Shown here piece after piece: positions 1 through 48,567 of a DNA stretch of 48,567 nucleotides. The DNA is from an uncultured Veillonellaceae bacterium (GTDB lineage: Bacteria > Bacillota > Negativicutes > Veillonellales > Negativicoccaceae). The translations under genes and the position numbers were made by a program. The notes beneath the pieces are model-generated. The model was not told the origin of the DNA, did not search any database, and saw only the letters and a list, made by a program, of their open reading frames with translations. Position 1 is the stretch's first letter. Each line of letters begins with the position of its first letter. The stretch is from the NCBI GenBank assembly GCA_945876385.1, contig CAMCNU010000010.1, positions 1 through 48,567 on the forward strand, read 5' to 3'.

Positions 1-1
1 G

Positions 2-64
2 AGAACAGAAAAGGATAGCATGTATGAACTGTCCGCAAAAAATGACCGACTGAGGAAGAACTGA
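2..64 (+). CDS. C-terminal tail of an upstream phage gene (partial)
   Basis: The reading frame that enters the window ends at a TGA at 62-64. Its last residues, after AGC ATG TAT, read YELSAKNDRLRKN. Too little is left to assign a family. A second frame, open from 46 to a TAG at 178-180, encodes an acidic stretch that begins EEELTLPVEIPN and could itself be the end of a small gene (ATG at 91, 29 residues) overlapping the next gene. I cannot decide whether one or both are real. Confidence 0.25.
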   Translation, partial: RTEKDSMYELSAKNDRLRKN

Positions 65-110
65 CGCTACCGGTCGAGATACCGAACACGATGACGGAAG
101 CCGAGGAAGC

Positions 111-3100
111 GTGGAACGGACTGGCGCAGACAATGAACGAAGTGGAAGCGAACAGTCTGATGAACAGACTCAAAGAGTAGAAAACAAAAGGCCAAAGCCC
201 GCGACAGTGCGTCGTGGGCGTTTTTATGCCCCGATGGAAGACCGCGTTGCGTTCAACGAAGGACTGCAAAACATCAATACTAGATTTGAGAATAACCGCG
301 CGGCAATGGAAACCTATTTGCGGTTAACCGACAACGGACGTATTACAGATATGAACAGCATTACCGTCAAACCCGAAGATTTAGAATCTTTGTCTAAATT
401 CAGCGGGTGGGGCGGAATGACAGACCGTCTCTATCGACTGGACGGAAACGCGCAGGAGTGGATGAGAGAGCATTTCACAGATGAAGAAATTACCGCAATG
501 AAAAACAGCACGGATACGGCGTACTTTACGCCTCCCGAGGTCGTTAATTTCATGTGGCAGGCTATTTCTCAAATGGGATTGCAACAGAACGCGCGTATTC
601 TTGAGCCGTCTATGGGTGTCGGTAACTTTATCATGCAATTGCCCGATATGTACAAAGACGGCGCACACATCACGGGTATTGAACTTGATACCGTCACGGG
701 GCGTATGGCGCAACTCTTGTACGGCGCAGACGGGAAAACGAATATCCGCGTGCAAGGATACGAACAGAACCGTAGCGGGGACAATTCCTTTGATTTAGTC
801 ATCGGTAACGTTCCGTTTTCGTCTACACGCTTTAAGACGGGCGAACAACGATTCGACAGATTCAGACCGTTGTTGCATGACTTTTTCTTCTTAAAAGCAG
901 TCAAACAGGCGCGTCCTGGCGGGATTGTTGCGTTTATCACGACGGCGGGTACGTTGGATAAGGCGGACAGCAGTATCCGTCGCCAGTTGGCGGCAGACGC
1001 GAAACTGATTGCCGCGTATCGATTGCCCGCGGGAACGTTTGCAGGGACAGACGTTGTTGCTGATGTCATCTTCTTGCAAAAGCGGGAACATCGAATTGAC
1101 GATGTAAGCGGCGAAAAGTGGTTGCGTGCAGAAGTGCCTAATATTCTTGACAACGAGAAGTTTGGGGGAAACCGTCATCGGGCGCAAGAGGCCGTTAATG
1201 ACGGCGCAATGATGAATGAGTATTTCATTGCACACCCCGAGAACATTTTAGGTAATGTATCCGCGAGTAAGAATTGGCGGTCAGGTAAATATCGTTTCAC
1301 TGTTCAGGAAAACGGCGAGATTGCGCCGATACTTGAAAAAGCCTTGCAGGGGATTCCGCAGAACATTATTACGTCGCGCACACAGTCAATCCAAGAGCAG
1401 GAAGTCATTGCAGCGACGACAAACGCTAAAATCGGCACGATTACGGTTAAGGATAAACGCTTGTATCGTAACGTCGATGGCGCGGCCGTTGAGATCACGC
1501 GGGAAGAACTGGGGATTACAACAGACGCAGACTTTAACAAGGTCGCGGGATTGTTGCGTTTGGCACAAGACTACCGCGCATTGTTGGCGGCGGATACGGC
1601 AGGAAAAGACGCAACAGAATTGCGTAAACGGGTGAAAAAAGGCTATGAAATTGCCCGCAAGGGGGACAAGTCTATCCGCACGTCCAAGGCGTACAAAGCA
1701 CTGATTAAAGCGGGTGACGGCAGCGTGTCCGTATTGTCGTCGCTGGAAGATGCGGACGGTAATCCGAGCGAAATTATGAAACGCCCGACGGTCAGAAAAA
1801 CAGCGGTAATTAAAAATCCGACAGTTGCCGAGGCTGTTATCATGACATCATCGGCAGGCGATATTGACGTATCGAGCATTGCCGAATTGACAAAACAATC
1901 CGAGCAGGACGTTACAAAGGCGTTGATTGAGCAAGACCTAGGATATGTAACGCCTAACGGTAGCTGGCAGACAAAAGAAAAGTACATCAACGGGAACATT
2001 GCCGCAAAACTTGATGAAGCACAAAACGCGCTTGAGTACGGCAACAAAGATGTGCAGCGTAACATCAAGGCGTTGAATGCGGTATTGCCCGAACGTGTAC
2101 CGATGAACGCAGTTACTATCGGATTTGGCGCGTCGTGGATTGAGACCGATATTTACCGCGACTTTATCATTCAAGAGTTGTACGGTAAAGACGTAAACGA
2201 GTGGTTAAAGGGGAGAATTACCGAGTCGCAAGCAGTACAGGTATCAATGGCGGGCGGTATTTGCTCCGTACATGTAGACATTAAAGCGTTGCCCGCAGGA
2301 CACAATGCGCGCAGCAAGAAGTGGCATATTTCCGTAGGAGAAACAGCCGCGCAAGACATAACGTTCAACAAAGTACTGGCGGCAGCATTAGGAAACAAGG
2401 AAATTGTCGTCAACAACAAGACAAAAGAAGGCGGTCAAGTTGTTGTTACGTTCAATGAAGAAGCAACAGGACTTGCTAACTCTATGGTGCAAACGTTGCT
2501 TGACGACTGGCAGGAGTTTATCCGCACGGGACCTCACCGCGAGCATCTGTCGGATAGCTACAACTATCGTTTCAACAGTTTCTATACGCCTAAATTTGAC
2601 GGCAGTCACATGACGTTCCCCGGCATGCGTGCGGAAATTGAGGAAAAAGAATTTAGATTGCGCGAACATCAGAGAAACGCAGTCTATAAAGGATTGATGC
2701 AGGGGCGCGGACTGTTTGCACATGAAGTCGGCACGGGCAAAACCTATGTTATGGGCGCGCTGGCGATGGAGTCAAAACGTTTGGGACTTGCCAAGAAAAC
2801 ATTGCTGCTGGCAAAAACAGCCAACTACAAAGCTGTTGCAGAAGACATTCAAAAGGAATATCCTGGCGCAAAAATCCTTGTAATTGGAGAAAAAGGTGAT
2901 AAGGCAGGCGGTGAATTGGCGGAAGCGATGATCGGCGACTGGGATATTATCGTTGCGCCGCACTCGCAAGTGGGACTGTTCATGCTTTCTGATGAAGCGT
3001 ACACCAAGGCGGAACAAAACGTCCGCCAAGAAATCCGCGAGCAATTGGAACAGGCGTCGAGCAACGTCACCATTCCGCCGGCAATTTGGGATTTGGTAGA

Positions 3101-6100
3101 CGGAAAACTTGAGTCGACGGATAAAGAAGTTAAAACGGCAATCCGCAGGCTAAAGGGCGACAGTCTTGAAGTAAAAGAACTGGTGCAGTCATTGACGCGC
3201 CAATTGTCGTTGCTTGAAAAGTACGGCGCAAGTGTAGCTGCCGCAAAGCACATTCCTTTTGAAGACTTGGGAATTGACCAAATGCTTGTTGACGAGGCAC
3301 ATGAGTTTAAGAAACCAGGTCTGATAACGCGCAGTAGCGTAAAAGGGATTGAAACAAGCGCGTCGGATATGGCACTCAAGTTGCGAATGCTTGTTGAAAA
3401 CGTTCAAGAGCGATTTGGGCGCGGGGTATATCTTTTTACAGGCACACCGATTACCAATACGGCGACAGAACTCTATCAGATGATGAGATATGTAATGAAG
3501 CCCGAAATGGAAGCGGCGGGTATTGCGTCCTTTGATAGCTGGTTTGCAACATATGCACAGGCCGACAGCGCGCTAAGCAAAAAGCCGACGGGTGAGTATG
3601 AAGACGAAGTGCGGTTTATCGGGTTCAAAAACTTACCCGAACTCAAGCGCATGTATGACATGTACTTTGACTTTGTGAAAGCAAACGAAATGCCCGAATT
3701 TACTGCACGCAAGGTAAAAGGGTATGCACTCACGGATGAGAACATTCCCGATGATGTAAAAGACGAACTGGAAAACGGACGAACGGAAGATGCTACCGAC
3801 GTACCGTACCATAGGATTGTCAATGTACGGTCGGAAACGACAGAAGAGATGAATGCGTATACTAAGCGCATTGAAAAGGCGGCCAAGCGATATGCAGAGG
3901 CTTCTGGTGCAGTAAAAAAACAGCTTAGTCAATTGGGATACGAGGGTGAACCGCTAACCGCTATGCGCAAGCTTAGTCAGCTGGGGTTAGATCCGCGACT
4001 GGTTGGCGGGGCGGATTATGCAGGCTCTAAAATTCAAAATTGCGCGGACAACATTCTGCAAGAGTATCAGTTTCATGACAAGGTGAGTCAGGCGGTGTTC
4101 TTGCAAGAGGGCGTATCTGACGAACGTTCTGTTGTTGAACGCGGCAGTGACGGGTTTGCAGTCCGTGACGAAAATGGCAAGGTGCAAAAAGTAAAAGTTG
4201 CCGGGTGGAACGTGGCACAAGCGTTAAAAGACGAGTTGGTAAACCGCGGTATTCCCGAAGATGAGATTGTTGTTTTATCGTCCGACGCGGGTGCGTTGGC
4301 ACAACTCAAGAAAGAGTACAAGCGTAAATACAAGTTAAGCAAGCAGCCGACTACTGACGACTTGAAAAAACTGATTGCCGAAGAAGTCAGTGAGTGCAAG
4401 GTAAAGGTTGTTATCGGTACGCGCTCTATGCTGGGTACAGGTATCAACATGCAACACAACTTGAAAGCAATTCATCAGCTGGATGCACCATGGATGCCTG
4501 GCGAACTTGCCCAATCTCAAGGGCGCGCCGTACGACAAAAGAACCAATGGAATACTGTTACGGAATATCGGTATCTTACCGATTTGGACGTTGTACGCTG
4601 GAATCGTCTTGCAATCAAGTCAAGCTTTATTAACGCAATTACTGACAAAAACAGCACGCAACGAACGCTGGAAATGGACGAAAGCATGGGGTCAAGCATT
4701 GGCGGAGCAGAGGGCGATATCTATCTCACGCTATCGGCCGCGGCGCAAGATAACCGACTCATGGAGCAAAATCGACTGGACAAAAAGGTCAAGAAGCTGG
4801 AAGCCGCACAAAAGGTGTTCTATCGTTCAAAAGAGTTACAAGAAGCGGAAGCCAAGCGCGCAGAAAAAGATATCGACCAACACAAGAAAGACTTGCAAAG
4901 TCTCAAGAAACTTGACGCGATAAAGAACGATGATCAGCTTGTTATCGAGGGACGCAAAGACGACGAAAAAGAAGTTGACGCTATCCGCAGGCTGGAGTCC
5001 GATATGCGGAAAAAGGGAAGCGACAAGGTAAAACTTGCGACCTACCGCGGACTGACCATCAGCGGTAAAAAGGTGAATTTTTCTATTGAGTTATACATCA
5101 GCAACGGCAAAACAGAGGCACACCTCAAAACAATTGAAGGCTCAATCAGCGCGTCCTCATTGCGTGCATTAATCAACAACGAACTCCCTAAACAGATTAA
5201 AGGTCGTGAGAACATGATAGCGAACGACCAACGCGCGATTGACACATGGGAAACGGAAAAGGACGCTAAATTCACGGGCGAAGAAGCACTCAATAAAGCA
5301 CGGACGCGGCGCGACGCAATCATCGAAGATATCAAGCGCAATCCCGAAAAACCGCCGACGTGGTTGACACAGCAAGTACCGCCGAACTCGACGGTACGGA
5401 TAAACGGTGAAACAACAATCATCCGTAGCTACTTTGTCGGCAAAAACAAAGACGGGGAAAAGGTGCATTATCTCATCGACGATATGGGCGATGCGTACCA
5501 CATCTCACAAATCCGCGACTATCAGACAGGACTCAATCCGTACGAGGATTTTCTCAAGGACGAGCCGAAAGATATCAAGCCCGTAAAAGACGTGCAAGAA
5601 GAAACGACAGAAGAAACGACTGAAGAAACAGCCGAAGAAACGCAAGACGGGCAGGATGAAGTCAAGTATTCGACGGTTGAAGAAGATGAAACGCACGAAA
5701 AGACCGACGAAGAATGGCGCGAAGAAGCCCTTGCAGCGTCCAAGGAAAAGCTGGATAAAGACCAAGCGCGGTGGGCGAAACAAGTGGATTGGTTGGCGCG
5801 TACTCCCAAAAAACAGTGGAAGAATATGTACCTTGTTATGGACTGCCCTGTTGTGGTTGAAATGTTTGGTGCAAAGCGATTACCGGTGCGGATTAATGTT
5901 CGTGAATTAGACAAAATATTGAATTACAAACACGGTGAGCGTCATGGTCGTGAGGTGATGGCCGAGGCGTTGAAGCAGTTGCCACTTGAGCTGTCTAGTC
6001 CCGCGGCGGTAGTTGTCAATCGACAGAGGGGGGAGAACGGGAAGTTTCACGACGTTCCTATTGAGGACGGATTTTTAGTATTTGCGTCAATTGAGGTTTC

Positions 6101-9100
6101 AGGAAGTCCGATTAATATAGCTGTTTCTTTTAGCAAAATTGACGATAAAATCTATGCAAAAATACAAACAAACACGGGAGTGCGAGATTGGGCAGGCAAG
6201 TATCCGTTGGACTATAGTCATAAGGTAATAACTGTATCACCAAGGGACCACGTCAAACGTCTTTATGCCGCTATGCAATCGGGCAATTTGTTATATTGGA
6301 ACGCAAAAAAAGGAGAATCATTGTTTTCAACAACGAGGGCAATTTTGACCCCCGCCAAGAATACAGATTCTCCTTTTGATGAATCAAGTATAACAAAAGA
6401 TTTTACTCACGTCAACGAAAAAGATGACAAGGGAAAAGAAAGTGAAAACACAGCAGAAGATTTTGCGGAATTTGACAAGGCTAAAAAGGAAATACCCAAC
6501 ACGGTAAAAGGTCCTAAGGACTTAGAAGAACATATCGTCAATGCCTACCGCAACAGAAACGAAGTACGCTATTCTAACGCAATGGGCGAAAGCGAAACGC
6601 ACAAGTACAGCGAAAGCGAAGTACAAGAAGCGTTTAAGGGACAAAACGTCGCACGAACGGATAACGGGTATGAGATTACCTTTAGCAACGGTAACAAGCT
6701 GGTTATTACGGAAACGGGCGAAATGCGCCGCCCCGACGGCAGACGCATTCGCGGATCATATCGTAAAGGTGAAATCACGCTTACGGATATGGCGAATCCG
6801 TTTACGCTGGGACACGAAAAACTGCACTTTGCCAAGGATTGTTTGTACACGCCTAAAGAATGGGCGTTCATCGAAAAGGCGACGCGCAAACGTCTTGCGA
6901 AAGAGGGCAACACGAATCCAACGGCACTTGAGATTGAAGAACGCGCCGCGGATTGGTATGCGGAATGGGAACACAAACGCAGTAAGCCGAGCGGCACGTT
7001 ACAAAAGTTGTTCACTATGTTGCACGACTTTTTAGCAAAAGTGGCGAACCTTGTACACGGTAACGCTAACGCGCAATTCAGTAAGTTGCGCGAGGGCAAG
7101 TTGTACGGGCGCAACTGGACGGATAACAAGGGCAAACGACTCAAGTATTCGACGGTGCAAGAAACGAACGACGCGATTGTACGTACGTCCGAGGATATCC
7201 GCGAAGACAGCGCGGGACTGCTTTCTGAATTTACAGAGGGTATGAATAACGCCCTTGTGAAGCGCGGAATGAAAGCGGGCAAGGGCGTTCACGTTCGTGA
7301 CGATATTCAGGCGTTTAACTGGATGTCTCATACGCTTATGACGCCCGACCATTTAGCTAAGCATAACGAAACGTTGCGGGTATTTACGTCACTGGGCAAA
7401 GACGCAAGTCGGGAACTGCAACGGTTGCGCGATGAAGTGGACGAACAGATTGAAGCAATCAGCAAGAATCTTGACAGCGATGAACGGCGCAATGTGTACA
7501 ATAGCATCATCGAGCAAGGCGAACTGGACGGAGTTGAGTTTACCGCTGATGAGTTGCGCAAAGAAAACGTTGAACAGCCTGTTATTGACGCTTATTTAGC
7601 GACACGGAAACTGTACGACGAATATTATCGTAAAGTCGATGAAACGAAACGCAACATGACACCGTATCATCGAATTGTGACGGCAAAAGAATTGCAGGCA
7701 CTGAAAGATAATACGTTTGTAGAGGGACTCGACAGCAGGAAACTTGCGAGCGGGAAATACGAAGTAAAATACCGCATTGCACAGCAATACGTTCACACTC
7801 GCGAAGAAATGACGGGCAAGAAGTTGCAGGGGCTGTTGCAGTCAAGATACGCTAAAGTTACGGAAGTTACAGACGAAACTGGCGCGCATGTAGATCACGA
7901 AGATGTAACCGCAGACGGTAGCTACCAAGTAAACTACACATCGATTGATGAGCCTATGCACAAGGTCAAAGGCTATTTTCATCACATGTTTGAGGATTGG
8001 TCGGTGTACGAAAAAACGACAGACCCCGCGGGTATTGAACACATCACGCAGGTAGCGTCTTATCGTAGTCGGCGCGATGCGGTAGAAGCGTTCAATAAAA
8101 TGCAGGACTTGCTGGATAAGTCCCGCAAGGAGAACAAGACGTACACGCGCGACGAACTCAAGAAGATGGGATACGATAATGGCGTTATTGCCGCGTATGA
8201 AGAAGCAATGAATTCAGGCGCGCCCGTGGATAGTCGTGAATACGTTATCCGTCCGAAAACGTTCCGCGTACCCGGCAACGGTGGCGTTGCATTGTCTAAT
8301 CTGAAATATGAACAAGCTATCCGCGCGATTGAAGATAAGTATGAAGTATCTTCACAAGAAGCGCGCGAAATGGCAAGGGGAATACTGAAGAAAAAAGCAG
8401 GTCACCGTTTCTTTGGGGCAACAATGGAACGAACGGGAGAAAAAGGCTATTCGCTGGATATGTTGCATGTATTGCGCATGTACACGATGCAGGCGACACG
8501 TTATGTTGCGCTGGAGAAATTCAAGAACAACGCGTATCGTGAATTTGAAAAGCTGTTTGGCGTCCCCGTTGACGAATCAAAAGGTGGCGGACTTGAATTT
8601 TATATCAAGAAGTACATCGATGACGTGAACGGCAATCCGACGCGGATAGAACAGTTTTTCAACGAAACGCTCAATTCGTTCACCGGCGGGCGATTGAGTC
8701 GCGCGTTGGGTACAGACCGACCCGCGATGATGCTTGCGAACAAAGAAATGACGTATGCGGCCGTCTTGAAACTAGGGTTACTCAATGTATCATCGGCAGC
8801 TATCAACTTAACGCAGTTGATGAACTCCGTAACGATACTGGGGGTTAAACCGCTAATCAAGGCACATTGGGCGAAAGGGAATTTCACGGAAGAAGAAGTG
8901 AAGTTCCTAAAAGATGTAGGCGTTGATACACAGCTGGGGTTGGAAACGGGTGCAGGGTATGACAAGAACCGTAGCGAAAAGATGGCAAGTTATGCACTGG
9001 CGGCGTTCACATGGTCGGAGCAAAAGGTACGGCAGATAACCGCGTTAATGGCACTGGATAAGGCGAAACGCGAGGGAATGTCCTATGCGCAAGCCGTGAA

Positions 9101-10100
9101 ACTGGCACGCGATATTAACGACGAAGCTAACTTTGACTATGGTATCAATAACGCGCCGTTGTTTATACGTGCTGGCGGTCCTGTTACGCAAATGTTGTTC
9201 CAATTCATGAAATTCCCTGTCAATCAGTTGAGTTTCATGATGAACACGGTTCGACACGGAACAAACGCACAGCGAGCGCGTCTGATGATACCGTTACTCA
9301 TGTCGGGTACATACGGCATTCCTGGTTGGGCAGCGGTCGTCTGTCCGTTCCTTGCGGCAGTTGTTGCGGCCGCAAGTGGCGACGATTACGACGATCCCGA
9401 ATTGTATCTCAAGAAAAAATGCTATCTGTGGGCGGACGGGGATCCGTTCTGGATTGGATTTTTACAAGTCGGATTCCATGGATTACCCGCGCTTGCCAAT
9501 CTTGATGTCGGACGTCGTATCGGTATTGGCGATTTTGGCGGTGACGTATCGAAGACGTTGCGCGGTCAGAAGTACGGGTACGATATGGGCGACTTTATGA
9601 CAAGCCTTGTCGGCGGGATTGTGTTGCAATCTACCTTGCAATCACTCAAACAGCTGTCGTATGGCAACGAGATTGAAGCCGTTAAAGCGTTGTCGCCCGC
9701 ACTCGGCAACATTGCACAGGCGATTGTCGGCGAGCGCAAAACGACGCGCGGACGACTTGCGACTAAGTACGACGGCGTAGGAACACGCACAATGAAAGCA
9801 TTAGGTTTTAAGCCGCTTGACGAAACTGTCGAAACGGAAAAGGCGCGCATGATACAAGAAGAACGTTCAATCAAGAAAATGGGCGATACCCGACTGATTG
9901 ACGAATTCATTCGTGCGAAAGAAGATGATGACACAGAAAGAATGGCGGAGTTGTTGGTAGAACTCAAGAAACGCGGCATATCCGCCAAGCGAGTGAACAA
10001 CGAAATCAAGCGTAAAAAACAGTCACAATTCGAGCGAGCAATCGATAACGAGGGCAGCAAGAAAAGACGTCAGGCAGCGCAAGAACGGTTTAATTGGTAA
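111..10100 (+). CDS. Giant phage polyvalent protein: DNA methylase, SNF2 helicase, HExxH segment, virion ejection-like C-terminus
   Basis: This 3329-residue protein starts at GTG 111 behind GAGGA. Residues ~90-420 look like an N6-adenine methyltransferase: YFTPPEVV ~137, EPSMGVGNF ~165 (SAM loop) and IGNVPF ~231 in place of NPPY. Residues ~846-1500 form an SF2/SNF2 helicase with Walker A HEVGTGKT at 871-878, VDEAHEF ~1060 and the motif VI region QSQGRAVRQ ~1470. A coiled coil follows (~1540-1700), then an acidic Glu/Thr linker (~1830). HEKLH at 2235-2239 with a downstream EERAADWYAEW helix (~2276) resembles a zincin active site. The C-terminal third is helical with FMKFPVNQL ~3033 and a hydrophobic segment ~3059-3091, as in injected internal virion (PLxRFG-type) proteins. 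Known relatives (DarB-like, ICE-borne methylase-helicase fusions) are thought to enter the host with the DNA and protect it. The protein is probably packaged in the virion and ejected; that role is inference. Confidence 0.85.
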   Translation: MERTGADNERSGSEQSDEQTQRVENKRPKPATVRRGRFYAPMEDRVAFNEGLQNINTRFENNRAAMETYLRLTDNGRITDMNSITVKPEDLESLSKFSGWGGMTDRLYRLDGNAQEWMREHFTDEEITAMKNSTDTAYFTPPEVVNFMWQAISQMGLQQNARILEPSMGVGNFIMQLPDMYKDGAHITGIELDTVTGRMAQLLYGADGKTNIRVQGYEQNRSGDNSFDLVIGNVPFSSTRFKTGEQRFDRFRPLLHDFFFLKAVKQARPGGIVAFITTAGTLDKADSSIRRQLAADAKLIAAYRLPAGTFAGTDVVADVIFLQKREHRIDDVSGEKWLRAEVPNILDNEKFGGNRHRAQEAVNDGAMMNEYFIAHPENILGNVSASKNWRSGKYRFTVQENGEIAPILEKALQGIPQNIITSRTQSIQEQEVIAATTNAKIGTITVKDKRLYRNVDGAAVEITREELGITTDADFNKVAGLLRLAQDYRALLAADTAGKDATELRKRVKKGYEIARKGDKSIRTSKAYKALIKAGDGSVSVLSSLEDADGNPSEIMKRPTVRKTAVIKNPTVAEAVIMTSSAGDIDVSSIAELTKQSEQDVTKALIEQDLGYVTPNGSWQTKEKYINGNIAAKLDEAQNALEYGNKDVQRNIKALNAVLPERVPMNAVTIGFGASWIETDIYRDFIIQELYGKDVNEWLKGRITESQAVQVSMAGGICSVHVDIKALPAGHNARSKKWHISVGETAAQDITFNKVLAAALGNKEIVVNNKTKEGGQVVVTFNEEATGLANSMVQTLLDDWQEFIRTGPHREHLSDSYNYRFNSFYTPKFDGSHMTFPGMRAEIEEKEFRLREHQRNAVYKGLMQGRGLFAHEVGTGKTYVMGALAMESKRLGLAKKTLLLAKTANYKAVAEDIQKEYPGAKILVIGEKGDKAGGELAEAMIGDWDIIVAPHSQVGLFMLSDEAYTKAEQNVRQEIREQLEQASSNVTIPPAIWDLVDGKLESTDKEVKTAIRRLKGDSLEVKELVQSLTRQLSLLEKYGASVAAAKHIPFEDLGIDQMLVDEAHEFKKPGLITRSSVKGIETSASDMALKLRMLVENVQERFGRGVYLFTGTPITNTATELYQMMRYVMKPEMEAAGIASFDSWFATYAQADSALSKKPTGEYEDEVRFIGFKNLPELKRMYDMYFDFVKANEMPEFTARKVKGYALTDENIPDDVKDELENGRTEDATDVPYHRIVNVRSETTEEMNAYTKRIEKAAKRYAEASGAVKKQLSQLGYEGEPLTAMRKLSQLGLDPRLVGGADYAGSKIQNCADNILQEYQFHDKVSQAVFLQEGVSDERSVVERGSDGFAVRDENGKVQKVKVAGWNVAQALKDELVNRGIPEDEIVVLSSDAGALAQLKKEYKRKYKLSKQPTTDDLKKLIAEEVSECKVKVVIGTRSMLGTGINMQHNLKAIHQLDAPWMPGELAQSQGRAVRQKNQWNTVTEYRYLTDLDVVRWNRLAIKSSFINAITDKNSTQRTLEMDESMGSSIGGAEGDIYLTLSAAAQDNRLMEQNRLDKKVKKLEAAQKVFYRSKELQEAEAKRAEKDIDQHKKDLQSLKKLDAIKNDDQLVIEGRKDDEKEVDAIRRLESDMRKKGSDKVKLATYRGLTISGKKVNFSIELYISNGKTEAHLKTIEGSISASSLRALINNELPKQIKGRENMIANDQRAIDTWETEKDAKFTGEEALNKARTRRDAIIEDIKRNPEKPPTWLTQQVPPNSTVRINGETTIIRSYFVGKNKDGEKVHYLIDDMGDAYHISQIRDYQTGLNPYEDFLKDEPKDIKPVKDVQEETTEETTEETAEETQDGQDEVKYSTVEEDETHEKTDEEWREEALAASKEKLDKDQARWAKQVDWLARTPKKQWKNMYLVMDCPVVVEMFGAKRLPVRINVRELDKILNYKHGERHGREVMAEALKQLPLELSSPAAVVVNRQRGENGKFHDVPIEDGFLVFASIEVSGSPINIAVSFSKIDDKIYAKIQTNTGVRDWAGKYPLDYSHKVITVSPRDHVKRLYAAMQSGNLLYWNAKKGESLFSTTRAILTPAKNTDSPFDESSITKDFTHVNEKDDKGKESENTAEDFAEFDKAKKEIPNTVKGPKDLEEHIVNAYRNRNEVRYSNAMGESETHKYSESEVQEAFKGQNVARTDNGYEITFSNGNKLVITETGEMRRPDGRRIRGSYRKGEITLTDMANPFTLGHEKLHFAKDCLYTPKEWAFIEKATRKRLAKEGNTNPTALEIEERAADWYAEWEHKRSKPSGTLQKLFTMLHDFLAKVANLVHGNANAQFSKLREGKLYGRNWTDNKGKRLKYSTVQETNDAIVRTSEDIREDSAGLLSEFTEGMNNALVKRGMKAGKGVHVRDDIQAFNWMSHTLMTPDHLAKHNETLRVFTSLGKDASRELQRLRDEVDEQIEAISKNLDSDERRNVYNSIIEQGELDGVEFTADELRKENVEQPVIDAYLATRKLYDEYYRKVDETKRNMTPYHRIVTAKELQALKDNTFVEGLDSRKLASGKYEVKYRIAQQYVHTREEMTGKKLQGLLQSRYAKVTEVTDETGAHVDHEDVTADGSYQVNYTSIDEPMHKVKGYFHHMFEDWSVYEKTTDPAGIEHITQVASYRSRRDAVEAFNKMQDLLDKSRKENKTYTRDELKKMGYDNGVIAAYEEAMNSGAPVDSREYVIRPKTFRVPGNGGVALSNLKYEQAIRAIEDKYEVSSQEAREMARGILKKKAGHRFFGATMERTGEKGYSLDMLHVLRMYTMQATRYVALEKFKNNAYREFEKLFGVPVDESKGGGLEFYIKKYIDDVNGNPTRIEQFFNETLNSFTGGRLSRALGTDRPAMMLANKEMTYAAVLKLGLLNVSSAAINLTQLMNSVTILGVKPLIKAHWAKGNFTEEEVKFLKDVGVDTQLGLETGAGYDKNRSEKMASYALAAFTWSEQKVRQITALMALDKAKREGMSYAQAVKLARDINDEANFDYGINNAPLFIRAGGPVTQMLFQFMKFPVNQLSFMMNTVRHGTNAQRARLMIPLLMSGTYGIPGWAAVVCPFLAAVVAAASGDDYDDPELYLKKKCYLWADGDPFWIGFLQVGFHGLPALANLDVGRRIGIGDFGGDVSKTLRGQKYGYDMGDFMTSLVGGIVLQSTLQSLKQLSYGNEIEAVKALSPALGNIAQAIVGERKTTRGRLATKYDGVGTRTMKALGFKPLDETVETEKARMIQEERSIKKMGDTRLIDEFIRAKEDDDTERMAELLVELKKRGISAKRVNNEIKRKKQSQFERAIDNEGSKKRRQAAQERFNW

Positions 10101-10104
10101 TAAC

Positions 10105-10128
10105 AAGGCGGGGACTTCCCCGCCTTTT
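10105..10128 (+). terminator. Rho-independent terminator after the giant phage gene
   Basis: AAGGCGGGG (10105-10113) and CCCCGCCTT (10118-10126) form a 9-bp stem around ACTT, followed by a short T run. It lies 4 nt after the stop codon and separates the giant gene from the lysis genes. Confidence 0.8.
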
Positions 10129-10154
10129 ACCATTTTTATTTATCGAGGTGAGAG

Positions 10155-10802
10155 ATGTTAGACAAGTGGCGCGGGCGAATTGCCCGAAAAATGACAGTAC
10201 CACATCGTTGGTTTTATGCATTAACACTCATGGCAGTACTTGACGCTATCGACGCAGGCGAATATCTGTGTCGAGCGATGTCGGCACTGGCGCACAATTG
10301 GGAAACGAAAGCAACAGTTGCAAGCGCGGTTGCGGTAGCGGTAGATGGTATCTATGCGCAATTAACGGGCGTATACGGCACGATTGCAACAGCGTATTTT
10401 TGGGTGGTAAGTTTAGATGTTGCTACACGTTGGTTGGCCGCAGGCAATCAGTATTTATTGTTACACGACGTACCGCAAGACCGAATAACAACGATTGATA
10501 AGGTGCAGGCGATTTTGCTGGCGTTTAACGACGGTAAGCTAACCAGCCGTCTGATGATTGGCGGGTTTATTAGTAAATTCGTATTGTTTGGCATAGGCAT
10601 AGCAACAGCCTATCATCTTGACAGAATGTTTCACGCAATGAGGTTACACTTGCCGCTTACTGTCATGACGTTTGTGCTAGGCTACTTTTGCTATCACGAA
10701 GCAATCTCTATTACCGAAAACTTGCGCGACGCAGGCAACAAGCACATGGACAAGCTGGTTGAACTGCTGAATACAAACTTGTATAACAAACTGAAAAAAT
10801 AA
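10155..10802 (+). CDS. Phage holin family protein (holin_4-like)
   Basis: The 215-residue protein starts at ATG 10155 behind GAGGTGAG. Three hydrophobic segments are visible: ~72-92 (IATAYFWVVSLDVATRWL), ~136-155 (MIGGFISKFVLFGIGIATA) and ~163-183 (LPLTVMTFVLGYFCY), followed by a charged amphipathic tail. The C-terminal run EAISITENLRDAG followed by a DKLVELL-like stretch matches the pattern of phage/toxin-secretion holins. Its place directly before an amidase endolysin supports a role in permeabilising the cytoplasmic membrane at lysis. It is longer than most holins (~140 residues) because of the N-terminal extension. The family is assigned by pattern only. Confidence 0.65.
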   Translation: MLDKWRGRIARKMTVPHRWFYALTLMAVLDAIDAGEYLCRAMSALAHNWETKATVASAVAVAVDGIYAQLTGVYGTIATAYFWVVSLDVATRWLAAGNQYLLLHDVPQDRITTIDKVQAILLAFNDGKLTSRLMIGGFISKFVLFGIGIATAYHLDRMFHAMRLHLPLTVMTFVLGYFCYHEAISITENLRDAGNKHMDKLVELLNTNLYNKLKK

Positions 10803-10818
10803 GAAAAGGAATTGCTAT

Positions 10819-11355
10819 ATGAATACATTGACACTAGAACAAGTAAAATGGTTGGCACAGGCCGCCAAGGGAGAAATTGATACTTTATATGCACACTGGA
10901 CGGCAGGAAGGTATGACCAATTCTTTGATGACTATCATTTGTCTGTTAATGGTAAAGGGGAAATTAGGTCGGCAATTACATATTTAACCGATTATCGTCC
11001 GGCAACGTATCGTCGGAACAGCAGAAGTGTATCCATTGCGCTTGAGTGCGCACTGGGAGCAAACAGTGAAACAAATCTCGGCGAGTATCCGCCTACAGAT
11101 GTACAGATAGAAGTCATGGCGCAAATCATTGCGACACTTTGTAAAGAACTGGAACTCCCGATTGACACTCAACATGTAATGACACATGCGGAGGCGGCGG
11201 ACAATAAAGACGGAAGATGGCCGCATGCACCATACGGACCAGACAGCACTTGCGAACGGTGGGATTTATTAGTGCTGAAAGAGGGCGCGCCTCGCTGGTC
11301 TGGCGGTGAAATTATCCGCGGCAAGGCGAGGTGGTATAAAAATCAGCAGAAATAG
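10819..11355 (+). CDS. Phage endolysin, N-acetylmuramoyl-L-alanine amidase (Amidase_2-type)
   Basis: The 178-residue protein starts at ATG 10819, 16 nt after the holin, behind AAAAGGAAT. Visible zinc-amidase features are a His in DDYHLSVNGKGEI (~43), the core strand SIALECALGA (~75), HVMTHAEAAD with the second His (~127) and STCERWDLLVL with a Cys (~150). This His-His-Cys set is the zinc site expected of T7-lysozyme/Amidase_2 enzymes, which cut the bond between MurNAc and L-Ala. There is no signal peptide, so it would need the adjacent holin for release. The gene probably belongs to one lysis operon with the holin. Confidence 0.75.
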   Translation: MNTLTLEQVKWLAQAAKGEIDTLYAHWTAGRYDQFFDDYHLSVNGKGEIRSAITYLTDYRPATYRRNSRSVSIALECALGANSETNLGEYPPTDVQIEVMAQIIATLCKELELPIDTQHVMTHAEAADNKDGRWPHAPYGPDSTCERWDLLVLKEGAPRWSGGEIIRGKARWYKNQQK

Positions 11356-11585
11356 GGGCGTTGTATCGAAACAAACGAAAAATGGCATAAAATGACGGGC
11401 AGACATTATTTGCGATAAAGTTGTCATAAAAATTATTTTATGGTGAAAATGGGGTGTATTTTGTGGCCGTTTTTAAGCGAACGGGCGGCAAAAGTACGAT
11501 GTAGGAAAAATCATGTATTTTTTCATAGGTGGCGAGGGTCGCTAGGAAAAAATAACGGTTTTTTCATAGGTAGTGACGGCAGGTG

Positions 11586-11660
11586 TTTCCAAAATGGAAA
11601 TATCTGCTTTTTGATTTAGGGCATCGTTTTTTCAAAGCTGAACGTTTTCCAAAATGGAAA
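11586..11660. repeat. Pair of identical inverted repeats TTTCC-AAAAT-GGAAA, 60 bp apart
   Basis: TTTCCAAAATGGAAA occurs at 11586-11600 and again at 11646-11660. Each copy is a 5-bp dyad around AAAAT; flanking bases are partly shared too (GTTTCC / GTTTTCC). Two equal sites spaced by 60 bp suggest an operator pair or replication/packaging site of the phage. No regulator is identified. Confidence 0.55.
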
Positions 11661-11731
11661 CAGTTGAAAGCAAAATATGCAGATGTTAAAATACGAGCAG
11701 GTGAACGCGACAAATCTACGCGAGGAGTCGC

Positions 11732-11768
11732 AAAGGCCTTGCTTATCTATGCGAGCGGCAAGGCCTTT
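11732..11768 (+). terminator. Rho-independent terminator of an unassigned transcript
   Basis: AAAGGCCTTGC (11732-11742) pairs with GCAAGGCCTTTT (11757-11768), an 11-bp stem with a 14-nt loop and T-rich end. No protein gene ends just before it, so it may end a short RNA read across the repeat region or serve as an insulator ahead of the toxin-antitoxin promoter. Confidence 0.65.
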
Positions 11769-11785
11769 TAATTTGCAAATGTTGA

Positions 11786-11817
11786 ACTTCGTAAAAATCG
11801 GGGCTTTCACGAAGTTA
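11786..11817. repeat. Inverted repeat AACTTCGT / ACGAAGTT
   Basis: AACTTCGT at 11786-11793 and ACGAAGTT at 11810-11817 form a perfect 8-bp dyad separated by 16 nt. It lies 45 bp upstream of the -35 box of the Panacea promoter, so an operator role is possible. Confidence 0.45.
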
Positions 11818-11861
11818 GAATAAAAGGCGGTGAAGTTGAAAAAATTAGCGTCGTGGCGGAA

Positions 11862-11890
11862 TTGACTTGATGATGAGCAAAATGTATACT
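11862..11890 (+). promoter_or_regulatory. Sigma-A promoter of the Panacea/PemK-like operon
   Basis: TTGACT (11862-11867) and TATACT (11885-11890) are separated by exactly 17 bp. Transcription would begin near 11897, only ~20 nt before the ATG of the antitoxin gene, with GGAGGAGGTGAG between them. Confidence 0.75.
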
Positions 11891-11915
11891 GATTTTGGTA
11901 GGAGGAGGTGAGACC

Positions 11916-12458
11916 ATGTTGAAAGCAATTGATGTGGCGAATTATTTCGTTGATTCTTCCCGTGTTCTTGGAGCAAGAATAAGCAATATGAAATTGAATA
12001 AATTGTTGTATTTTGCACAAGGGTATAGCTTGTCATGTCTGGAAAAACCTTTGTTTGAAGAAGATCTGCAAGCATGGCAGCATGGTCCGGTAGCACCGTC
12101 AGTGTATAATGCATTTAAATCGTACGGGCCAGGTTCCATTGAGCACGTGAGTGGCGAGTATAACGTGTCTGTATTCAGTGATGAGCAAGTTGATCTGCTT
12201 ACTGCTGTAATGCATAAATATTTTCGCTATTCTGCATGGGGGCTTAGAGAGCTAACTCATCAAAAAGGAACGCCTTGGAGACAAGTGTATGATGAGAACG
12301 CGCGAAATGTCGTTATAGAGAAAAAATTGATGAAAGAGTTTTTTGACACACAAGATCTTTCTCATGAATCGCGACCTAGCATTGATGTAGAATATATCGG
12401 GTATCATGATAAGAACGGCGTGCTGATTTTGCCAACGGACGATGCCGATGAAGGCTGA
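11916..12458 (+). CDS. Panacea-domain (DUF4065/SocA-like) antitoxin
   Basis: The 180-residue protein starts at ATG 11916 behind an ideal GGAGGAGGTGAG. Residues ~1-140 carry the hallmarks of the Panacea domain: the N-terminal DVANYFVD helix, KLNKLLYFAQGY ~28-39 and the strongly typical AWQHGPVAPSVYNAF ~55-69, then LTHQKGTPWRQV ~118. Panacea proteins neutralise many unrelated toxins and are often encoded in front of them in prophages. The downstream gene overlaps this one by 17 nt and encodes a PemK/MazF-like protein, as expected for a two-gene toxin-antitoxin unit. The last ~40 residues are the most likely partner-specific part. Transcription should come from the promoter at 11862, and autoregulation is likely but not shown. 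Confidence 0.85.
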   Translation: MLKAIDVANYFVDSSRVLGARISNMKLNKLLYFAQGYSLSCLEKPLFEEDLQAWQHGPVAPSVYNAFKSYGPGSIEHVSGEYNVSVFSDEQVDLLTAVMHKYFRYSAWGLRELTHQKGTPWRQVYDENARNVVIEKKLMKEFFDTQDLSHESRPSIDVEYIGYHDKNGVLILPTDDADEG

Positions 12459-12768
12459 TGTCTGGGAGGTTTGGTGGGTTCGTTTCAAGTATGAAGATTC
12501 AGACGATTGGAAAGAACGCCCGGCTGTAATATTGGACAAAAATGAAGCGTTTGTTATCGGAGCTAAAGTTACGAAGCACGAGCCGCGCAAAGATTTCCCC
12601 GGTGAATATCAGATTCTCCGATGGGAATCTGTGGGATTTGCATGTCAATCAACAGTGAGGCTGTCAAAACGTATTGCTTTATACGATACTGATCTAGTAA
12701 GAAAAATGGGCAGGCTTGAAAAGGCGGATATTGCAAATATTAAACTGTTGTTGAAGATGTATTTTTAA
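12442..12768 (+). CDS. PemK/MazF-like toxin paired with Panacea antitoxin
   Basis: This is a 108-residue protein if started at ATG 12442; ATG 12448 (MKADVWEVWW) is equally likely and gives the more usual N-terminus. Both starts lie inside the upstream gene, so translation is probably coupled. The pattern DVWEVWWVRF, then ERPAVILD (~30), then QSTVRLSKRIAL (~72) and a C-terminal KADIANIKLLL helix follows the SH3-like PemK/MazF fold, in which the R-P-x-(V/L)-(V/I) strand is typical. MazF-type proteins cut mRNA at short motifs. Whether catalytic residues are retained cannot be judged by eye. A terminator follows 11 nt after the stop. Confidence 0.7.
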   Translation: MPMKADVWEVWWVRFKYEDSDDWKERPAVILDKNEAFVIGAKVTKHEPRKDFPGEYQILRWESVGFACQSTVRLSKRIALYDTDLVRKMGRLEKADIANIKLLLKMYF

Positions 12769-12778
12769 ATAAATTTAA

Positions 12779-12802
12779 AGCACTCTCGAGAGTGTTTTTT
12801 TG
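12779..12802 (+). terminator. Terminator of the toxin-antitoxin operon
   Basis: CACTCTC (12781-12787) and GAGAGTG (12788-12794) form a hairpin with little or no loop, followed by seven T residues. Confidence 0.75.
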
Positions 12803-12832
12803 TTGGATAAAAAAGCGTTTCTTTAGAATAAT

Positions 12833-12970
12833 TGCTTATGTCATAAAATCGTTAAAAGATGAAATAAAGAGATCCCTTATTTCATAAAATCGGTAAATCG
12901 GTGAAATCTGACATATGGCAAATTCAACTTGTTTTCTATATATGGTATGTGAAGAAATTACACATACTAT
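12833..12970. repeat. Nested repeats upstream of the coiled-coil gene pair
   Basis: TCATAAAATCG occurs twice (from 12841 and from 12882), each followed by a TAAA-rich stretch. ATGAAATAA (12859-12867) and TTATTTCAT (12877-12885) form a 9-bp inverted repeat. Closer to the genes, GTATGTG (12944-12950) and CACATAC (12961-12967) make a stem just before the ribosome-binding region. These look like operator or RNA-level control elements, but the regulator is unknown. Confidence 0.5.
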
Positions 12971-12977
12971 AAAAGGG

Positions 12978-13352
12978 GTGAGAACGATTGCAAAGAAAAA
13001 GATTATCCTTATGCTTGTTGCTGCTATTCTTGGCGGCGTTTTTATTTGGTGGCTTTTCGGCGAAAGCGGCTCCAGTAGTGTTGACGGCGGAGGAATGGTC
13101 GACGCTAACGCACGAATTGAACGCGCTAGAACAGAGAACGAACGAGCGGGAGAACTTAATCAACGAATTGAGGGCAGCGTCGGGCGGCTTGAACGCCAGC
13201 AACAACGAATTGAAAGCGGAAATAAATCAGTTGAAAGCGTTGCAGATCGAGCAGAAGCAACACTTAACGCAGACAGAGCGAGCCTTGAAAGAATCCGAGC
13301 AGTCGTTAATCAAGTGGAAAAAAGACGAACTCAAAAAGCGGACGAGCCTTGA
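12978..13352 (+). CDS. Membrane-anchored coiled-coil protein, overlapping frame 1 of 2 (i-spanin-like)
   Basis: From GTG 12978 the frame encodes 124 residues: MRTIAKKKI, one membrane anchor (IILMLVAAILGGVFIWWLF, ~9-28), a Gly/Ser hinge, then an extended Arg/Glu/Gln-rich coiled coil (NARIERARTENERAGELNQR and onward) ending near ...VEKRRTQKADEP. Short N-terminus, signal anchor and periplasmic coil is the topology of Rz-type inner-membrane spanins, which disrupt the outer membrane at phage lysis. Similar short coiled-coil proteins occur beside holin/endolysin genes of Negativicutes phages as I recall them, but I cannot check this. The frame lies almost entirely inside the next gene (+1 relation). 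Both cannot be dismissed, because each has its own start and anchor. The start codon is close to AAAAGG, so initiation may be weak. Confidence 0.5.
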   Translation: MRTIAKKKIILMLVAAILGGVFIWWLFGESGSSSVDGGGMVDANARIERARTENERAGELNQRIEGSVGRLERQQQRIESGNKSVESVADRAEATLNADRASLERIRAVVNQVEKRRTQKADEP

Positions 13353-13416
13353 GCGGAAAAAGAGGGCGTGGCAGATTGTCGCGATCGTGGCGGTCGTATA
13401 CGCGGCGAGTAGGTGA
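12988..13416 (+). CDS. Secreted coiled-coil protein with C-terminal anchor, overlapping frame 2 of 2 (spanin-partner candidate)
   Basis: From TTG 12988, ~7 nt after AAAGGGGTGAG, the frame encodes 142 residues. A signal peptide (RKRLSLCLLLLFLAAFLFGG, cleavage likely after AKAA ~28) is followed by a long coiled coil rich in Glu, Asn, Leu and Gln (~35-120) and ends with a hydrophobic segment (AWQIVAIVAVVYAAS). Codon choice (ttg, gcg, acg, gaa) resembles the neighbouring phage genes, so I regard this as the more certain of the two overlapping genes. No lipobox is seen, so it is not a classical Rz1 lipoprotein. Position after the lysis genes and extended periplasmic topology suggest a role in spanning or disrupting the envelope. 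The function is inferred from shape and context only. Confidence 0.65.
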   Translation: MQRKRLSLCLLLLFLAAFLFGGFSAKAAPVVLTAEEWSTLTHELNALEQRTNERENLINELRAASGGLNASNNELKAEINQLKALQIEQKQHLTQTERALKESEQSLIKWKKDELKKRTSLERKKRAWQIVAIVAVVYAASR

Positions 13417-13520
13417 ACTGTTAGGGAATACCGAACAGTTGCGGGGCGCGAGCAAGTAGCTTTCGAGTAGCTGTTGGCGCCGACAAAATAGGGCGCGGAT
13501 TTTTATGGTATAATAAATGC

Positions 13521-13656
13521 AGGCACAGGTGATGTTCTTGTGAAGGAAATAGGCTGGGTTCCCGAATGGGAGTAGGCGTTATGCTTAGAAGTCCTTTGCC
13601 CCTGGGGAGCGTCACCTAGGCGTGCAGTCCATGCGCTGGGCTGCACGTCGCCATGG
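13521..13656 (+). ncRNA. Candidate structured small RNA, family not recognised
   Basis: An extended -10 box TGGTATAAT (13505-13513) is followed ~7 nt later by a strongly structured segment. GGTGATGTTCT (near 13528) can pair with GGAGCGTCACC (ending near 13616) over 11 consecutive pairs including G-U, closing ~65 nt of inner sequence. Directly after it GTGCAGTCC and GGGCTGCAC form a 9-bp hairpin extended by GGC/GCC. There is no coding frame. I compared it from memory with small SRP RNA, 6S RNA, tmRNA and common riboswitches; none fits. No T run follows the last hairpin. Confidence 0.45.
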
Positions 13657-13694
13657 ATTTTGAGTGTGTGAAGTTTTTGCACAAAATGACGTGA

Positions 13695-13757
13695 TATAAT
13701 ATAAGTGAGGGTGGATAAAGGATCCGCCTTGCCCGAATTCCCTGTCGGGCTTTTTTA
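13695..13757 (+). ncRNA. Candidate ~50-nt RNA with its own promoter and terminator
   Basis: A TATAAT box (13695-13700) is followed by a 7-bp hairpin GGTGGAT/ATCCGCC (13710-13728) and then a terminator GCCCGA-ATTCCCTG-TCGGGC with six T residues (13731-13756). Promoter, hairpin and terminator within 63 nt suggest a very short independent transcript. The -35 region is weak. Confidence 0.45.
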
Positions 13758-13901
13758 TTGCGCAAATGATAATGGGCAATGATTGCGCCTGCCCTTTTTT
13801 GCCCTTTTTTGTTTCTCATAAAGCTAGAACAATTGTATATAAGGGGTGGAGAAAACGTCCCTTCTCTCGCACCACCGTTGGCGATGCGTACATGGCCGCC
13901 G

Positions 13902-14222
13902 TCATCGCGGCGACCGGCGGGCGTCGATATCCCAGCGGTTGGTCGTCGTGCGCCAGTCGAGGTCGGCCTGATCGACGCGCAAGCGATAGACTTTGCGGTC
14001 GATGTCGCGCAGGTGTTCGGTGTGCGCGTTGGCGATGCCTTCGAGATTGGCGATGCGTGCCAGCGGTGCGCCCGCGTCATGTGCGCTGAGCGCACTGACC
14101 TCACGCTCCAGCGCATCGATTTGCTGCTGCTGGCGAACCAGCGCGAGGGAGAGCAAGGCCACCGCCCCGAGCAGTACGATCATGAGCAGACGCGACGACA
14201 AGAGCCGACGGTCCGCACTCAT
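13902..14222 (-). CDS. Small membrane-anchored coiled-coil protein coupled to the LysR gene
   Basis: This 106-residue protein starts at an ATG (14222-14220) that overlaps the TGA of the LysR gene as ATGA, so the two are almost certainly translated together. Residues ~11-29 (LLMIVLLGAVALLSLALV) form a single membrane span. A heptad-like coil follows (QQQQIDALEREVSAL and IANLEGIANAHTEHLRDID), ending in an Arg-rich tail. I do not recognise a family. The strict coupling suggests it works with, or is dosed with, the regulator; sensing at the membrane is only a guess. Identification rests on the overlap, the clear anchor and a host-like codon bias. Confidence 0.6.
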   Translation of the reverse strand: MSADRRLLSSRLLMIVLLGAVALLSLALVRQQQQIDALEREVSALSAHDAGAPLARIANLEGIANAHTEHLRDIDRKVYRLRVDQADLDWRTTTNRWDIDARRSPR

Positions 14223-15145
14223 GGCCGGGTCGGCGTTTCGCCGCCGTGGTAGCGACGGATTTGTTTTTCCGTAAATTCGAGCCAGAGTTTGGCCGCATGC
14301 GACAGATAATGCCCCTTGCGCCAAATGGCATACAGACGGTGCATCATCGGCGTGCCGACCAGCGGCCGCACGGCGACGTCCTCACCGGCCTTGCCGTTTT
14401 CTTCCGGCGTCGGGCAGAGGCGCTCCGGCAAGAGCGCAACCCCGAGTTCGGCGCTGACCGTCTGGATCATGAGGTCGCGTTGCGCCGTTTCAAACATGAC
14501 CTTCGGCGTGAAATCGGCCGCCTGGCATTGGGCGATAATCTCATCGTGCAGGTTGAAATCGTCACGATAGAGGACAAAACTGTCGTTGGCAAGCTCCTTG
14601 AGCGAGACAATCTCTTTGGCCGCCAGCGGATGCGTCGCCGGCAATAACGCGCAGACGGGGTCACGCAACAAAAACAGCGACTCGTAGTTGTCTTTCGGTT
14701 CGGTGCAGATGATGCCGACATCGGTCAGGCCTTCCTGCACGGCGATTTCCACTTTTTTCGAGCCGTATTCGTACAGTTCCACGTCGATTTGCGGATATTT
14801 TTTCTTGAATTCGCCGATTAAGCGGGCGAAGACTTTGGAATCGGTGATCGGCGGCAGGCCGAGATGAATCGAGCCCTGTTCAAGCTTGAATTCGTTTTCA
14901 AAGTCGGTCTTGAGATGTTCAAACATGAAGACGTTGCGCTTGGCGTGATTCAAAAACAGCGTCCCCGCGTCCGTCAGTTCGACCGCCTTGGCGTTGCGCA
15001 AGAACAGCGTCACGCCGAGCTCTTCCTCCAGCGCTTTGATGGTACGGCTGATGGCCGACTGGGAAATATGCAAATGCCGCGCCGCTTTGCTGAAACTTTT
15101 GTGGCGCGCCACTTCGGTGAAATATTTTAAATGATGAAAATCCAT
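14219..15145 (-). CDS. LysR-family transcriptional regulator
   Basis: The 308-residue protein starts at ATG 15145 behind GGAAGG. The N-terminal ~60 residues are a typical LysR winged helix-turn-helix: FHHLKYFTEVARHKSFSKAA, then HISQSAISRTIKALEEELGV. The rest matches the two-lobed effector-binding domain (LGLPPITDSKV ~94, ALLPATHPLA ~175, ELGVALLPE ~236). Its length is normal for the family. It is divergent from the pyruvate:ferredoxin oxidoreductase gene with only ~220 bp between the two starts, and LysR regulators commonly act on the divergent gene. It is therefore a candidate regulator of nifJ, with an unknown effector. The downstream small membrane gene overlaps its stop. Confidence 0.9.
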   Translation of the reverse strand: MDFHHLKYFTEVARHKSFSKAARHLHISQSAISRTIKALEEELGVTLFLRNAKAVELTDAGTLFLNHAKRNVFMFEHLKTDFENEFKLEQGSIHLGLPPITDSKVFARLIGEFKKKYPQIDVELYEYGSKKVEIAVQEGLTDVGIICTEPKDNYESLFLLRDPVCALLPATHPLAAKEIVSLKELANDSFVLYRDDFNLHDEIIAQCQAADFTPKVMFETAQRDLMIQTVSAELGVALLPERLCPTPEENGKAGEDVAVRPLVGTPMMHRLYAIWRKGHYLSHAAKLWLEFTEKQIRRYHGGETPTRP

Positions 15146-15166
15146 AACAACCTTCCTTTCCAAGCG

Positions 15167-15195
15167 TTGAGTACGAGCAAATAATGCATTATAAT
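15167..15195 (+). promoter_or_regulatory. Promoter of nifJ in the LysR-nifJ divergent region
   Basis: TTGAGT (15167-15172) and TATAAT (15190-15195) are 17 bp apart, giving a start near 15202 and a ~160-nt leader. An ATTATA on the same bases (15188-15193) could be the -10 of the opposite LysR promoter, so the two promoters may face each other. The leader contains a stem GCAAGT/ACTTGC (15200-15243) enclosing a GCGCG-AGGA-CGCGC hairpin, which could affect translation or RNA stability. Confidence 0.7.
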
Positions 15196-15363
15196 AATAG
15201 CAAGTTCGGCAGGATGGGCGCGAGGACGCGCGACCGACTTGCAACAGTATTCACTATCTATGCATTTGAGGAATATCATACCTTTATCTTACTATTAATT
15301 TGCGTCGATAGCAAGAGATTTGTCCTCAAACGAAAGAGATTGACTGACGGAAAGGGTGGTTGT

Positions 15364-18300
15364 ATGCAGTGGAAAACAATGGACGGGAATACCGCGGCGG
15401 CGTATATTTCGTATGCCTTTACGGAGGTCGCTTCGATTTATCCGATTACACCGTCGTCGCCGATGGCGGAACTCGTGGATGAGTGGGCGGCCAACGGCGT
15501 CAAAAACATGTTCGGCCGGCCGGTCAAGGTGGTCGAGATGCAATCGGAAGCCGGTGCGGCGGGGATGTTTCACGGGGCGCTCCAGGCAGGGGCGTTGACG
15601 ACGACCTACACCGCCTCGCAGGGATTGCTCCTGATGATTCCGAATCTGTACAAAATCGCGGGCGAATTGTTGCCGGGGGTGTTCCACGTCGCGGCGCGGT
15701 CGCTGGCGTCGCACAGTCTGTCGATTTTCGGTGACCATCAGGACGTGATGGCGGCGCGGGCGACGGGATGCGCGATGCTCGCGGAAGAAGGCGTGCAGGA
15801 GGTCATGGACCTCTCCGCGGTGGCGCACTTGGCGGCCATCAAGGGGCGCGTGCCGTTTATCAATTTCTTTGACGGGTTCCGCACGAGCCACGAAATCCAA
15901 AAGATTCGCGTGCTCGATCGCGAGCAGTTGGCGGGCATGGTCGATCGGGAGGCGCTGGCGGCCTTCCGTGCGCGGGCGCTGACACCGGAACGCCCCGTGA
16001 TTCGCGGGACGGCGCAAAACCCCGACGTCTACTTCCAAAACCGCGAAGCGTCCAACCCCTACTATGATGCGCTCCCCGCCATCGTCGAGGACTATATGCA
16101 GCAAATCAACGCGCTCACGGGCACGGATTATCAATTGTTCAATTATTACGGTGCGCCCGATGCCGAGCGCGTCGTCATCGGGATGGGCTCGGTCTGCGAC
16201 GTCGCCAAAGAAGCGGTCGATGTCTTGAACGCCCGCGGCGAAAAGACGGGCGTCCTGACGGTGCATCTGTATCGGCCGTTTTCGCTTCGGCATTTCATTG
16301 CCGCGCTGCCGCAGACCGTGCGCCGCGTCGCCGTGCTCGACCGGACGAAAGAACCGGGTGCCTACGGCGAACCGCTCTTTTTGGATGTACAGGCGGCACT
16401 CGTCCACGGCGGCCGCACGGACGTCGAAGTCGTCGGCGGTCGGTACGGACTCTCGTCGAAAGATGTCTTGCCGGAAGACTTGCTGGCGGTCTTTCACAAT
16501 TTGGCGGCGGACAAGCCGCGCCACGGGTTCACGCTGGGTATCAACGACGACCTCACCTTCCTCTCGCTGGCGCGCATCGCCTGCCAGTCACCCGACGACG
16601 GCGCGATTGCGTGTAAGTTCTGGGGATTCGGCTCGGACGGTACGGTCGGCGCGAACAAGAGCGCGATTAAGATTATCGGCGACCATACCGACCTCTATGC
16701 GCAGGGGTACTTCTCCTACGACTCGAAAAAATCGGGCGGCGTGACCATCTCGCATTTGCGGTTCGGCCCGAATCCGCTCCGCAAGCCGTACCTCATTCAG
16801 GAAGCGGACTTCATCGCCTGCCATCGGGAGGCGTACGTCCGCGAATATGACCTCCTGCGCGGCATGAAAGACGGCGGGACATTCCTGCTCAACTGCTCAT
16901 GGACAGCCGACGAGCTCAGCGAAAAACTCCCCGTCATGATGCGCCGCAAACTCGCCAAGCTCCACGCCAAGCTCTATATCATCGACGCGGCGAAAATCGC
17001 CCGCGAAATCGGCCTGGGCGGACGGATTAATATGATTATGCAGGCGGCGTTCTTCGCGCTGTCGGGCGTCGTGCCGCTGGACGATGCGGTACGGTATCTC
17101 AAGGACGCCATAGTCAGCGAATACGGCCACAAGGGCGACGCCATCGTCGCGATGAACCATCGCGCGGTCGATGCGGGCGTCCATGCGGCGCAGGAAGTGC
17201 CGATCCCCGAAGACTGGCGGCATGCAATCGTCGCTGAAGAGACTGTCTCGACGCGCGAGCGGCCGGACTTCATCACCCGCATCTGCGACGTGATGAACCG
17301 GCAGGAAGGCGAAGATTTGCCGGTATCGGTATTTGCTCCCTGTGCGGACGGGACCTTCCCCACCGGCACGAGTCAATACGAAAAACGCGCCACCGCGCTC
17401 GCCGTGCCGGAGTGGATTCCGGAAAATTGTATCCAGTGTAACCAGTGCGCCTTTGTCTGCCCGCATGCGACGATACGGCCGGTACTGGCGACGGATGACG
17501 AAGTCGCCGCCGCGCCGGAAGGATTTATCGTCAAGGAAGCGACCAGCGCGCGGGGCATGAAATTCCGCATCGTGGTCTCGCAGGAAGACTGCTACGGCTG
17601 CGGCAACTGTGTCGACGTCTGTCCAGCCAAAGACAAGGCGCTCGTCATGCGACCGCTCGCCGACGAAATCGACAAACAGCCGCTCTGGGACTACGCGATG
17701 GCACTCCCGGAAAAGAAAAATCCCTTGCGCACGAATACCGTCACCGGCAGTCAATTCCAAAAACCGTACTTTGAATTCTCCGGTGCTTGCTCCGGTTGCG
17801 GCGAAACGCCGTATATCAAACTCGTCACCCAACTCTTCGGCGACCGCATGATGATTGCCAATGCGACCGGCTGCTCGAGTATTTACAGCGCCAGCTCGCC
17901 GAGTATCCCGTACACGACCGACAGCCACGGCCGCGGGCCGGCCTGGGCAAACTCGCTCTTTGAAGACAACGCGGAATACGGACTGGGCATGTTTGCCGGC
18001 GTGGAAGCCCAACGTGACCGTCTGGCGGCCGACGTCGAAACGGTACTGGCCACGCTCCCGGCAGGGGAACTGAAAGATGCGCTCGAAGACTGGCACGCCA
18101 ACCGCTACCTCGGTGCGGATACGCGTGCCCGTGCGGATCGCGTGCTCGCCCTGCTCGACGCCGAAGCGGCGGGCAATCCCGCACTCGAATCCCTGCTTTC
18201 GCGGCGGGACTATTTCCTCAAACGCTCGCAGTGGATTTTCGGCGGCGACGGCTGGGCGTATGATATCGGCTACGGCGGACTGGACCATGTCCTCGCCTCG

Positions 18301-18927
18301 GGCGCGGACGTCAATGTCCTCGTCCTCGACACGGAAGTCTACTCCAATACGGGCGGCCAGTCATCCAAATCGACCCCCGCGGCGGCGATTGCCAAATTCT
18401 CCGCGGGCGGCAAGCAGACGAAGAAAAAAGACCTCGGCATGATGGCGATGACCTACGGCTATGTCTACGTCGCACAGATTGCGATGGGGGCGGATCGCAC
18501 GCAGGCACTCAAAGCGATTGCCGAAGCGGAAGCCTACCCCGGCCCGTCGTTGATTATCGCGTACTCGCCGTGTATCGCGCACGGCCTCAAAGCGGGCATG
18601 GGCCTCTCGCAGGAAGAAGCACGCCGTGCCGTTGCCTGCGGCTACTGGTGCAACTATCGCTACAATCCGACCCTGGCGGAACAGGGCAAGAACCCGATGC
18701 GCGTCGATTCGCGCGAACCGAAAGAAAGCTTCCGCGATTTCCTGCTCGGCGAAGTCCGCTATGCATCATTGCAAAAGCTCTTCCCCGAAAAGGCGGAAGA
18801 ACTCTTTGCCAAGACCGAACACGATGCCAAAGAGCGGCGGCAGTCCTACCTGCGTATGCAACGGATGTGGGACATGGAAGTCGCCGAACGCAAAGCCCGC
18901 GAAGCGCAGGCCCGGGCTGACGCCTGA
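15364..18927 (+). CDS. nifJ: Pyruvate:ferredoxin (flavodoxin) oxidoreductase, single-chain
   Basis: The 1187-residue enzyme starts at ATG 15364 behind AAAGGGTGG; this length is normal for the homodimeric form. It oxidises pyruvate and CoA to acetyl-CoA and CO2, passing electrons to ferredoxin or flavodoxin in the cytoplasm of anaerobes. Visible features in order: the N-terminal pyruvate-binding region with YPITPSSPMAE (~26), a central domain, two [4Fe-4S] sites CIQCNQCAFVCPH (~689) and CYGCGNCVDVCPAK (~743), then the C-terminal TPP region with SGACSGCGETPY (~809), GDGWAYDIGYGGLDH (~961) and YSNTGGQSS (~993). The C-terminal extension with further Cys/His residues that contact the TPP site is present. 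It is transcribed alone: divergent from the LysR gene and closed by the terminator at 19001. Expression probably responds to that regulator. Confidence 0.97.
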   Translation: MQWKTMDGNTAAAYISYAFTEVASIYPITPSSPMAELVDEWAANGVKNMFGRPVKVVEMQSEAGAAGMFHGALQAGALTTTYTASQGLLLMIPNLYKIAGELLPGVFHVAARSLASHSLSIFGDHQDVMAARATGCAMLAEEGVQEVMDLSAVAHLAAIKGRVPFINFFDGFRTSHEIQKIRVLDREQLAGMVDREALAAFRARALTPERPVIRGTAQNPDVYFQNREASNPYYDALPAIVEDYMQQINALTGTDYQLFNYYGAPDAERVVIGMGSVCDVAKEAVDVLNARGEKTGVLTVHLYRPFSLRHFIAALPQTVRRVAVLDRTKEPGAYGEPLFLDVQAALVHGGRTDVEVVGGRYGLSSKDVLPEDLLAVFHNLAADKPRHGFTLGINDDLTFLSLARIACQSPDDGAIACKFWGFGSDGTVGANKSAIKIIGDHTDLYAQGYFSYDSKKSGGVTISHLRFGPNPLRKPYLIQEADFIACHREAYVREYDLLRGMKDGGTFLLNCSWTADELSEKLPVMMRRKLAKLHAKLYIIDAAKIAREIGLGGRINMIMQAAFFALSGVVPLDDAVRYLKDAIVSEYGHKGDAIVAMNHRAVDAGVHAAQEVPIPEDWRHAIVAEETVSTRERPDFITRICDVMNRQEGEDLPVSVFAPCADGTFPTGTSQYEKRATALAVPEWIPENCIQCNQCAFVCPHATIRPVLATDDEVAAAPEGFIVKEATSARGMKFRIVVSQEDCYGCGNCVDVCPAKDKALVMRPLADEIDKQPLWDYAMALPEKKNPLRTNTVTGSQFQKPYFEFSGACSGCGETPYIKLVTQLFGDRMMIANATGCSSIYSASSPSIPYTTDSHGRGPAWANSLFEDNAEYGLGMFAGVEAQRDRLAADVETVLATLPAGELKDALEDWHANRYLGADTRARADRVLALLDAEAAGNPALESLLSRRDYFLKRSQWIFGGDGWAYDIGYGGLDHVLASGADVNVLVLDTEVYSNTGGQSSKSTPAAAIAKFSAGGKQTKKKDLGMMAMTYGYVYVAQIAMGADRTQALKAIAEAEAYPGPSLIIAYSPCIAHGLKAGMGLSQEEARRAVACGYWCNYRYNPTLAEQGKNPMRVDSREPKESFRDFLLGEVRYASLQKLFPEKAEELFAKTEHDAKERRQSYLRMQRMWDMEVAERKAREAQARADA

Positions 18928-18948
18928 TGCGCCCGCACAAGACAAAAG

Positions 18949-20199
18949 TCAACCGACCGTCGCCCATGGACGGCGGCACGCGCAACATACAGGCAACATA
19001 AAAGGAGCTCGCAAGAGCTCCTTTTTGTGTGTGGATATATATACAAAACACGGTATCAATTTTCGGGGGGGGGTAGAAGAGTAACGCATGTGTTCCCATG
19101 TATCCGTCAATCGGGTAATAATTGTGTCTGTTTCAAATCGTTCAGCAGTTGCGCGGACGGTTTCCGATGCGGGTAACGGCCGAGTACCGTCGATGATTTC
19201 TTGCAGTATTTGCGCGAGTTGGTGCTCAGCATTCAGCGGATAGAGCCAACCGTTTTGACCGTCTTGAATAATATCGGCAGGTCCGGTCGGACAATCTGCC
19301 GCGACACAGGGGATGCCGCGCATAATAGATTCCATCAGGACCAGCGGCAGACCTTCCGAACGGGAATGCAGCAACGTTACCGATGCGCAGGACAGTGTGC
19401 TCCAAGGGTCTTGTTGCCAGCCGTGCAGTCGTACATGATGCTGAAGTCCGTAGCGCTGTATGGTTTCCTCGATACGCGATTGATAGGTGCGAGTAGTCGC
19501 TGAGCCGATGAAATCGCATCGCCAGCGTCCTCGCAGCCGTGACAGTACAGTGAGCAGCTCGATGATGCGTTTGTTTTTGTCCATTCGGCCGATATATACA
19601 AAACGTGTTTCGCTTTCGGGGCGAGGTACAGGTGACGCTGTCGGTATGGGGTTGTAAATCGTGATTACGGGGAAATCGGGTGGCGCGATTTGTCGTAATG
19701 CCGCCGCTGTTCCCGAACTGATGGCGAGCGCGGCATCCACGGTCTGCAAAAACTGCCGCGCAAGAGACGGATGACGTTGCAGCGTCGTTTCGATGCGGTT
19801 GTGCGGGTACGCAATGAGGCGTGTGTGGGGACACTGGTGTCGAAATCGTGCCAGCAAATCGGCGGCACGAAGTGAATGACTGTCTAAATCGACCCACATG
19901 ATGATATCCGGCGGGCGTTGGGCGAGATGTGACAAGATGTCGACAGTTGCTTGCCGGGCAAAGTGGCGGTACAGTGCTCGCGGCCGCCACCGGGAAGAAC
20001 GGCGTAATAGTCTTGGTACCGCCATGCTGATGTATGTGTCGGAAAACGATAGGGTAAATTCATGATGACAGAACGGAAGAATCGCATGGAGTGTACAGAC
20101 ATGGCCGCGAGCGCGAAGTTCGCGAGAGATGGTTTGCAATACTTGTTCCATTCCGCCACGGCCACCGTGGGCGGCGTTCATGACAAAAGCGATGTGCAT
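18949..20199 (-). CDS. GT4-family glycosyltransferase, C-terminus extended across a C9 tract
   Basis: The gene starts at ATG 20199 behind AAAGGAACC and encodes 416 residues as assembled. Residues 1-20 (IAFVMNAAHGGRGGMEQVL) are the N-terminal nucleotide-fold strand and Gly-rich loop of retaining GT4 enzymes. YIGRMDKNKRI (~205) opens the C-terminal Rossmann domain, and SRSEGLPLVLMESIMRG (~290) holds the E-x7-E donor-binding motif. It probably adds a sugar to lipopolysaccharide or another surface glycan. The usual fold ends near DTWEHMRYSS (~373). The frame then crosses nine C residues (19073-19065) and the nifJ terminator, adding ~40 unrelated residues. With eight C residues the protein would stop after PPEN, so the tail is a tract-length effect or an assembly error. 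Confidence 0.85.
   Translation of the reverse strand: MHIAFVMNAAHGGRGGMEQVLQTISRELRARGHVCTLHAILPFCHHEFTLSFSDTYISMAVPRLLRRSSRWRPRALYRHFARQATVDILSHLAQRPPDIIMWVDLDSHSLRAADLLARFRHQCPHTRLIAYPHNRIETTLQRHPSLARQFLQTVDAALAISSGTAAALRQIAPPDFPVITIYNPIPTASPVPRPESETRFVYIGRMDKNKRIIELLTVLSRLRGRWRCDFIGSATTRTYQSRIEETIQRYGLQHHVRLHGWQQDPWSTLSCASVTLLHSRSEGLPLVLMESIMRGIPCVAADCPTGPADIIQDGQNGWLYPLNAEHQLAQILQEIIDGTRPLPASETVRATAERFETDTIITRLTDTWEHMRYSSTPPRKLIPCFVYISTHKKELLRAPFMLPVCCACRRPWATVG
19001..19025. terminator. Bidirectional terminator between nifJ and the GT4 gene
   Basis: AAAGGAGCTC (19001-19010) and GAGCTCCTTT (19015-19024) form a perfect 10-bp stem around GCAA, with an A run before it and a T run after it. 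It ends nifJ. On the other strand it lies inside the frame-extended tail of the glycosyltransferase, which argues that the tail is not the ancestral end of that gene. Confidence 0.85.
19065..19073. repeat. G9/C9 homopolymeric tract at the end of the GT4 gene
   Basis: Nine G residues on the + strand lie within the last part of the glycosyltransferase gene. Eight would give an early stop (GAA AAT TGA), nine the current 416-residue form, and ten a third frame that stays open to about 18587. Tracts of this kind are classical slippage sites. Confidence 0.8.
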
Positions 20200-20236
20200 A
20201 GAGGTTCCTTTCTGCGGGACAAAGAAACGTGTTTTT

Positions 20237-20288
20237 ACAAATTTTCATGTTTCGTATACAAATTTTCATGTTTCGTATACGATATAAT
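20237..20288 (+). promoter_or_regulatory. 21-bp tandem repeat abutting the -10 box of the GT9 gene
   Basis: Two exact, adjacent 21-bp copies begin ACAAATTTTCATG and end TTTCGTAT (20237-20257 and 20258-20278). They are followed at once by the dyad GTATAC and a TATAAT box (20283-20288). The repeats lie between divergent glycosyltransferase genes. 21 bp is two helical turns, so a protein bound to each copy would sit on the same face. No good -35 box is seen, which suggests activator dependence. Confidence 0.65.
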
Positions 20289-20328
20289 AGATAGTATGAG
20301 TATAACATAGTATGGCGGGGTGAGGCGG

Positions 20329-21438
20329 ATGATGACACGGGATGAGGTACGGGAGCGGTTCCGACAGGCGGAGCGGATATTGGTAGTGTTGCCGATGGCG
20401 CTGGGGGATTTCAGCTATCAGCATTTGGTGTTGCGTGCCGTGCAGGCGGCGTATCCCGGCAAGGTGTGGGATGCGATGTTTGACGAGGCGTTTCACGGTA
20501 ATCCCTTTCATCGCGGCGGCGGGCAGTTGGTCAATCCGATTATCTGCGAGTGGGCGGCGGACACGGGATTATTTCGCCATGTGTACGCCGAGATGTATAC
20601 GGGCGAGGAGCTTGCCGCTGTCATGGCGAAGGCGCGGGCGGTCGGCTATGATGCGGTCATCTCGCTCGCGGGACGCGGGCGGCTGCAGGTCGCGCAGGCG
20701 GCACGGGAGATGGCACCGCAGGCACTTATCATCGCTTGGGAATTACGCGGGCGCTGGTGGCGTTTGGGCAGTGATACGCGTGCCTATCGAGCGGCGGTCG
20801 ATGTGACGGTCGGGTATCGCGACCGGACATACGGACATGTCATCGAGATGTACGCGGACTTTTTCCGTGCGTTTGCCGATGTTCCCGTGACGGACTGGGA
20901 ACAGGTAGCGACGATGCGGGTGCCGGTAGCCGCCGCAACACGGGCGGCGGAGGTCTTGGCGGGGTACGGACGGACGAAGAAAACGCCGGTGGTATTGGTC
21001 AATCCCTTTGCCAAGAACCGCAAGCGGACGTGGCCGTCGGGACATACGGCGCGCTTGCTGGCATGTTGTCAACAGGAAACGCGGTGGGCGCAGGCGATTT
21101 GGTTGATTAACGGGATGCCGAGTGATCGGGCGGCGGTCGAAGAAATGATCGGCAAAGAGCATTTTCCGCGGACGTATTTCTTCAGTGCGACGGAGGGGTT
21201 TTGGGAGTTACCGGCGATGATTGCGGCGAGTGATTTGGTGGTATCGGTGGAGACATCGGTGATGCATCTGGCGTCACTGCTCAGGCGGCCGCAGGTGGCG
21301 CTGATGCGGCAAAAGACACCGTACTGGCGACCGCTGAGGCGGGAGCATTGCTGCGTGTTGACGACACCGGGGCGGCGGGATACGGTTGCGGCCATCACAC
21401 CGGAGAGGGTGGCGGCCGCGATGCGGTCAATCAAGTAG
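20329..21438 (+). CDS. Glycosyltransferase family 9 (heptosyltransferase-like)
   Basis: The 369-residue protein is started at ATG 20329 behind GGGGTGAGG; GTG 20320 and ATG 20332 are alternatives. The N-terminal strand ILVVLPMALGDF matches the GT9 nucleotide fold (R-x-G-D loop altered to A-L-G-D). The C-terminal half has VVLVNPFAKNRKRTWP (~225) and the typical ASDLVVSVETSVMHLASLL (~300), where GT9 enzymes bind ADP-heptose or a related donor. It would transfer a sugar onto the lipid A-core or a similar envelope glycan at the inner face of the cytoplasmic membrane. The acceptor is unknown. The gene is monocistronic, with a terminator 6 nt after the stop. Confidence 0.85.
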   Translation: MMTRDEVRERFRQAERILVVLPMALGDFSYQHLVLRAVQAAYPGKVWDAMFDEAFHGNPFHRGGGQLVNPIICEWAADTGLFRHVYAEMYTGEELAAVMAKARAVGYDAVISLAGRGRLQVAQAAREMAPQALIIAWELRGRWWRLGSDTRAYRAAVDVTVGYRDRTYGHVIEMYADFFRAFADVPVTDWEQVATMRVPVAAATRAAEVLAGYGRTKKTPVVLVNPFAKNRKRTWPSGHTARLLACCQQETRWAQAIWLINGMPSDRAAVEEMIGKEHFPRTYFFSATEGFWELPAMIAASDLVVSVETSVMHLASLLRRPQVALMRQKTPYWRPLRREHCCVLTTPGRRDTVAAITPERVAAAMRSIK

Positions 21439-21443
21439 CACGG

Positions 21444-21466
21444 ACGGGGCGAAAGCCCCGTTTTTT
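21444..21466 (+). terminator. Terminator of the GT9 gene
   Basis: ACGGGGC-GAAA-GCCCCGT (21444-21461) is a 7-bp stem with a GNRA loop, followed by six T residues. Confidence 0.9.
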
Positions 21467-21484
21467 CATGCGCCAATCATTACG

Positions 21485-21515
21485 TTGACGGAACAATGAC
21501 AAAGCATGATATAAT
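21485..21515 (+). promoter_or_regulatory. Likely promoter of the licABC operon
   Basis: TTGACG (21485-21490) and TATAAT (21510-21515) are separated by 19 bp, slightly wide. The start codon of licA lies ~28 nt after the expected transcription start. No tetranucleotide repeat of the Haemophilus licA kind is present here. Confidence 0.6.
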
Positions 21516-21550
21516 TTTACATAATCACGAGAGTCGGAGGACAAGGCGGT

Positions 21551-22489
21551 ATGGCGGCAGGGAGTACGCAGGAGCGACGCGCCCGTCAAATCTTGGCGGA
21601 GGTATTGGGCGTAGCGGTGCAAGAGGTGGTATCGACGGGGCCGGTCGGCGGGATGACGAACCGGAATTTTTTGTGTGCGTACGGCGCGCGGCGCTATGTG
21701 GTGCGCATCCCCGGCGAGGGAACGGGGGCGATGGTCAATCGCGAGCGGGAACAGGTACACACGCGTACGGCGCAAGCGTACGGCTGGCATCCTCAGGTAC
21801 TGTATTTCGATGCGGACGGAGTCAAGGTCACGGCGTATGTAGAGGGTGCACGGACGCTCGGCGGCGGGCTTGCCTCACGACCGGACGTGCTGGCGGGAGT
21901 GGCGAGAACGTTGCGTGAGTTGCACGAGAGTGCGTTTACCATGACGGCGGATTTTTCATTTCGGACGGAGTATGCGCGGTATGTGTCGATGCTGACGGCG
22001 CCGGTGAGTCCGACGCGGTACCCGCAATATGCGGTCTGTGCGCGTGTGTTGCCGGAGCTTGAGCGGCGGTCGGTACAGCTGGGTGCCGAGCGGGTGCCGT
22101 GACACAATGATTTGGTACCGGAGAATTGGCTCTTGGCCGGAGAGAGGTTGTACTTGCTGGATTGGGAGTATTCGGGGTACAACGATCGCGCGTGGGATGT
22201 GGCGGCGTATATGAGTGAGGCAGGGCTCGGAGCCGAAGCGCGCGCCGCTTTCTTGGCGGCGTACGGTATGCCGACGGCGCCGGAAGTCTGGGCGGAAAAA
22301 TTGCTGTTGTACGAATGGTTCCAGCATGTACTGTGGCTGGTGTGGACGGCGGTCAAGGAGCAGCACGGCGTTTCGTTCGGGGCGTACGGGAAACGGCGCC
22401 TGCAGGCGGCGATGCGGATTTTGGCGCAGGGGCATGTGCGTTACGGTTGGGCGCTCGATGCGGCGGACGGACAAGAGGCGGCGCGGTGA
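21551..22489 (+). pseudogene. licA: licA choline kinase, interrupted by an in-frame UGA at codon 184
   Basis: From ATG 21551 the frame encodes 312 codons of a choline/ethanolamine kinase (APH fold), the first step of phosphorylcholine decoration. The N-lobe has GPVGGMTNRNFLC (~29) and YVVRIPGEGT (~50). A TGA at 22100-22102 splits the catalytic loop: VP-(UGA)-HNDLVPENWL. Family members usually read (L/P)CHNDL..N here, so the stop stands where cysteine (TGC/TGT) is expected. After it the frame continues intact through the Mg-binding LLDWEYSG motif to the normal end and overlaps licB. Three explanations are open: a one-base nonsense mutation, a sequencing error, or UGA read as selenocysteine. 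The preserved downstream frame says only that any inactivation is recent. TGA is an ordinary stop in other genes here. Confidence 0.85.
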
Positions 22490-23433
22490 ATCGGCTGTCG
22501 GGGAAAGGCGCCGCCTACGGGCTGGGATCGGGAATCTGCTGGGGACTGGACGCAGTCTTGCTCGGCTGGTTGCTCACGCAAAGCACCCTACCGGCGCTCG
22601 GACTGTGGGCGCCGCTGTGTTTGGTTGCCTGGCACGATATTTGCTCGGCGGTGTGGCTCGCCTGTTGGCGTGGACGTCGCGGGCTGTTGGAGATGCGTCG
22701 CGCGCTCGGGACACGGAGCGGATGCCTGATGCTGTTGGCGGCGTGGTGCGGCGGGCCGCTCGGGATGAGCTGTTATTTGCTCGCAATCGGCTATGCGGGC
22801 GCAGGGACGGCGGCGGTCGTGTCTTCGCTGTACCCGATTATCGGGGTGTGGCTGGCGCTGTTGTGTCGGTTGGATTCGTTCCGTCGTCATATGGGCGCGG
22901 GGCTGGTCGTCGCGGTGGTGTCGATGATGGCGCTCGGCGGGATGCCGACGGCGGCGGACGCGCTGGTGCCGGGGGTACTCTTCGGTCTCGGTTGTGCGCT
23001 CGGTTGGGGCGCGGAATGCGTGATTTGCGCCTACGGTGTGACGCATGATGTGAGCGCGGAGACGGCGCTCCAAATACGGCAGACGGTATCGGGCCTGACG
23101 TATGTGGCGGTCGTGTTGCCGCTCTTGGGACTGTGGCCGACATGGGGGCGGCTGGCAGGCGAGCCGATGTTACTGACGGGAGTTGCACTGACGGCCTTGG
23201 TCGGTACGGTCAGCTACCGGTGGTATTATCTGGCAATTGCGGCCATCGGGCCGATTCGGGCGATGGGATTGAATATTACGTACAGTGTGTGGGCGGTGGC
23301 TTTCGGTGCGGTCGGTGCCGGTATGTGGCCGCCGACCGCGGCGATCGGTGCGGCGTGCGGTGTCATGGTCGGCGCATGGTGGACGGCCGCACCGTATGCA
23401 GTCTGGAAACGGGAATGGAGTCGATGGCGGTAA
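22486..23433 (+). CDS. licB: LicB-like choline permease (DMT superfamily)
   Basis: The 315-residue protein starts at GTG 22486, which overlaps the licA stop as GTGA. About ten hydrophobic segments make up almost the whole chain, as in EamA/DMT transporters; a LicB-like opening GAAYGLGSGICWGLDAVLLG is visible at ~8. LicB imports choline, which LicA phosphorylates and LicC activates. The gene order licA-licB-licC with overlaps or a 1-nt gap is the classic lic operon arrangement. Translation is probably coupled to licA, so premature termination in licA could lower LicB synthesis. Confidence 0.85.
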   Translation: MNRLSGKGAAYGLGSGICWGLDAVLLGWLLTQSTLPALGLWAPLCLVAWHDICSAVWLACWRGRRGLLEMRRALGTRSGCLMLLAAWCGGPLGMSCYLLAIGYAGAGTAAVVSSLYPIIGVWLALLCRLDSFRRHMGAGLVVAVVSMMALGGMPTAADALVPGVLFGLGCALGWGAECVICAYGVTHDVSAETALQIRQTVSGLTYVAVVLPLLGLWPTWGRLAGEPMLLTGVALTALVGTVSYRWYYLAIAAIGPIRAMGLNITYSVWAVAFGAVGAGMWPPTAAIGAACGVMVGAWWTAAPYAVWKREWSRWR

Positions 23434-23434
23434 G

Positions 23435-24124
23435 ATGAATGCAATCATATTGGCGGCGGGATTGGGGTCGCGTTTCGGCGAGATGACGGCGACGACGAGC
23501 AAGACTTTGCTCACGGTCGGCGGTCTGCCCGGACTGGAGCATACGCTGCGTTTCTTGCAACGTAACGGTATCACGGAGATTATCGTGGTGACGGGGTATC
23601 GGGCGGAGCGTTTTGCGTACTTGGCGGACGCGTACGGTGTCGAGCTGGTGCACAATCCGCAGTATGCGAGATATAATAATCGCTATTCGTTTGCCTGTGC
23701 GGCGGACCGGTTCGGCGATACGTTGGTCATCGACGGCGATGTGGTCGTATTTGACGATATTTTGGTGCCGATGACGCACAGTACCTACTACCTCATCGAA
23801 CGGCGGGAAGAGGGGGCCGAGTGGGTGCCCGTGACGAATGCGGCGGGACGGGTGACAAGCATGCGGGTCACGGAGGAGCGGGTACCGTCGTTGCTCGGTG
23901 TATCGTATTGGACGGCGGCGGCGGGCGCACGGATTCGCGCTGTATTGCCGCAGTACTTGACCGCGGCGCAAGTGGAGAATCCGAAGGCGTATTGGGACGA
24001 TATCCCGACGCATTTGTATGACGAAATTGACGTACGCACGGTCGTCGTGCCGCCGGACGCGGCGCGGGAGATGGATAATCAGGCGCAGTATGCGGCGGTC
24101 TGCGCCGTCGCCGCGCGTAAATAA
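23435..24124 (+). CDS. licC: LicC CTP:phosphocholine cytidylyltransferase
   Basis: The 229-residue protein starts at ATG 23435, 1 nt after the licB stop. It opens with the nucleotidyltransferase signature ILAAGLGSRFGEMT (~5) followed by SKTLLTVGG (~25), and has the metal-binding strand TLVIDGDVVVF (~95). LicC makes CDP-choline from CTP and phosphocholine, the donor used by LicD. Length matches LicC (~230). It is the last gene of the operon and ends 17 nt before a bidirectional terminator shared with licD. Confidence 0.9.
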   Translation: MNAIILAAGLGSRFGEMTATTSKTLLTVGGLPGLEHTLRFLQRNGITEIIVVTGYRAERFAYLADAYGVELVHNPQYARYNNRYSFACAADRFGDTLVIDGDVVVFDDILVPMTHSTYYLIERREEGAEWVPVTNAAGRVTSMRVTEERVPSLLGVSYWTAAAGARIRAVLPQYLTAAQVENPKAYWDDIPTHLYDEIDVRTVVVPPDAAREMDNQAQYAAVCAVAARK

Positions 24125-24141
24125 TGAAGTACGACATCAAA

Positions 24142-24175
24142 AACGGCATCGGGTCAATGACTCGATGCCGTTTGT
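24142..24175. terminator. Bidirectional terminator between licC and licD
   Basis: AACGGCATCG (24142-24151) and CGATGCCGTT (24163-24172) form a perfect 10-bp stem with an 11-nt loop, flanked by A-rich sequence on the left and T-rich on the right. It serves the convergent licABC and helicase-licD transcripts. Confidence 0.85.
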
Positions 24176-24176
24176 G

Positions 24177-24968
24177 TTACGGGCGCTTGAGTATGTGGTT
24201 GCGGGTGTGATAGGAGCGGCGTTCGGCTTCCGGCGGCAGGGTCATATAGTCGCCGTAGTAGCGGCGCAAGTAGGCGTCGTAGTCGGCGATGGCCGATACG
24301 CGATGACCGCCAAACGAGAGTTCGACAAACTTGTCGAAGTACTGCCGCGGGATGAGTTCCCGCGCAAGGTCATGCCCCGAGCCGAGCAGCAAGGCGACAT
24401 GGGACTGCGTATCGGGGTAGCGGTCGATTTCCCGTGCCAGTTTTTCGTATATCCGTTGCGGCCGCCATGACGGTATGAGTGCCTGCAGCAGTCGCCAGGG
24501 AACGCGTTGACGCCGTTTGTACATGCTGTGATAGCGGCGCCCCAGACGGTGGACAGTATCAAGATGCGCTTGGGCGGCGGCGAGGTCGTCGGGCAGGCCG
24601 TCCGCGATAAAAATATCCATAAAGAGACCGATGTCGTAGTCGTCGGTCGGGGTGTGCGGCGCGGTTGCGCGGGCGTACCATTTCCCGCTTTCGCCGGCAA
24701 AGGCGGGCGCGGACGGGTCATCCGTGAGCAGGACGTAGTCGGGGTCGGGGTCATCTTGCCACGAGCGGCGAAGACGGCGGTATTCCGTGCGGGTCATCAT
24801 GACATCGACATCATCGTCCCACGGAATAAACCCGCCGTGGCGGATTGCACCGATGAGGGTGCCGCCGCAGAGCGAATAGCGGATGTCGCGGCGGCGGCAA
24901 TACGCGTCGAAGGCGACCAGCGCCTCCGTGAGATGGGCATGAAGCTCGGGTAATGTGAGTGCTTTCAT
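24177..24968 (-). CDS. licD: LicD-family phosphorylcholine transferase
   Basis: The 263-residue protein starts at ATG 24968, overlapping the TGA of the helicase gene as ATGA. The LicD core is clear: YSLCGGTLIGAIRHGGFIPW followed by DDDVDVMM (~31-57), a nucleotidyltransferase-like metal site with the Asp cluster, then GLFMDIFIADGLP (~113). LicD moves phosphocholine from CDP-choline to a surface glycan sugar. Length is that of the Haemophilus LicD (~265). It completes the lic set with licABC on the opposite strand but is made from a different transcript, as a distal gene behind a DEAD-box helicase, so its supply is uncoupled from licABC. Confidence 0.92.
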   Translation of the reverse strand: MKALTLPELHAHLTEALVAFDAYCRRRDIRYSLCGGTLIGAIRHGGFIPWDDDVDVMMTRTEYRRLRRSWQDDPDPDYVLLTDDPSAPAFAGESGKWYARATAPHTPTDDYDIGLFMDIFIADGLPDDLAAAQAHLDTVHRLGRRYHSMYKRRQRVPWRLLQALIPSWRPQRIYEKLAREIDRYPDTQSHVALLLGSGHDLARELIPRQYFDKFVELSFGGHRVSAIADYDAYLRRYYGDYMTLPPEAERRSYHTRNHILKRP

Positions 24969-26260
24969 CGACGGCCGCGCTTTCTGCGTTTGGCGGTCTT
25001 GCGGTTGCGCGTGTTCGTACTGCCGGCGCGACGACGGCGGGTGTTCGTGCCGCCGTGTTCTTGTTTGTGGAGTTTGTCCTTGGTGGGGCGGTATTCGCCC
25101 GGCAGGATGACTTTTTTCTTGCGGGCGCGCGGGGTTTTCGTTTGTACCGTGCCGTCGGGGCGGTACTTGGTCAGCGGCTGTTCGATGCGCGCTTCGATGC
25201 GGCGGAGTTTGCCGATGTCGCGCGGCGTGACGTAGGTGCAGGCAAGGCCGTCGCGCCCCGCCCGACCGGTGCGGCCGATGCGGTGGATGTAGTAATCGAC
25301 ATCGCCGGGGACGTCGTAGTTGAAGACGTGGGAGACGCCGTCGATATCGATGCCGCGGGCGGCGATATCCGAGGCGACGAGGTAGGGGAAGCGCCCCTTG
25401 GCAAAATCACGCAAAATCCGATTGCGCGCGCTTTGCGACATGTCGCCTTGCAGTTCTTCGACGGGCAAGCCCGCGCGGGAGAGTTCATAGGCCAGCGTGG
25501 TGGCGCGTTCTTTCGTATTGCAAAAGATGATGGCCAGGTAGGGGTTGAATGCTTGCAATTGGTGGCGGAGCAGGGCGGTTTTGCGGTCTTCGTCGATGAG
25601 GTAGATGCGCTGTTCGATGGCGTCGAGGACGACGGTGCCGCTGCCCGCATTGATGGAGACGGGGCGACGCATGGCGCTTTTGGCAAGGCGCCGGACGGCG
25701 TCGGGCAGTGTCGCCGAAAAGAGCAGCAGCTGGCGCGGTTTGCCGCAGGCGGCGAGCAGGGTCTGCATATCCTGCAGAAATCCCATGGCCAGCATTTGGT
25801 CGGCTTCGTCGAGGACGATATGCCGCACGGAGGAGAGAATGAGCGCGCCGCGCGTGTGGTGGTCGAGGATACGCCCCGGCGTACCGATGATGAGTTGCGG
25901 GCGGCGTTTGAGTTTTTGGAGTTGATTTTCCGGTGTCGCACCGCCGGTCACGGTGACGAGGTCGATACCCACGGTGTCCGCGAGCGGTCGGGCGACGACG
26001 GCGATTTGGCGGGCGAGTTCGCGGGTCGGGGCGAGGATGAGCGCCTGCTCTTTGGCTTCGTCTTTGCGGATGCGTTGCAAGAGCGGCAGCAGAAAGGCCA
26101 GCGTCTTGCCCGTACCGGTGCGGCTGTGCGCCAAAATATCGCGTCCTTGAAAGGCGAGCGGCAGGGCGCGGGTCTGGATGTCGGTCGGACGGGTGATGCC
26201 CGTGCGGGCAAGTGCGTCACAGAGGGCGGGAATCACGCCGAGCGTGGTAAATGTAGTCAT
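24965..26260 (-). CDS. DEAD-box ATP-dependent RNA helicase
   Basis: The 431-residue protein starts at ATG 26260 behind AAGGAGTAACC. All main motifs are visible: Q-motif region TRPTDIQTRALP (~22), Walker A SRTGTGKT (~46), PTRELARQ (~76), TPGRILDH (~127), DEAD in VLDEADQM (~150), SAT (~184), then in lobe 2 IIFCNTKERA, SDIAARGIDIDG and HRIGRTGRAG (~320). The last ~65 residues are an Arg/Lys-rich, low-complexity tail that probably binds RNA. Such helicases remodel rRNA or mRNA, often in cold or stress. The gene has its own promoter and is followed without a gap by licD. Which DEAD paralogue (RhlE/CshA type) it is remains open. Confidence 0.95.
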   Translation of the reverse strand: MTTFTTLGVIPALCDALARTGITRPTDIQTRALPLAFQGRDILAHSRTGTGKTLAFLLPLLQRIRKDEAKEQALILAPTRELARQIAVVARPLADTVGIDLVTVTGGATPENQLQKLKRRPQLIIGTPGRILDHHTRGALILSSVRHIVLDEADQMLAMGFLQDMQTLLAACGKPRQLLLFSATLPDAVRRLAKSAMRRPVSINAGSGTVVLDAIEQRIYLIDEDRKTALLRHQLQAFNPYLAIIFCNTKERATTLAYELSRAGLPVEELQGDMSQSARNRILRDFAKGRFPYLVASDIAARGIDIDGVSHVFNYDVPGDVDYYIHRIGRTGRAGRDGLACTYVTPRDIGKLRRIEARIEQPLTKYRPDGTVQTKTPRARKKKVILPGEYRPTKDKLHKQEHGGTNTRRRRAGSTNTRNRKTAKRRKRGRR

Positions 26261-26280
26261 GGTTACTCCTTGTCATTATG

Positions 26281-26327
26281 CTGTCGCCGCAGCGACAGAC
26301 GGTATCATTTCCTATCCGTTTATTATA
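26281..26327 (-). promoter_or_regulatory. Extended -10 promoter and leader hairpin of the helicase-licD operon
   Basis: On the minus strand TGGTATAAT ends at 26322, an extended -10 box. Downstream in the leader CTGTCG and CGACAG (26281-26298) form a 6-bp hairpin. Helicases of this class are often controlled through their leader RNA, but nothing specific can be shown here. Confidence 0.55.
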
Positions 26328-26397
26328 CCATGGGCGGACAATCGGCGGTGGGCGGGAGCGGTTCATGATATAATACAGGCAATAGGTGAGGTGGACG

Positions 26398-27159
26398 ATG
26401 CAAAGACGTATATATAAATGGATAGCGGCCGCACTCGTGGTAGCGGGGATTCCTGCGGCCGCGGCGGCGCTCGGGCTGACGGCCGGTCAGGCGGGATTGC
26501 TGTACATTGTCCTGGCGGGGGCGGTCGGCGCGGCGCGCCGGGAGTCGTCGGTGTGGCGGACGGCGGCGATACAGACGGCCTGCTGGGTGCCGTGGGCGAT
26601 GGCGGTGCTCGGGGCGCTGGTCGTGTGGGAAAAGACGGAGGAATGGGCACCGGCCTCGGCGGCAGGTATGGTGGCGATGGCAATCGGGTATGCGCTGTTG
26701 GCGGCGGGTATTGTGGCGGTGACGGCGGTCGATAATCGGCTGACGGGAGGCCGGCGGCGACTGTGGCGACTGGTCGGCGTATTAGTCGGCGTGCCCTACC
26801 TGACCCCGCTTGCGGCGGTTGTCGGTGTCAAGATAGCGGCCGCGTGGAGCGGTGTCATCGCGGACGGTGATGTCGTGGCAGTGTCCGCGGGGATGATACT
26901 GGCGGCGATGCGTACGCTGGTGCCGCCGGTGGCGGCGCTGATGTACGGGGCGCTGTACTTCGTCCGTGCGCCCGGCACGAAACGCCGGCGCGCCGCGGCG
27001 GCGCTTGCGGGGCTGTCGCTGTACTTGGCGGCGGCCGCGTTCGGGCAGTGGCTGGTCGATACGTCGCCGACGGGGATGGCGGCCGCACAGGCATTGCTGA
27101 TGGAGGCGGCGGGTATTGTGGCGAGTGTGCTGGCAGCAGAGCGCCTAAGGCCCGTGTGA
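26398..27159 (+). CDS. Integral membrane protein of unknown function
   Basis: The 253-residue protein starts at ATG 26398 behind AGGTGAGG. A TATAAT box lies at 26369-26374. It is mostly hydrophobic Ala/Gly/Val/Leu with about seven membrane segments, for example WIAAALVVAGIPAAAAALGL (~8) and AGLLYIVLAGAVGAA (~33), and short Arg-rich loops (RRRLWRL ~118, TKRRRAAAA ~200). I do not recognise a family and no catalytic motif is apparent. It stands alone between the divergent helicase operon and glmS. Base composition is that of the host genes. Confidence 0.75.
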   Translation: MQRRIYKWIAAALVVAGIPAAAAALGLTAGQAGLLYIVLAGAVGAARRESSVWRTAAIQTACWVPWAMAVLGALVVWEKTEEWAPASAAGMVAMAIGYALLAAGIVAVTAVDNRLTGGRRRLWRLVGVLVGVPYLTPLAAVVGVKIAAAWSGVIADGDVVAVSAGMILAAMRTLVPPVAALMYGALYFVRAPGTKRRRAAAALAGLSLYLAAAAFGQWLVDTSPTGMAAAQALLMEAAGIVASVLAAERLRPV

Positions 27160-27192
27160 GTGCCGTCGGACGCTATACGGCGGGCAAATAAG

Positions 27193-27221
27193 TTGTATTT
27201 CAAACGGTTTTACGCTACAAT
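27193..27221 (+). promoter_or_regulatory. Promoter of glmS-trpS; no glmS ribozyme seen
   Basis: TTGTAT (27193-27198) and TACAAT (27216-27221) are 17 bp apart. The ~95-nt leader to the glmS start was checked for the glmS ribozyme core (GCGCC and GACGAGG elements) and does not contain it, unlike in many Gram-positive Firmicutes. Confidence 0.65.
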
Positions 27222-27319
27222 ACATACAGTATTTGATATGACATTGACAGTCGATTGATTGCGACTTGACAGGAAATCACATGCCTTCCGACGGCGGGAG
27301 GCAGGGACAGGAGGCACAT

Positions 27320-29149
27320 ATGTGCGGCATTGTAGGATATATCGGGCACGGTGATGCGGCGTCGTTTCTCATTGAGGGATTGCGCAAATTGGAATACCGC
27401 GGATACGATTCCTCGGGGATTGCATGCTTTGACAACGGCGCCATCGAGATTCGCAAAAAGGTGGGCCGGCTGGACAACTTGGCGGCGTATATCGAAACGC
27501 ATCCGATTCACGGGACGGTCGGTATCGGCCATACGCGCTGGGCGACGCACGGTCGTCCGTCGGATCTCAACGCGCACCCGCACGCCGATGCGAGCGGGCG
27601 TTTTGTCGTCGTGCATAACGGGATTATTGAAAATTTTATGGAGCTCAAGCAGGAGCTGATGGCCAAGGGGCATACCTTCCTGTCGGACACGGACACGGAA
27701 ATCATTCCGCATCTGTGCGCCGAGTACGATCAGGGTGATTTTTTGGCGACGGTACAGTATGTATTGCAGCTGATTGAAGGCTCGTACTCGCTGCTCTTCA
27801 TGGACAGCCATGAGCCGGACAAATTGATTTGTGTCAAAAAAGATAACCCGCTGATTGTCGGACTAGGCGAGGGCGAGAATTTTGTCGCGTCGGATATTCC
27901 GGCGATTATTCAGCGGACGCGCGACACCTACATCCTCAATGACGGGGAGCTGGCGGTCGTGACGGCGGACGGGGTCGAAGTGATGGACCGCGAAGGGCGT
28001 CCGGTCGACAAGAAAGTCTATCGGGTGACGTGGACGGCGGAGGCCGCGGAAAAAGGCGGCTATGAGCATTTTATGCTCAAGGAAATCCACGAGCAGCCGA
28101 AGGCGATTCGCGATACCATGGCGACGCATATCGACAAGGATACGATGTCGGTGTACTTTGACGAGCTGGGCTGGCAGCCGTCGGATTTGGCGGGGATTCG
28201 CAAAATCCTGATTACGGCTTGCGGGACGGCGTATCATGCGGGACTGGTGGCCAAGTACTATATCGAGCAGTTGGCGCGGATTCCCGTCGAGGTGGATATC
28301 GCCTCGGAGTATCGGTATCGCGATCCGTTGACCGATGCATCGACATTTTGCATTACCATCAGCCAGTCGGGGGAAACCATCGACACGCTGGCGGCATTGA
28401 AAGAGGCCAAACGGCGCGGCGCAAAGAGCCTGGCGATTACGAATACGGTCGGCTCGTCGATTGCGCGCGAGTCGGATGCGGCGGTCTATACGATGGCGGG
28501 GCCGGAGATTTCCGTCGCCTCGACGAAGGCGTATACGACACAGTTGGTGGCGCTGCTTCTGTTGGCGGTCTACATGGGACGATTGAACGGGAATTTGAGC
28601 GCGGCCGACGAACAGGCCATCGTCGCGGGCTTGCTGTCCTTGCCGGACAAGACGAACCGCGTCTTTGAAAGCACGGACGCGATCAAGATGTTTGCCCGGC
28701 AATACGGATTTGTCGAAGACGCGTTTTTCCTCGGCCGCTCGATTGACTATGCGGTCGCCATGGAAGGCGCACTCAAGCTCAAAGAAATTTCCTATATCCA
28801 CGCCGAGGCGTACGCCGGCGGGGAGCTCAAACACGGCACGTTGGCGCTGGTGGTTGCGGGGACGCCGATTATCGCGCTGGTGACGCAGGACGATGTCCGT
28901 GAAAAGATGTACAATAATATGCAAGAAGTGGCGGCGCGCGAAGCGATTATCATCGCCATCGGCTATGAAGACGATCCGCTGTTGGCCGAGTCCGCCGATC
29001 ATGTGATTCGGATTCCGCACGTACATCGGTACGTCGCGCCGATTTTGGCGGTCATCCCGTTGCAATTGCTCGCGTACTATGCGGCGATTACGCGCGGTAC
29101 GGATGTCGACAAACCGCGCAATCTGGCGAAATCGGTCACGGTAGAATAG
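27320..29149 (+). CDS. glmS: Glutamine--fructose-6-phosphate aminotransferase
   Basis: The 609-residue enzyme starts at ATG 27320 behind GGAGG; the start is fixed because Cys2 (M-C-GIVGYIG) must become the N-terminal nucleophile. It converts fructose-6-phosphate and glutamine to glucosamine-6-phosphate, the first step to UDP-GlcNAc for peptidoglycan and lipid A. The N-terminal glutaminase has GHTRWATHG (~73) and HNGIIENF (~99). Two SIS sugar-isomerase domains follow, with ACGTAYHAG (~303), ISQSGET (~350) and GRSIDYAVAMEGALKLKE (~472). The C-terminus KSVTVE is canonical. Length equals that of the E. coli enzyme. It is 16 nt upstream of trpS, probably one transcript. Confidence 0.98.
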   Translation: MCGIVGYIGHGDAASFLIEGLRKLEYRGYDSSGIACFDNGAIEIRKKVGRLDNLAAYIETHPIHGTVGIGHTRWATHGRPSDLNAHPHADASGRFVVVHNGIIENFMELKQELMAKGHTFLSDTDTEIIPHLCAEYDQGDFLATVQYVLQLIEGSYSLLFMDSHEPDKLICVKKDNPLIVGLGEGENFVASDIPAIIQRTRDTYILNDGELAVVTADGVEVMDREGRPVDKKVYRVTWTAEAAEKGGYEHFMLKEIHEQPKAIRDTMATHIDKDTMSVYFDELGWQPSDLAGIRKILITACGTAYHAGLVAKYYIEQLARIPVEVDIASEYRYRDPLTDASTFCITISQSGETIDTLAALKEAKRRGAKSLAITNTVGSSIARESDAAVYTMAGPEISVASTKAYTTQLVALLLLAVYMGRLNGNLSAADEQAIVAGLLSLPDKTNRVFESTDAIKMFARQYGFVEDAFFLGRSIDYAVAMEGALKLKEISYIHAEAYAGGELKHGTLALVVAGTPIIALVTQDDVREKMYNNMQEVAAREAIIIAIGYEDDPLLAESADHVIRIPHVHRYVAPILAVIPLQLLAYYAAITRGTDVDKPRNLAKSVTVE

Positions 29150-29165
29150 TAAGGGAGAGGGCAGT

Positions 29166-30149
29166 ATGAACACGATATTTTCCGGGATTCAGCCGAGCGG
29201 CGATTTGACGCTGGGCAATTACTTGGGGGCACTGAAGAATTTCATTCCGTTTCAGGACACGCATGAGTGCTACTATTGCGTGGTCAATCAGCACGCGATT
29301 ACCGTGCCGCAAGAGCCGGCGCAGCTGCATGCGCGGACGACGGAGCTGGCGGCGATTTATCTCGCGGCGGGACTTGACCCGAACAAGGCGACGCTGTTTG
29401 TGCAGTCGGAGGTCCCCGAGCATGCGTTGCTCGGCTGGGTGATGATTACGACGTCGTATGTCGGCGAGATGGAGCGCATGACGCAATACAAGGATAAAGC
29501 ACGCAAACAGGGAGATTCCATTCCGCTCGGACTGATGACCTATCCCCCGCTGATGGCGGCCGATATTTTGCTGTATCAGGCGGATTTGGTGCCGGTCGGG
29601 GAAGACCAGCGCCAGCATATGGAAATCACGCGCACGCTGGCGGAACGGTTCAACTATCGCTACGGAGAGGTGTTTACCGTCCCGGAAATGTGGGCGCCGA
29701 AAGGCGGCGCCCGGGTGATGAGCCTGCAAGAACCGACGAAGAAGATGAGCAAGTCCGACGACAATCGGACGGCGACGATTTACCTGTTGGACGAAACGGA
29801 CGATATCGTCCGCAAAATCAAACGGGCGCAGACCGACTCGGAAAGCGTCATCCGTTATGATAAAGAAAACAAACCCGGCGTATCTAACCTGCTCAGCATC
29901 CATGCGGCGATTTCCGGCAAGAGTTTTGCCGAATTGGAACGCGACTACGACGGACAGGGCTACGGCACGCTCAAAAAAGATGTCGCCGATTTGGTGGTGG
30001 GCGAGCTCGAACCGATTCGCCGGCGCTACCATGAGCTGGTCGGCAGTCCGGAGCTCGGGCGGATTTTGGATGAAGGGCGCGACAAGGCGCACGCCAAAGC
30101 CTCCGTCACCTACCGCAAGGCCGTCGAGGCGATGGGATTGTATCGCTGA
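29166..30149 (+). CDS. trpS: Tryptophanyl-tRNA synthetase
   Basis: The 327-residue class I synthetase starts at ATG 29166 behind GGGAGAGG. It attaches tryptophan to tRNA-Trp. The HIGH-equivalent SGDLTLGNYLG (~11-21) and the KMSKS loop (KKMSKSDDN, ~193) are both present, as is the substrate region DLVPVGEDQRQHMEITR (~140). Length fits bacterial TrpRS (~330). No T-box leader stands in front of it; it follows glmS directly and is closed by a strong terminator, so the pair is probably co-transcribed. Confidence 0.97.
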   Translation: MNTIFSGIQPSGDLTLGNYLGALKNFIPFQDTHECYYCVVNQHAITVPQEPAQLHARTTELAAIYLAAGLDPNKATLFVQSEVPEHALLGWVMITTSYVGEMERMTQYKDKARKQGDSIPLGLMTYPPLMAADILLYQADLVPVGEDQRQHMEITRTLAERFNYRYGEVFTVPEMWAPKGGARVMSLQEPTKKMSKSDDNRTATIYLLDETDDIVRKIKRAQTDSESVIRYDKENKPGVSNLLSIHAAISGKSFAELERDYDGQGYGTLKKDVADLVVGELEPIRRRYHELVGSPELGRILDEGRDKAHAKASVTYRKAVEAMGLYR

Positions 30150-30165
30150 GAGTACTATCACAGAC

Positions 30166-30192
30166 ACACCGCACTTCGGTGCGGTGTTTTTT
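30166..30192 (+). terminator. Terminator of the glmS-trpS transcript
   Basis: CACCGCAC-TTCG-GTGCGGTG (30167-30186) is an 8-bp stem with a UUCG loop, followed by six T residues. Confidence 0.92.
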
Positions 30193-30212
30193 GTGCGATT
30201 TTTTATGCGCGG

Positions 30213-30244
30213 CCTTGCGTTTTGACGGGGGACGGGAATATAGA
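30213..30244 (+). promoter_or_regulatory. Promoter-like motif, copy 1 (CCTTGCGTTT...ACGGGAATATAGA)
   Basis: CCTTGCGTTT (30213-30222), 9 nt, then ACGGGAATATAGA (30232-30244). The same two blocks recur 736 bp downstream ahead of the DUF1659 gene. It precedes the small gene/amidase pair by ~30 nt and could be a promoter for an alternative sigma factor. Confidence 0.5.
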
Positions 30245-30272
30245 GGGTGAACGCAGGGAGAAAGGAGGATGT

Positions 30273-30386
30273 ATGACACGAGATGATTGGTTGCGATTGC
30301 TGGTGTGGCTGCTCGGAGAGCTGGTCCGCCGGTTGTCGGAAGAAACGGAACGGTCGCGCCGTCGCATTGACATACCGGTGCGGTGA
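30273..30386 (+). CDS. Small protein of 37 residues before the amidase
   Basis: ATG 30273 follows a perfect AGAAAGGAGG, so translation is likely although the product is tiny. It reads MTRDDWLRLLVWLLGELVRR then a charged Arg/Glu/Ser tail. A short amphipathic or hydrophobic helix (WLRLLVWLLGELV) may touch the membrane. In related gene clusters a small YvrJ-type protein sits beside DUF1659/DUF2922, but this one does not clearly match it. Its stop overlaps the possible GTG start (30383) of the amidase gene, so the two are probably coupled. Confidence 0.55.
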   Translation: MTRDDWLRLLVWLLGELVRRLSEETERSRRRIDIPVR

Positions 30387-30391
30387 GGCGG

Positions 30392-30928
30392 ATGCGGATT
30401 TTGATTAATCCGGGCCATGCCCCGCGCGGCGTGCCCGACCCGGGGGCGGTGGGGGCGGACGGTACGCCGGAATGGGCAGTGGCCGCGGCGATTGCGGAAG
30501 CGTCGGCACAGGCGTTGCGGGATATCGCAGTCTGCAGTATCTTGCAATCCGATTCGCTGGCGGAAATCGTGCGTACGGCGACGCAGTTCGGTGCGGACAG
30601 GTTGCTGTCGATCCACGCCAATGCGGCGGCGGATACACGGGCACACGGTGCGGAAATCTACGTCCACCCCGCGGCCGGTGCGGCGGCGCGCGACTGGGCA
30701 AATCGGATTGCACGGGAGGCGTGTGCGGCGGGGCTGGTGTGGCGAGAGCCGTCACCGCCTGTGCGGGACGGGGCACGGTACAAGGAGGCGGATTTTTATG
30801 TCTTGCGTATGACGCCGATGCCGGCGGTACTTCTGGAGACGGGATTTTTGACGCATCCGGAAGAATGCCGCTGGCTTCGGACAGAGGCGGCGGCAGTGTG
30901 GGCGCGCATACTGCGTGCCGCCTGCTGA
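30392..30928 (+). CDS. N-acetylmuramoyl-L-alanine amidase, Amidase_3 family, no signal peptide
   Basis: The 178-residue protein is started at ATG 30392; GTG 30383, overlapping the upstream stop, is an alternative. The zinc-amidase core is visible: RILINPGHAPRG with a zinc His (~9), LLSIHANAAADTRAHG with the second His (~74), and PAVLLETGFLTHPEE (~147) with the catalytic Glu. These enzymes remove stem peptides from peptidoglycan. It consists of the catalytic domain alone, with no export signal or binding repeats, as in endolysins or in enzymes exported by unusual routes. It clusters with DUF1659 and DUF2922 genes and shares a promoter-like motif with them, so they probably act in one process that is still unknown. 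Confidence 0.85.
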   Translation: MRILINPGHAPRGVPDPGAVGADGTPEWAVAAAIAEASAQALRDIAVCSILQSDSLAEIVRTATQFGADRLLSIHANAAADTRAHGAEIYVHPAAGAAARDWANRIAREACAAGLVWREPSPPVRDGARYKEADFYVLRMTPMPAVLLETGFLTHPEECRWLRTEAAAVWARILRAAC

Positions 30929-30948
30929 TACAAAACGGATACGGATTA

Positions 30949-30979
30949 CCTTGCGTTTCGTGACAAACGGGAATATAGA
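30949..30979 (+). promoter_or_regulatory. Promoter-like motif, copy 2
   Basis: CCTTGCGTTT (30949-30958), 8 nt, then ACGGGAATATAGA (30967-30979), the same blocks as at 30213. It lies 21 nt before the DUF1659 start, with the AAAGGAGGTGAG ribosome site between, so transcription starting just after it is plausible. Confidence 0.5.
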
Positions 30980-30999
30980 CAGTGAAAGGAGGTGAGTGC

Positions 31000-31212
31000 A
31001 TGACGGCAACAAGTATCTCGCGTCGCTTGCAGATGGTGACGACGTATGATGCGGGCAACGGCCAAATGAAAAACGGCCGACTGACATTCGGCAATATCGC
31101 CGCATCGGCGACCGACGAGCAGCTGTTCACGGCCGCGGAAGCTCTGGGCTCTTTGCAGGAACGGACGCTGAAGGAGATTGTCAAGGTCGAGGCGACGCTG
31201 CTCTCGCGCTGA
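31000..31212 (+). CDS. DUF1659-family protein
   Basis: The 70-residue protein starts at ATG 31000 behind AAAGGAGGTGAG. It reads MTATSISRRLQMVTTYDAGN, then GRLTFGNIAASATDEQLFTA and AEALGSLQERTLKEI. The strand-then-helix pattern with LTFGNI and the DEQLFTAAEAL helix is typical of DUF1659, a short family of unknown function found in Bacilli and Negativicutes, almost always next to DUF2922. It has no signal peptide or membrane span. Its partner starts 36 nt downstream. Confidence 0.85.
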   Translation: MTATSISRRLQMVTTYDAGNGQMKNGRLTFGNIAASATDEQLFTAAEALGSLQERTLKEIVKVEATLLSR

Positions 31213-31247
31213 GGGTGAGAAATGAGATGCAGAAAGGAGGTGAGACA

Positions 31248-31454
31248 GTGAAGACATTACAACTCGTGTTTCGCGCCGGCGGTGCCAAAGCCATGTTGCA
31301 TATTGCCCATCCGCGGGAGGGGCTGACGGCCGCGACGGTCAAGGCGGTCGGCGACAAGCTCGCCGCGGACGGCGTATTTGAAAACAAGCAGGGGGTGTAC
31401 AGCCGCTATGAAACGGCGCAAATCGTCGAACGGACGGTGACACCGCTCGTCTAA
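31248..31454 (+). CDS. DUF2922-family protein
   Basis: The 68-residue protein starts at GTG 31248 behind AGAAAGGAGGTGAG; upstream ATG codons in frame lack a ribosome site. It reads KTLQLVFRAGGAKAMLHIAH, then a PREGLTAATVKAVGDKLA helix and a C-terminal strand ending RTVTPLV. This matches DUF2922, whose role is unknown. With DUF1659 it forms a two-gene unit closed by the terminator at 31469. The amidase just upstream hints at a cell-wall connection. Confidence 0.85.
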   Translation: MKTLQLVFRAGGAKAMLHIAHPREGLTAATVKAVGDKLAADGVFENKQGVYSRYETAQIVERTVTPLV

Positions 31455-31468
31455 CGTATGTGATGATG

Positions 31469-31496
31469 ACGGCTCGACTACGGTCGAGCCGTTTTG
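31469..31496 (+). terminator. Terminator after DUF2922
   Basis: ACGGCTCGAC (31469-31478) and GTCGAGCCGT (31483-31492) form a 10-bp stem with a TACG loop and a short T run. Confidence 0.85.
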
Positions 31497-31532
31497 ACGT
31501 GGCGGGACGCCTCTTTGGCAGGTGGATAGTGT

Positions 31533-31538
31533 TATAAT
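31533..31538 (+). promoter_or_regulatory. -10 box of the iron-type ABC transporter operon
   Basis: TATAAT at 31533-31538 stands ~105 nt before the lipoprotein start. No good -35 is seen at the normal distance. No obvious Fur-box (GATAATGATAATCATTATC-like) palindrome was found, so iron control is not demonstrated. Confidence 0.5.
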
Positions 31539-31643
31539 AGAGAGACACGAGAGAAACTGACAGGATATTGACGCGGGATTGACAACGCGGACGTATACTG
31601 CCGACAGATGGAGTCGGTAGGGATTGCAGTGAGGAGGAATTGG

Positions 31644-32654
31644 ATGAAGTGGACAAAATGGGCCTGCGGATTGGTTGCGGCGGCCATGCTGGCGGCGGGA
31701 TGCGGCGGGCCGGAACCGGCGGCGCCGACGGACGGACCGCAGGGCGAGTTGGTTGTATATACCTCGCAACCGGAAAAAGATGTACAGCAACTGATTGAGG
31801 CGTACAACAAAGTGTATCCGCAGGTGAAGGTGGTCACCTTCCGTAGCGGCACGGAAGAAGTCATCAGCAAGGTAATGGCGGAGAAAAAAGTCGGCGCCGT
31901 GCAGGCGGACGTACTCTTGGTCGCCGATGTTTCGACATTTGAGGGATTGAAAGGTGAAGGCCTGTTGGCGCCGTACGAATCGCCGGAACTCAAGGCCATC
32001 GATGCGGCATATTATGATGCGGAGCATATGTATGTCGGGACCAAGGCGATGGCTACGGGACTGATGATTAATACGGAGAAAATCAGCGACCGGCCGACGC
32101 GCTGGACGGATTTGTTGTCGCCGACGTATGCCGATCAGCTGGTCATGCCCAGTCCGCTCTATTCCGGAGCGGCCGCGTACAATCTCGGGGTCATTTTGCA
32201 ACAGGATACGCTCGGCTGGGGCTGGTATGAAGGCCTGAAGGCAAACCGAATCAAGGTGGAAAAAGGTAACGGCGCGGTGCAAAAGGCCGTGCAGTCGGGA
32301 GAAAAGGCCGTCGGCATCGTGGTCGATTACTTGGCGCATCGGGCGAAAGCCGCCGGCGCACCGGTCGAATTCATTTATCCGCAGGAGGGCTCGCTGGTGA
32401 TTACCGAACCAATCGGTATCGTAGCGGGAACGCCGCATCGCAAGGCCGCGGAATCGTTCGTGGATTTCATTTTGTCCAAGGAGGGACAGGAAGTGACGGC
32501 CCGCATCGGCTATACACCGATTCGCAAAGATGTCGCGCCGCCGCAGGGGTATCGGTCGGTGGAGGAATTGCACGCATTGCCGGCGGATATCGGCCGTATG
32601 GTGCGTGAACGGGTGGCGGACAAAGAAGCGTTCGCCCGACTGTTTCAGGCGTAA
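31644..32654 (+). CDS. ABC transporter substrate-binding lipoprotein (FbpA/iron type)
   Basis: The 336-residue protein starts at ATG 31644 behind GAGGAGG. The N-terminus KWTKWACGLVAAAMLAAGC is a lipoprotein signal with lipobox LAAG-C (Cys ~20). The mature part matches periplasmic binding proteins of the Fe(III)/spermidine superfamily: ELVVYTSQPEKDVQQL (~37), FRSGTEEVISKVMAEK, ADVLLVADVSTFEGL (~92) and EPIGIVAGTPHRKAAESFVDF (~253). It captures a ligand, probably Fe(III), and hands it to the permease. The ligand could also be phosphonate or polyamine; residues cannot decide. It is the first gene of a three-gene importer operon. Confidence 0.88.
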   Translation: MKWTKWACGLVAAAMLAAGCGGPEPAAPTDGPQGELVVYTSQPEKDVQQLIEAYNKVYPQVKVVTFRSGTEEVISKVMAEKKVGAVQADVLLVADVSTFEGLKGEGLLAPYESPELKAIDAAYYDAEHMYVGTKAMATGLMINTEKISDRPTRWTDLLSPTYADQLVMPSPLYSGAAAYNLGVILQQDTLGWGWYEGLKANRIKVEKGNGAVQKAVQSGEKAVGIVVDYLAHRAKAAGAPVEFIYPQEGSLVITEPIGIVAGTPHRKAAESFVDFILSKEGQEVTARIGYTPIRKDVAPPQGYRSVEELHALPADIGRMVRERVADKEAFARLFQA

Positions 32655-32663
32655 GGTGACGGT

Positions 32664-34322
32664 ATGAGTAGAGGAAGCCGGCGCATCGCGGTCGGTGCGG
32701 CGGTCGCGGCGGTGACGGTGTGGTGCTTTATCCTGCCGCTGTGGCAGCTGGCGGTGATGAGCGTGACGAATGCGGACGGACAGCTGACGCTGGCCGCGAT
32801 GCAGTCGCTCATCGCCGAAGAGCGCACGCAACGGGCGACGTGGAATACGATTGTCATCGCGGTCGTATCGACGGCGATGGCGATGGTCATCGGTCTGTAC
32901 TTGGCGTGGTTGGTCGCGTATACCAATATCCGGCACAAACGCTGGCTGACCGTGCTGACGCTGGCGCCGTACGTCATTCCGTCGTATGTGATTGCCATTG
33001 CGTGGGGCGATTTGCTGTCGTTGCACGGCGGTGTCAACCGCATCCTGACATGGTGCGGAATCGGGCCGGTGGATTTGTATTCGCTGTGGGGCATCATCTG
33101 GACGATGGGCTGGTGTCATGTGCCGCTCGTGTTTTTGTTTTCCGTGACGATGCTCCGCAAAATCCCCCGCGAATGGGAGTGGGCGGCGCGACTGGCAGGG
33201 TGCAGTCGCCGCCGTTCCTTTTTTGTGATTACCTTGCCGCATATCTTGCCTGCGCTCTTGGGCGGCGGGATGCTGGCGTTTTTGGCGGCGGTGGATAATT
33301 TCAGTATTCCGGCCTTGCTCGGGATTTCGTCGGGCGTGCCGGTGTTGAGTACGTATATTTATGAAAAGGCCATCGGCTTCGGTCCGGCCGCGTTTCACGA
33401 TGCGGCCATCTTGTCGGTGATACTGGCGGTGCTGGTGCTGGCCGCGGCGTGGGTACAGCATCGGATTTTACGGACGAGCCGCATCTCCGACAGCATGTGG
33501 GAAGACGCGCGGCCGCGGGTGGAATTTCGCCCGGCCGTGCGGCGGTGTTTCGAGGGGAGTGCGCTCATCGTCTTGGGCACGGGGATGATGATTCCGCTTG
33601 TAGCGCTTGTGATGAACGCGGCAACGACGTACTACGGTGCGCCGTGGCGCCGGGAAAACATGACGGCGGAACATTTTGTGACGGTACTGACCAATGACGG
33701 CATCCGCCGCGCGGCACTGACAAGTGTGGGACTGGCGGCGGCAACCGCACTGATTTGTCTGGCGGTCGGGACATGGGTGGCCGTGCGGCAACGCGAAGGC
33801 CGGGATGTGACGGTACACTTTTTGGAGCAGGCGGCGTCGTTGACGTATGCGTTGCCGGGTATCGTGCTGGCGCTGGCCATCATCTTTCATTGGGGGACGA
33901 TGCGCGGCGTGTACGGTACGGTACATATTTTGTTAATCGCGTATGTGACGCGGTACTTGATTTTGCAAATCAAGGGCAGCCAGGCGGCGCTGGCGGCGAT
34001 TGCGCCCGCGCAGGAAGAGGCGGCGGCGGTGGCGGGCGCCTCACGCCGGATACGGTGGCGGCGGATACTGCTGCCGATGATGGCGTCGCAAATGGGCGCG
34101 GCGGCGTTTTTTATCGCCATTTCCGCCTCGACGGAGCTGACCTTGTCGTCACTTTTGGCCGGCGCCAATGTCCGCACGATCGGGCTGGCGATTTTCGGTT
34201 TGCAGCAGGGCGGCGAGTATTCGTTGGCGGATGCCGTCTCGGCACTCTTGGTGGCGGCGATTGCGGGCGGGTACTTGTTGTGGCGTGCCGGCGGGGCATG
34301 GCGCTCGCGCCGCGTGAAGTGA
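32664..34322 (+). CDS. ABC transporter permease, double-length FbpB type
   Basis: The 552-residue protein starts at ATG 32664, 9 nt after the lipoprotein stop. It is a tandem of two six-helix permease halves, as in FbpB/SfuB. The EAA loops that dock the ATPase are visible in both: EWEWAARLAGCSRRRSFFVITLPHILPALL (split in two: EWEWAARLAGCS and ITLPHILPALL, ~171-195) and EEAAAVAGASRRIRWRRILLP (shortened: EEAAAVAGAS, ~450). One chain therefore forms the whole membrane channel. It sits in the cytoplasmic membrane between its binding protein and ATPase genes. Confidence 0.9.
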   Translation: MSRGSRRIAVGAAVAAVTVWCFILPLWQLAVMSVTNADGQLTLAAMQSLIAEERTQRATWNTIVIAVVSTAMAMVIGLYLAWLVAYTNIRHKRWLTVLTLAPYVIPSYVIAIAWGDLLSLHGGVNRILTWCGIGPVDLYSLWGIIWTMGWCHVPLVFLFSVTMLRKIPREWEWAARLAGCSRRRSFFVITLPHILPALLGGGMLAFLAAVDNFSIPALLGISSGVPVLSTYIYEKAIGFGPAAFHDAAILSVILAVLVLAAAWVQHRILRTSRISDSMWEDARPRVEFRPAVRRCFEGSALIVLGTGMMIPLVALVMNAATTYYGAPWRRENMTAEHFVTVLTNDGIRRAALTSVGLAAATALICLAVGTWVAVRQREGRDVTVHFLEQAASLTYALPGIVLALAIIFHWGTMRGVYGTVHILLIAYVTRYLILQIKGSQAALAAIAPAQEEAAAVAGASRRIRWRRILLPMMASQMGAAAFFIAISASTELTLSSLLAGANVRTIGLAIFGLQQGGEYSLADAVSALLVAAIAGGYLLWRAGGAWRSRRVK

Positions 34323-34335
34323 GGAAAGGACCGGT

Positions 34336-35343
34336 ATGCAACTGACCATCGAAGGACTACGGAAAGAGTACGGCGAGGTGACGGCGATTCGTACGCTCGA
34401 TTTGGAGATTGCGAGCGGGGAGTTTTTGGCCATCGTCGGCCCGTCGGGGTGCGGCAAGACGACATTGCTGCGTTTGCTGGGCGGATTTGAGCGGCCGACG
34501 GCGGGACGCATCACGGCGGACGGGGAAGTCATCGACGATGCCGCGTATACGCGCCCGATTGAAACGCGCAACTGGGGGATGGTCTTTCAGTCGTTTGCGC
34601 TGTGGCCGCTATTGACGGTGCGTGAGCATGTGGAGTTTCCGCTGGAGATGCGCGGTGTATCGGCGCAGGAACGTACGCGCCGTGCCGACGAAGTGATGGC
34701 CACGCTCGGCATCGCGCCTCTTGCGGAGCGGTATCCGGCGGCCTTGTCCGGCGGGCAAAAGCAACGCGTCGCACTGGCGCGGGCGATTGTCGCCAAGCCG
34801 CGGGTGTTGTTGATGGATGAGCCGCTGTCGGCACTGGATGCGGAGCTCAAGCTCTCGATGCGCGAAGAAATCAAGCAGGTACATCGGCTGACGGGGGCGA
34901 CCGTGATTTATGTCACGCACGATCAGGAAGAAGCGATGGCGATGGCGGACCGGCTGTTGGTGATGAAAGACGGGGCGGCGGAACAAATCGATACGCCGGA
35001 GCGGATTTATCATCGACCGGCGACCTGCTTTGCGGCGACGTTTGTCGGGAAGTATACCTTGGTCGAAGGACGCTGGGAAGGAGAGCGATTTGTCCCGAAA
35101 CCGGCACCGTCGCTGTGCTGGCAGGGAGATGTCGCACCCGCACTTCAAGCGCAAGGTGTGTATCCCGTTCGTCCCGATCAGTGGGAGTGGGCGGACGAAG
35201 GGATTGCCGGCCGGGTGCTGTATCGGCAGTACTTGGGATGCGAATACAGCTACCGGGTCGCCGTCGGGGACGAAATCTGGACGGTGCGGGCGGCGGACGG
35301 GCCGGCAGAAGGAGCGGCCGTCTGTCTGCGCTATCGAGGGTAA
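34336..35343 (+). CDS. ABC transporter ATP-binding protein, FbpC type
   Basis: The 335-residue protein starts at ATG 34336 behind GGAAAGGA. Walker A GPSGCGKT (35-42), the Q-loop in VFQSFALWP (~82), the signature LSGGQKQR (~137), Walker B RVLLMDEPLSALD (~156) and the switch His in VTHDQEEAMAMAD (~192) are all intact. The C-terminal ~100 residues form a TOBE-like regulatory domain, with VYPVRPDQWEWA (~275). It powers import through the neighbouring permease. The gene ends the operon, followed by a terminator. Confidence 0.93.
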   Translation: MQLTIEGLRKEYGEVTAIRTLDLEIASGEFLAIVGPSGCGKTTLLRLLGGFERPTAGRITADGEVIDDAAYTRPIETRNWGMVFQSFALWPLLTVREHVEFPLEMRGVSAQERTRRADEVMATLGIAPLAERYPAALSGGQKQRVALARAIVAKPRVLLMDEPLSALDAELKLSMREEIKQVHRLTGATVIYVTHDQEEAMAMADRLLVMKDGAAEQIDTPERIYHRPATCFAATFVGKYTLVEGRWEGERFVPKPAPSLCWQGDVAPALQAQGVYPVRPDQWEWADEGIAGRVLYRQYLGCEYSYRVAVGDEIWTVRAADGPAEGAAVCLRYRG

Positions 35344-35350
35344 GGCAAGG

Positions 35351-35377
35351 GGAGTGCCGCAGGGCACTCTTTTTTTG
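35351..35377 (+). terminator. Terminator of the ABC importer operon
   Basis: GGAGTGCC (35351-35358) pairs with GGGCACTC (35362-35369) around GCA, followed by seven T residues. Confidence 0.88.
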
Positions 35378-35514
35378 TGATGTGCTGTCGGGCGCAGGGC
35401 GTATCATCGCGGTCGGTGATATGGCGGCGGCGTCGCGCGGTGCTTTGTGTGGGCCGCGTATCCGAGAGGATGTGGTGCCGGCGGCGGGCATGATAACAAA
35501 ATAGGGGATAATCA

Positions 35515-35545
35515 AAACGGACGACAATATTGTCGTCCGTTTTTG
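35515..35545. terminator. Bidirectional terminator after the PFL-family gene
   Basis: ACGGACGACAAT (35517-35528) and ATTGTCGTCCGT (35529-35540) are a perfect 12-bp dyad, flanked by AAAA before and TTTTT after. It ends the minus-strand PFL/ACT operon. The 135 bases between it and the previous terminator contain nothing else recognisable. Confidence 0.85.
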
Positions 35546-35573
35546 TGTGCCGACGGGAGCGTTTCCGCTCGCG

Positions 35574-36932
35574 TCAATTAGTCAGGCTGCGCAACGGCGC
35601 GGGAATGCGCCCGCCGCGCGCGATGAAGTCGTCTGCCGCAAAGCGGTTGACGGCGATAATCGGCGCATAGCCGAGCAGGCCGCCGAATTCCACCACGTCG
35701 CCGACGTCTTTACCCGGTACGGGGATGATGCGTGTCGCGGTGGTCTTGTTGTTAATCATCCCGATGGCGGCTTCGTCGGCGAGGATGGCCGACAGCGTCG
35801 CCGCGCTCGTCGTGCCGGGCACGGCAATCATGTCGAGGCCGACCGAGCAGACGCAGGTCATCGCCTCGAGCTTTTCGAGCGAGAGCGAGCCGCGTTCGAC
35901 GGCTTCAATCATGCCGAGGTCTTCGCTGACGGGGATAAAAGCGCCCGACAGACCGCCGACACGCCCCGAGGCCATGAGACCGCCTTTTTTGACGGCGTCG
36001 TTGAGCAGGGCCAGTGCGGCCGTCGTGCCGGGCGCGCCGCAACTTTCCAGTCCCATTTCTTCCAAAATATGCGCGACGCTGTCGCCGATGGCGCTGGTCG
36101 GTGCCAGCGAGAGGTCGATAATGCCGAAGGGGATGTCCAGCCGGCGCGAGGCTTCGCGGGCGACCAACTGGCCGACACGGGTAATGCGAAACGCGGTCTG
36201 CTTGACGGTCTCCGCCACCACGTCAAAACTCGCGCCGCGCACGTCTTCGAGTGCACGTTTGACGACACCGGGGCCGGAGACGCCGACGTGAATCGCCGCA
36301 TCGCCCTGCGTGATACCGTGAAACGCGCCCGCCATGAAAGGGTTGTCTTCGACGGCGTTGCAAAACGCGACGAGTTTGGCGCAACCGAGCGCGTCGCGGT
36401 CGGCGGTCAGGGCGGCCGTCTGTTTGACGATGGTGCCGATTTGGCGGACGGCATCCATATTAATCCCCGCTTTGGTCGAGCCGACGGCGACCGAGGCACA
36501 GACCCGTTCGGTCGAGGCCAGCGCCTCGGGCAGGGAGTCCAGCAGGATTTGGTCGCCGCGGGTGATGCCGTTTTCCGTCAGGGCGGAAAAGCCGCCGATG
36601 AAGTCGACACCGACGGTAGCGGCCGCGCGGTCGAGCGCCCGGGCAATCGGGGTATAGTCGGTGAGGTCGCTGGCCTCGGCGATGAGCGCAATCGGTGTCA
36701 CCGAGACGCGTTTGTTGATAATCGGAATCCCGTATTCGCGGGCGATGGTGTCGCCCGTTGCGACGAGGTGTTCCGCCGTGCGGCAGATGTGATCGTAAAT
36801 CCGCTCCGCCAGTGCACGGCCGTCTTCCGTGATGCAGCCGCGCAGGGAGATGCCCATCGTGATGGTACGCACGTCCAGACGGTTTTCGTCGAACATGCGG
36901 CGGGTATGATGAATTTCAGCAATGTCCAGCAT
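35574..36932 (-). CDS. PFL family protein (UPF0210/DUF711)
   Basis: The 452-residue protein starts at ATG 36932, 8 nt after the ACT-domain gene on the minus strand. It matches UPF0210: N-terminal [20 protein letters not shown] (~2), [16 protein letters not shown] (~109), [20 protein letters not shown] (~143), [14 protein letters not shown] (~216) and a Cys-containing [15 protein letters not shown] (~360). The family is structurally related to pyruvate formate-lyase-like barrels, but no reaction is established and no glycyl-radical motif is seen. Its fixed partner is an ACT protein, so a small ligand probably controls it. Confidence 0.93.
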
Positions 36933-36940
36933 GGTGCCTC

Positions 36941-37213
36941 CTAGATGCGATGCATTTGCTCAAATACGTCCGCCCGCTGGGCGCGGATGTCGACACCGAG
37001 CGAGGCGCCGAGCGCGGTGAGGTCGCTTTGCAATTGACGGATATCGGTGCTTTCCTCCGGCAGGCTGCCGATGAGGATCATGTTGAAGTATCCGTCCAGG
37101 ATGGTTTGGTTGATGGACAGGATATTGATGTGGCGATCGGCGAGGACACGCGAGACGGCGGCAATGATGCCGACACGGTCCGGACCGATGACACTGATGA
37201 CGATTCGATTCAT
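36941..37213 (-). CDS. ACT domain-containing protein (UPF0237)
   Basis: The 90-residue protein starts at ATG 37213 behind AAAGGAG. It is a single ACT domain: [19 protein letters not shown] with the ligand-loop DRVGI, then [23 protein letters not shown]0237 proteins bind small molecules, probably amino acids, and lie next to UPF0210 genes in many bacteria. A TATAAT box on the minus strand (37246-37241) is a likely promoter for the pair. Confidence 0.92.
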
Positions 37214-37280
37214 ACTGGTACGCTCCTTTAGTTTTTGTTCATTATATCACAGCGGGCGGCAGTGTGTACGGCGGGTGTCG

Positions 37281-37309
37281 TTGCGATACGGACGGGGAGC
37301 GTGTAGAAT
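37281..37309 (+). promoter_or_regulatory. Promoter of the ClC gene
   Basis: TTGCGA (37281-37286) and TAGAAT (37304-37309) are 17 bp apart, ~24 nt before the ATG. Confidence 0.6.
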
Positions 37310-37332
37310 GAAACGGGAGAAAGGAAGACGGT

Positions 37333-38904
37333 ATGAAGATTATCAGGCAACAGGAGACGGTGCGCAGTGACATCCGAACGGAATCGGCGCTGTTGGTGCA
37401 GGGCGTGCTGGTCGGTGTCGCGGCGGGAATCGTCGGGGTAGCGTATCGGTACGGTATCGAGGCGGCGGAGTCGTGGGTGGCGTACGCGACGGAGTTGGTC
37501 GCCCGATCGCCGTGGTACGCGGTGCCGCTGGCGCTGGCGGGCGTGGTGCTCGCATGGGCGGCGGGATTTCTCATCCGCTATGAGCCGCAAGCGGGCGGCA
37601 GCGGTATCCCGCAGGTGACGGCGGAGGCCAACGGCGACTTGGTCACAAGGCCGGTGCGGGTGATTCTCACCAAGTGTGGCGGCGGGGCGGTCTCGGCGCT
37701 CGGCGGGTTGTCGCTCGGACGGGAAGGTCCGTCCATTCAGCTCGGGGCGATGGCGGCGAAATGGGCGGGCGCGCGGCTCGGTGCGGCGACCGTTCACCGT
37801 CGCTATCTCTTGACGGCCGGCGCCGGCGCGGGACTGGCGGTGGCATTTAATGCGCCGCTGGCGGGCGTGCTGTTTGCCTTGGAAGAAATCCACAAGCAGG
37901 TGTCGAAAAAATTGGTCATCGCCTGTTTTTCCGCGTCGATTGCCGCCGATGCCATTGCGCAATATGTGTTCGGATTGCGGCCGATTTTCGTCTTGCCGCC
38001 GATATCCGCGCCCGCGCTGTCTGCGTACGGCGGTTTGGTCTTGCTCGGCGTCGTACTCGGTGCGGGCGGGGCGCTGTATATGTATGTCATGGACCGGTGC
38101 TATCGCCTGTATGCGCGGTGGAATCCGTACATCGTTTGGCGTGCCGTGCCGGTATTTGTTTTGGCGGCGGGCCTCTATCTCATCGCCCCCGAATGGCTCG
38201 GCAGCGGGCATCGCTGGGTGGAAACGGTCGCGACGGTACCGACGGGGTGGGCGTTTTTGCTGTGGCTCTTTGCCGGCAAGTTGGTATTTTCGTTGCTGTC
38301 GTTTACGTCGGGCGTGCCGGGCGGGATTTTTCTGCCGATATTGGTGCAAGGGGCATTGCTCGGCGCACTTGTCGCGCAATGCGTGCCGGCCGCCGAATTG
38401 CCGCTCTTTGTCGTGGTCGGTATGGCGGGGTATTTGTGCGCTGTCGTGCGCAGTCCGCTGACCTCGATGTTGCTCTTGGTCGAGATGACGCAGTCGTTGC
38501 AATGCTTTTTGCCGCTGGCGGTCGTCTGTCTGGTGGCGTACATGGTGGCCAATGCCTGCGGCAAGCCGCCCGTGTATACCTATCTGCTGGCCAATCTGTT
38601 GCGGCGCGAGCGGCGGACCCCCTTGGCAAGGGCGGAGGCGGAAACGGAATTGACCGCGGTCATCGAGACGGACAGCGAGCTGGTCGGGCGGCGGATTCGC
38701 GATGTCGCATGGGGACGGTTTGTCCTGGTACGGGAAATCCGCCGTGCCGGCAAGTCGCCCGTACCGAACGGGGATGCCGTCTTGCGGGCGGGCGATGAAT
38801 TGGTGCTGGTGATGCCGGCGGCTCAGGTGGCGGCGTTTCGGGAAGCCTTCGGGGCGCCGCGCGAGACGGATTTTGACAAGCGGGGCTCCGATTGCATACA
38901 ATAG
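37333..38904 (+). CDS. ClC-type chloride/proton antiporter with TrkA-C domain
   Basis: The 523-residue protein starts at ATG 37333 behind AAAGGAAG. ClC selectivity motifs are present: GSGIP (89-93), GREGP (129-133) with the gating Glu131, and GGIFLPIL (~333). FALEEIHKQ (~181) offers a Glu where the internal proton-transfer Glu of the E. coli exchanger lies, which argues for Cl-/H+ antiport rather than a channel. About ten further helices make up the membrane part to ~430. The last ~80 residues ([21 protein letters not shown] and GDELVLVMP) form a TrkA-C (RCK-C) cytoplasmic domain. A role in acid or ion homeostasis is likely. Confidence 0.93.
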
Positions 38905-38930
38905 ACATAATTGACGATAAGGAGGAAACA

Positions 38931-39698
38931 ATGATACGTACCTATGTTTCATGGAATGTGAACGGTCTGCGGGCCGCGATGAAGAAGGGGTTTATGGACG
39001 CGTTTACGGAGTTGAACGCCGACGCCGTCTGCCTGCAGGAAACGAAAATGCAACCGCATCAGTTGGAGTTGGAGCTGGACGGGTATTACCAATATTGGAA
39101 CAGTGCCGAACGCAAGGGGTACAGCGGGACGGCGATTTTTACCAAACACGAGCCGCTCTCGGTGCGCTACGGTATCGATCAGGAAGCGCATGACAAGGAG
39201 GGGCGTGTCATCACGCTCGAATACGAGGATCATTACCTGGTGACGGTCTACACGCCGAACAGCCAGCGCGAACTGGCGCGGCTGGACTATCGGATGGAAT
39301 GGGAGACGGAGTTTCAGGGCTACCTGCAGGAGCTGGACAAGGACAAGCCGGTCGTCGTTTGCGGTGATTTGAATGTCGCGCATCAGGAAATCGACTTGAA
39401 AAATCCCAAGACGAACCGCCGCAATGCGGGCTTTACGGATGAAGAGCGCGGCCGCATGACGGAACTGCTCGACGGCGGGTTTACGGATACGTTTCGCCTG
39501 TTGTATCCGGATGTGACGGATGCGTATACGTGGTGGAGTTATTTCGCCAAATCGCGCGAACGCAATATCGGGTGGCGGATTGACTACTTCCTCGTCTCGG
39601 ATCGCTTGGCGGACAAGGTCAAAGAGGCGTCGATTTTCCCGGATATTCACGGGTCGGATCACTGCCCGGTGTCGGTGGAATTGGACCTGGCGAGGTGA
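38931..39698 (+). CDS. xth: Exodeoxyribonuclease III (AP endonuclease)
   Basis: The 255-residue enzyme starts at ATG 38931 behind AAGGAGG. It cleaves abasic sites and trims 3' ends in base excision repair. Conserved parts: [15 protein letters not shown] (~6), LQETKMQ with the metal Glu (~36), [10 protein letters not shown] (~62), [20 protein letters not shown] (~139), [21 protein letters not shown] (shortened: WWSYFAKSR, ~203; GWRIDYFL, ~215) and GSDHCPV with the catalytic His (~244). The sequence is the ExoA subtype common in Firmicutes. A uracil-DNA glycosylase-like gene is two genes downstream. Confidence 0.96.
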
Positions 39699-39701
39699 TG
39701 T

Positions 39702-41306
39702 GTGGGGATTCACGGTAAACACAATGACCGGCTGACGTACGGCATTTGGTTCATCGGGGCGCTGCTGGCGCTCGTCATCGGCAACGGGGCGCTGCCGGTC
39801 ACCGACCCGGTGGAGTCGAATTACGCATTGACGGCCAAGGAAATGCTTGCGGCGGGGAATTGGCATTCGCCGCAGATTTACGGTGCGTATTGGTATGATA
39901 AGCCGATTTTGACGTATTGGCTGCTGGAGGCGGCATTTGCCGTCGGCGGTCTCAATGAAGCGGCGGCGCGCTTTCCGGCGGCGCTTGCGGGCGCGCTGAC
40001 GGTCGTCTTGACGGGGCGGCTGGCGTGGAGCTGGACGGGGCGGCGGGCAGTCGGCTGGTATGCGGCGGGCTTTTTGCTCACGGCGTTTGCCTTTCAGCCG
40101 ATCAGCCGCTCGATTATTACGGATGCACCGCTGCTGTTGTGGACGGTCATCACGATGGGCGCGGCGTATCGCGGTATGATGGAGGACAGCCGTCGCTGGA
40201 TGGTGGCGGCATATGCGGCGGCGGGACTGGCCTGCTTGACGAAAGGCCCCGTCGGACTCGTGTTGCCGGGGTTGATACTGCTGGTATGGACGTTGTGGCG
40301 CGAGGGCGATAAGCGCTGGGGACGGCTGTTCGACCCGGCGGGAATTCTCGCTTGGTGTGCGGTCACCTTGCCCTGGTACGGGGCGATGTACGTCCTGCAC
40401 GGGGCAGACTTTTTGCTGGGATTCATCGGCTTGCACAATATTACCCGCGCGACGGTTTCGGAGCATCCGGCGCAAAACGTGTGGTACTATTACTTGCTGG
40501 TATTGCCGCTGTCGGTGTTTCCGTGGACGCCGCTGGCGCTGCGCGAGTGGTGGCTCGTGCGGCGTGAGCGCACGCCGTGGATTACTTTGGCGGGGGCATG
40601 GATACTGACGACACTGGTGTTTTATTCGCTGATGCAGACAAAGTACATCACCTACGCCTATATCGCGGTCGTACCGCTGGTGATTTTGGCGGCGGCGGGT
40701 TGGGACCGGATTGCGCGGGAGTCGGCGCGACGGACGTATGGTTGGTTGACTGTGCCGGTATTGCTGTTGCTGGTGTTGTGGGGGGTGGCGGCAAGCCGCT
40801 TTGTCACGGAGGCGATGCCCGTCTACGGGATGGCGGCGGCCGTGGCGGTGCTGATACTGGTCGCCTGGCGGACGGCGAGTGCACCGGGACTGGCGGCACG
40901 CGCGGTTGTCGGCTTGACACTGATGACGCTCGTCGTGATGCTGACGGCGCTCCCGCAGTACATGGATACCCGCTCGGGACGGACGAGCGCGCCGATTTTG
41001 GCAACGGCGCCGGGAGAGCTGTATTTTTATCGGTGGTATGCGACCTCGATACCGTTTTATATTGACCGTGAGCCGTTGCTGCTACTGAAGGAAGAAATCA
41101 CGGGCGCGTGGGCGGGCAAGTATACGATGCCGCGCGAGTACACGGCGGATATCGAGCGACGGCTCGCCGCGGGCGAAACGCTCTCGATTGCCGTCGATCA
41201 TAAATTGGTGGACGATTTTGAACGGCAACCGTACGCGGCGGCGTTTGTACCGGTCGCCTCGACGGAAGTCGGCGTCCTGTATACGACGAAAGAAAGGAGG
41301 AAATGA
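39702..41306 (+). CDS. GT39/ArnT-like membrane glycosyltransferase
   Basis: The 534-residue protein starts at GTG 39702, 3 nt after the exonuclease stop; spacing to GAGG is adequate. It is a polytopic protein with ~11 membrane segments. The first periplasmic loop has PVTDPVESNYALTAKEML (~29), the acidic catalytic region of PMT/ArnT enzymes, followed by YWYDKPILTYWL (~65). Such enzymes move a sugar from a polyprenyl-phosphate donor onto lipid A, protein or another glycan on the outer side of the cytoplasmic membrane. In ArnT the sugar is L-Ara4N, but this protein may use another. It fits the surface-glycan theme of the window. Confidence 0.85.
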   Translation: MGIHGKHNDRLTYGIWFIGALLALVIGNGALPVTDPVESNYALTAKEMLAAGNWHSPQIYGAYWYDKPILTYWLLEAAFAVGGLNEAAARFPAALAGALTVVLTGRLAWSWTGRRAVGWYAAGFLLTAFAFQPISRSIITDAPLLLWTVITMGAAYRGMMEDSRRWMVAAYAAAGLACLTKGPVGLVLPGLILLVWTLWREGDKRWGRLFDPAGILAWCAVTLPWYGAMYVLHGADFLLGFIGLHNITRATVSEHPAQNVWYYYLLVLPLSVFPWTPLALREWWLVRRERTPWITLAGAWILTTLVFYSLMQTKYITYAYIAVVPLVILAAAGWDRIARESARRTYGWLTVPVLLLLVLWGVAASRFVTEAMPVYGMAAAVAVLILVAWRTASAPGLAARAVVGLTLMTLVVMLTALPQYMDTRSGRTSAPILATAPGELYFYRWYATSIPFYIDREPLLLLKEEITGAWAGKYTMPREYTADIERRLAAGETLSIAVDHKLVDDFERQPYAAAFVPVASTEVGVLYTTKERRK

Positions 41307-42010
41307 TGGCGGACTGGACGGCGTGGGAACGGCGCTTGGCGCAAGTGCCTTCGAGTGCGACGGTGACGAACCCGTGGCATGACGACGGCATGGTGGCCGG
41401 TGTGGACGCACCGGATGCGGCGGCGCGGCGGCGGGAGTGGCTGACGGCGTATTGGCGGACGCGGCGGTCGGCGCGGATCCTCGTCATCGCGGAGGCGGCG
41501 GGGTACTTCGGCTGTCGCTTCAGCGGGATACCGCTCACGTGCGAACGGATGCTGCTGGGACATCATCCGCGCGTGACGGCGACGGACGTATTTCCCGACA
41601 CCGTGCCGGCCGGTACCCTGCGGACCAGTGTGCCCGCCGGCCTGCCCAAACCGACATGGCGCACGCTCGGTATGAACGAACCGACGGACACGGTCGTTTG
41701 GGGGACACTGCTCGATGCGGGGCTCGCGCCGACGGCATTTGCGTTGTGGAATATATTTCCCTTTCACCCGCATCCCGCGGGGCAAGTCTTTGCCAATCGC
41801 ACCCCGACGGCGGCGGAGTTGGCGCAGGGATTGGACTTGGCACAAGAACTCTTGGCACTGCTGCGACCGGAGCGGATTATCGCGGTCGGCCGCAAGAGCG
41901 CGACGACACTGCAGGACGCGGGACTTGTGGTGACGGCGGTGCGCCATCCGGCCAACGGCGGCGTGCCCGCTTTTCGCCGTGGCATGGCGGCCTGTCTGGC
42001 AAGCTTGTAA
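41306..42010 (+). CDS. Uracil-DNA glycosylase-like protein
   Basis: The 234-residue protein is started at ATG 41306, five bases after AAAGGAGG; ATG 41303, overlapping the previous stop, is too close to the ribosome site. ILVIAEAAGYFGCRFSGIPL (~52) corresponds to the GEAPGxxGCRxTGxPF motif of a UDG-like family. ALWNIFPFHPH (~143) and the closing VRHPANGG (~210) fit the UDG fold, in which the H-P-(S/A) loop inserts into DNA. It would remove uracil from DNA, but activity of this branch is little studied. Ala replaces the Pro in GEAPG. A DNA-repair link to the upstream exonuclease is plausible. Confidence 0.8.
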   Translation: MADWTAWERRLAQVPSSATVTNPWHDDGMVAGVDAPDAAARRREWLTAYWRTRRSARILVIAEAAGYFGCRFSGIPLTCERMLLGHHPRVTATDVFPDTVPAGTLRTSVPAGLPKPTWRTLGMNEPTDTVVWGTLLDAGLAPTAFALWNIFPFHPHPAGQVFANRTPTAAELAQGLDLAQELLALLRPERIIAVGRKSATTLQDAGLVVTAVRHPANGGVPAFRRGMAACLASL

Positions 42011-42036
42011 GGCGTCCGCCGTCGCATACGGCAACG

Positions 42037-42073
42037 AAAAAGGACTCACCTATATACGCGGTGAGTCCTTTTT
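42037..42073. terminator. Bidirectional terminator, UDG gene versus hydrolase operon
   Basis: AAAAAGGACTCACC (42037-42050) and GGTGAGTCCTTTTT (42060-42073) form a perfect 14-bp stem with a 9-nt loop and serve both convergent transcripts. Confidence 0.92.
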
Positions 42074-42082
42074 GTGTGCGGA

Positions 42083-42787
42083 TTATTGCGCGGCGTCCAA
42101 GAGAGCAATCGTTTGCTCGCCGGAGAGGACTTGGCAATAAATCAGGTTCATGATTTTGAGCTCGGCGACGTGGACATCTTCCGCGCCTGCCGCGCAAGCG
42201 TCTTCGACGCAAATGACTTGGAACCCGTCATCGGCCAGGCCGCGCACCGTCCCGGCGACGCATTGGTCGGTGACGATACCGCCGACGACGACCGTGCGAA
42301 TGCCGAGGTTGCGCAAGACGCGCAGGAGATTGGTCCCCGTCGTGACGCTGTCGGTCGTTTTGTTGAAGACGAGCTCGCCCGCTTGCGGGGTCAGTTCGTC
42401 CACCATTTCCGCTTCGACGGAGTCCTGGTGAATGAAAATCCCGTTCCAGCCGTCGGATTTTTGTACCGGCTCGCGGTCCTCGCCGTCAGGTGACAGGCAC
42501 GCGATGCGGCCGAAGAGGACGCGCATGCCCCTCTTGCGGAAGTAGTCCAGCAGGCGGCGATTGGCGGGGATGGTCGTCTCGCGCAGACGCGTACGGAAGT
42601 ACTGCCATTCGTCCCAGGTGCCGTCCGCTTGGAAGGTGAGTGCCTCTCCGACGGTGTCGTCGGCAAATTCTTTTTGCATATCCACAATCAAGAGTGCCGT
42701 AGACTTCGGGTCGATGTCCAGTTCGGGGTAGTGGGTCAAATGCCGATAGTAAAATGATTTGAATTGTTCCGGAATCGCAATGCTCAT
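42083..42787 (-). CDS. Isochorismatase-like cysteine hydrolase (RutB/N-carbamoyl amidase type)
   Basis: The 234-residue protein starts at ATG 42787, overlapping the upstream stop as ATGA. The catalytic triad of the family is intact: Asp36 in LLIVDMQKEF, Lys143 in LVFNKTTDS and Cys176 in GGIVTDQCV, with the preceding Val-Thr cis-peptide region. Such enzymes hydrolyse amide or ureido bonds (nicotinamide, N-carbamoyl compounds, ureidoacrylate) or the vinyl ether of isochorismate. EMVDELTPQAGELV is close in pattern to the corresponding part of RutB. No signal peptide, so cytoplasmic. The two upstream coupled genes encode a nucleophile-less alpha/beta hydrolase and a solute-binding lipoprotein, which suggests an imported nitrogen compound. 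The substrate is unknown. Confidence 0.88.
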   Translation of the reverse strand: MSIAIPEQFKSFYYRHLTHYPELDIDPKSTALLIVDMQKEFADDTVGEALTFQADGTWDEWQYFRTRLRETTIPANRRLLDYFRKRGMRVLFGRIACLSPDGEDREPVQKSDGWNGIFIHQDSVEAEMVDELTPQAGELVFNKTTDSVTTGTNLLRVLRNLGIRTVVVGGIVTDQCVAGTVRGLADDGFQVICVEDACAAGAEDVHVAELKIMNLIYCQVLSGEQTIALLDAAQ

Positions 42788-43626
42788 AGGAAACCTCCTC
42801 GTTGGGTTTGACTGAATGACAAGAGTAAACGGTTACAGGCGGCGGGGTCTTCATAGAAGAAAGCATGCCCGCCGGTGAGTTCGTGCAGTGTCCCGCGCGG
42901 CAAGCGCGAGAGCAGGTACTTGGCCTGCACGAGGCCTTGCGGAAAGACATCGTTGTCGGTGGCGAGCACCAGCGTCGGCACCGTGACCGTCGGCAAGATG
43001 TCCGCCGTGTTGGTCAGCAGGTACGCGGAATAAATCGCCAGCGCAATCCACGGCGGCGTCGCACGCAAATCTTCGGCGAGCGATTCCGCGCCGTCGGGGA
43101 CGCGGTGCTGATGCCACCAGCGACGGAAATAATGCTGCAGAAACGTGTCGCGGTCGGTGAGCAGGTCATCCGTGAGATGAGTCGCACCTTGCGTCTGAAA
43201 GCCGGCAAATTCATGGCTGTTCCAGCCGGCATCGCTGTAGGGGAAGGGAGTCATATCCCAAAGCCCCAGCGCCGTGATGCGTCCGTCGCGACCGAACTCC
43301 TGCCAGCAAGTCAGCGCGACCGAGCCGCCAAGCCCCCAGCCGATGAGGACGACATCCTGCAGACCCAGCGCCGTGATGAGTTCGTGGACGTCACGGGCAT
43401 AGCGGGTCAGCGTATGGCCTTCGAGCGTCTTTTGCGAGCGACCGTGGCCACGAAAATCGAGTGTGACCACTTGCCGTTCGGCGGCCAGTCCCTCCACGTT
43501 GCGTTCCCAGACACGTGACGAGCTGTGCCAGTCATGCAGAAAGACGAGCGGGCGACCGCTGCCTTGGCGCTGTACCAGCAGCGTCGTATCGTCCGAGGTG
43601 CGAAAGAAAAAGGACTCGCCCGTCAT
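42784..43626 (-). CDS. Alpha/beta hydrolase lacking the nucleophilic serine (RutD-like)
   Basis: The 280-residue protein starts at ATG 43626, overlapping the lipoprotein stop as ATGA. It has the alpha/beta-hydrolase fold signs: PLVFLHDWHSSSRVW (~26), VVTLDFRGHGRS (~53) and the elbow VLIGWGLGGSVAL (~93). At the elbow the usual G-x-S-x-G reads G-W-G-L-G, so Gly98 (codon GGG) replaces the Ser nucleophile. Asp226 (ATDNDVFP) and His254 (TGGHAFF) are retained. This is not random decay, because the rest of the frame is well kept. RutD of the uracil pathway likewise has no Ser (G-H-A-L-G) and assists carbamate breakdown beside RutB, an isochorismatase-like enzyme. A similar role here is an inference. 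Confidence 0.88.
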   Translation of the reverse strand: MTGESFFFRTSDDTTLLVQRQGSGRPLVFLHDWHSSSRVWERNVEGLAAERQVVTLDFRGHGRSQKTLEGHTLTRYARDVHELITALGLQDVVLIGWGLGGSVALTCWQEFGRDGRITALGLWDMTPFPYSDAGWNSHEFAGFQTQGATHLTDDLLTDRDTFLQHYFRRWWHQHRVPDGAESLAEDLRATPPWIALAIYSAYLLTNTADILPTVTVPTLVLATDNDVFPQGLVQAKYLLSRLPRGTLHELTGGHAFFYEDPAACNRLLLSFSQTQRGGFL

Positions 43627-44690
43627 GGCATCACCCCCAGCTCCTCGGCCGCCCGCAAGCGGATATCCGTCCGCAAGATGTCGGCCGGCGCCAGTGCCTC
43701 GCGGATGTAGCCGTGGGCGCGGTACCAGTCGATTTGCGCCGCAATCGATGCTTCATCCAGCGCGCCGTCCCGGTCGATATAGGGGAGCATGCGGCCGATT
43801 TCTTCCGGCGGTGTGGATGTGTAGCGGGCGATGATGTCAATCAATTCGCGATAGCGCGGATCCGCGTCTCGTGCTTCGGGGGTCTGCGCAAAGACGACAT
43901 CACAGTAGTAGCGGCAGGCGCGGATGTAGCCGCGCATGAAGGCCGTCCCCCGTTCGCTGTCCGCCGCAAATGACGGCGCATAGAAAATCGCCGACACCTG
44001 ACAGGGAAGCAACTCGCCGATCGTCGCAATCGCACATACCGTGCCGTCCGCCAGCAGACGCGAGGCGTGCGGCTCATTCAAAATCGCGCCGTCGATTTGC
44101 CCGCTGCGCAACGCCGCCACAATCGCACCGACCTTGCCGAGGTTCGCGTAGGAGACCGCATTGACCGACAGCCCCGCCTGCTCGAGAATGGCACCGAGCA
44201 TGTACTGGTAGCTCGATCCCGCTTGCGTATTGCCGATGCGCTTGCCGACGAGGTCCGCCACCGTCCGTACCCCGCTGTCATATTGCGCGCGGGTCACGAC
44301 CAGCACGCTGCCCGAGTGGGCGGCCGTCTCGCGCCCTTTGTCGGCGACGAGGACCGGCACCTTGCCGCCCGCCGCCAGGTTATACAGACCGGCGGTCAAG
44401 CCCGATGCGCCGACCTGTACTTCATCGGCGGCGGTAGCGACAGCGACCGGCTGGGCCGCGTCAAACCAGACCGGCTCGACGGCGAGACCTTCCTCGGCGA
44501 AAAATCCTTTTTCCAAGCCGATAAACAGCGGCGCCGAGCTGGCCAGTCGTAAGACGCCGACCTGTACCGGCAGCGGCGAGGACGCGGCGGAAGTGGCCGA
44601 TTTGTCCGCTCGTCCGCACCCGATACCCAACGCCAATACGGCAATACCGGCCAGTACCAACAGCAGCCGACCGTTCCAAAAATTGCGCAT
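43623..44690 (-). CDS. ABC-type substrate-binding lipoprotein (NMT1/SsuA-like)
   Basis: The 355-residue protein starts at ATG 44690 behind AAAGGAGG. The signal NGRLLLVLAGIAVLALGIGC has a Cys at 25 for lipid attachment, although the lipobox is imperfect. The mature part matches NMT1/THI5-like binding proteins for nitrate, sulfonates or pyrimidines: VGVLRLASSAPLFIGLEKGF (~44), FFAEEGLAVEPVWF, DLVGKRIGNTQAGSSYQYML (~147) and ALRSGQIDGAILNEPHAS (~193). It would capture a small solute outside the cytoplasmic membrane. No permease or ATPase gene is next to it, so it must share one encoded elsewhere. Instead, two hydrolase genes follow, each with an ATGA overlap. Confidence 0.85.
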   Translation of the reverse strand: MRNFWNGRLLLVLAGIAVLALGIGCGRADKSATSAASSPLPVQVGVLRLASSAPLFIGLEKGFFAEEGLAVEPVWFDAAQPVAVATAADEVQVGASGLTAGLYNLAAGGKVPVLVADKGRETAAHSGSVLVVTRAQYDSGVRTVADLVGKRIGNTQAGSSYQYMLGAILEQAGLSVNAVSYANLGKVGAIVAALRSGQIDGAILNEPHASRLLADGTVCAIATIGELLPCQVSAIFYAPSFAADSERGTAFMRGYIRACRYYCDVVFAQTPEARDADPRYRELIDIIARYTSTPPEEIGRMLPYIDRDGALDEASIAAQIDWYRAHGYIREALAPADILRTDIRLRAAEELGVMP

Positions 44691-44705
44691 GGTCGTTCCT
44701 CCTTT

Positions 44706-44725
44706 ACTTAAGTACTTGTATTATA
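44706..44725 (-). promoter_or_regulatory. -10 box and AAGTACTT dyad at the start of the hydrolase operon
   Basis: On the minus strand TATAAT reads 44725-44720. Between it and the ribosome site the + strand has ACTTAAGTACTT (44706-44716 region), which contains two overlapping palindromes, CTTAAG and AAGTACTT. A dyad at the expected transcription start is a good place for a repressor, but none is identified. Confidence 0.5.
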
Positions 44726-45370
44726 GCATACCGCACGCGTTTGGCCGCATACGCCGGTGCAATCGCCGGTACGGCGTACGGAAGTATGCGCGGCGGCGGA
44801 TATAGGGCGGCGGTGATGAGCGTGACGCAAGCGACGGCCGCCTCCCCCGGCGGTCAGAACTTGCGCAGACGAACGGCGGTGGTAGGCTTGTGCCGGCAAT
44901 CGCGCGCATGGCGCGGTTTCGTGTCGAGGTATCTGCGGGCGACCGATTCGCGGCACCGAGCGTTGGTGTGGCAGACGGCACAGAGAAAGATGTATGAGAA
45001 CAGACGCCTCGTGTGTCGAAAATGACGCAATGCCGATGTTTTTCCGTGTATCGGTGTCTGCTTGGCTACCGTCGCAAGGGAGCATGATATGTACACACAT
45101 GACGTACGTACCGCATTCGCAATCTGTGTACGGAAAATCCGTACCGACTGTTGAAATGGAACGTTCTTAAGATGTATAGAGGAAAAGTACGAGGGTAGGG
45201 TGAAAGGCGAGAAATCACAACAACAAAAAGTTTGATTATTAATAGGCACTATAAGTAATTTTTGTTTATTTTTTAGGGAGGAAGAAGGCACAAAATTGGT
45301 AAAAGTAACGAATTTGATGATATCGGTTGGCGGATTTTGCATATTGAAGCAGGAATTCTCACATAAGAAG
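44726..45370. other. Intergenic region without a supported gene
   Basis: The first ~380 bases are GC-rich with open frames on both strands, none having a ribosome site or family match; they may be remains of a lost gene. After ~45170 the composition turns AT-rich. At 45274-45300 GGGAGGAAGAAGG is followed by TTG GTA AAA GTA, opening a 28-codon frame (to TAA near 45384). Its start resembles that of the leader peptide at 45458 (AAAATTGGTAA in both), so it may be a diverged copy. Confidence 0.4.
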
Positions 45371-45400
45371 TTGAAACAGTAAGTTCTTTTCGATTATAAT
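45371..45400 (+). promoter_or_regulatory. Promoter of the adhesin gene
   Basis: TTGAAA (45371-45376) and TATAAT (45395-45400) are 18 bp apart, giving a ~126-nt leader before the adhesin start codon. Confidence 0.7.
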
Positions 45401-45411
45401 AAAAATGATTT

Positions 45412-45520
45412 ATAGAGGGAAAAAGAAAGGGTGTTTGAAAATTAGGAGGTGGGAAAATTGGTAAGAAGCATGCAATTGCAATCCCTCTATCAATCGACCG
45501 GTTTTATTTATCGTTTTTGA
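45412..45520 (+). promoter_or_regulatory. Adhesin leader: long-range stem and possible 20-residue leader peptide
   Basis: ATAGAGGGA (45412-45420) can pair with TCCCTCTAT (45482-45490), closing a 61-nt loop at the start of the transcript. Inside, AGGAGGT (45444-45450) precedes TTG 45458 (or ATG 45470), which opens a short frame reading VRSMQLQSLYQSTGFIYRF and ending at TGA 45518-45520. The stop abuts AGGAGG, the ribosome site of the adhesin. Translation of the small frame would open the stem and could couple to the adhesin. This reading is from sequence only. Confidence 0.45.
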
Positions 45521-45532
45521 AGGAGGAGCATT

Positions 45533-48500
45533 ATGCAAGGGAAAGCAATATTTGTTGGCGGAAGAGGGAAAAAACGCCACCTTTTGGCAGCAGGAGTATT
45601 GTCTGCTGTGATTGCCGGTACATTTAGCTGGACTGCAGCAGCTGCGGATGGCCCGATTGCGATGAGCACAAAGTTGGATGCTGACCGCGTAGTGAATATC
45701 ACCCAAGACAATTTTTATGATGACGGTCCGTATGCAATTGTGTCGGATAATCATCAGAATAAAGATGTCGTCATCGATTTGAATAAAAAGTCGCTAGCAC
45801 TACAGCTGAAAGATCTGTCAATTGAAGACTCTTATTTGTACGGGGTGCAGGCGACGCCCGAACACTCTGTACGCATCACGAATTTTGGGAATCAAGCGCT
45901 TCAAATCAATGCAAGTGTTAAAGACACGCGATTCATTTTGAAGCAAGGATATGTAACTAATGGCGAAGTTGTCGGTGTATTTGCAGATAATGGCGCGAAG
46001 GTTGACATTGACGGGGATGTAGCGATGAATTTGCAGGGCGTTGGAGATGTTCATGCGATTCGTTTGGAGGATAATGCAGCTGTTACTGTTTCCGGGAAAT
46101 TGACTGTCGGTGAAGGTCAATTGTCCTCATTAGCAGGGGATGAATGGGATAAAAATCCGACACCGCCGAAGCGGGGCGGCAAATTCTCGATGGAGCCGCA
46201 GACACAATTCCGCCATGGGATTACATTGGCGAAAAATGCGAAAGTGTCCATAGGTGAAGTCGAGATGTATGCACCGGATAAGGGTATTACTGCAAAGCAA
46301 GGGAGTACTGTTAGTATCGGTGGCGGTATCTTGAAAACGACTGCGACCAAAGGAACGGCGTTGAAGCACGTCATCGATATTACCGGGGCAAAAATAATGG
46401 TCGGTATGAATTCGGATGAGGATGCCGGGGCTAAAGTGGTGCAACTCGAAGGGAATATTAAGACGAGAAATTGGGAAAATCAGAAGGGTGACGTTTACAT
46501 TGGCTTGCGAGGAGCGGAATCATATTGGAAAGGCATGCTTGACTCCGCTCAGGACAAGAATGGTGACGTGCATTTGTATTTGCGCGACGGTGCCCGTTGG
46601 GAGAATACTTCTTGGGGGCCGACGGAAGGAAAGGTAAATGATGTATTGGCCAGCTTAGCAGCCAGTGCAGGCAGCGCGATTTTGCAGGATAATAAAAAGT
46701 CGCTGACGATTAATCAGTTGAATGGCAATATCGAAGTTTTTTATAAACATGAGGCTTCCGGCAAAGAAGACAAAGATTATGCTGCGGGCAATACAATTAT
46801 CAAATCGGCAGCACCTGAAAGCACAATCCAATTAACAACCGATGCAAGTATGATTGATTTGGGCAATGGAGAAGAAGTGCATCAAGTTCTGAATACGTTA
46901 TCACACAAATTGATTTACGAGGCATACAAGAGCCAGGGGACTCAAGAAGGCGAACGTAATTTGCGCGGTACGGTGCGCATTGCGGAAGGACTCACCTCGT
47001 CTTCCAAAACGAAGATGCATGATGCTATCAGCTTTGCGGATATTGACGGCAAGGGATATGTTCAAAAGAAAGATATCGACGATATTCAGCCGGAAGCAAC
47101 GGTTTGGAATGTGCCGTTGATTGAAGATAATAATTATGGGAAAGAAGTGCGTGCGGCTTGGAAAAAAGCAGGTGCGACGAAAGGTGACGGAAACTACAGT
47201 TTCAGCAAAGATGTTGTGCTGAATGTCAGTACGGACGGTAAGGCCTTCGTTGACCAAGGATATAACCAATGGGTATTTGGCGCGCTTCAATGGCATGGCG
47301 ACCGTGTCGGCAGTGTTGACATGGGAGGGCACCGTTTGACGCTCAACGCGACAAGCAAACGTGCCGATGTCAATCCGAACGGCATTTTTGTAAAAAGCGG
47401 TACGTTGACACTGAAGAACTTATCCGGACTCGAGATCAATACGAACGGCCCCCGGTCGCAGGGACGAGGGATTTTCGTTTTGGGCATGGCTGATGATGGA
47501 AAGTGGAGCAGCGGTTCCGGTAATGCAAAGTTGATTATCGAAAATGATGACAAGGTCGGTCATGAAGTCAAGATTGATGTACATGCATACGATGATTTCG
47601 GCGCTATTGAAGTGCGGGGCAATGCCGGAACAGCAGAGCTTGATATCAAAGGCTTGGTGGATATTAACTCCAACCAATGGCGAGCCGTGGAAGCACTGCA
47701 AGGAGGTAAAATTTCCATCGGCGGCGGTCGCATCGTCGGTGAAGGGTACGCGGCTATCGGGGCACTGAGCGGAAGTACGGTCAATATCAATGCGAAGTAT
47801 GAAAATGGCAAGGTCATGCCTACGTCCGATACTCGCTCGGTAAAAATCATTGGTGGTATTACGTCATACAACGGTGCCAAGACTAATATTGCGTTGAATA
47901 CGAAAGAATCATTCTTCCATGGGATGCCTTCGTTGGACCTTTGGGGAATGAAAGATTATTCGGACAAGATTGAACCGTTGCGTGGGGATTTGAATTTGTA
48001 CATCGGCGACGGCGCGTATTGGATGAATGAAGAAGTGGGGAAAGGCGCTTATGTTGAGCAAAACGGTCGTAAAAACGCGACTCCGGCGGCCATTGTTTCT
48101 CAACTGATCAGTAAAGACGGTAGTATTATTCAGAAAGATGCCCGTACGATTACAATTGATAATTTTGAGGGTCATGCAAACCTTTACTATGCACATGAAG
48201 GCGATGGCAGCAACGAAACGGATTACAAGGCCGGCGCTACACATATTAAGACGGCTGCACCCGGGGCGACGATTAACCTGTTGACAGACAATACAGGTAT
48301 CGCCATGAATGATAATGCGCAAGTGCGTAAGACGTTGACTGCATTGGCAGGAAAACTGTATTATGATGCGGTTGCCAAGAAGGGCCCAGATGCGCAAAAT
48401 CTGACGGGTAAGGTCGGCATTGCAGATGGATTGACAGCCTCTGCGAAGTCGATGAAGTTGGCAGATATGAGCTTTAACGATGCTGATGGCAAAGGGGTAT

Positions 48501-48567
48501 TGAAAGCGGAGACAGAAATAAAACCGGGAGACAAACCGCAACCGGGAGATAAACCGCAACCGGGAGA
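45533..48567 (+). CDS. Autotransporter-like surface adhesin with internal duplication (partial, runs off the window)
   Basis: The gene starts at ATG 45533 behind AAGGAGGAG and stays open for 1011 codons to the window end. A long signal peptide (QGKAIFVGGRGKKRHLLAAG then VLSAVIAGTFSWTAAAA, cut ~38) has the extended n-region seen in autotransporters. The passenger is rich in Asp, Asn, Gly and short beta-strand patterns, as in beta-helices. A ~474-residue unit is duplicated: GDVHLYLRDGARW (~344) recurs as GDLNLYIGDGAYW (~818), and ISFADIDGKGY (~499) as MSFNDADGKGV (~980). The chain then enters PGDKPQ repeats, a spacer. A C-terminal beta-barrel would be expected beyond the window, but is not seen. 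The lower GC than its neighbours suggests acquisition. Confidence 0.8.
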   Translation, partial: MQGKAIFVGGRGKKRHLLAAGVLSAVIAGTFSWTAAAADGPIAMSTKLDADRVVNITQDNFYDDGPYAIVSDNHQNKDVVIDLNKKSLALQLKDLSIEDSYLYGVQATPEHSVRITNFGNQALQINASVKDTRFILKQGYVTNGEVVGVFADNGAKVDIDGDVAMNLQGVGDVHAIRLEDNAAVTVSGKLTVGEGQLSSLAGDEWDKNPTPPKRGGKFSMEPQTQFRHGITLAKNAKVSIGEVEMYAPDKGITAKQGSTVSIGGGILKTTATKGTALKHVIDITGAKIMVGMNSDEDAGAKVVQLEGNIKTRNWENQKGDVYIGLRGAESYWKGMLDSAQDKNGDVHLYLRDGARWENTSWGPTEGKVNDVLASLAASAGSAILQDNKKSLTINQLNGNIEVFYKHEASGKEDKDYAAGNTIIKSAAPESTIQLTTDASMIDLGNGEEVHQVLNTLSHKLIYEAYKSQGTQEGERNLRGTVRIAEGLTSSSKTKMHDAISFADIDGKGYVQKKDIDDIQPEATVWNVPLIEDNNYGKEVRAAWKKAGATKGDGNYSFSKDVVLNVSTDGKAFVDQGYNQWVFGALQWHGDRVGSVDMGGHRLTLNATSKRADVNPNGIFVKSGTLTLKNLSGLEINTNGPRSQGRGIFVLGMADDGKWSSGSGNAKLIIENDDKVGHEVKIDVHAYDDFGAIEVRGNAGTAELDIKGLVDINSNQWRAVEALQGGKISIGGGRIVGEGYAAIGALSGSTVNINAKYENGKVMPTSDTRSVKIIGGITSYNGAKTNIALNTKESFFHGMPSLDLWGMKDYSDKIEPLRGDLNLYIGDGAYWMNEEVGKGAYVEQNGRKNATPAAIVSQLISKDGSIIQKDARTITIDNFEGHANLYYAHEGDGSNETDYKAGATHIKTAAPGATINLLTDNTGIAMNDNAQVRKTLTALAGKLYYDAVAKKGPDAQNLTGKVGIADGLTASAKSMKLADMSFNDADGKGVLKAETEIKPGDKPQPGDKPQPG

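Follow-up and report, generated by a model that had tools for sequence, protein, structure and literature searches.

The last two genes of a phage lysis cassette, here called A and B, are encoded on the same DNA in different reading frames, and we propose with a probability of roughly 55% that their products are the subunits of a two-component spanin that lacks a lipoprotein. They lie in a 48,567-nt stretch of DNA, referred to below as the window. A sequence-only reading of this locus had suggested overlapping spanin-like genes in a phage of a diderm Firmicute, and its interpretation is partly supported by the results described below.

Two overlapping genes at the end of a lysis cassette

The A/B overlap extends over 365 nt (12988–13352), in which the B frame is A+1 (Table 1). 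Two overlapping frames of this length, each with a hydrophobic N-terminal segment followed by a long coil, had been read from the sequence, and both points were confirmed: A runs from GTG 12978 to its stop at 13352 and B from TTG 12988 to its stop at 13416, and both products contain a helix with heptad periodicity. AlphaFold2 modelled A as a transmembrane (TM) helix (residues 3–31) and a second helix (38–121), which agrees with the inner-membrane spanin topology assigned to it earlier, and B as a signal helix (3–20) and one single helix (34–141).

Table 1. Coordinates of the lysis cassette and of the A/B features in the window.
Feature	Position	Strand	Basis or remark
Holin, window lysis cassette	10155..10802	+	Pfam PF05105 1e-11, PHROG_199 3.8e-8
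Endolysin (N-acetylmuramoyl-L-alanine amidase, Amidase_2)	10819..11355	+	Pfam PF01510 4.7e-8, PHROG_5867 3.4e-35
Shared Shine-Dalgarno-like stretch AAAAGGGGTGA	12971..12981	+	Spacing fits TTG 12988; contains GTG 12978
Gene A, i-spanin-like protein, 124 aa	12978..13352	+	Frame, PHROG_89, selection, AlphaFold2
Gene B, secreted coiled-coil protein, 142 aa, TTG start	12988..13416	+	Proposed lipid-free partner of A
A transmembrane segment IILMLVAAILGGVFIWWLFG	13002..13061	+	20-residue apolar stretch, family-typical
B signal peptide, no lipobox	12988..13068	+	Probable SPase I cleavage between AKA and A; sequence, 106-homologue census
B C-terminal tail WQIVAIVAVVYAASR, after basic run LERKKRA	13369..13413	+	Conserved pattern in homologues

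The cassette is ordered holin, amidase endolysin, a SocA/Panacea and PemK pair (11895–12768) and then A/B. About 110 homologous loci were collected, of which 106 A/B pairs were retained and grouped into 66 clusters of less than 50% B identity; in most clusters A/B is likewise preceded by Amidase_2, Amidase_3, GH25 or other muralytic genes, or by a holin. The assignment to a phage lysis locus therefore holds for the window and for most of the family, and a position beside holin and endolysin is that of a two-component spanin. Since the endolysin types found beside A/B are unrelated to one another, the pair probably serves the membrane step of lysis and not a particular endolysin.

Three other features of the surroundings were recorded. 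The overlapping SocA/Panacea-domain and PemK/MazF-like genes between endolysin and A/B resemble a toxin-antitoxin insertion in the lysis operon, apparently absent from most relatives, where the endolysin adjoins A/B. On the phage side, positions 111–10100 form a single open frame of 3329 aa with DEAD-helicase-like motifs by eye. Behind A/B, positions 13420–13760 are non-coding and contain, by eye, GC-rich segments that look inverted, as well as a run of T; no Rfam family reached its gathering threshold in the window, this segment included.

The pair is obligate and restricted to the class

Three prophages of the window's genome carry both frames, with B only about 35% alike among them; in the two extra copies (C6 and C11) both frames are open, the register is unchanged and the GTG(+10)TTG arrangement is retained. 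A B profile had matches in 155 of the 380 Negativicutes genomes searched with it and in 65 of 102 genera of this class, some of the weakest matches being other coiled coils, and in 60 relatives the A frame was present at every genuine B match. A is open in all of the 106 retained pairs with the register seen in the window (A 98–161 aa, B 121–179 aa, overlap 290–471 nt), and B stops a median of about 64 nt past A. A/B is thus a class-wide feature and not the peculiarity of one phage. Both frames were also found in 16 further loci (2 in named genomes, 14 in viral contigs), and A is shorter in one divergent locus (L184).

Conversely, strong A-profile matches co-located with B in 100 genomes of the class, and no A without B was found in them. 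The search for independent homologues in non-overlapping genes, proposed earlier as proof that both frames are real, yielded none: A and B are always overlapped. One frame broken with the other kept was seen in two loci only, L048 (1467–1914) and L116, where one stop interrupts B while A is intact, by sequencing error or decay. Outside the class, 398 genomes drawn from the phylum contained no credible B; their matches were weak and mostly long coiled-coil proteins of about 380–420 aa, which were rejected, together with locus L015, as coiled-coil artefacts.

Among phage records, tblastn of the window's A and B against INPHARED phages gave no match, and other A/B members matched a single fecal phage, MT836582, which is without annotation and has both frames. 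Neither the plasmids searched for A/B nor the viral contigs scanned with the window's A yielded a match.

Both reading frames are under selection

When synonymous codons were redrawn with the B protein fixed, using B's own codon usage, which is conservative, A stayed open in a mean of 1.6% of draws (maximum 10%; 4.2 stops expected), and in the reciprocal redraw with A fixed B stayed open in 12% on average. Nevertheless, both frames are open in 66 of 66 clusters; because the clusters are not fully independent, the nominal value of 1e-131 for the combined probability serves only as an indication. The third frame over B contains about 14 stops in the homologous loci, whereas the A frame is open there for about 90–150 codons. 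Elsewhere in these loci, 50 same-strand overlaps of at least 290 nt were counted in 424 kb.

Single-site changes sorted by their effect in both frames gave dN/dS values of 0.44 (0.34–0.59) and 0.28 (0.18–0.48) for A, and 0.28 (0.22–0.35) and 0.17 (0.12–0.29) for B (24 independent pairs), with bootstrap limits below 1. Within the overlap, changes are more frequent at B position 2, which is A position 3, than at B position 1, and this order is reversed in the private tail of B (Fisher p = 0.018). Proline accounts for 0.4% of A residues compared with 4.1% expected from B alone. Together with the heptad statistics given below, the redraw, the dN/dS values and the proline depletion show that both proteins are under selection.

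A rival reading takes a single frame as coding and the other as a chance long ORF held open by composition; in its favour, a coil in one frame does promote a coil in the other. We give this reading a negligible probability: it is already refuted by the 66 open clusters, by dN/dS values far below 1 for A as well as B, and by a heptad power and a proline depletion that go beyond what the other frame imposes. The claim that both frames are genes was in this way borne out, by conservation and selection instead of by non-overlapping homologues.

Adjoining starts and one ribosome-binding region

A Shine-Dalgarno match of at least 4 bases precedes B in 62 of 66 clusters, its core lying mostly 7–11 nt upstream of the start. 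In 57 of 66 clusters an A start codon (ATG, GTG or TTG) is found at −10, −4 or +2 relative to the B start; at −4 it is often ATGNATG, at +2 often ATGTG, and divergent loci of the window type carry either GTG or ATG at −10. In the window, starts 10 nt apart served by one ribosome-binding region had been proposed. The adjoining starts and the single region stand, but the A start at GTG 12978 is uncertain, as this codon sits within B's own Shine-Dalgarno stretch, a placement not easily accounted for; an alternative A start is the in-frame AUU at 12987, overlapping B's TTG as 'ATTG'. In L109, L174 and L175, close relatives of L082, the −4 ATG of A is changed to ATC, and A would there start at an upstream GTG or a non-canonical codon.

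Two coils in one heptad register

Hydropathy has a period of 3.5 residues in both proteins (12.6- and 7.7-fold over shuffles), and at 11.0% of overlapping codon positions, against 4.5% expected, both frames specify a hydrophobic residue, through TT dinucleotides (xTT/TTx). Those spaced 21 nt, or 7 codons, apart are 3.2-fold enriched. A TT yields a hydrophobic residue whichever of the two frames is read, which explains why coiled coils lend themselves to overprinting. The heptad power of A was 12.2 versus 7.0 simulated from B alone, and that of B 7.1 versus 3.8 simulated from A alone. Each coil thus arises in part from the coding of the other, so that a coil predisposes the +1 frame to form one too, and selection has sharpened both, as the observed heptad power and the proline depletion exceed the simulation.

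The common register points to contact between A and B, which bears on another explanation, namely that A alone is an active i-spanin-like protein and B a lysis regulator, antiholin- or endolysin-inhibitor-like, that shares its DNA. Lysis regulators that act in the periplasm and carry a cleavable signal peptide are known, such as T4 RI (in the part of PMC8385771 covered), and B is broken with A intact in the two loci mentioned above. Such a role for B nonetheless appears improbable to us, because the pairing is invariant while the neighbouring endolysin type changes, so that B does not track the endolysin, and because a shared register would be expected of partners in contact.

Protein A resembles an i-spanin

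The apolar stretch of the A TM segment is 20 residues long, and 97% of homologues pass a 19-residue hydropathy test. By its predicted topology, A is a type II inner-membrane protein with an N-terminal TM and a periplasmic domain, as i-spanins are. The window's A matched PHROG_89 (Rz-like spanin) at 2.4e-6, and matches in the family to PHROG_89, 214, 739 and 1403 were weak (1e-4 to 1e-8); unrelated coil families reach similar E-values with coiled-coil queries, which weakens these Rz-like matches. We therefore describe A as i-spanin-like by place and predicted topology, with profile matches that are supportive but weak. Among 61 A homologues, 23 matched PHROG_18860, of unknown function (best 2.1e-56), so that some members of the A family already have a catalogue entry, as a phage protein without a name, which records neither the overlap nor a lysis role.

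Protein B has a signal peptide, no lipobox and a short apolar tail

Of 106 B proteins, only 5 contain a strict lipobox string, which varies in place but is usually early in the h-region, and the window copy has none. The signal peptide usually ends in C/S/A-x-A, and the lipobox hypothesis was rejected; the frequent cysteine is the −3 residue of a likely C-S-A site before X and is S or A elsewhere. The earlier description of B as a non-lipoprotein is borne out by this census. Lacking the lipobox of an outer-membrane lipoprotein (o-spanin) and that at the N-terminus of a unimolecular spanin (u-spanin), B would be filed as neither. No PHROG gathers B, and its coil matches in PHROG, NCBIfam and Pfam were rejected as family assignments.

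The B C-terminus consists of a net-positive stretch followed by a short apolar tail and a terminal K/R in 103 of 106 homologues, and the segment after the signal peptide, YxITxxELxxL, is well conserved. Of the signal peptide, coil and C-terminal anchor earlier ascribed to B, the first two stand, whereas the anchor is probably not an ordinary TM: the apolar tail has a median of 14 residues and passes the 19-residue test in 3% of cases, which argues against an ordinary inner-membrane span.

These properties have to be weighed against an arrangement in which both subunits are in the inner membrane, still as a two-component spanin. B would then be a type I protein (N-out, C-in) that runs antiparallel to A and has its tail in the inner membrane, and YxITxxELxxL would touch an outer-membrane or wall component. 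A type I inner-membrane protein is allowed as a spanin subunit in section 15 of PMC6139136, the K/R after the apolar tail and the conservation of the post-signal segment would fit, and a sub-threshold match to TIGR04211 (coil plus C-terminal anchor), which includes the tail region of B, would suit the inner membrane. Against it, the tail has 14 apolar residues at the median compared with 20 in A, and its basic residues would lie on the periplasmic side, contrary to the positive-inside rule. We consider this arrangement unlikely, though with appreciably more weight than a regulatory role of B.

A host genome in which no LolA was found

The nearest named relatives of the window are 'Veillonellaceae bacterium' contigs, and the host genome contains an Omp85 protein, while a search of it found no LolA, in line with the diderm Firmicute host assumed earlier. 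No LolA or LolB has been found in Negativicutes (PMC5007114), and Veillonella parvula is not known to have outer-membrane lipoproteins or a Lol system (PMC10665443).

Proposed mechanism

In the preferred reading, a lipid-free spanin of A and B, both proteins would be translated from one mRNA through one ribosome-binding region, in frames +0/+1 with starts 2–10 nt apart. The N-terminal TM would anchor A in the inner membrane and leave its coil in the periplasm, and B would be exported by Sec and cleaved by signal peptidase I, leaving a helix of about 100–105 residues that ends in the basic patch and the short hydrophobic tail. One stretch of DNA specifies the two coils in a common heptad register, which allows A to pair with B in parallel, and we suppose that they lie side by side, residue for residue, with the B tail ending beyond the A C-terminus on the outer-membrane side. 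After removal of the peptidoglycan by the endolysin, the complex would pull together or fuse inner and outer membrane as Rz/Rz1 does. The short tail would stand in for the lipid anchor of an o-spanin, which apparently cannot be delivered in Negativicutes.

Most likely, then, B works like an o-spanin, in register with A, and the outer membrane is held by the basic, short hydrophobic tail. A hydrophobic helix is an unusual anchor for the outer membrane, which counts against this explanation. More tentatively, and at slightly less than even odds, A/B may represent a spanin family of the whole class. Its outer-membrane subunit would be held by a short C-terminal helix and not by a lipid, be coextensive with its inner-membrane partner and be locked to it in register by the 21-nt-spaced TT, a lipoprotein-free way of disrupting the outer membrane in diderms without Lol.

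Comparison with known spanins

In the sections of the survey by Kongari et al. (2018) covered here, spanins are defined by lipoprotein signals, embedded o-spanins start mostly at 0.4–0.5 of the i-spanin length, and other anchors are expressly left open (PMC6139136). Since spanins are both defined and searched for by the lipoprotein signal, any phage of a diderm that has no outer-membrane lipoproteins would be scored as lacking a spanin, and our search of the open-licence literature found no account of spanins in Negativicutes. A/B points to a way in which such phages may complete lysis, and Veillonella offers tractable test hosts. Gene callers are biased against overlaps (same sections of PMC6139136), so at least one of A and B is probably missing from many annotations. 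Apart from lysis, A/B is an unusually clean case of coextensive genes in two frames, replicated in dozens of divergent lineages.

Like the unimolecular spanin T1 gp11, B has an exported N-terminus, a long periplasmic part and a hydrophobic C-terminus; unlike it, B has no N-terminal lipobox, its C-terminal segment is probably too short for a usual TM and it is always paired with A. TIGR04211 SH3-and-anchor proteins likewise consist of a periplasmic coil and a C-terminal anchor, and their model matches the B coil and tail with 28–29 bits (cut-off 65), but B is without an SH3 domain, phage-borne and overlapped with A.

The closest parallel is with lambda Rz/Rz1 and other embedded or overlapped pairs, which A/B resembles in its place in a lysis cassette, the overlap of the frames (in 106 of 106 pairs), the second gene in +1 and the N-terminal TM and periplasmic coil of the i-spanin. 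The level starts form an arrangement that is not described in the sections of PMC6139136 covered. B begins within 2–10 nt of A, not at 0.4–0.5 of its length, and runs past its end; moreover, in contrast to Rz1, B is a non-lipoprotein, almost free of proline and itself a coiled coil of about 105 residues, in one heptad register with the coil of A.
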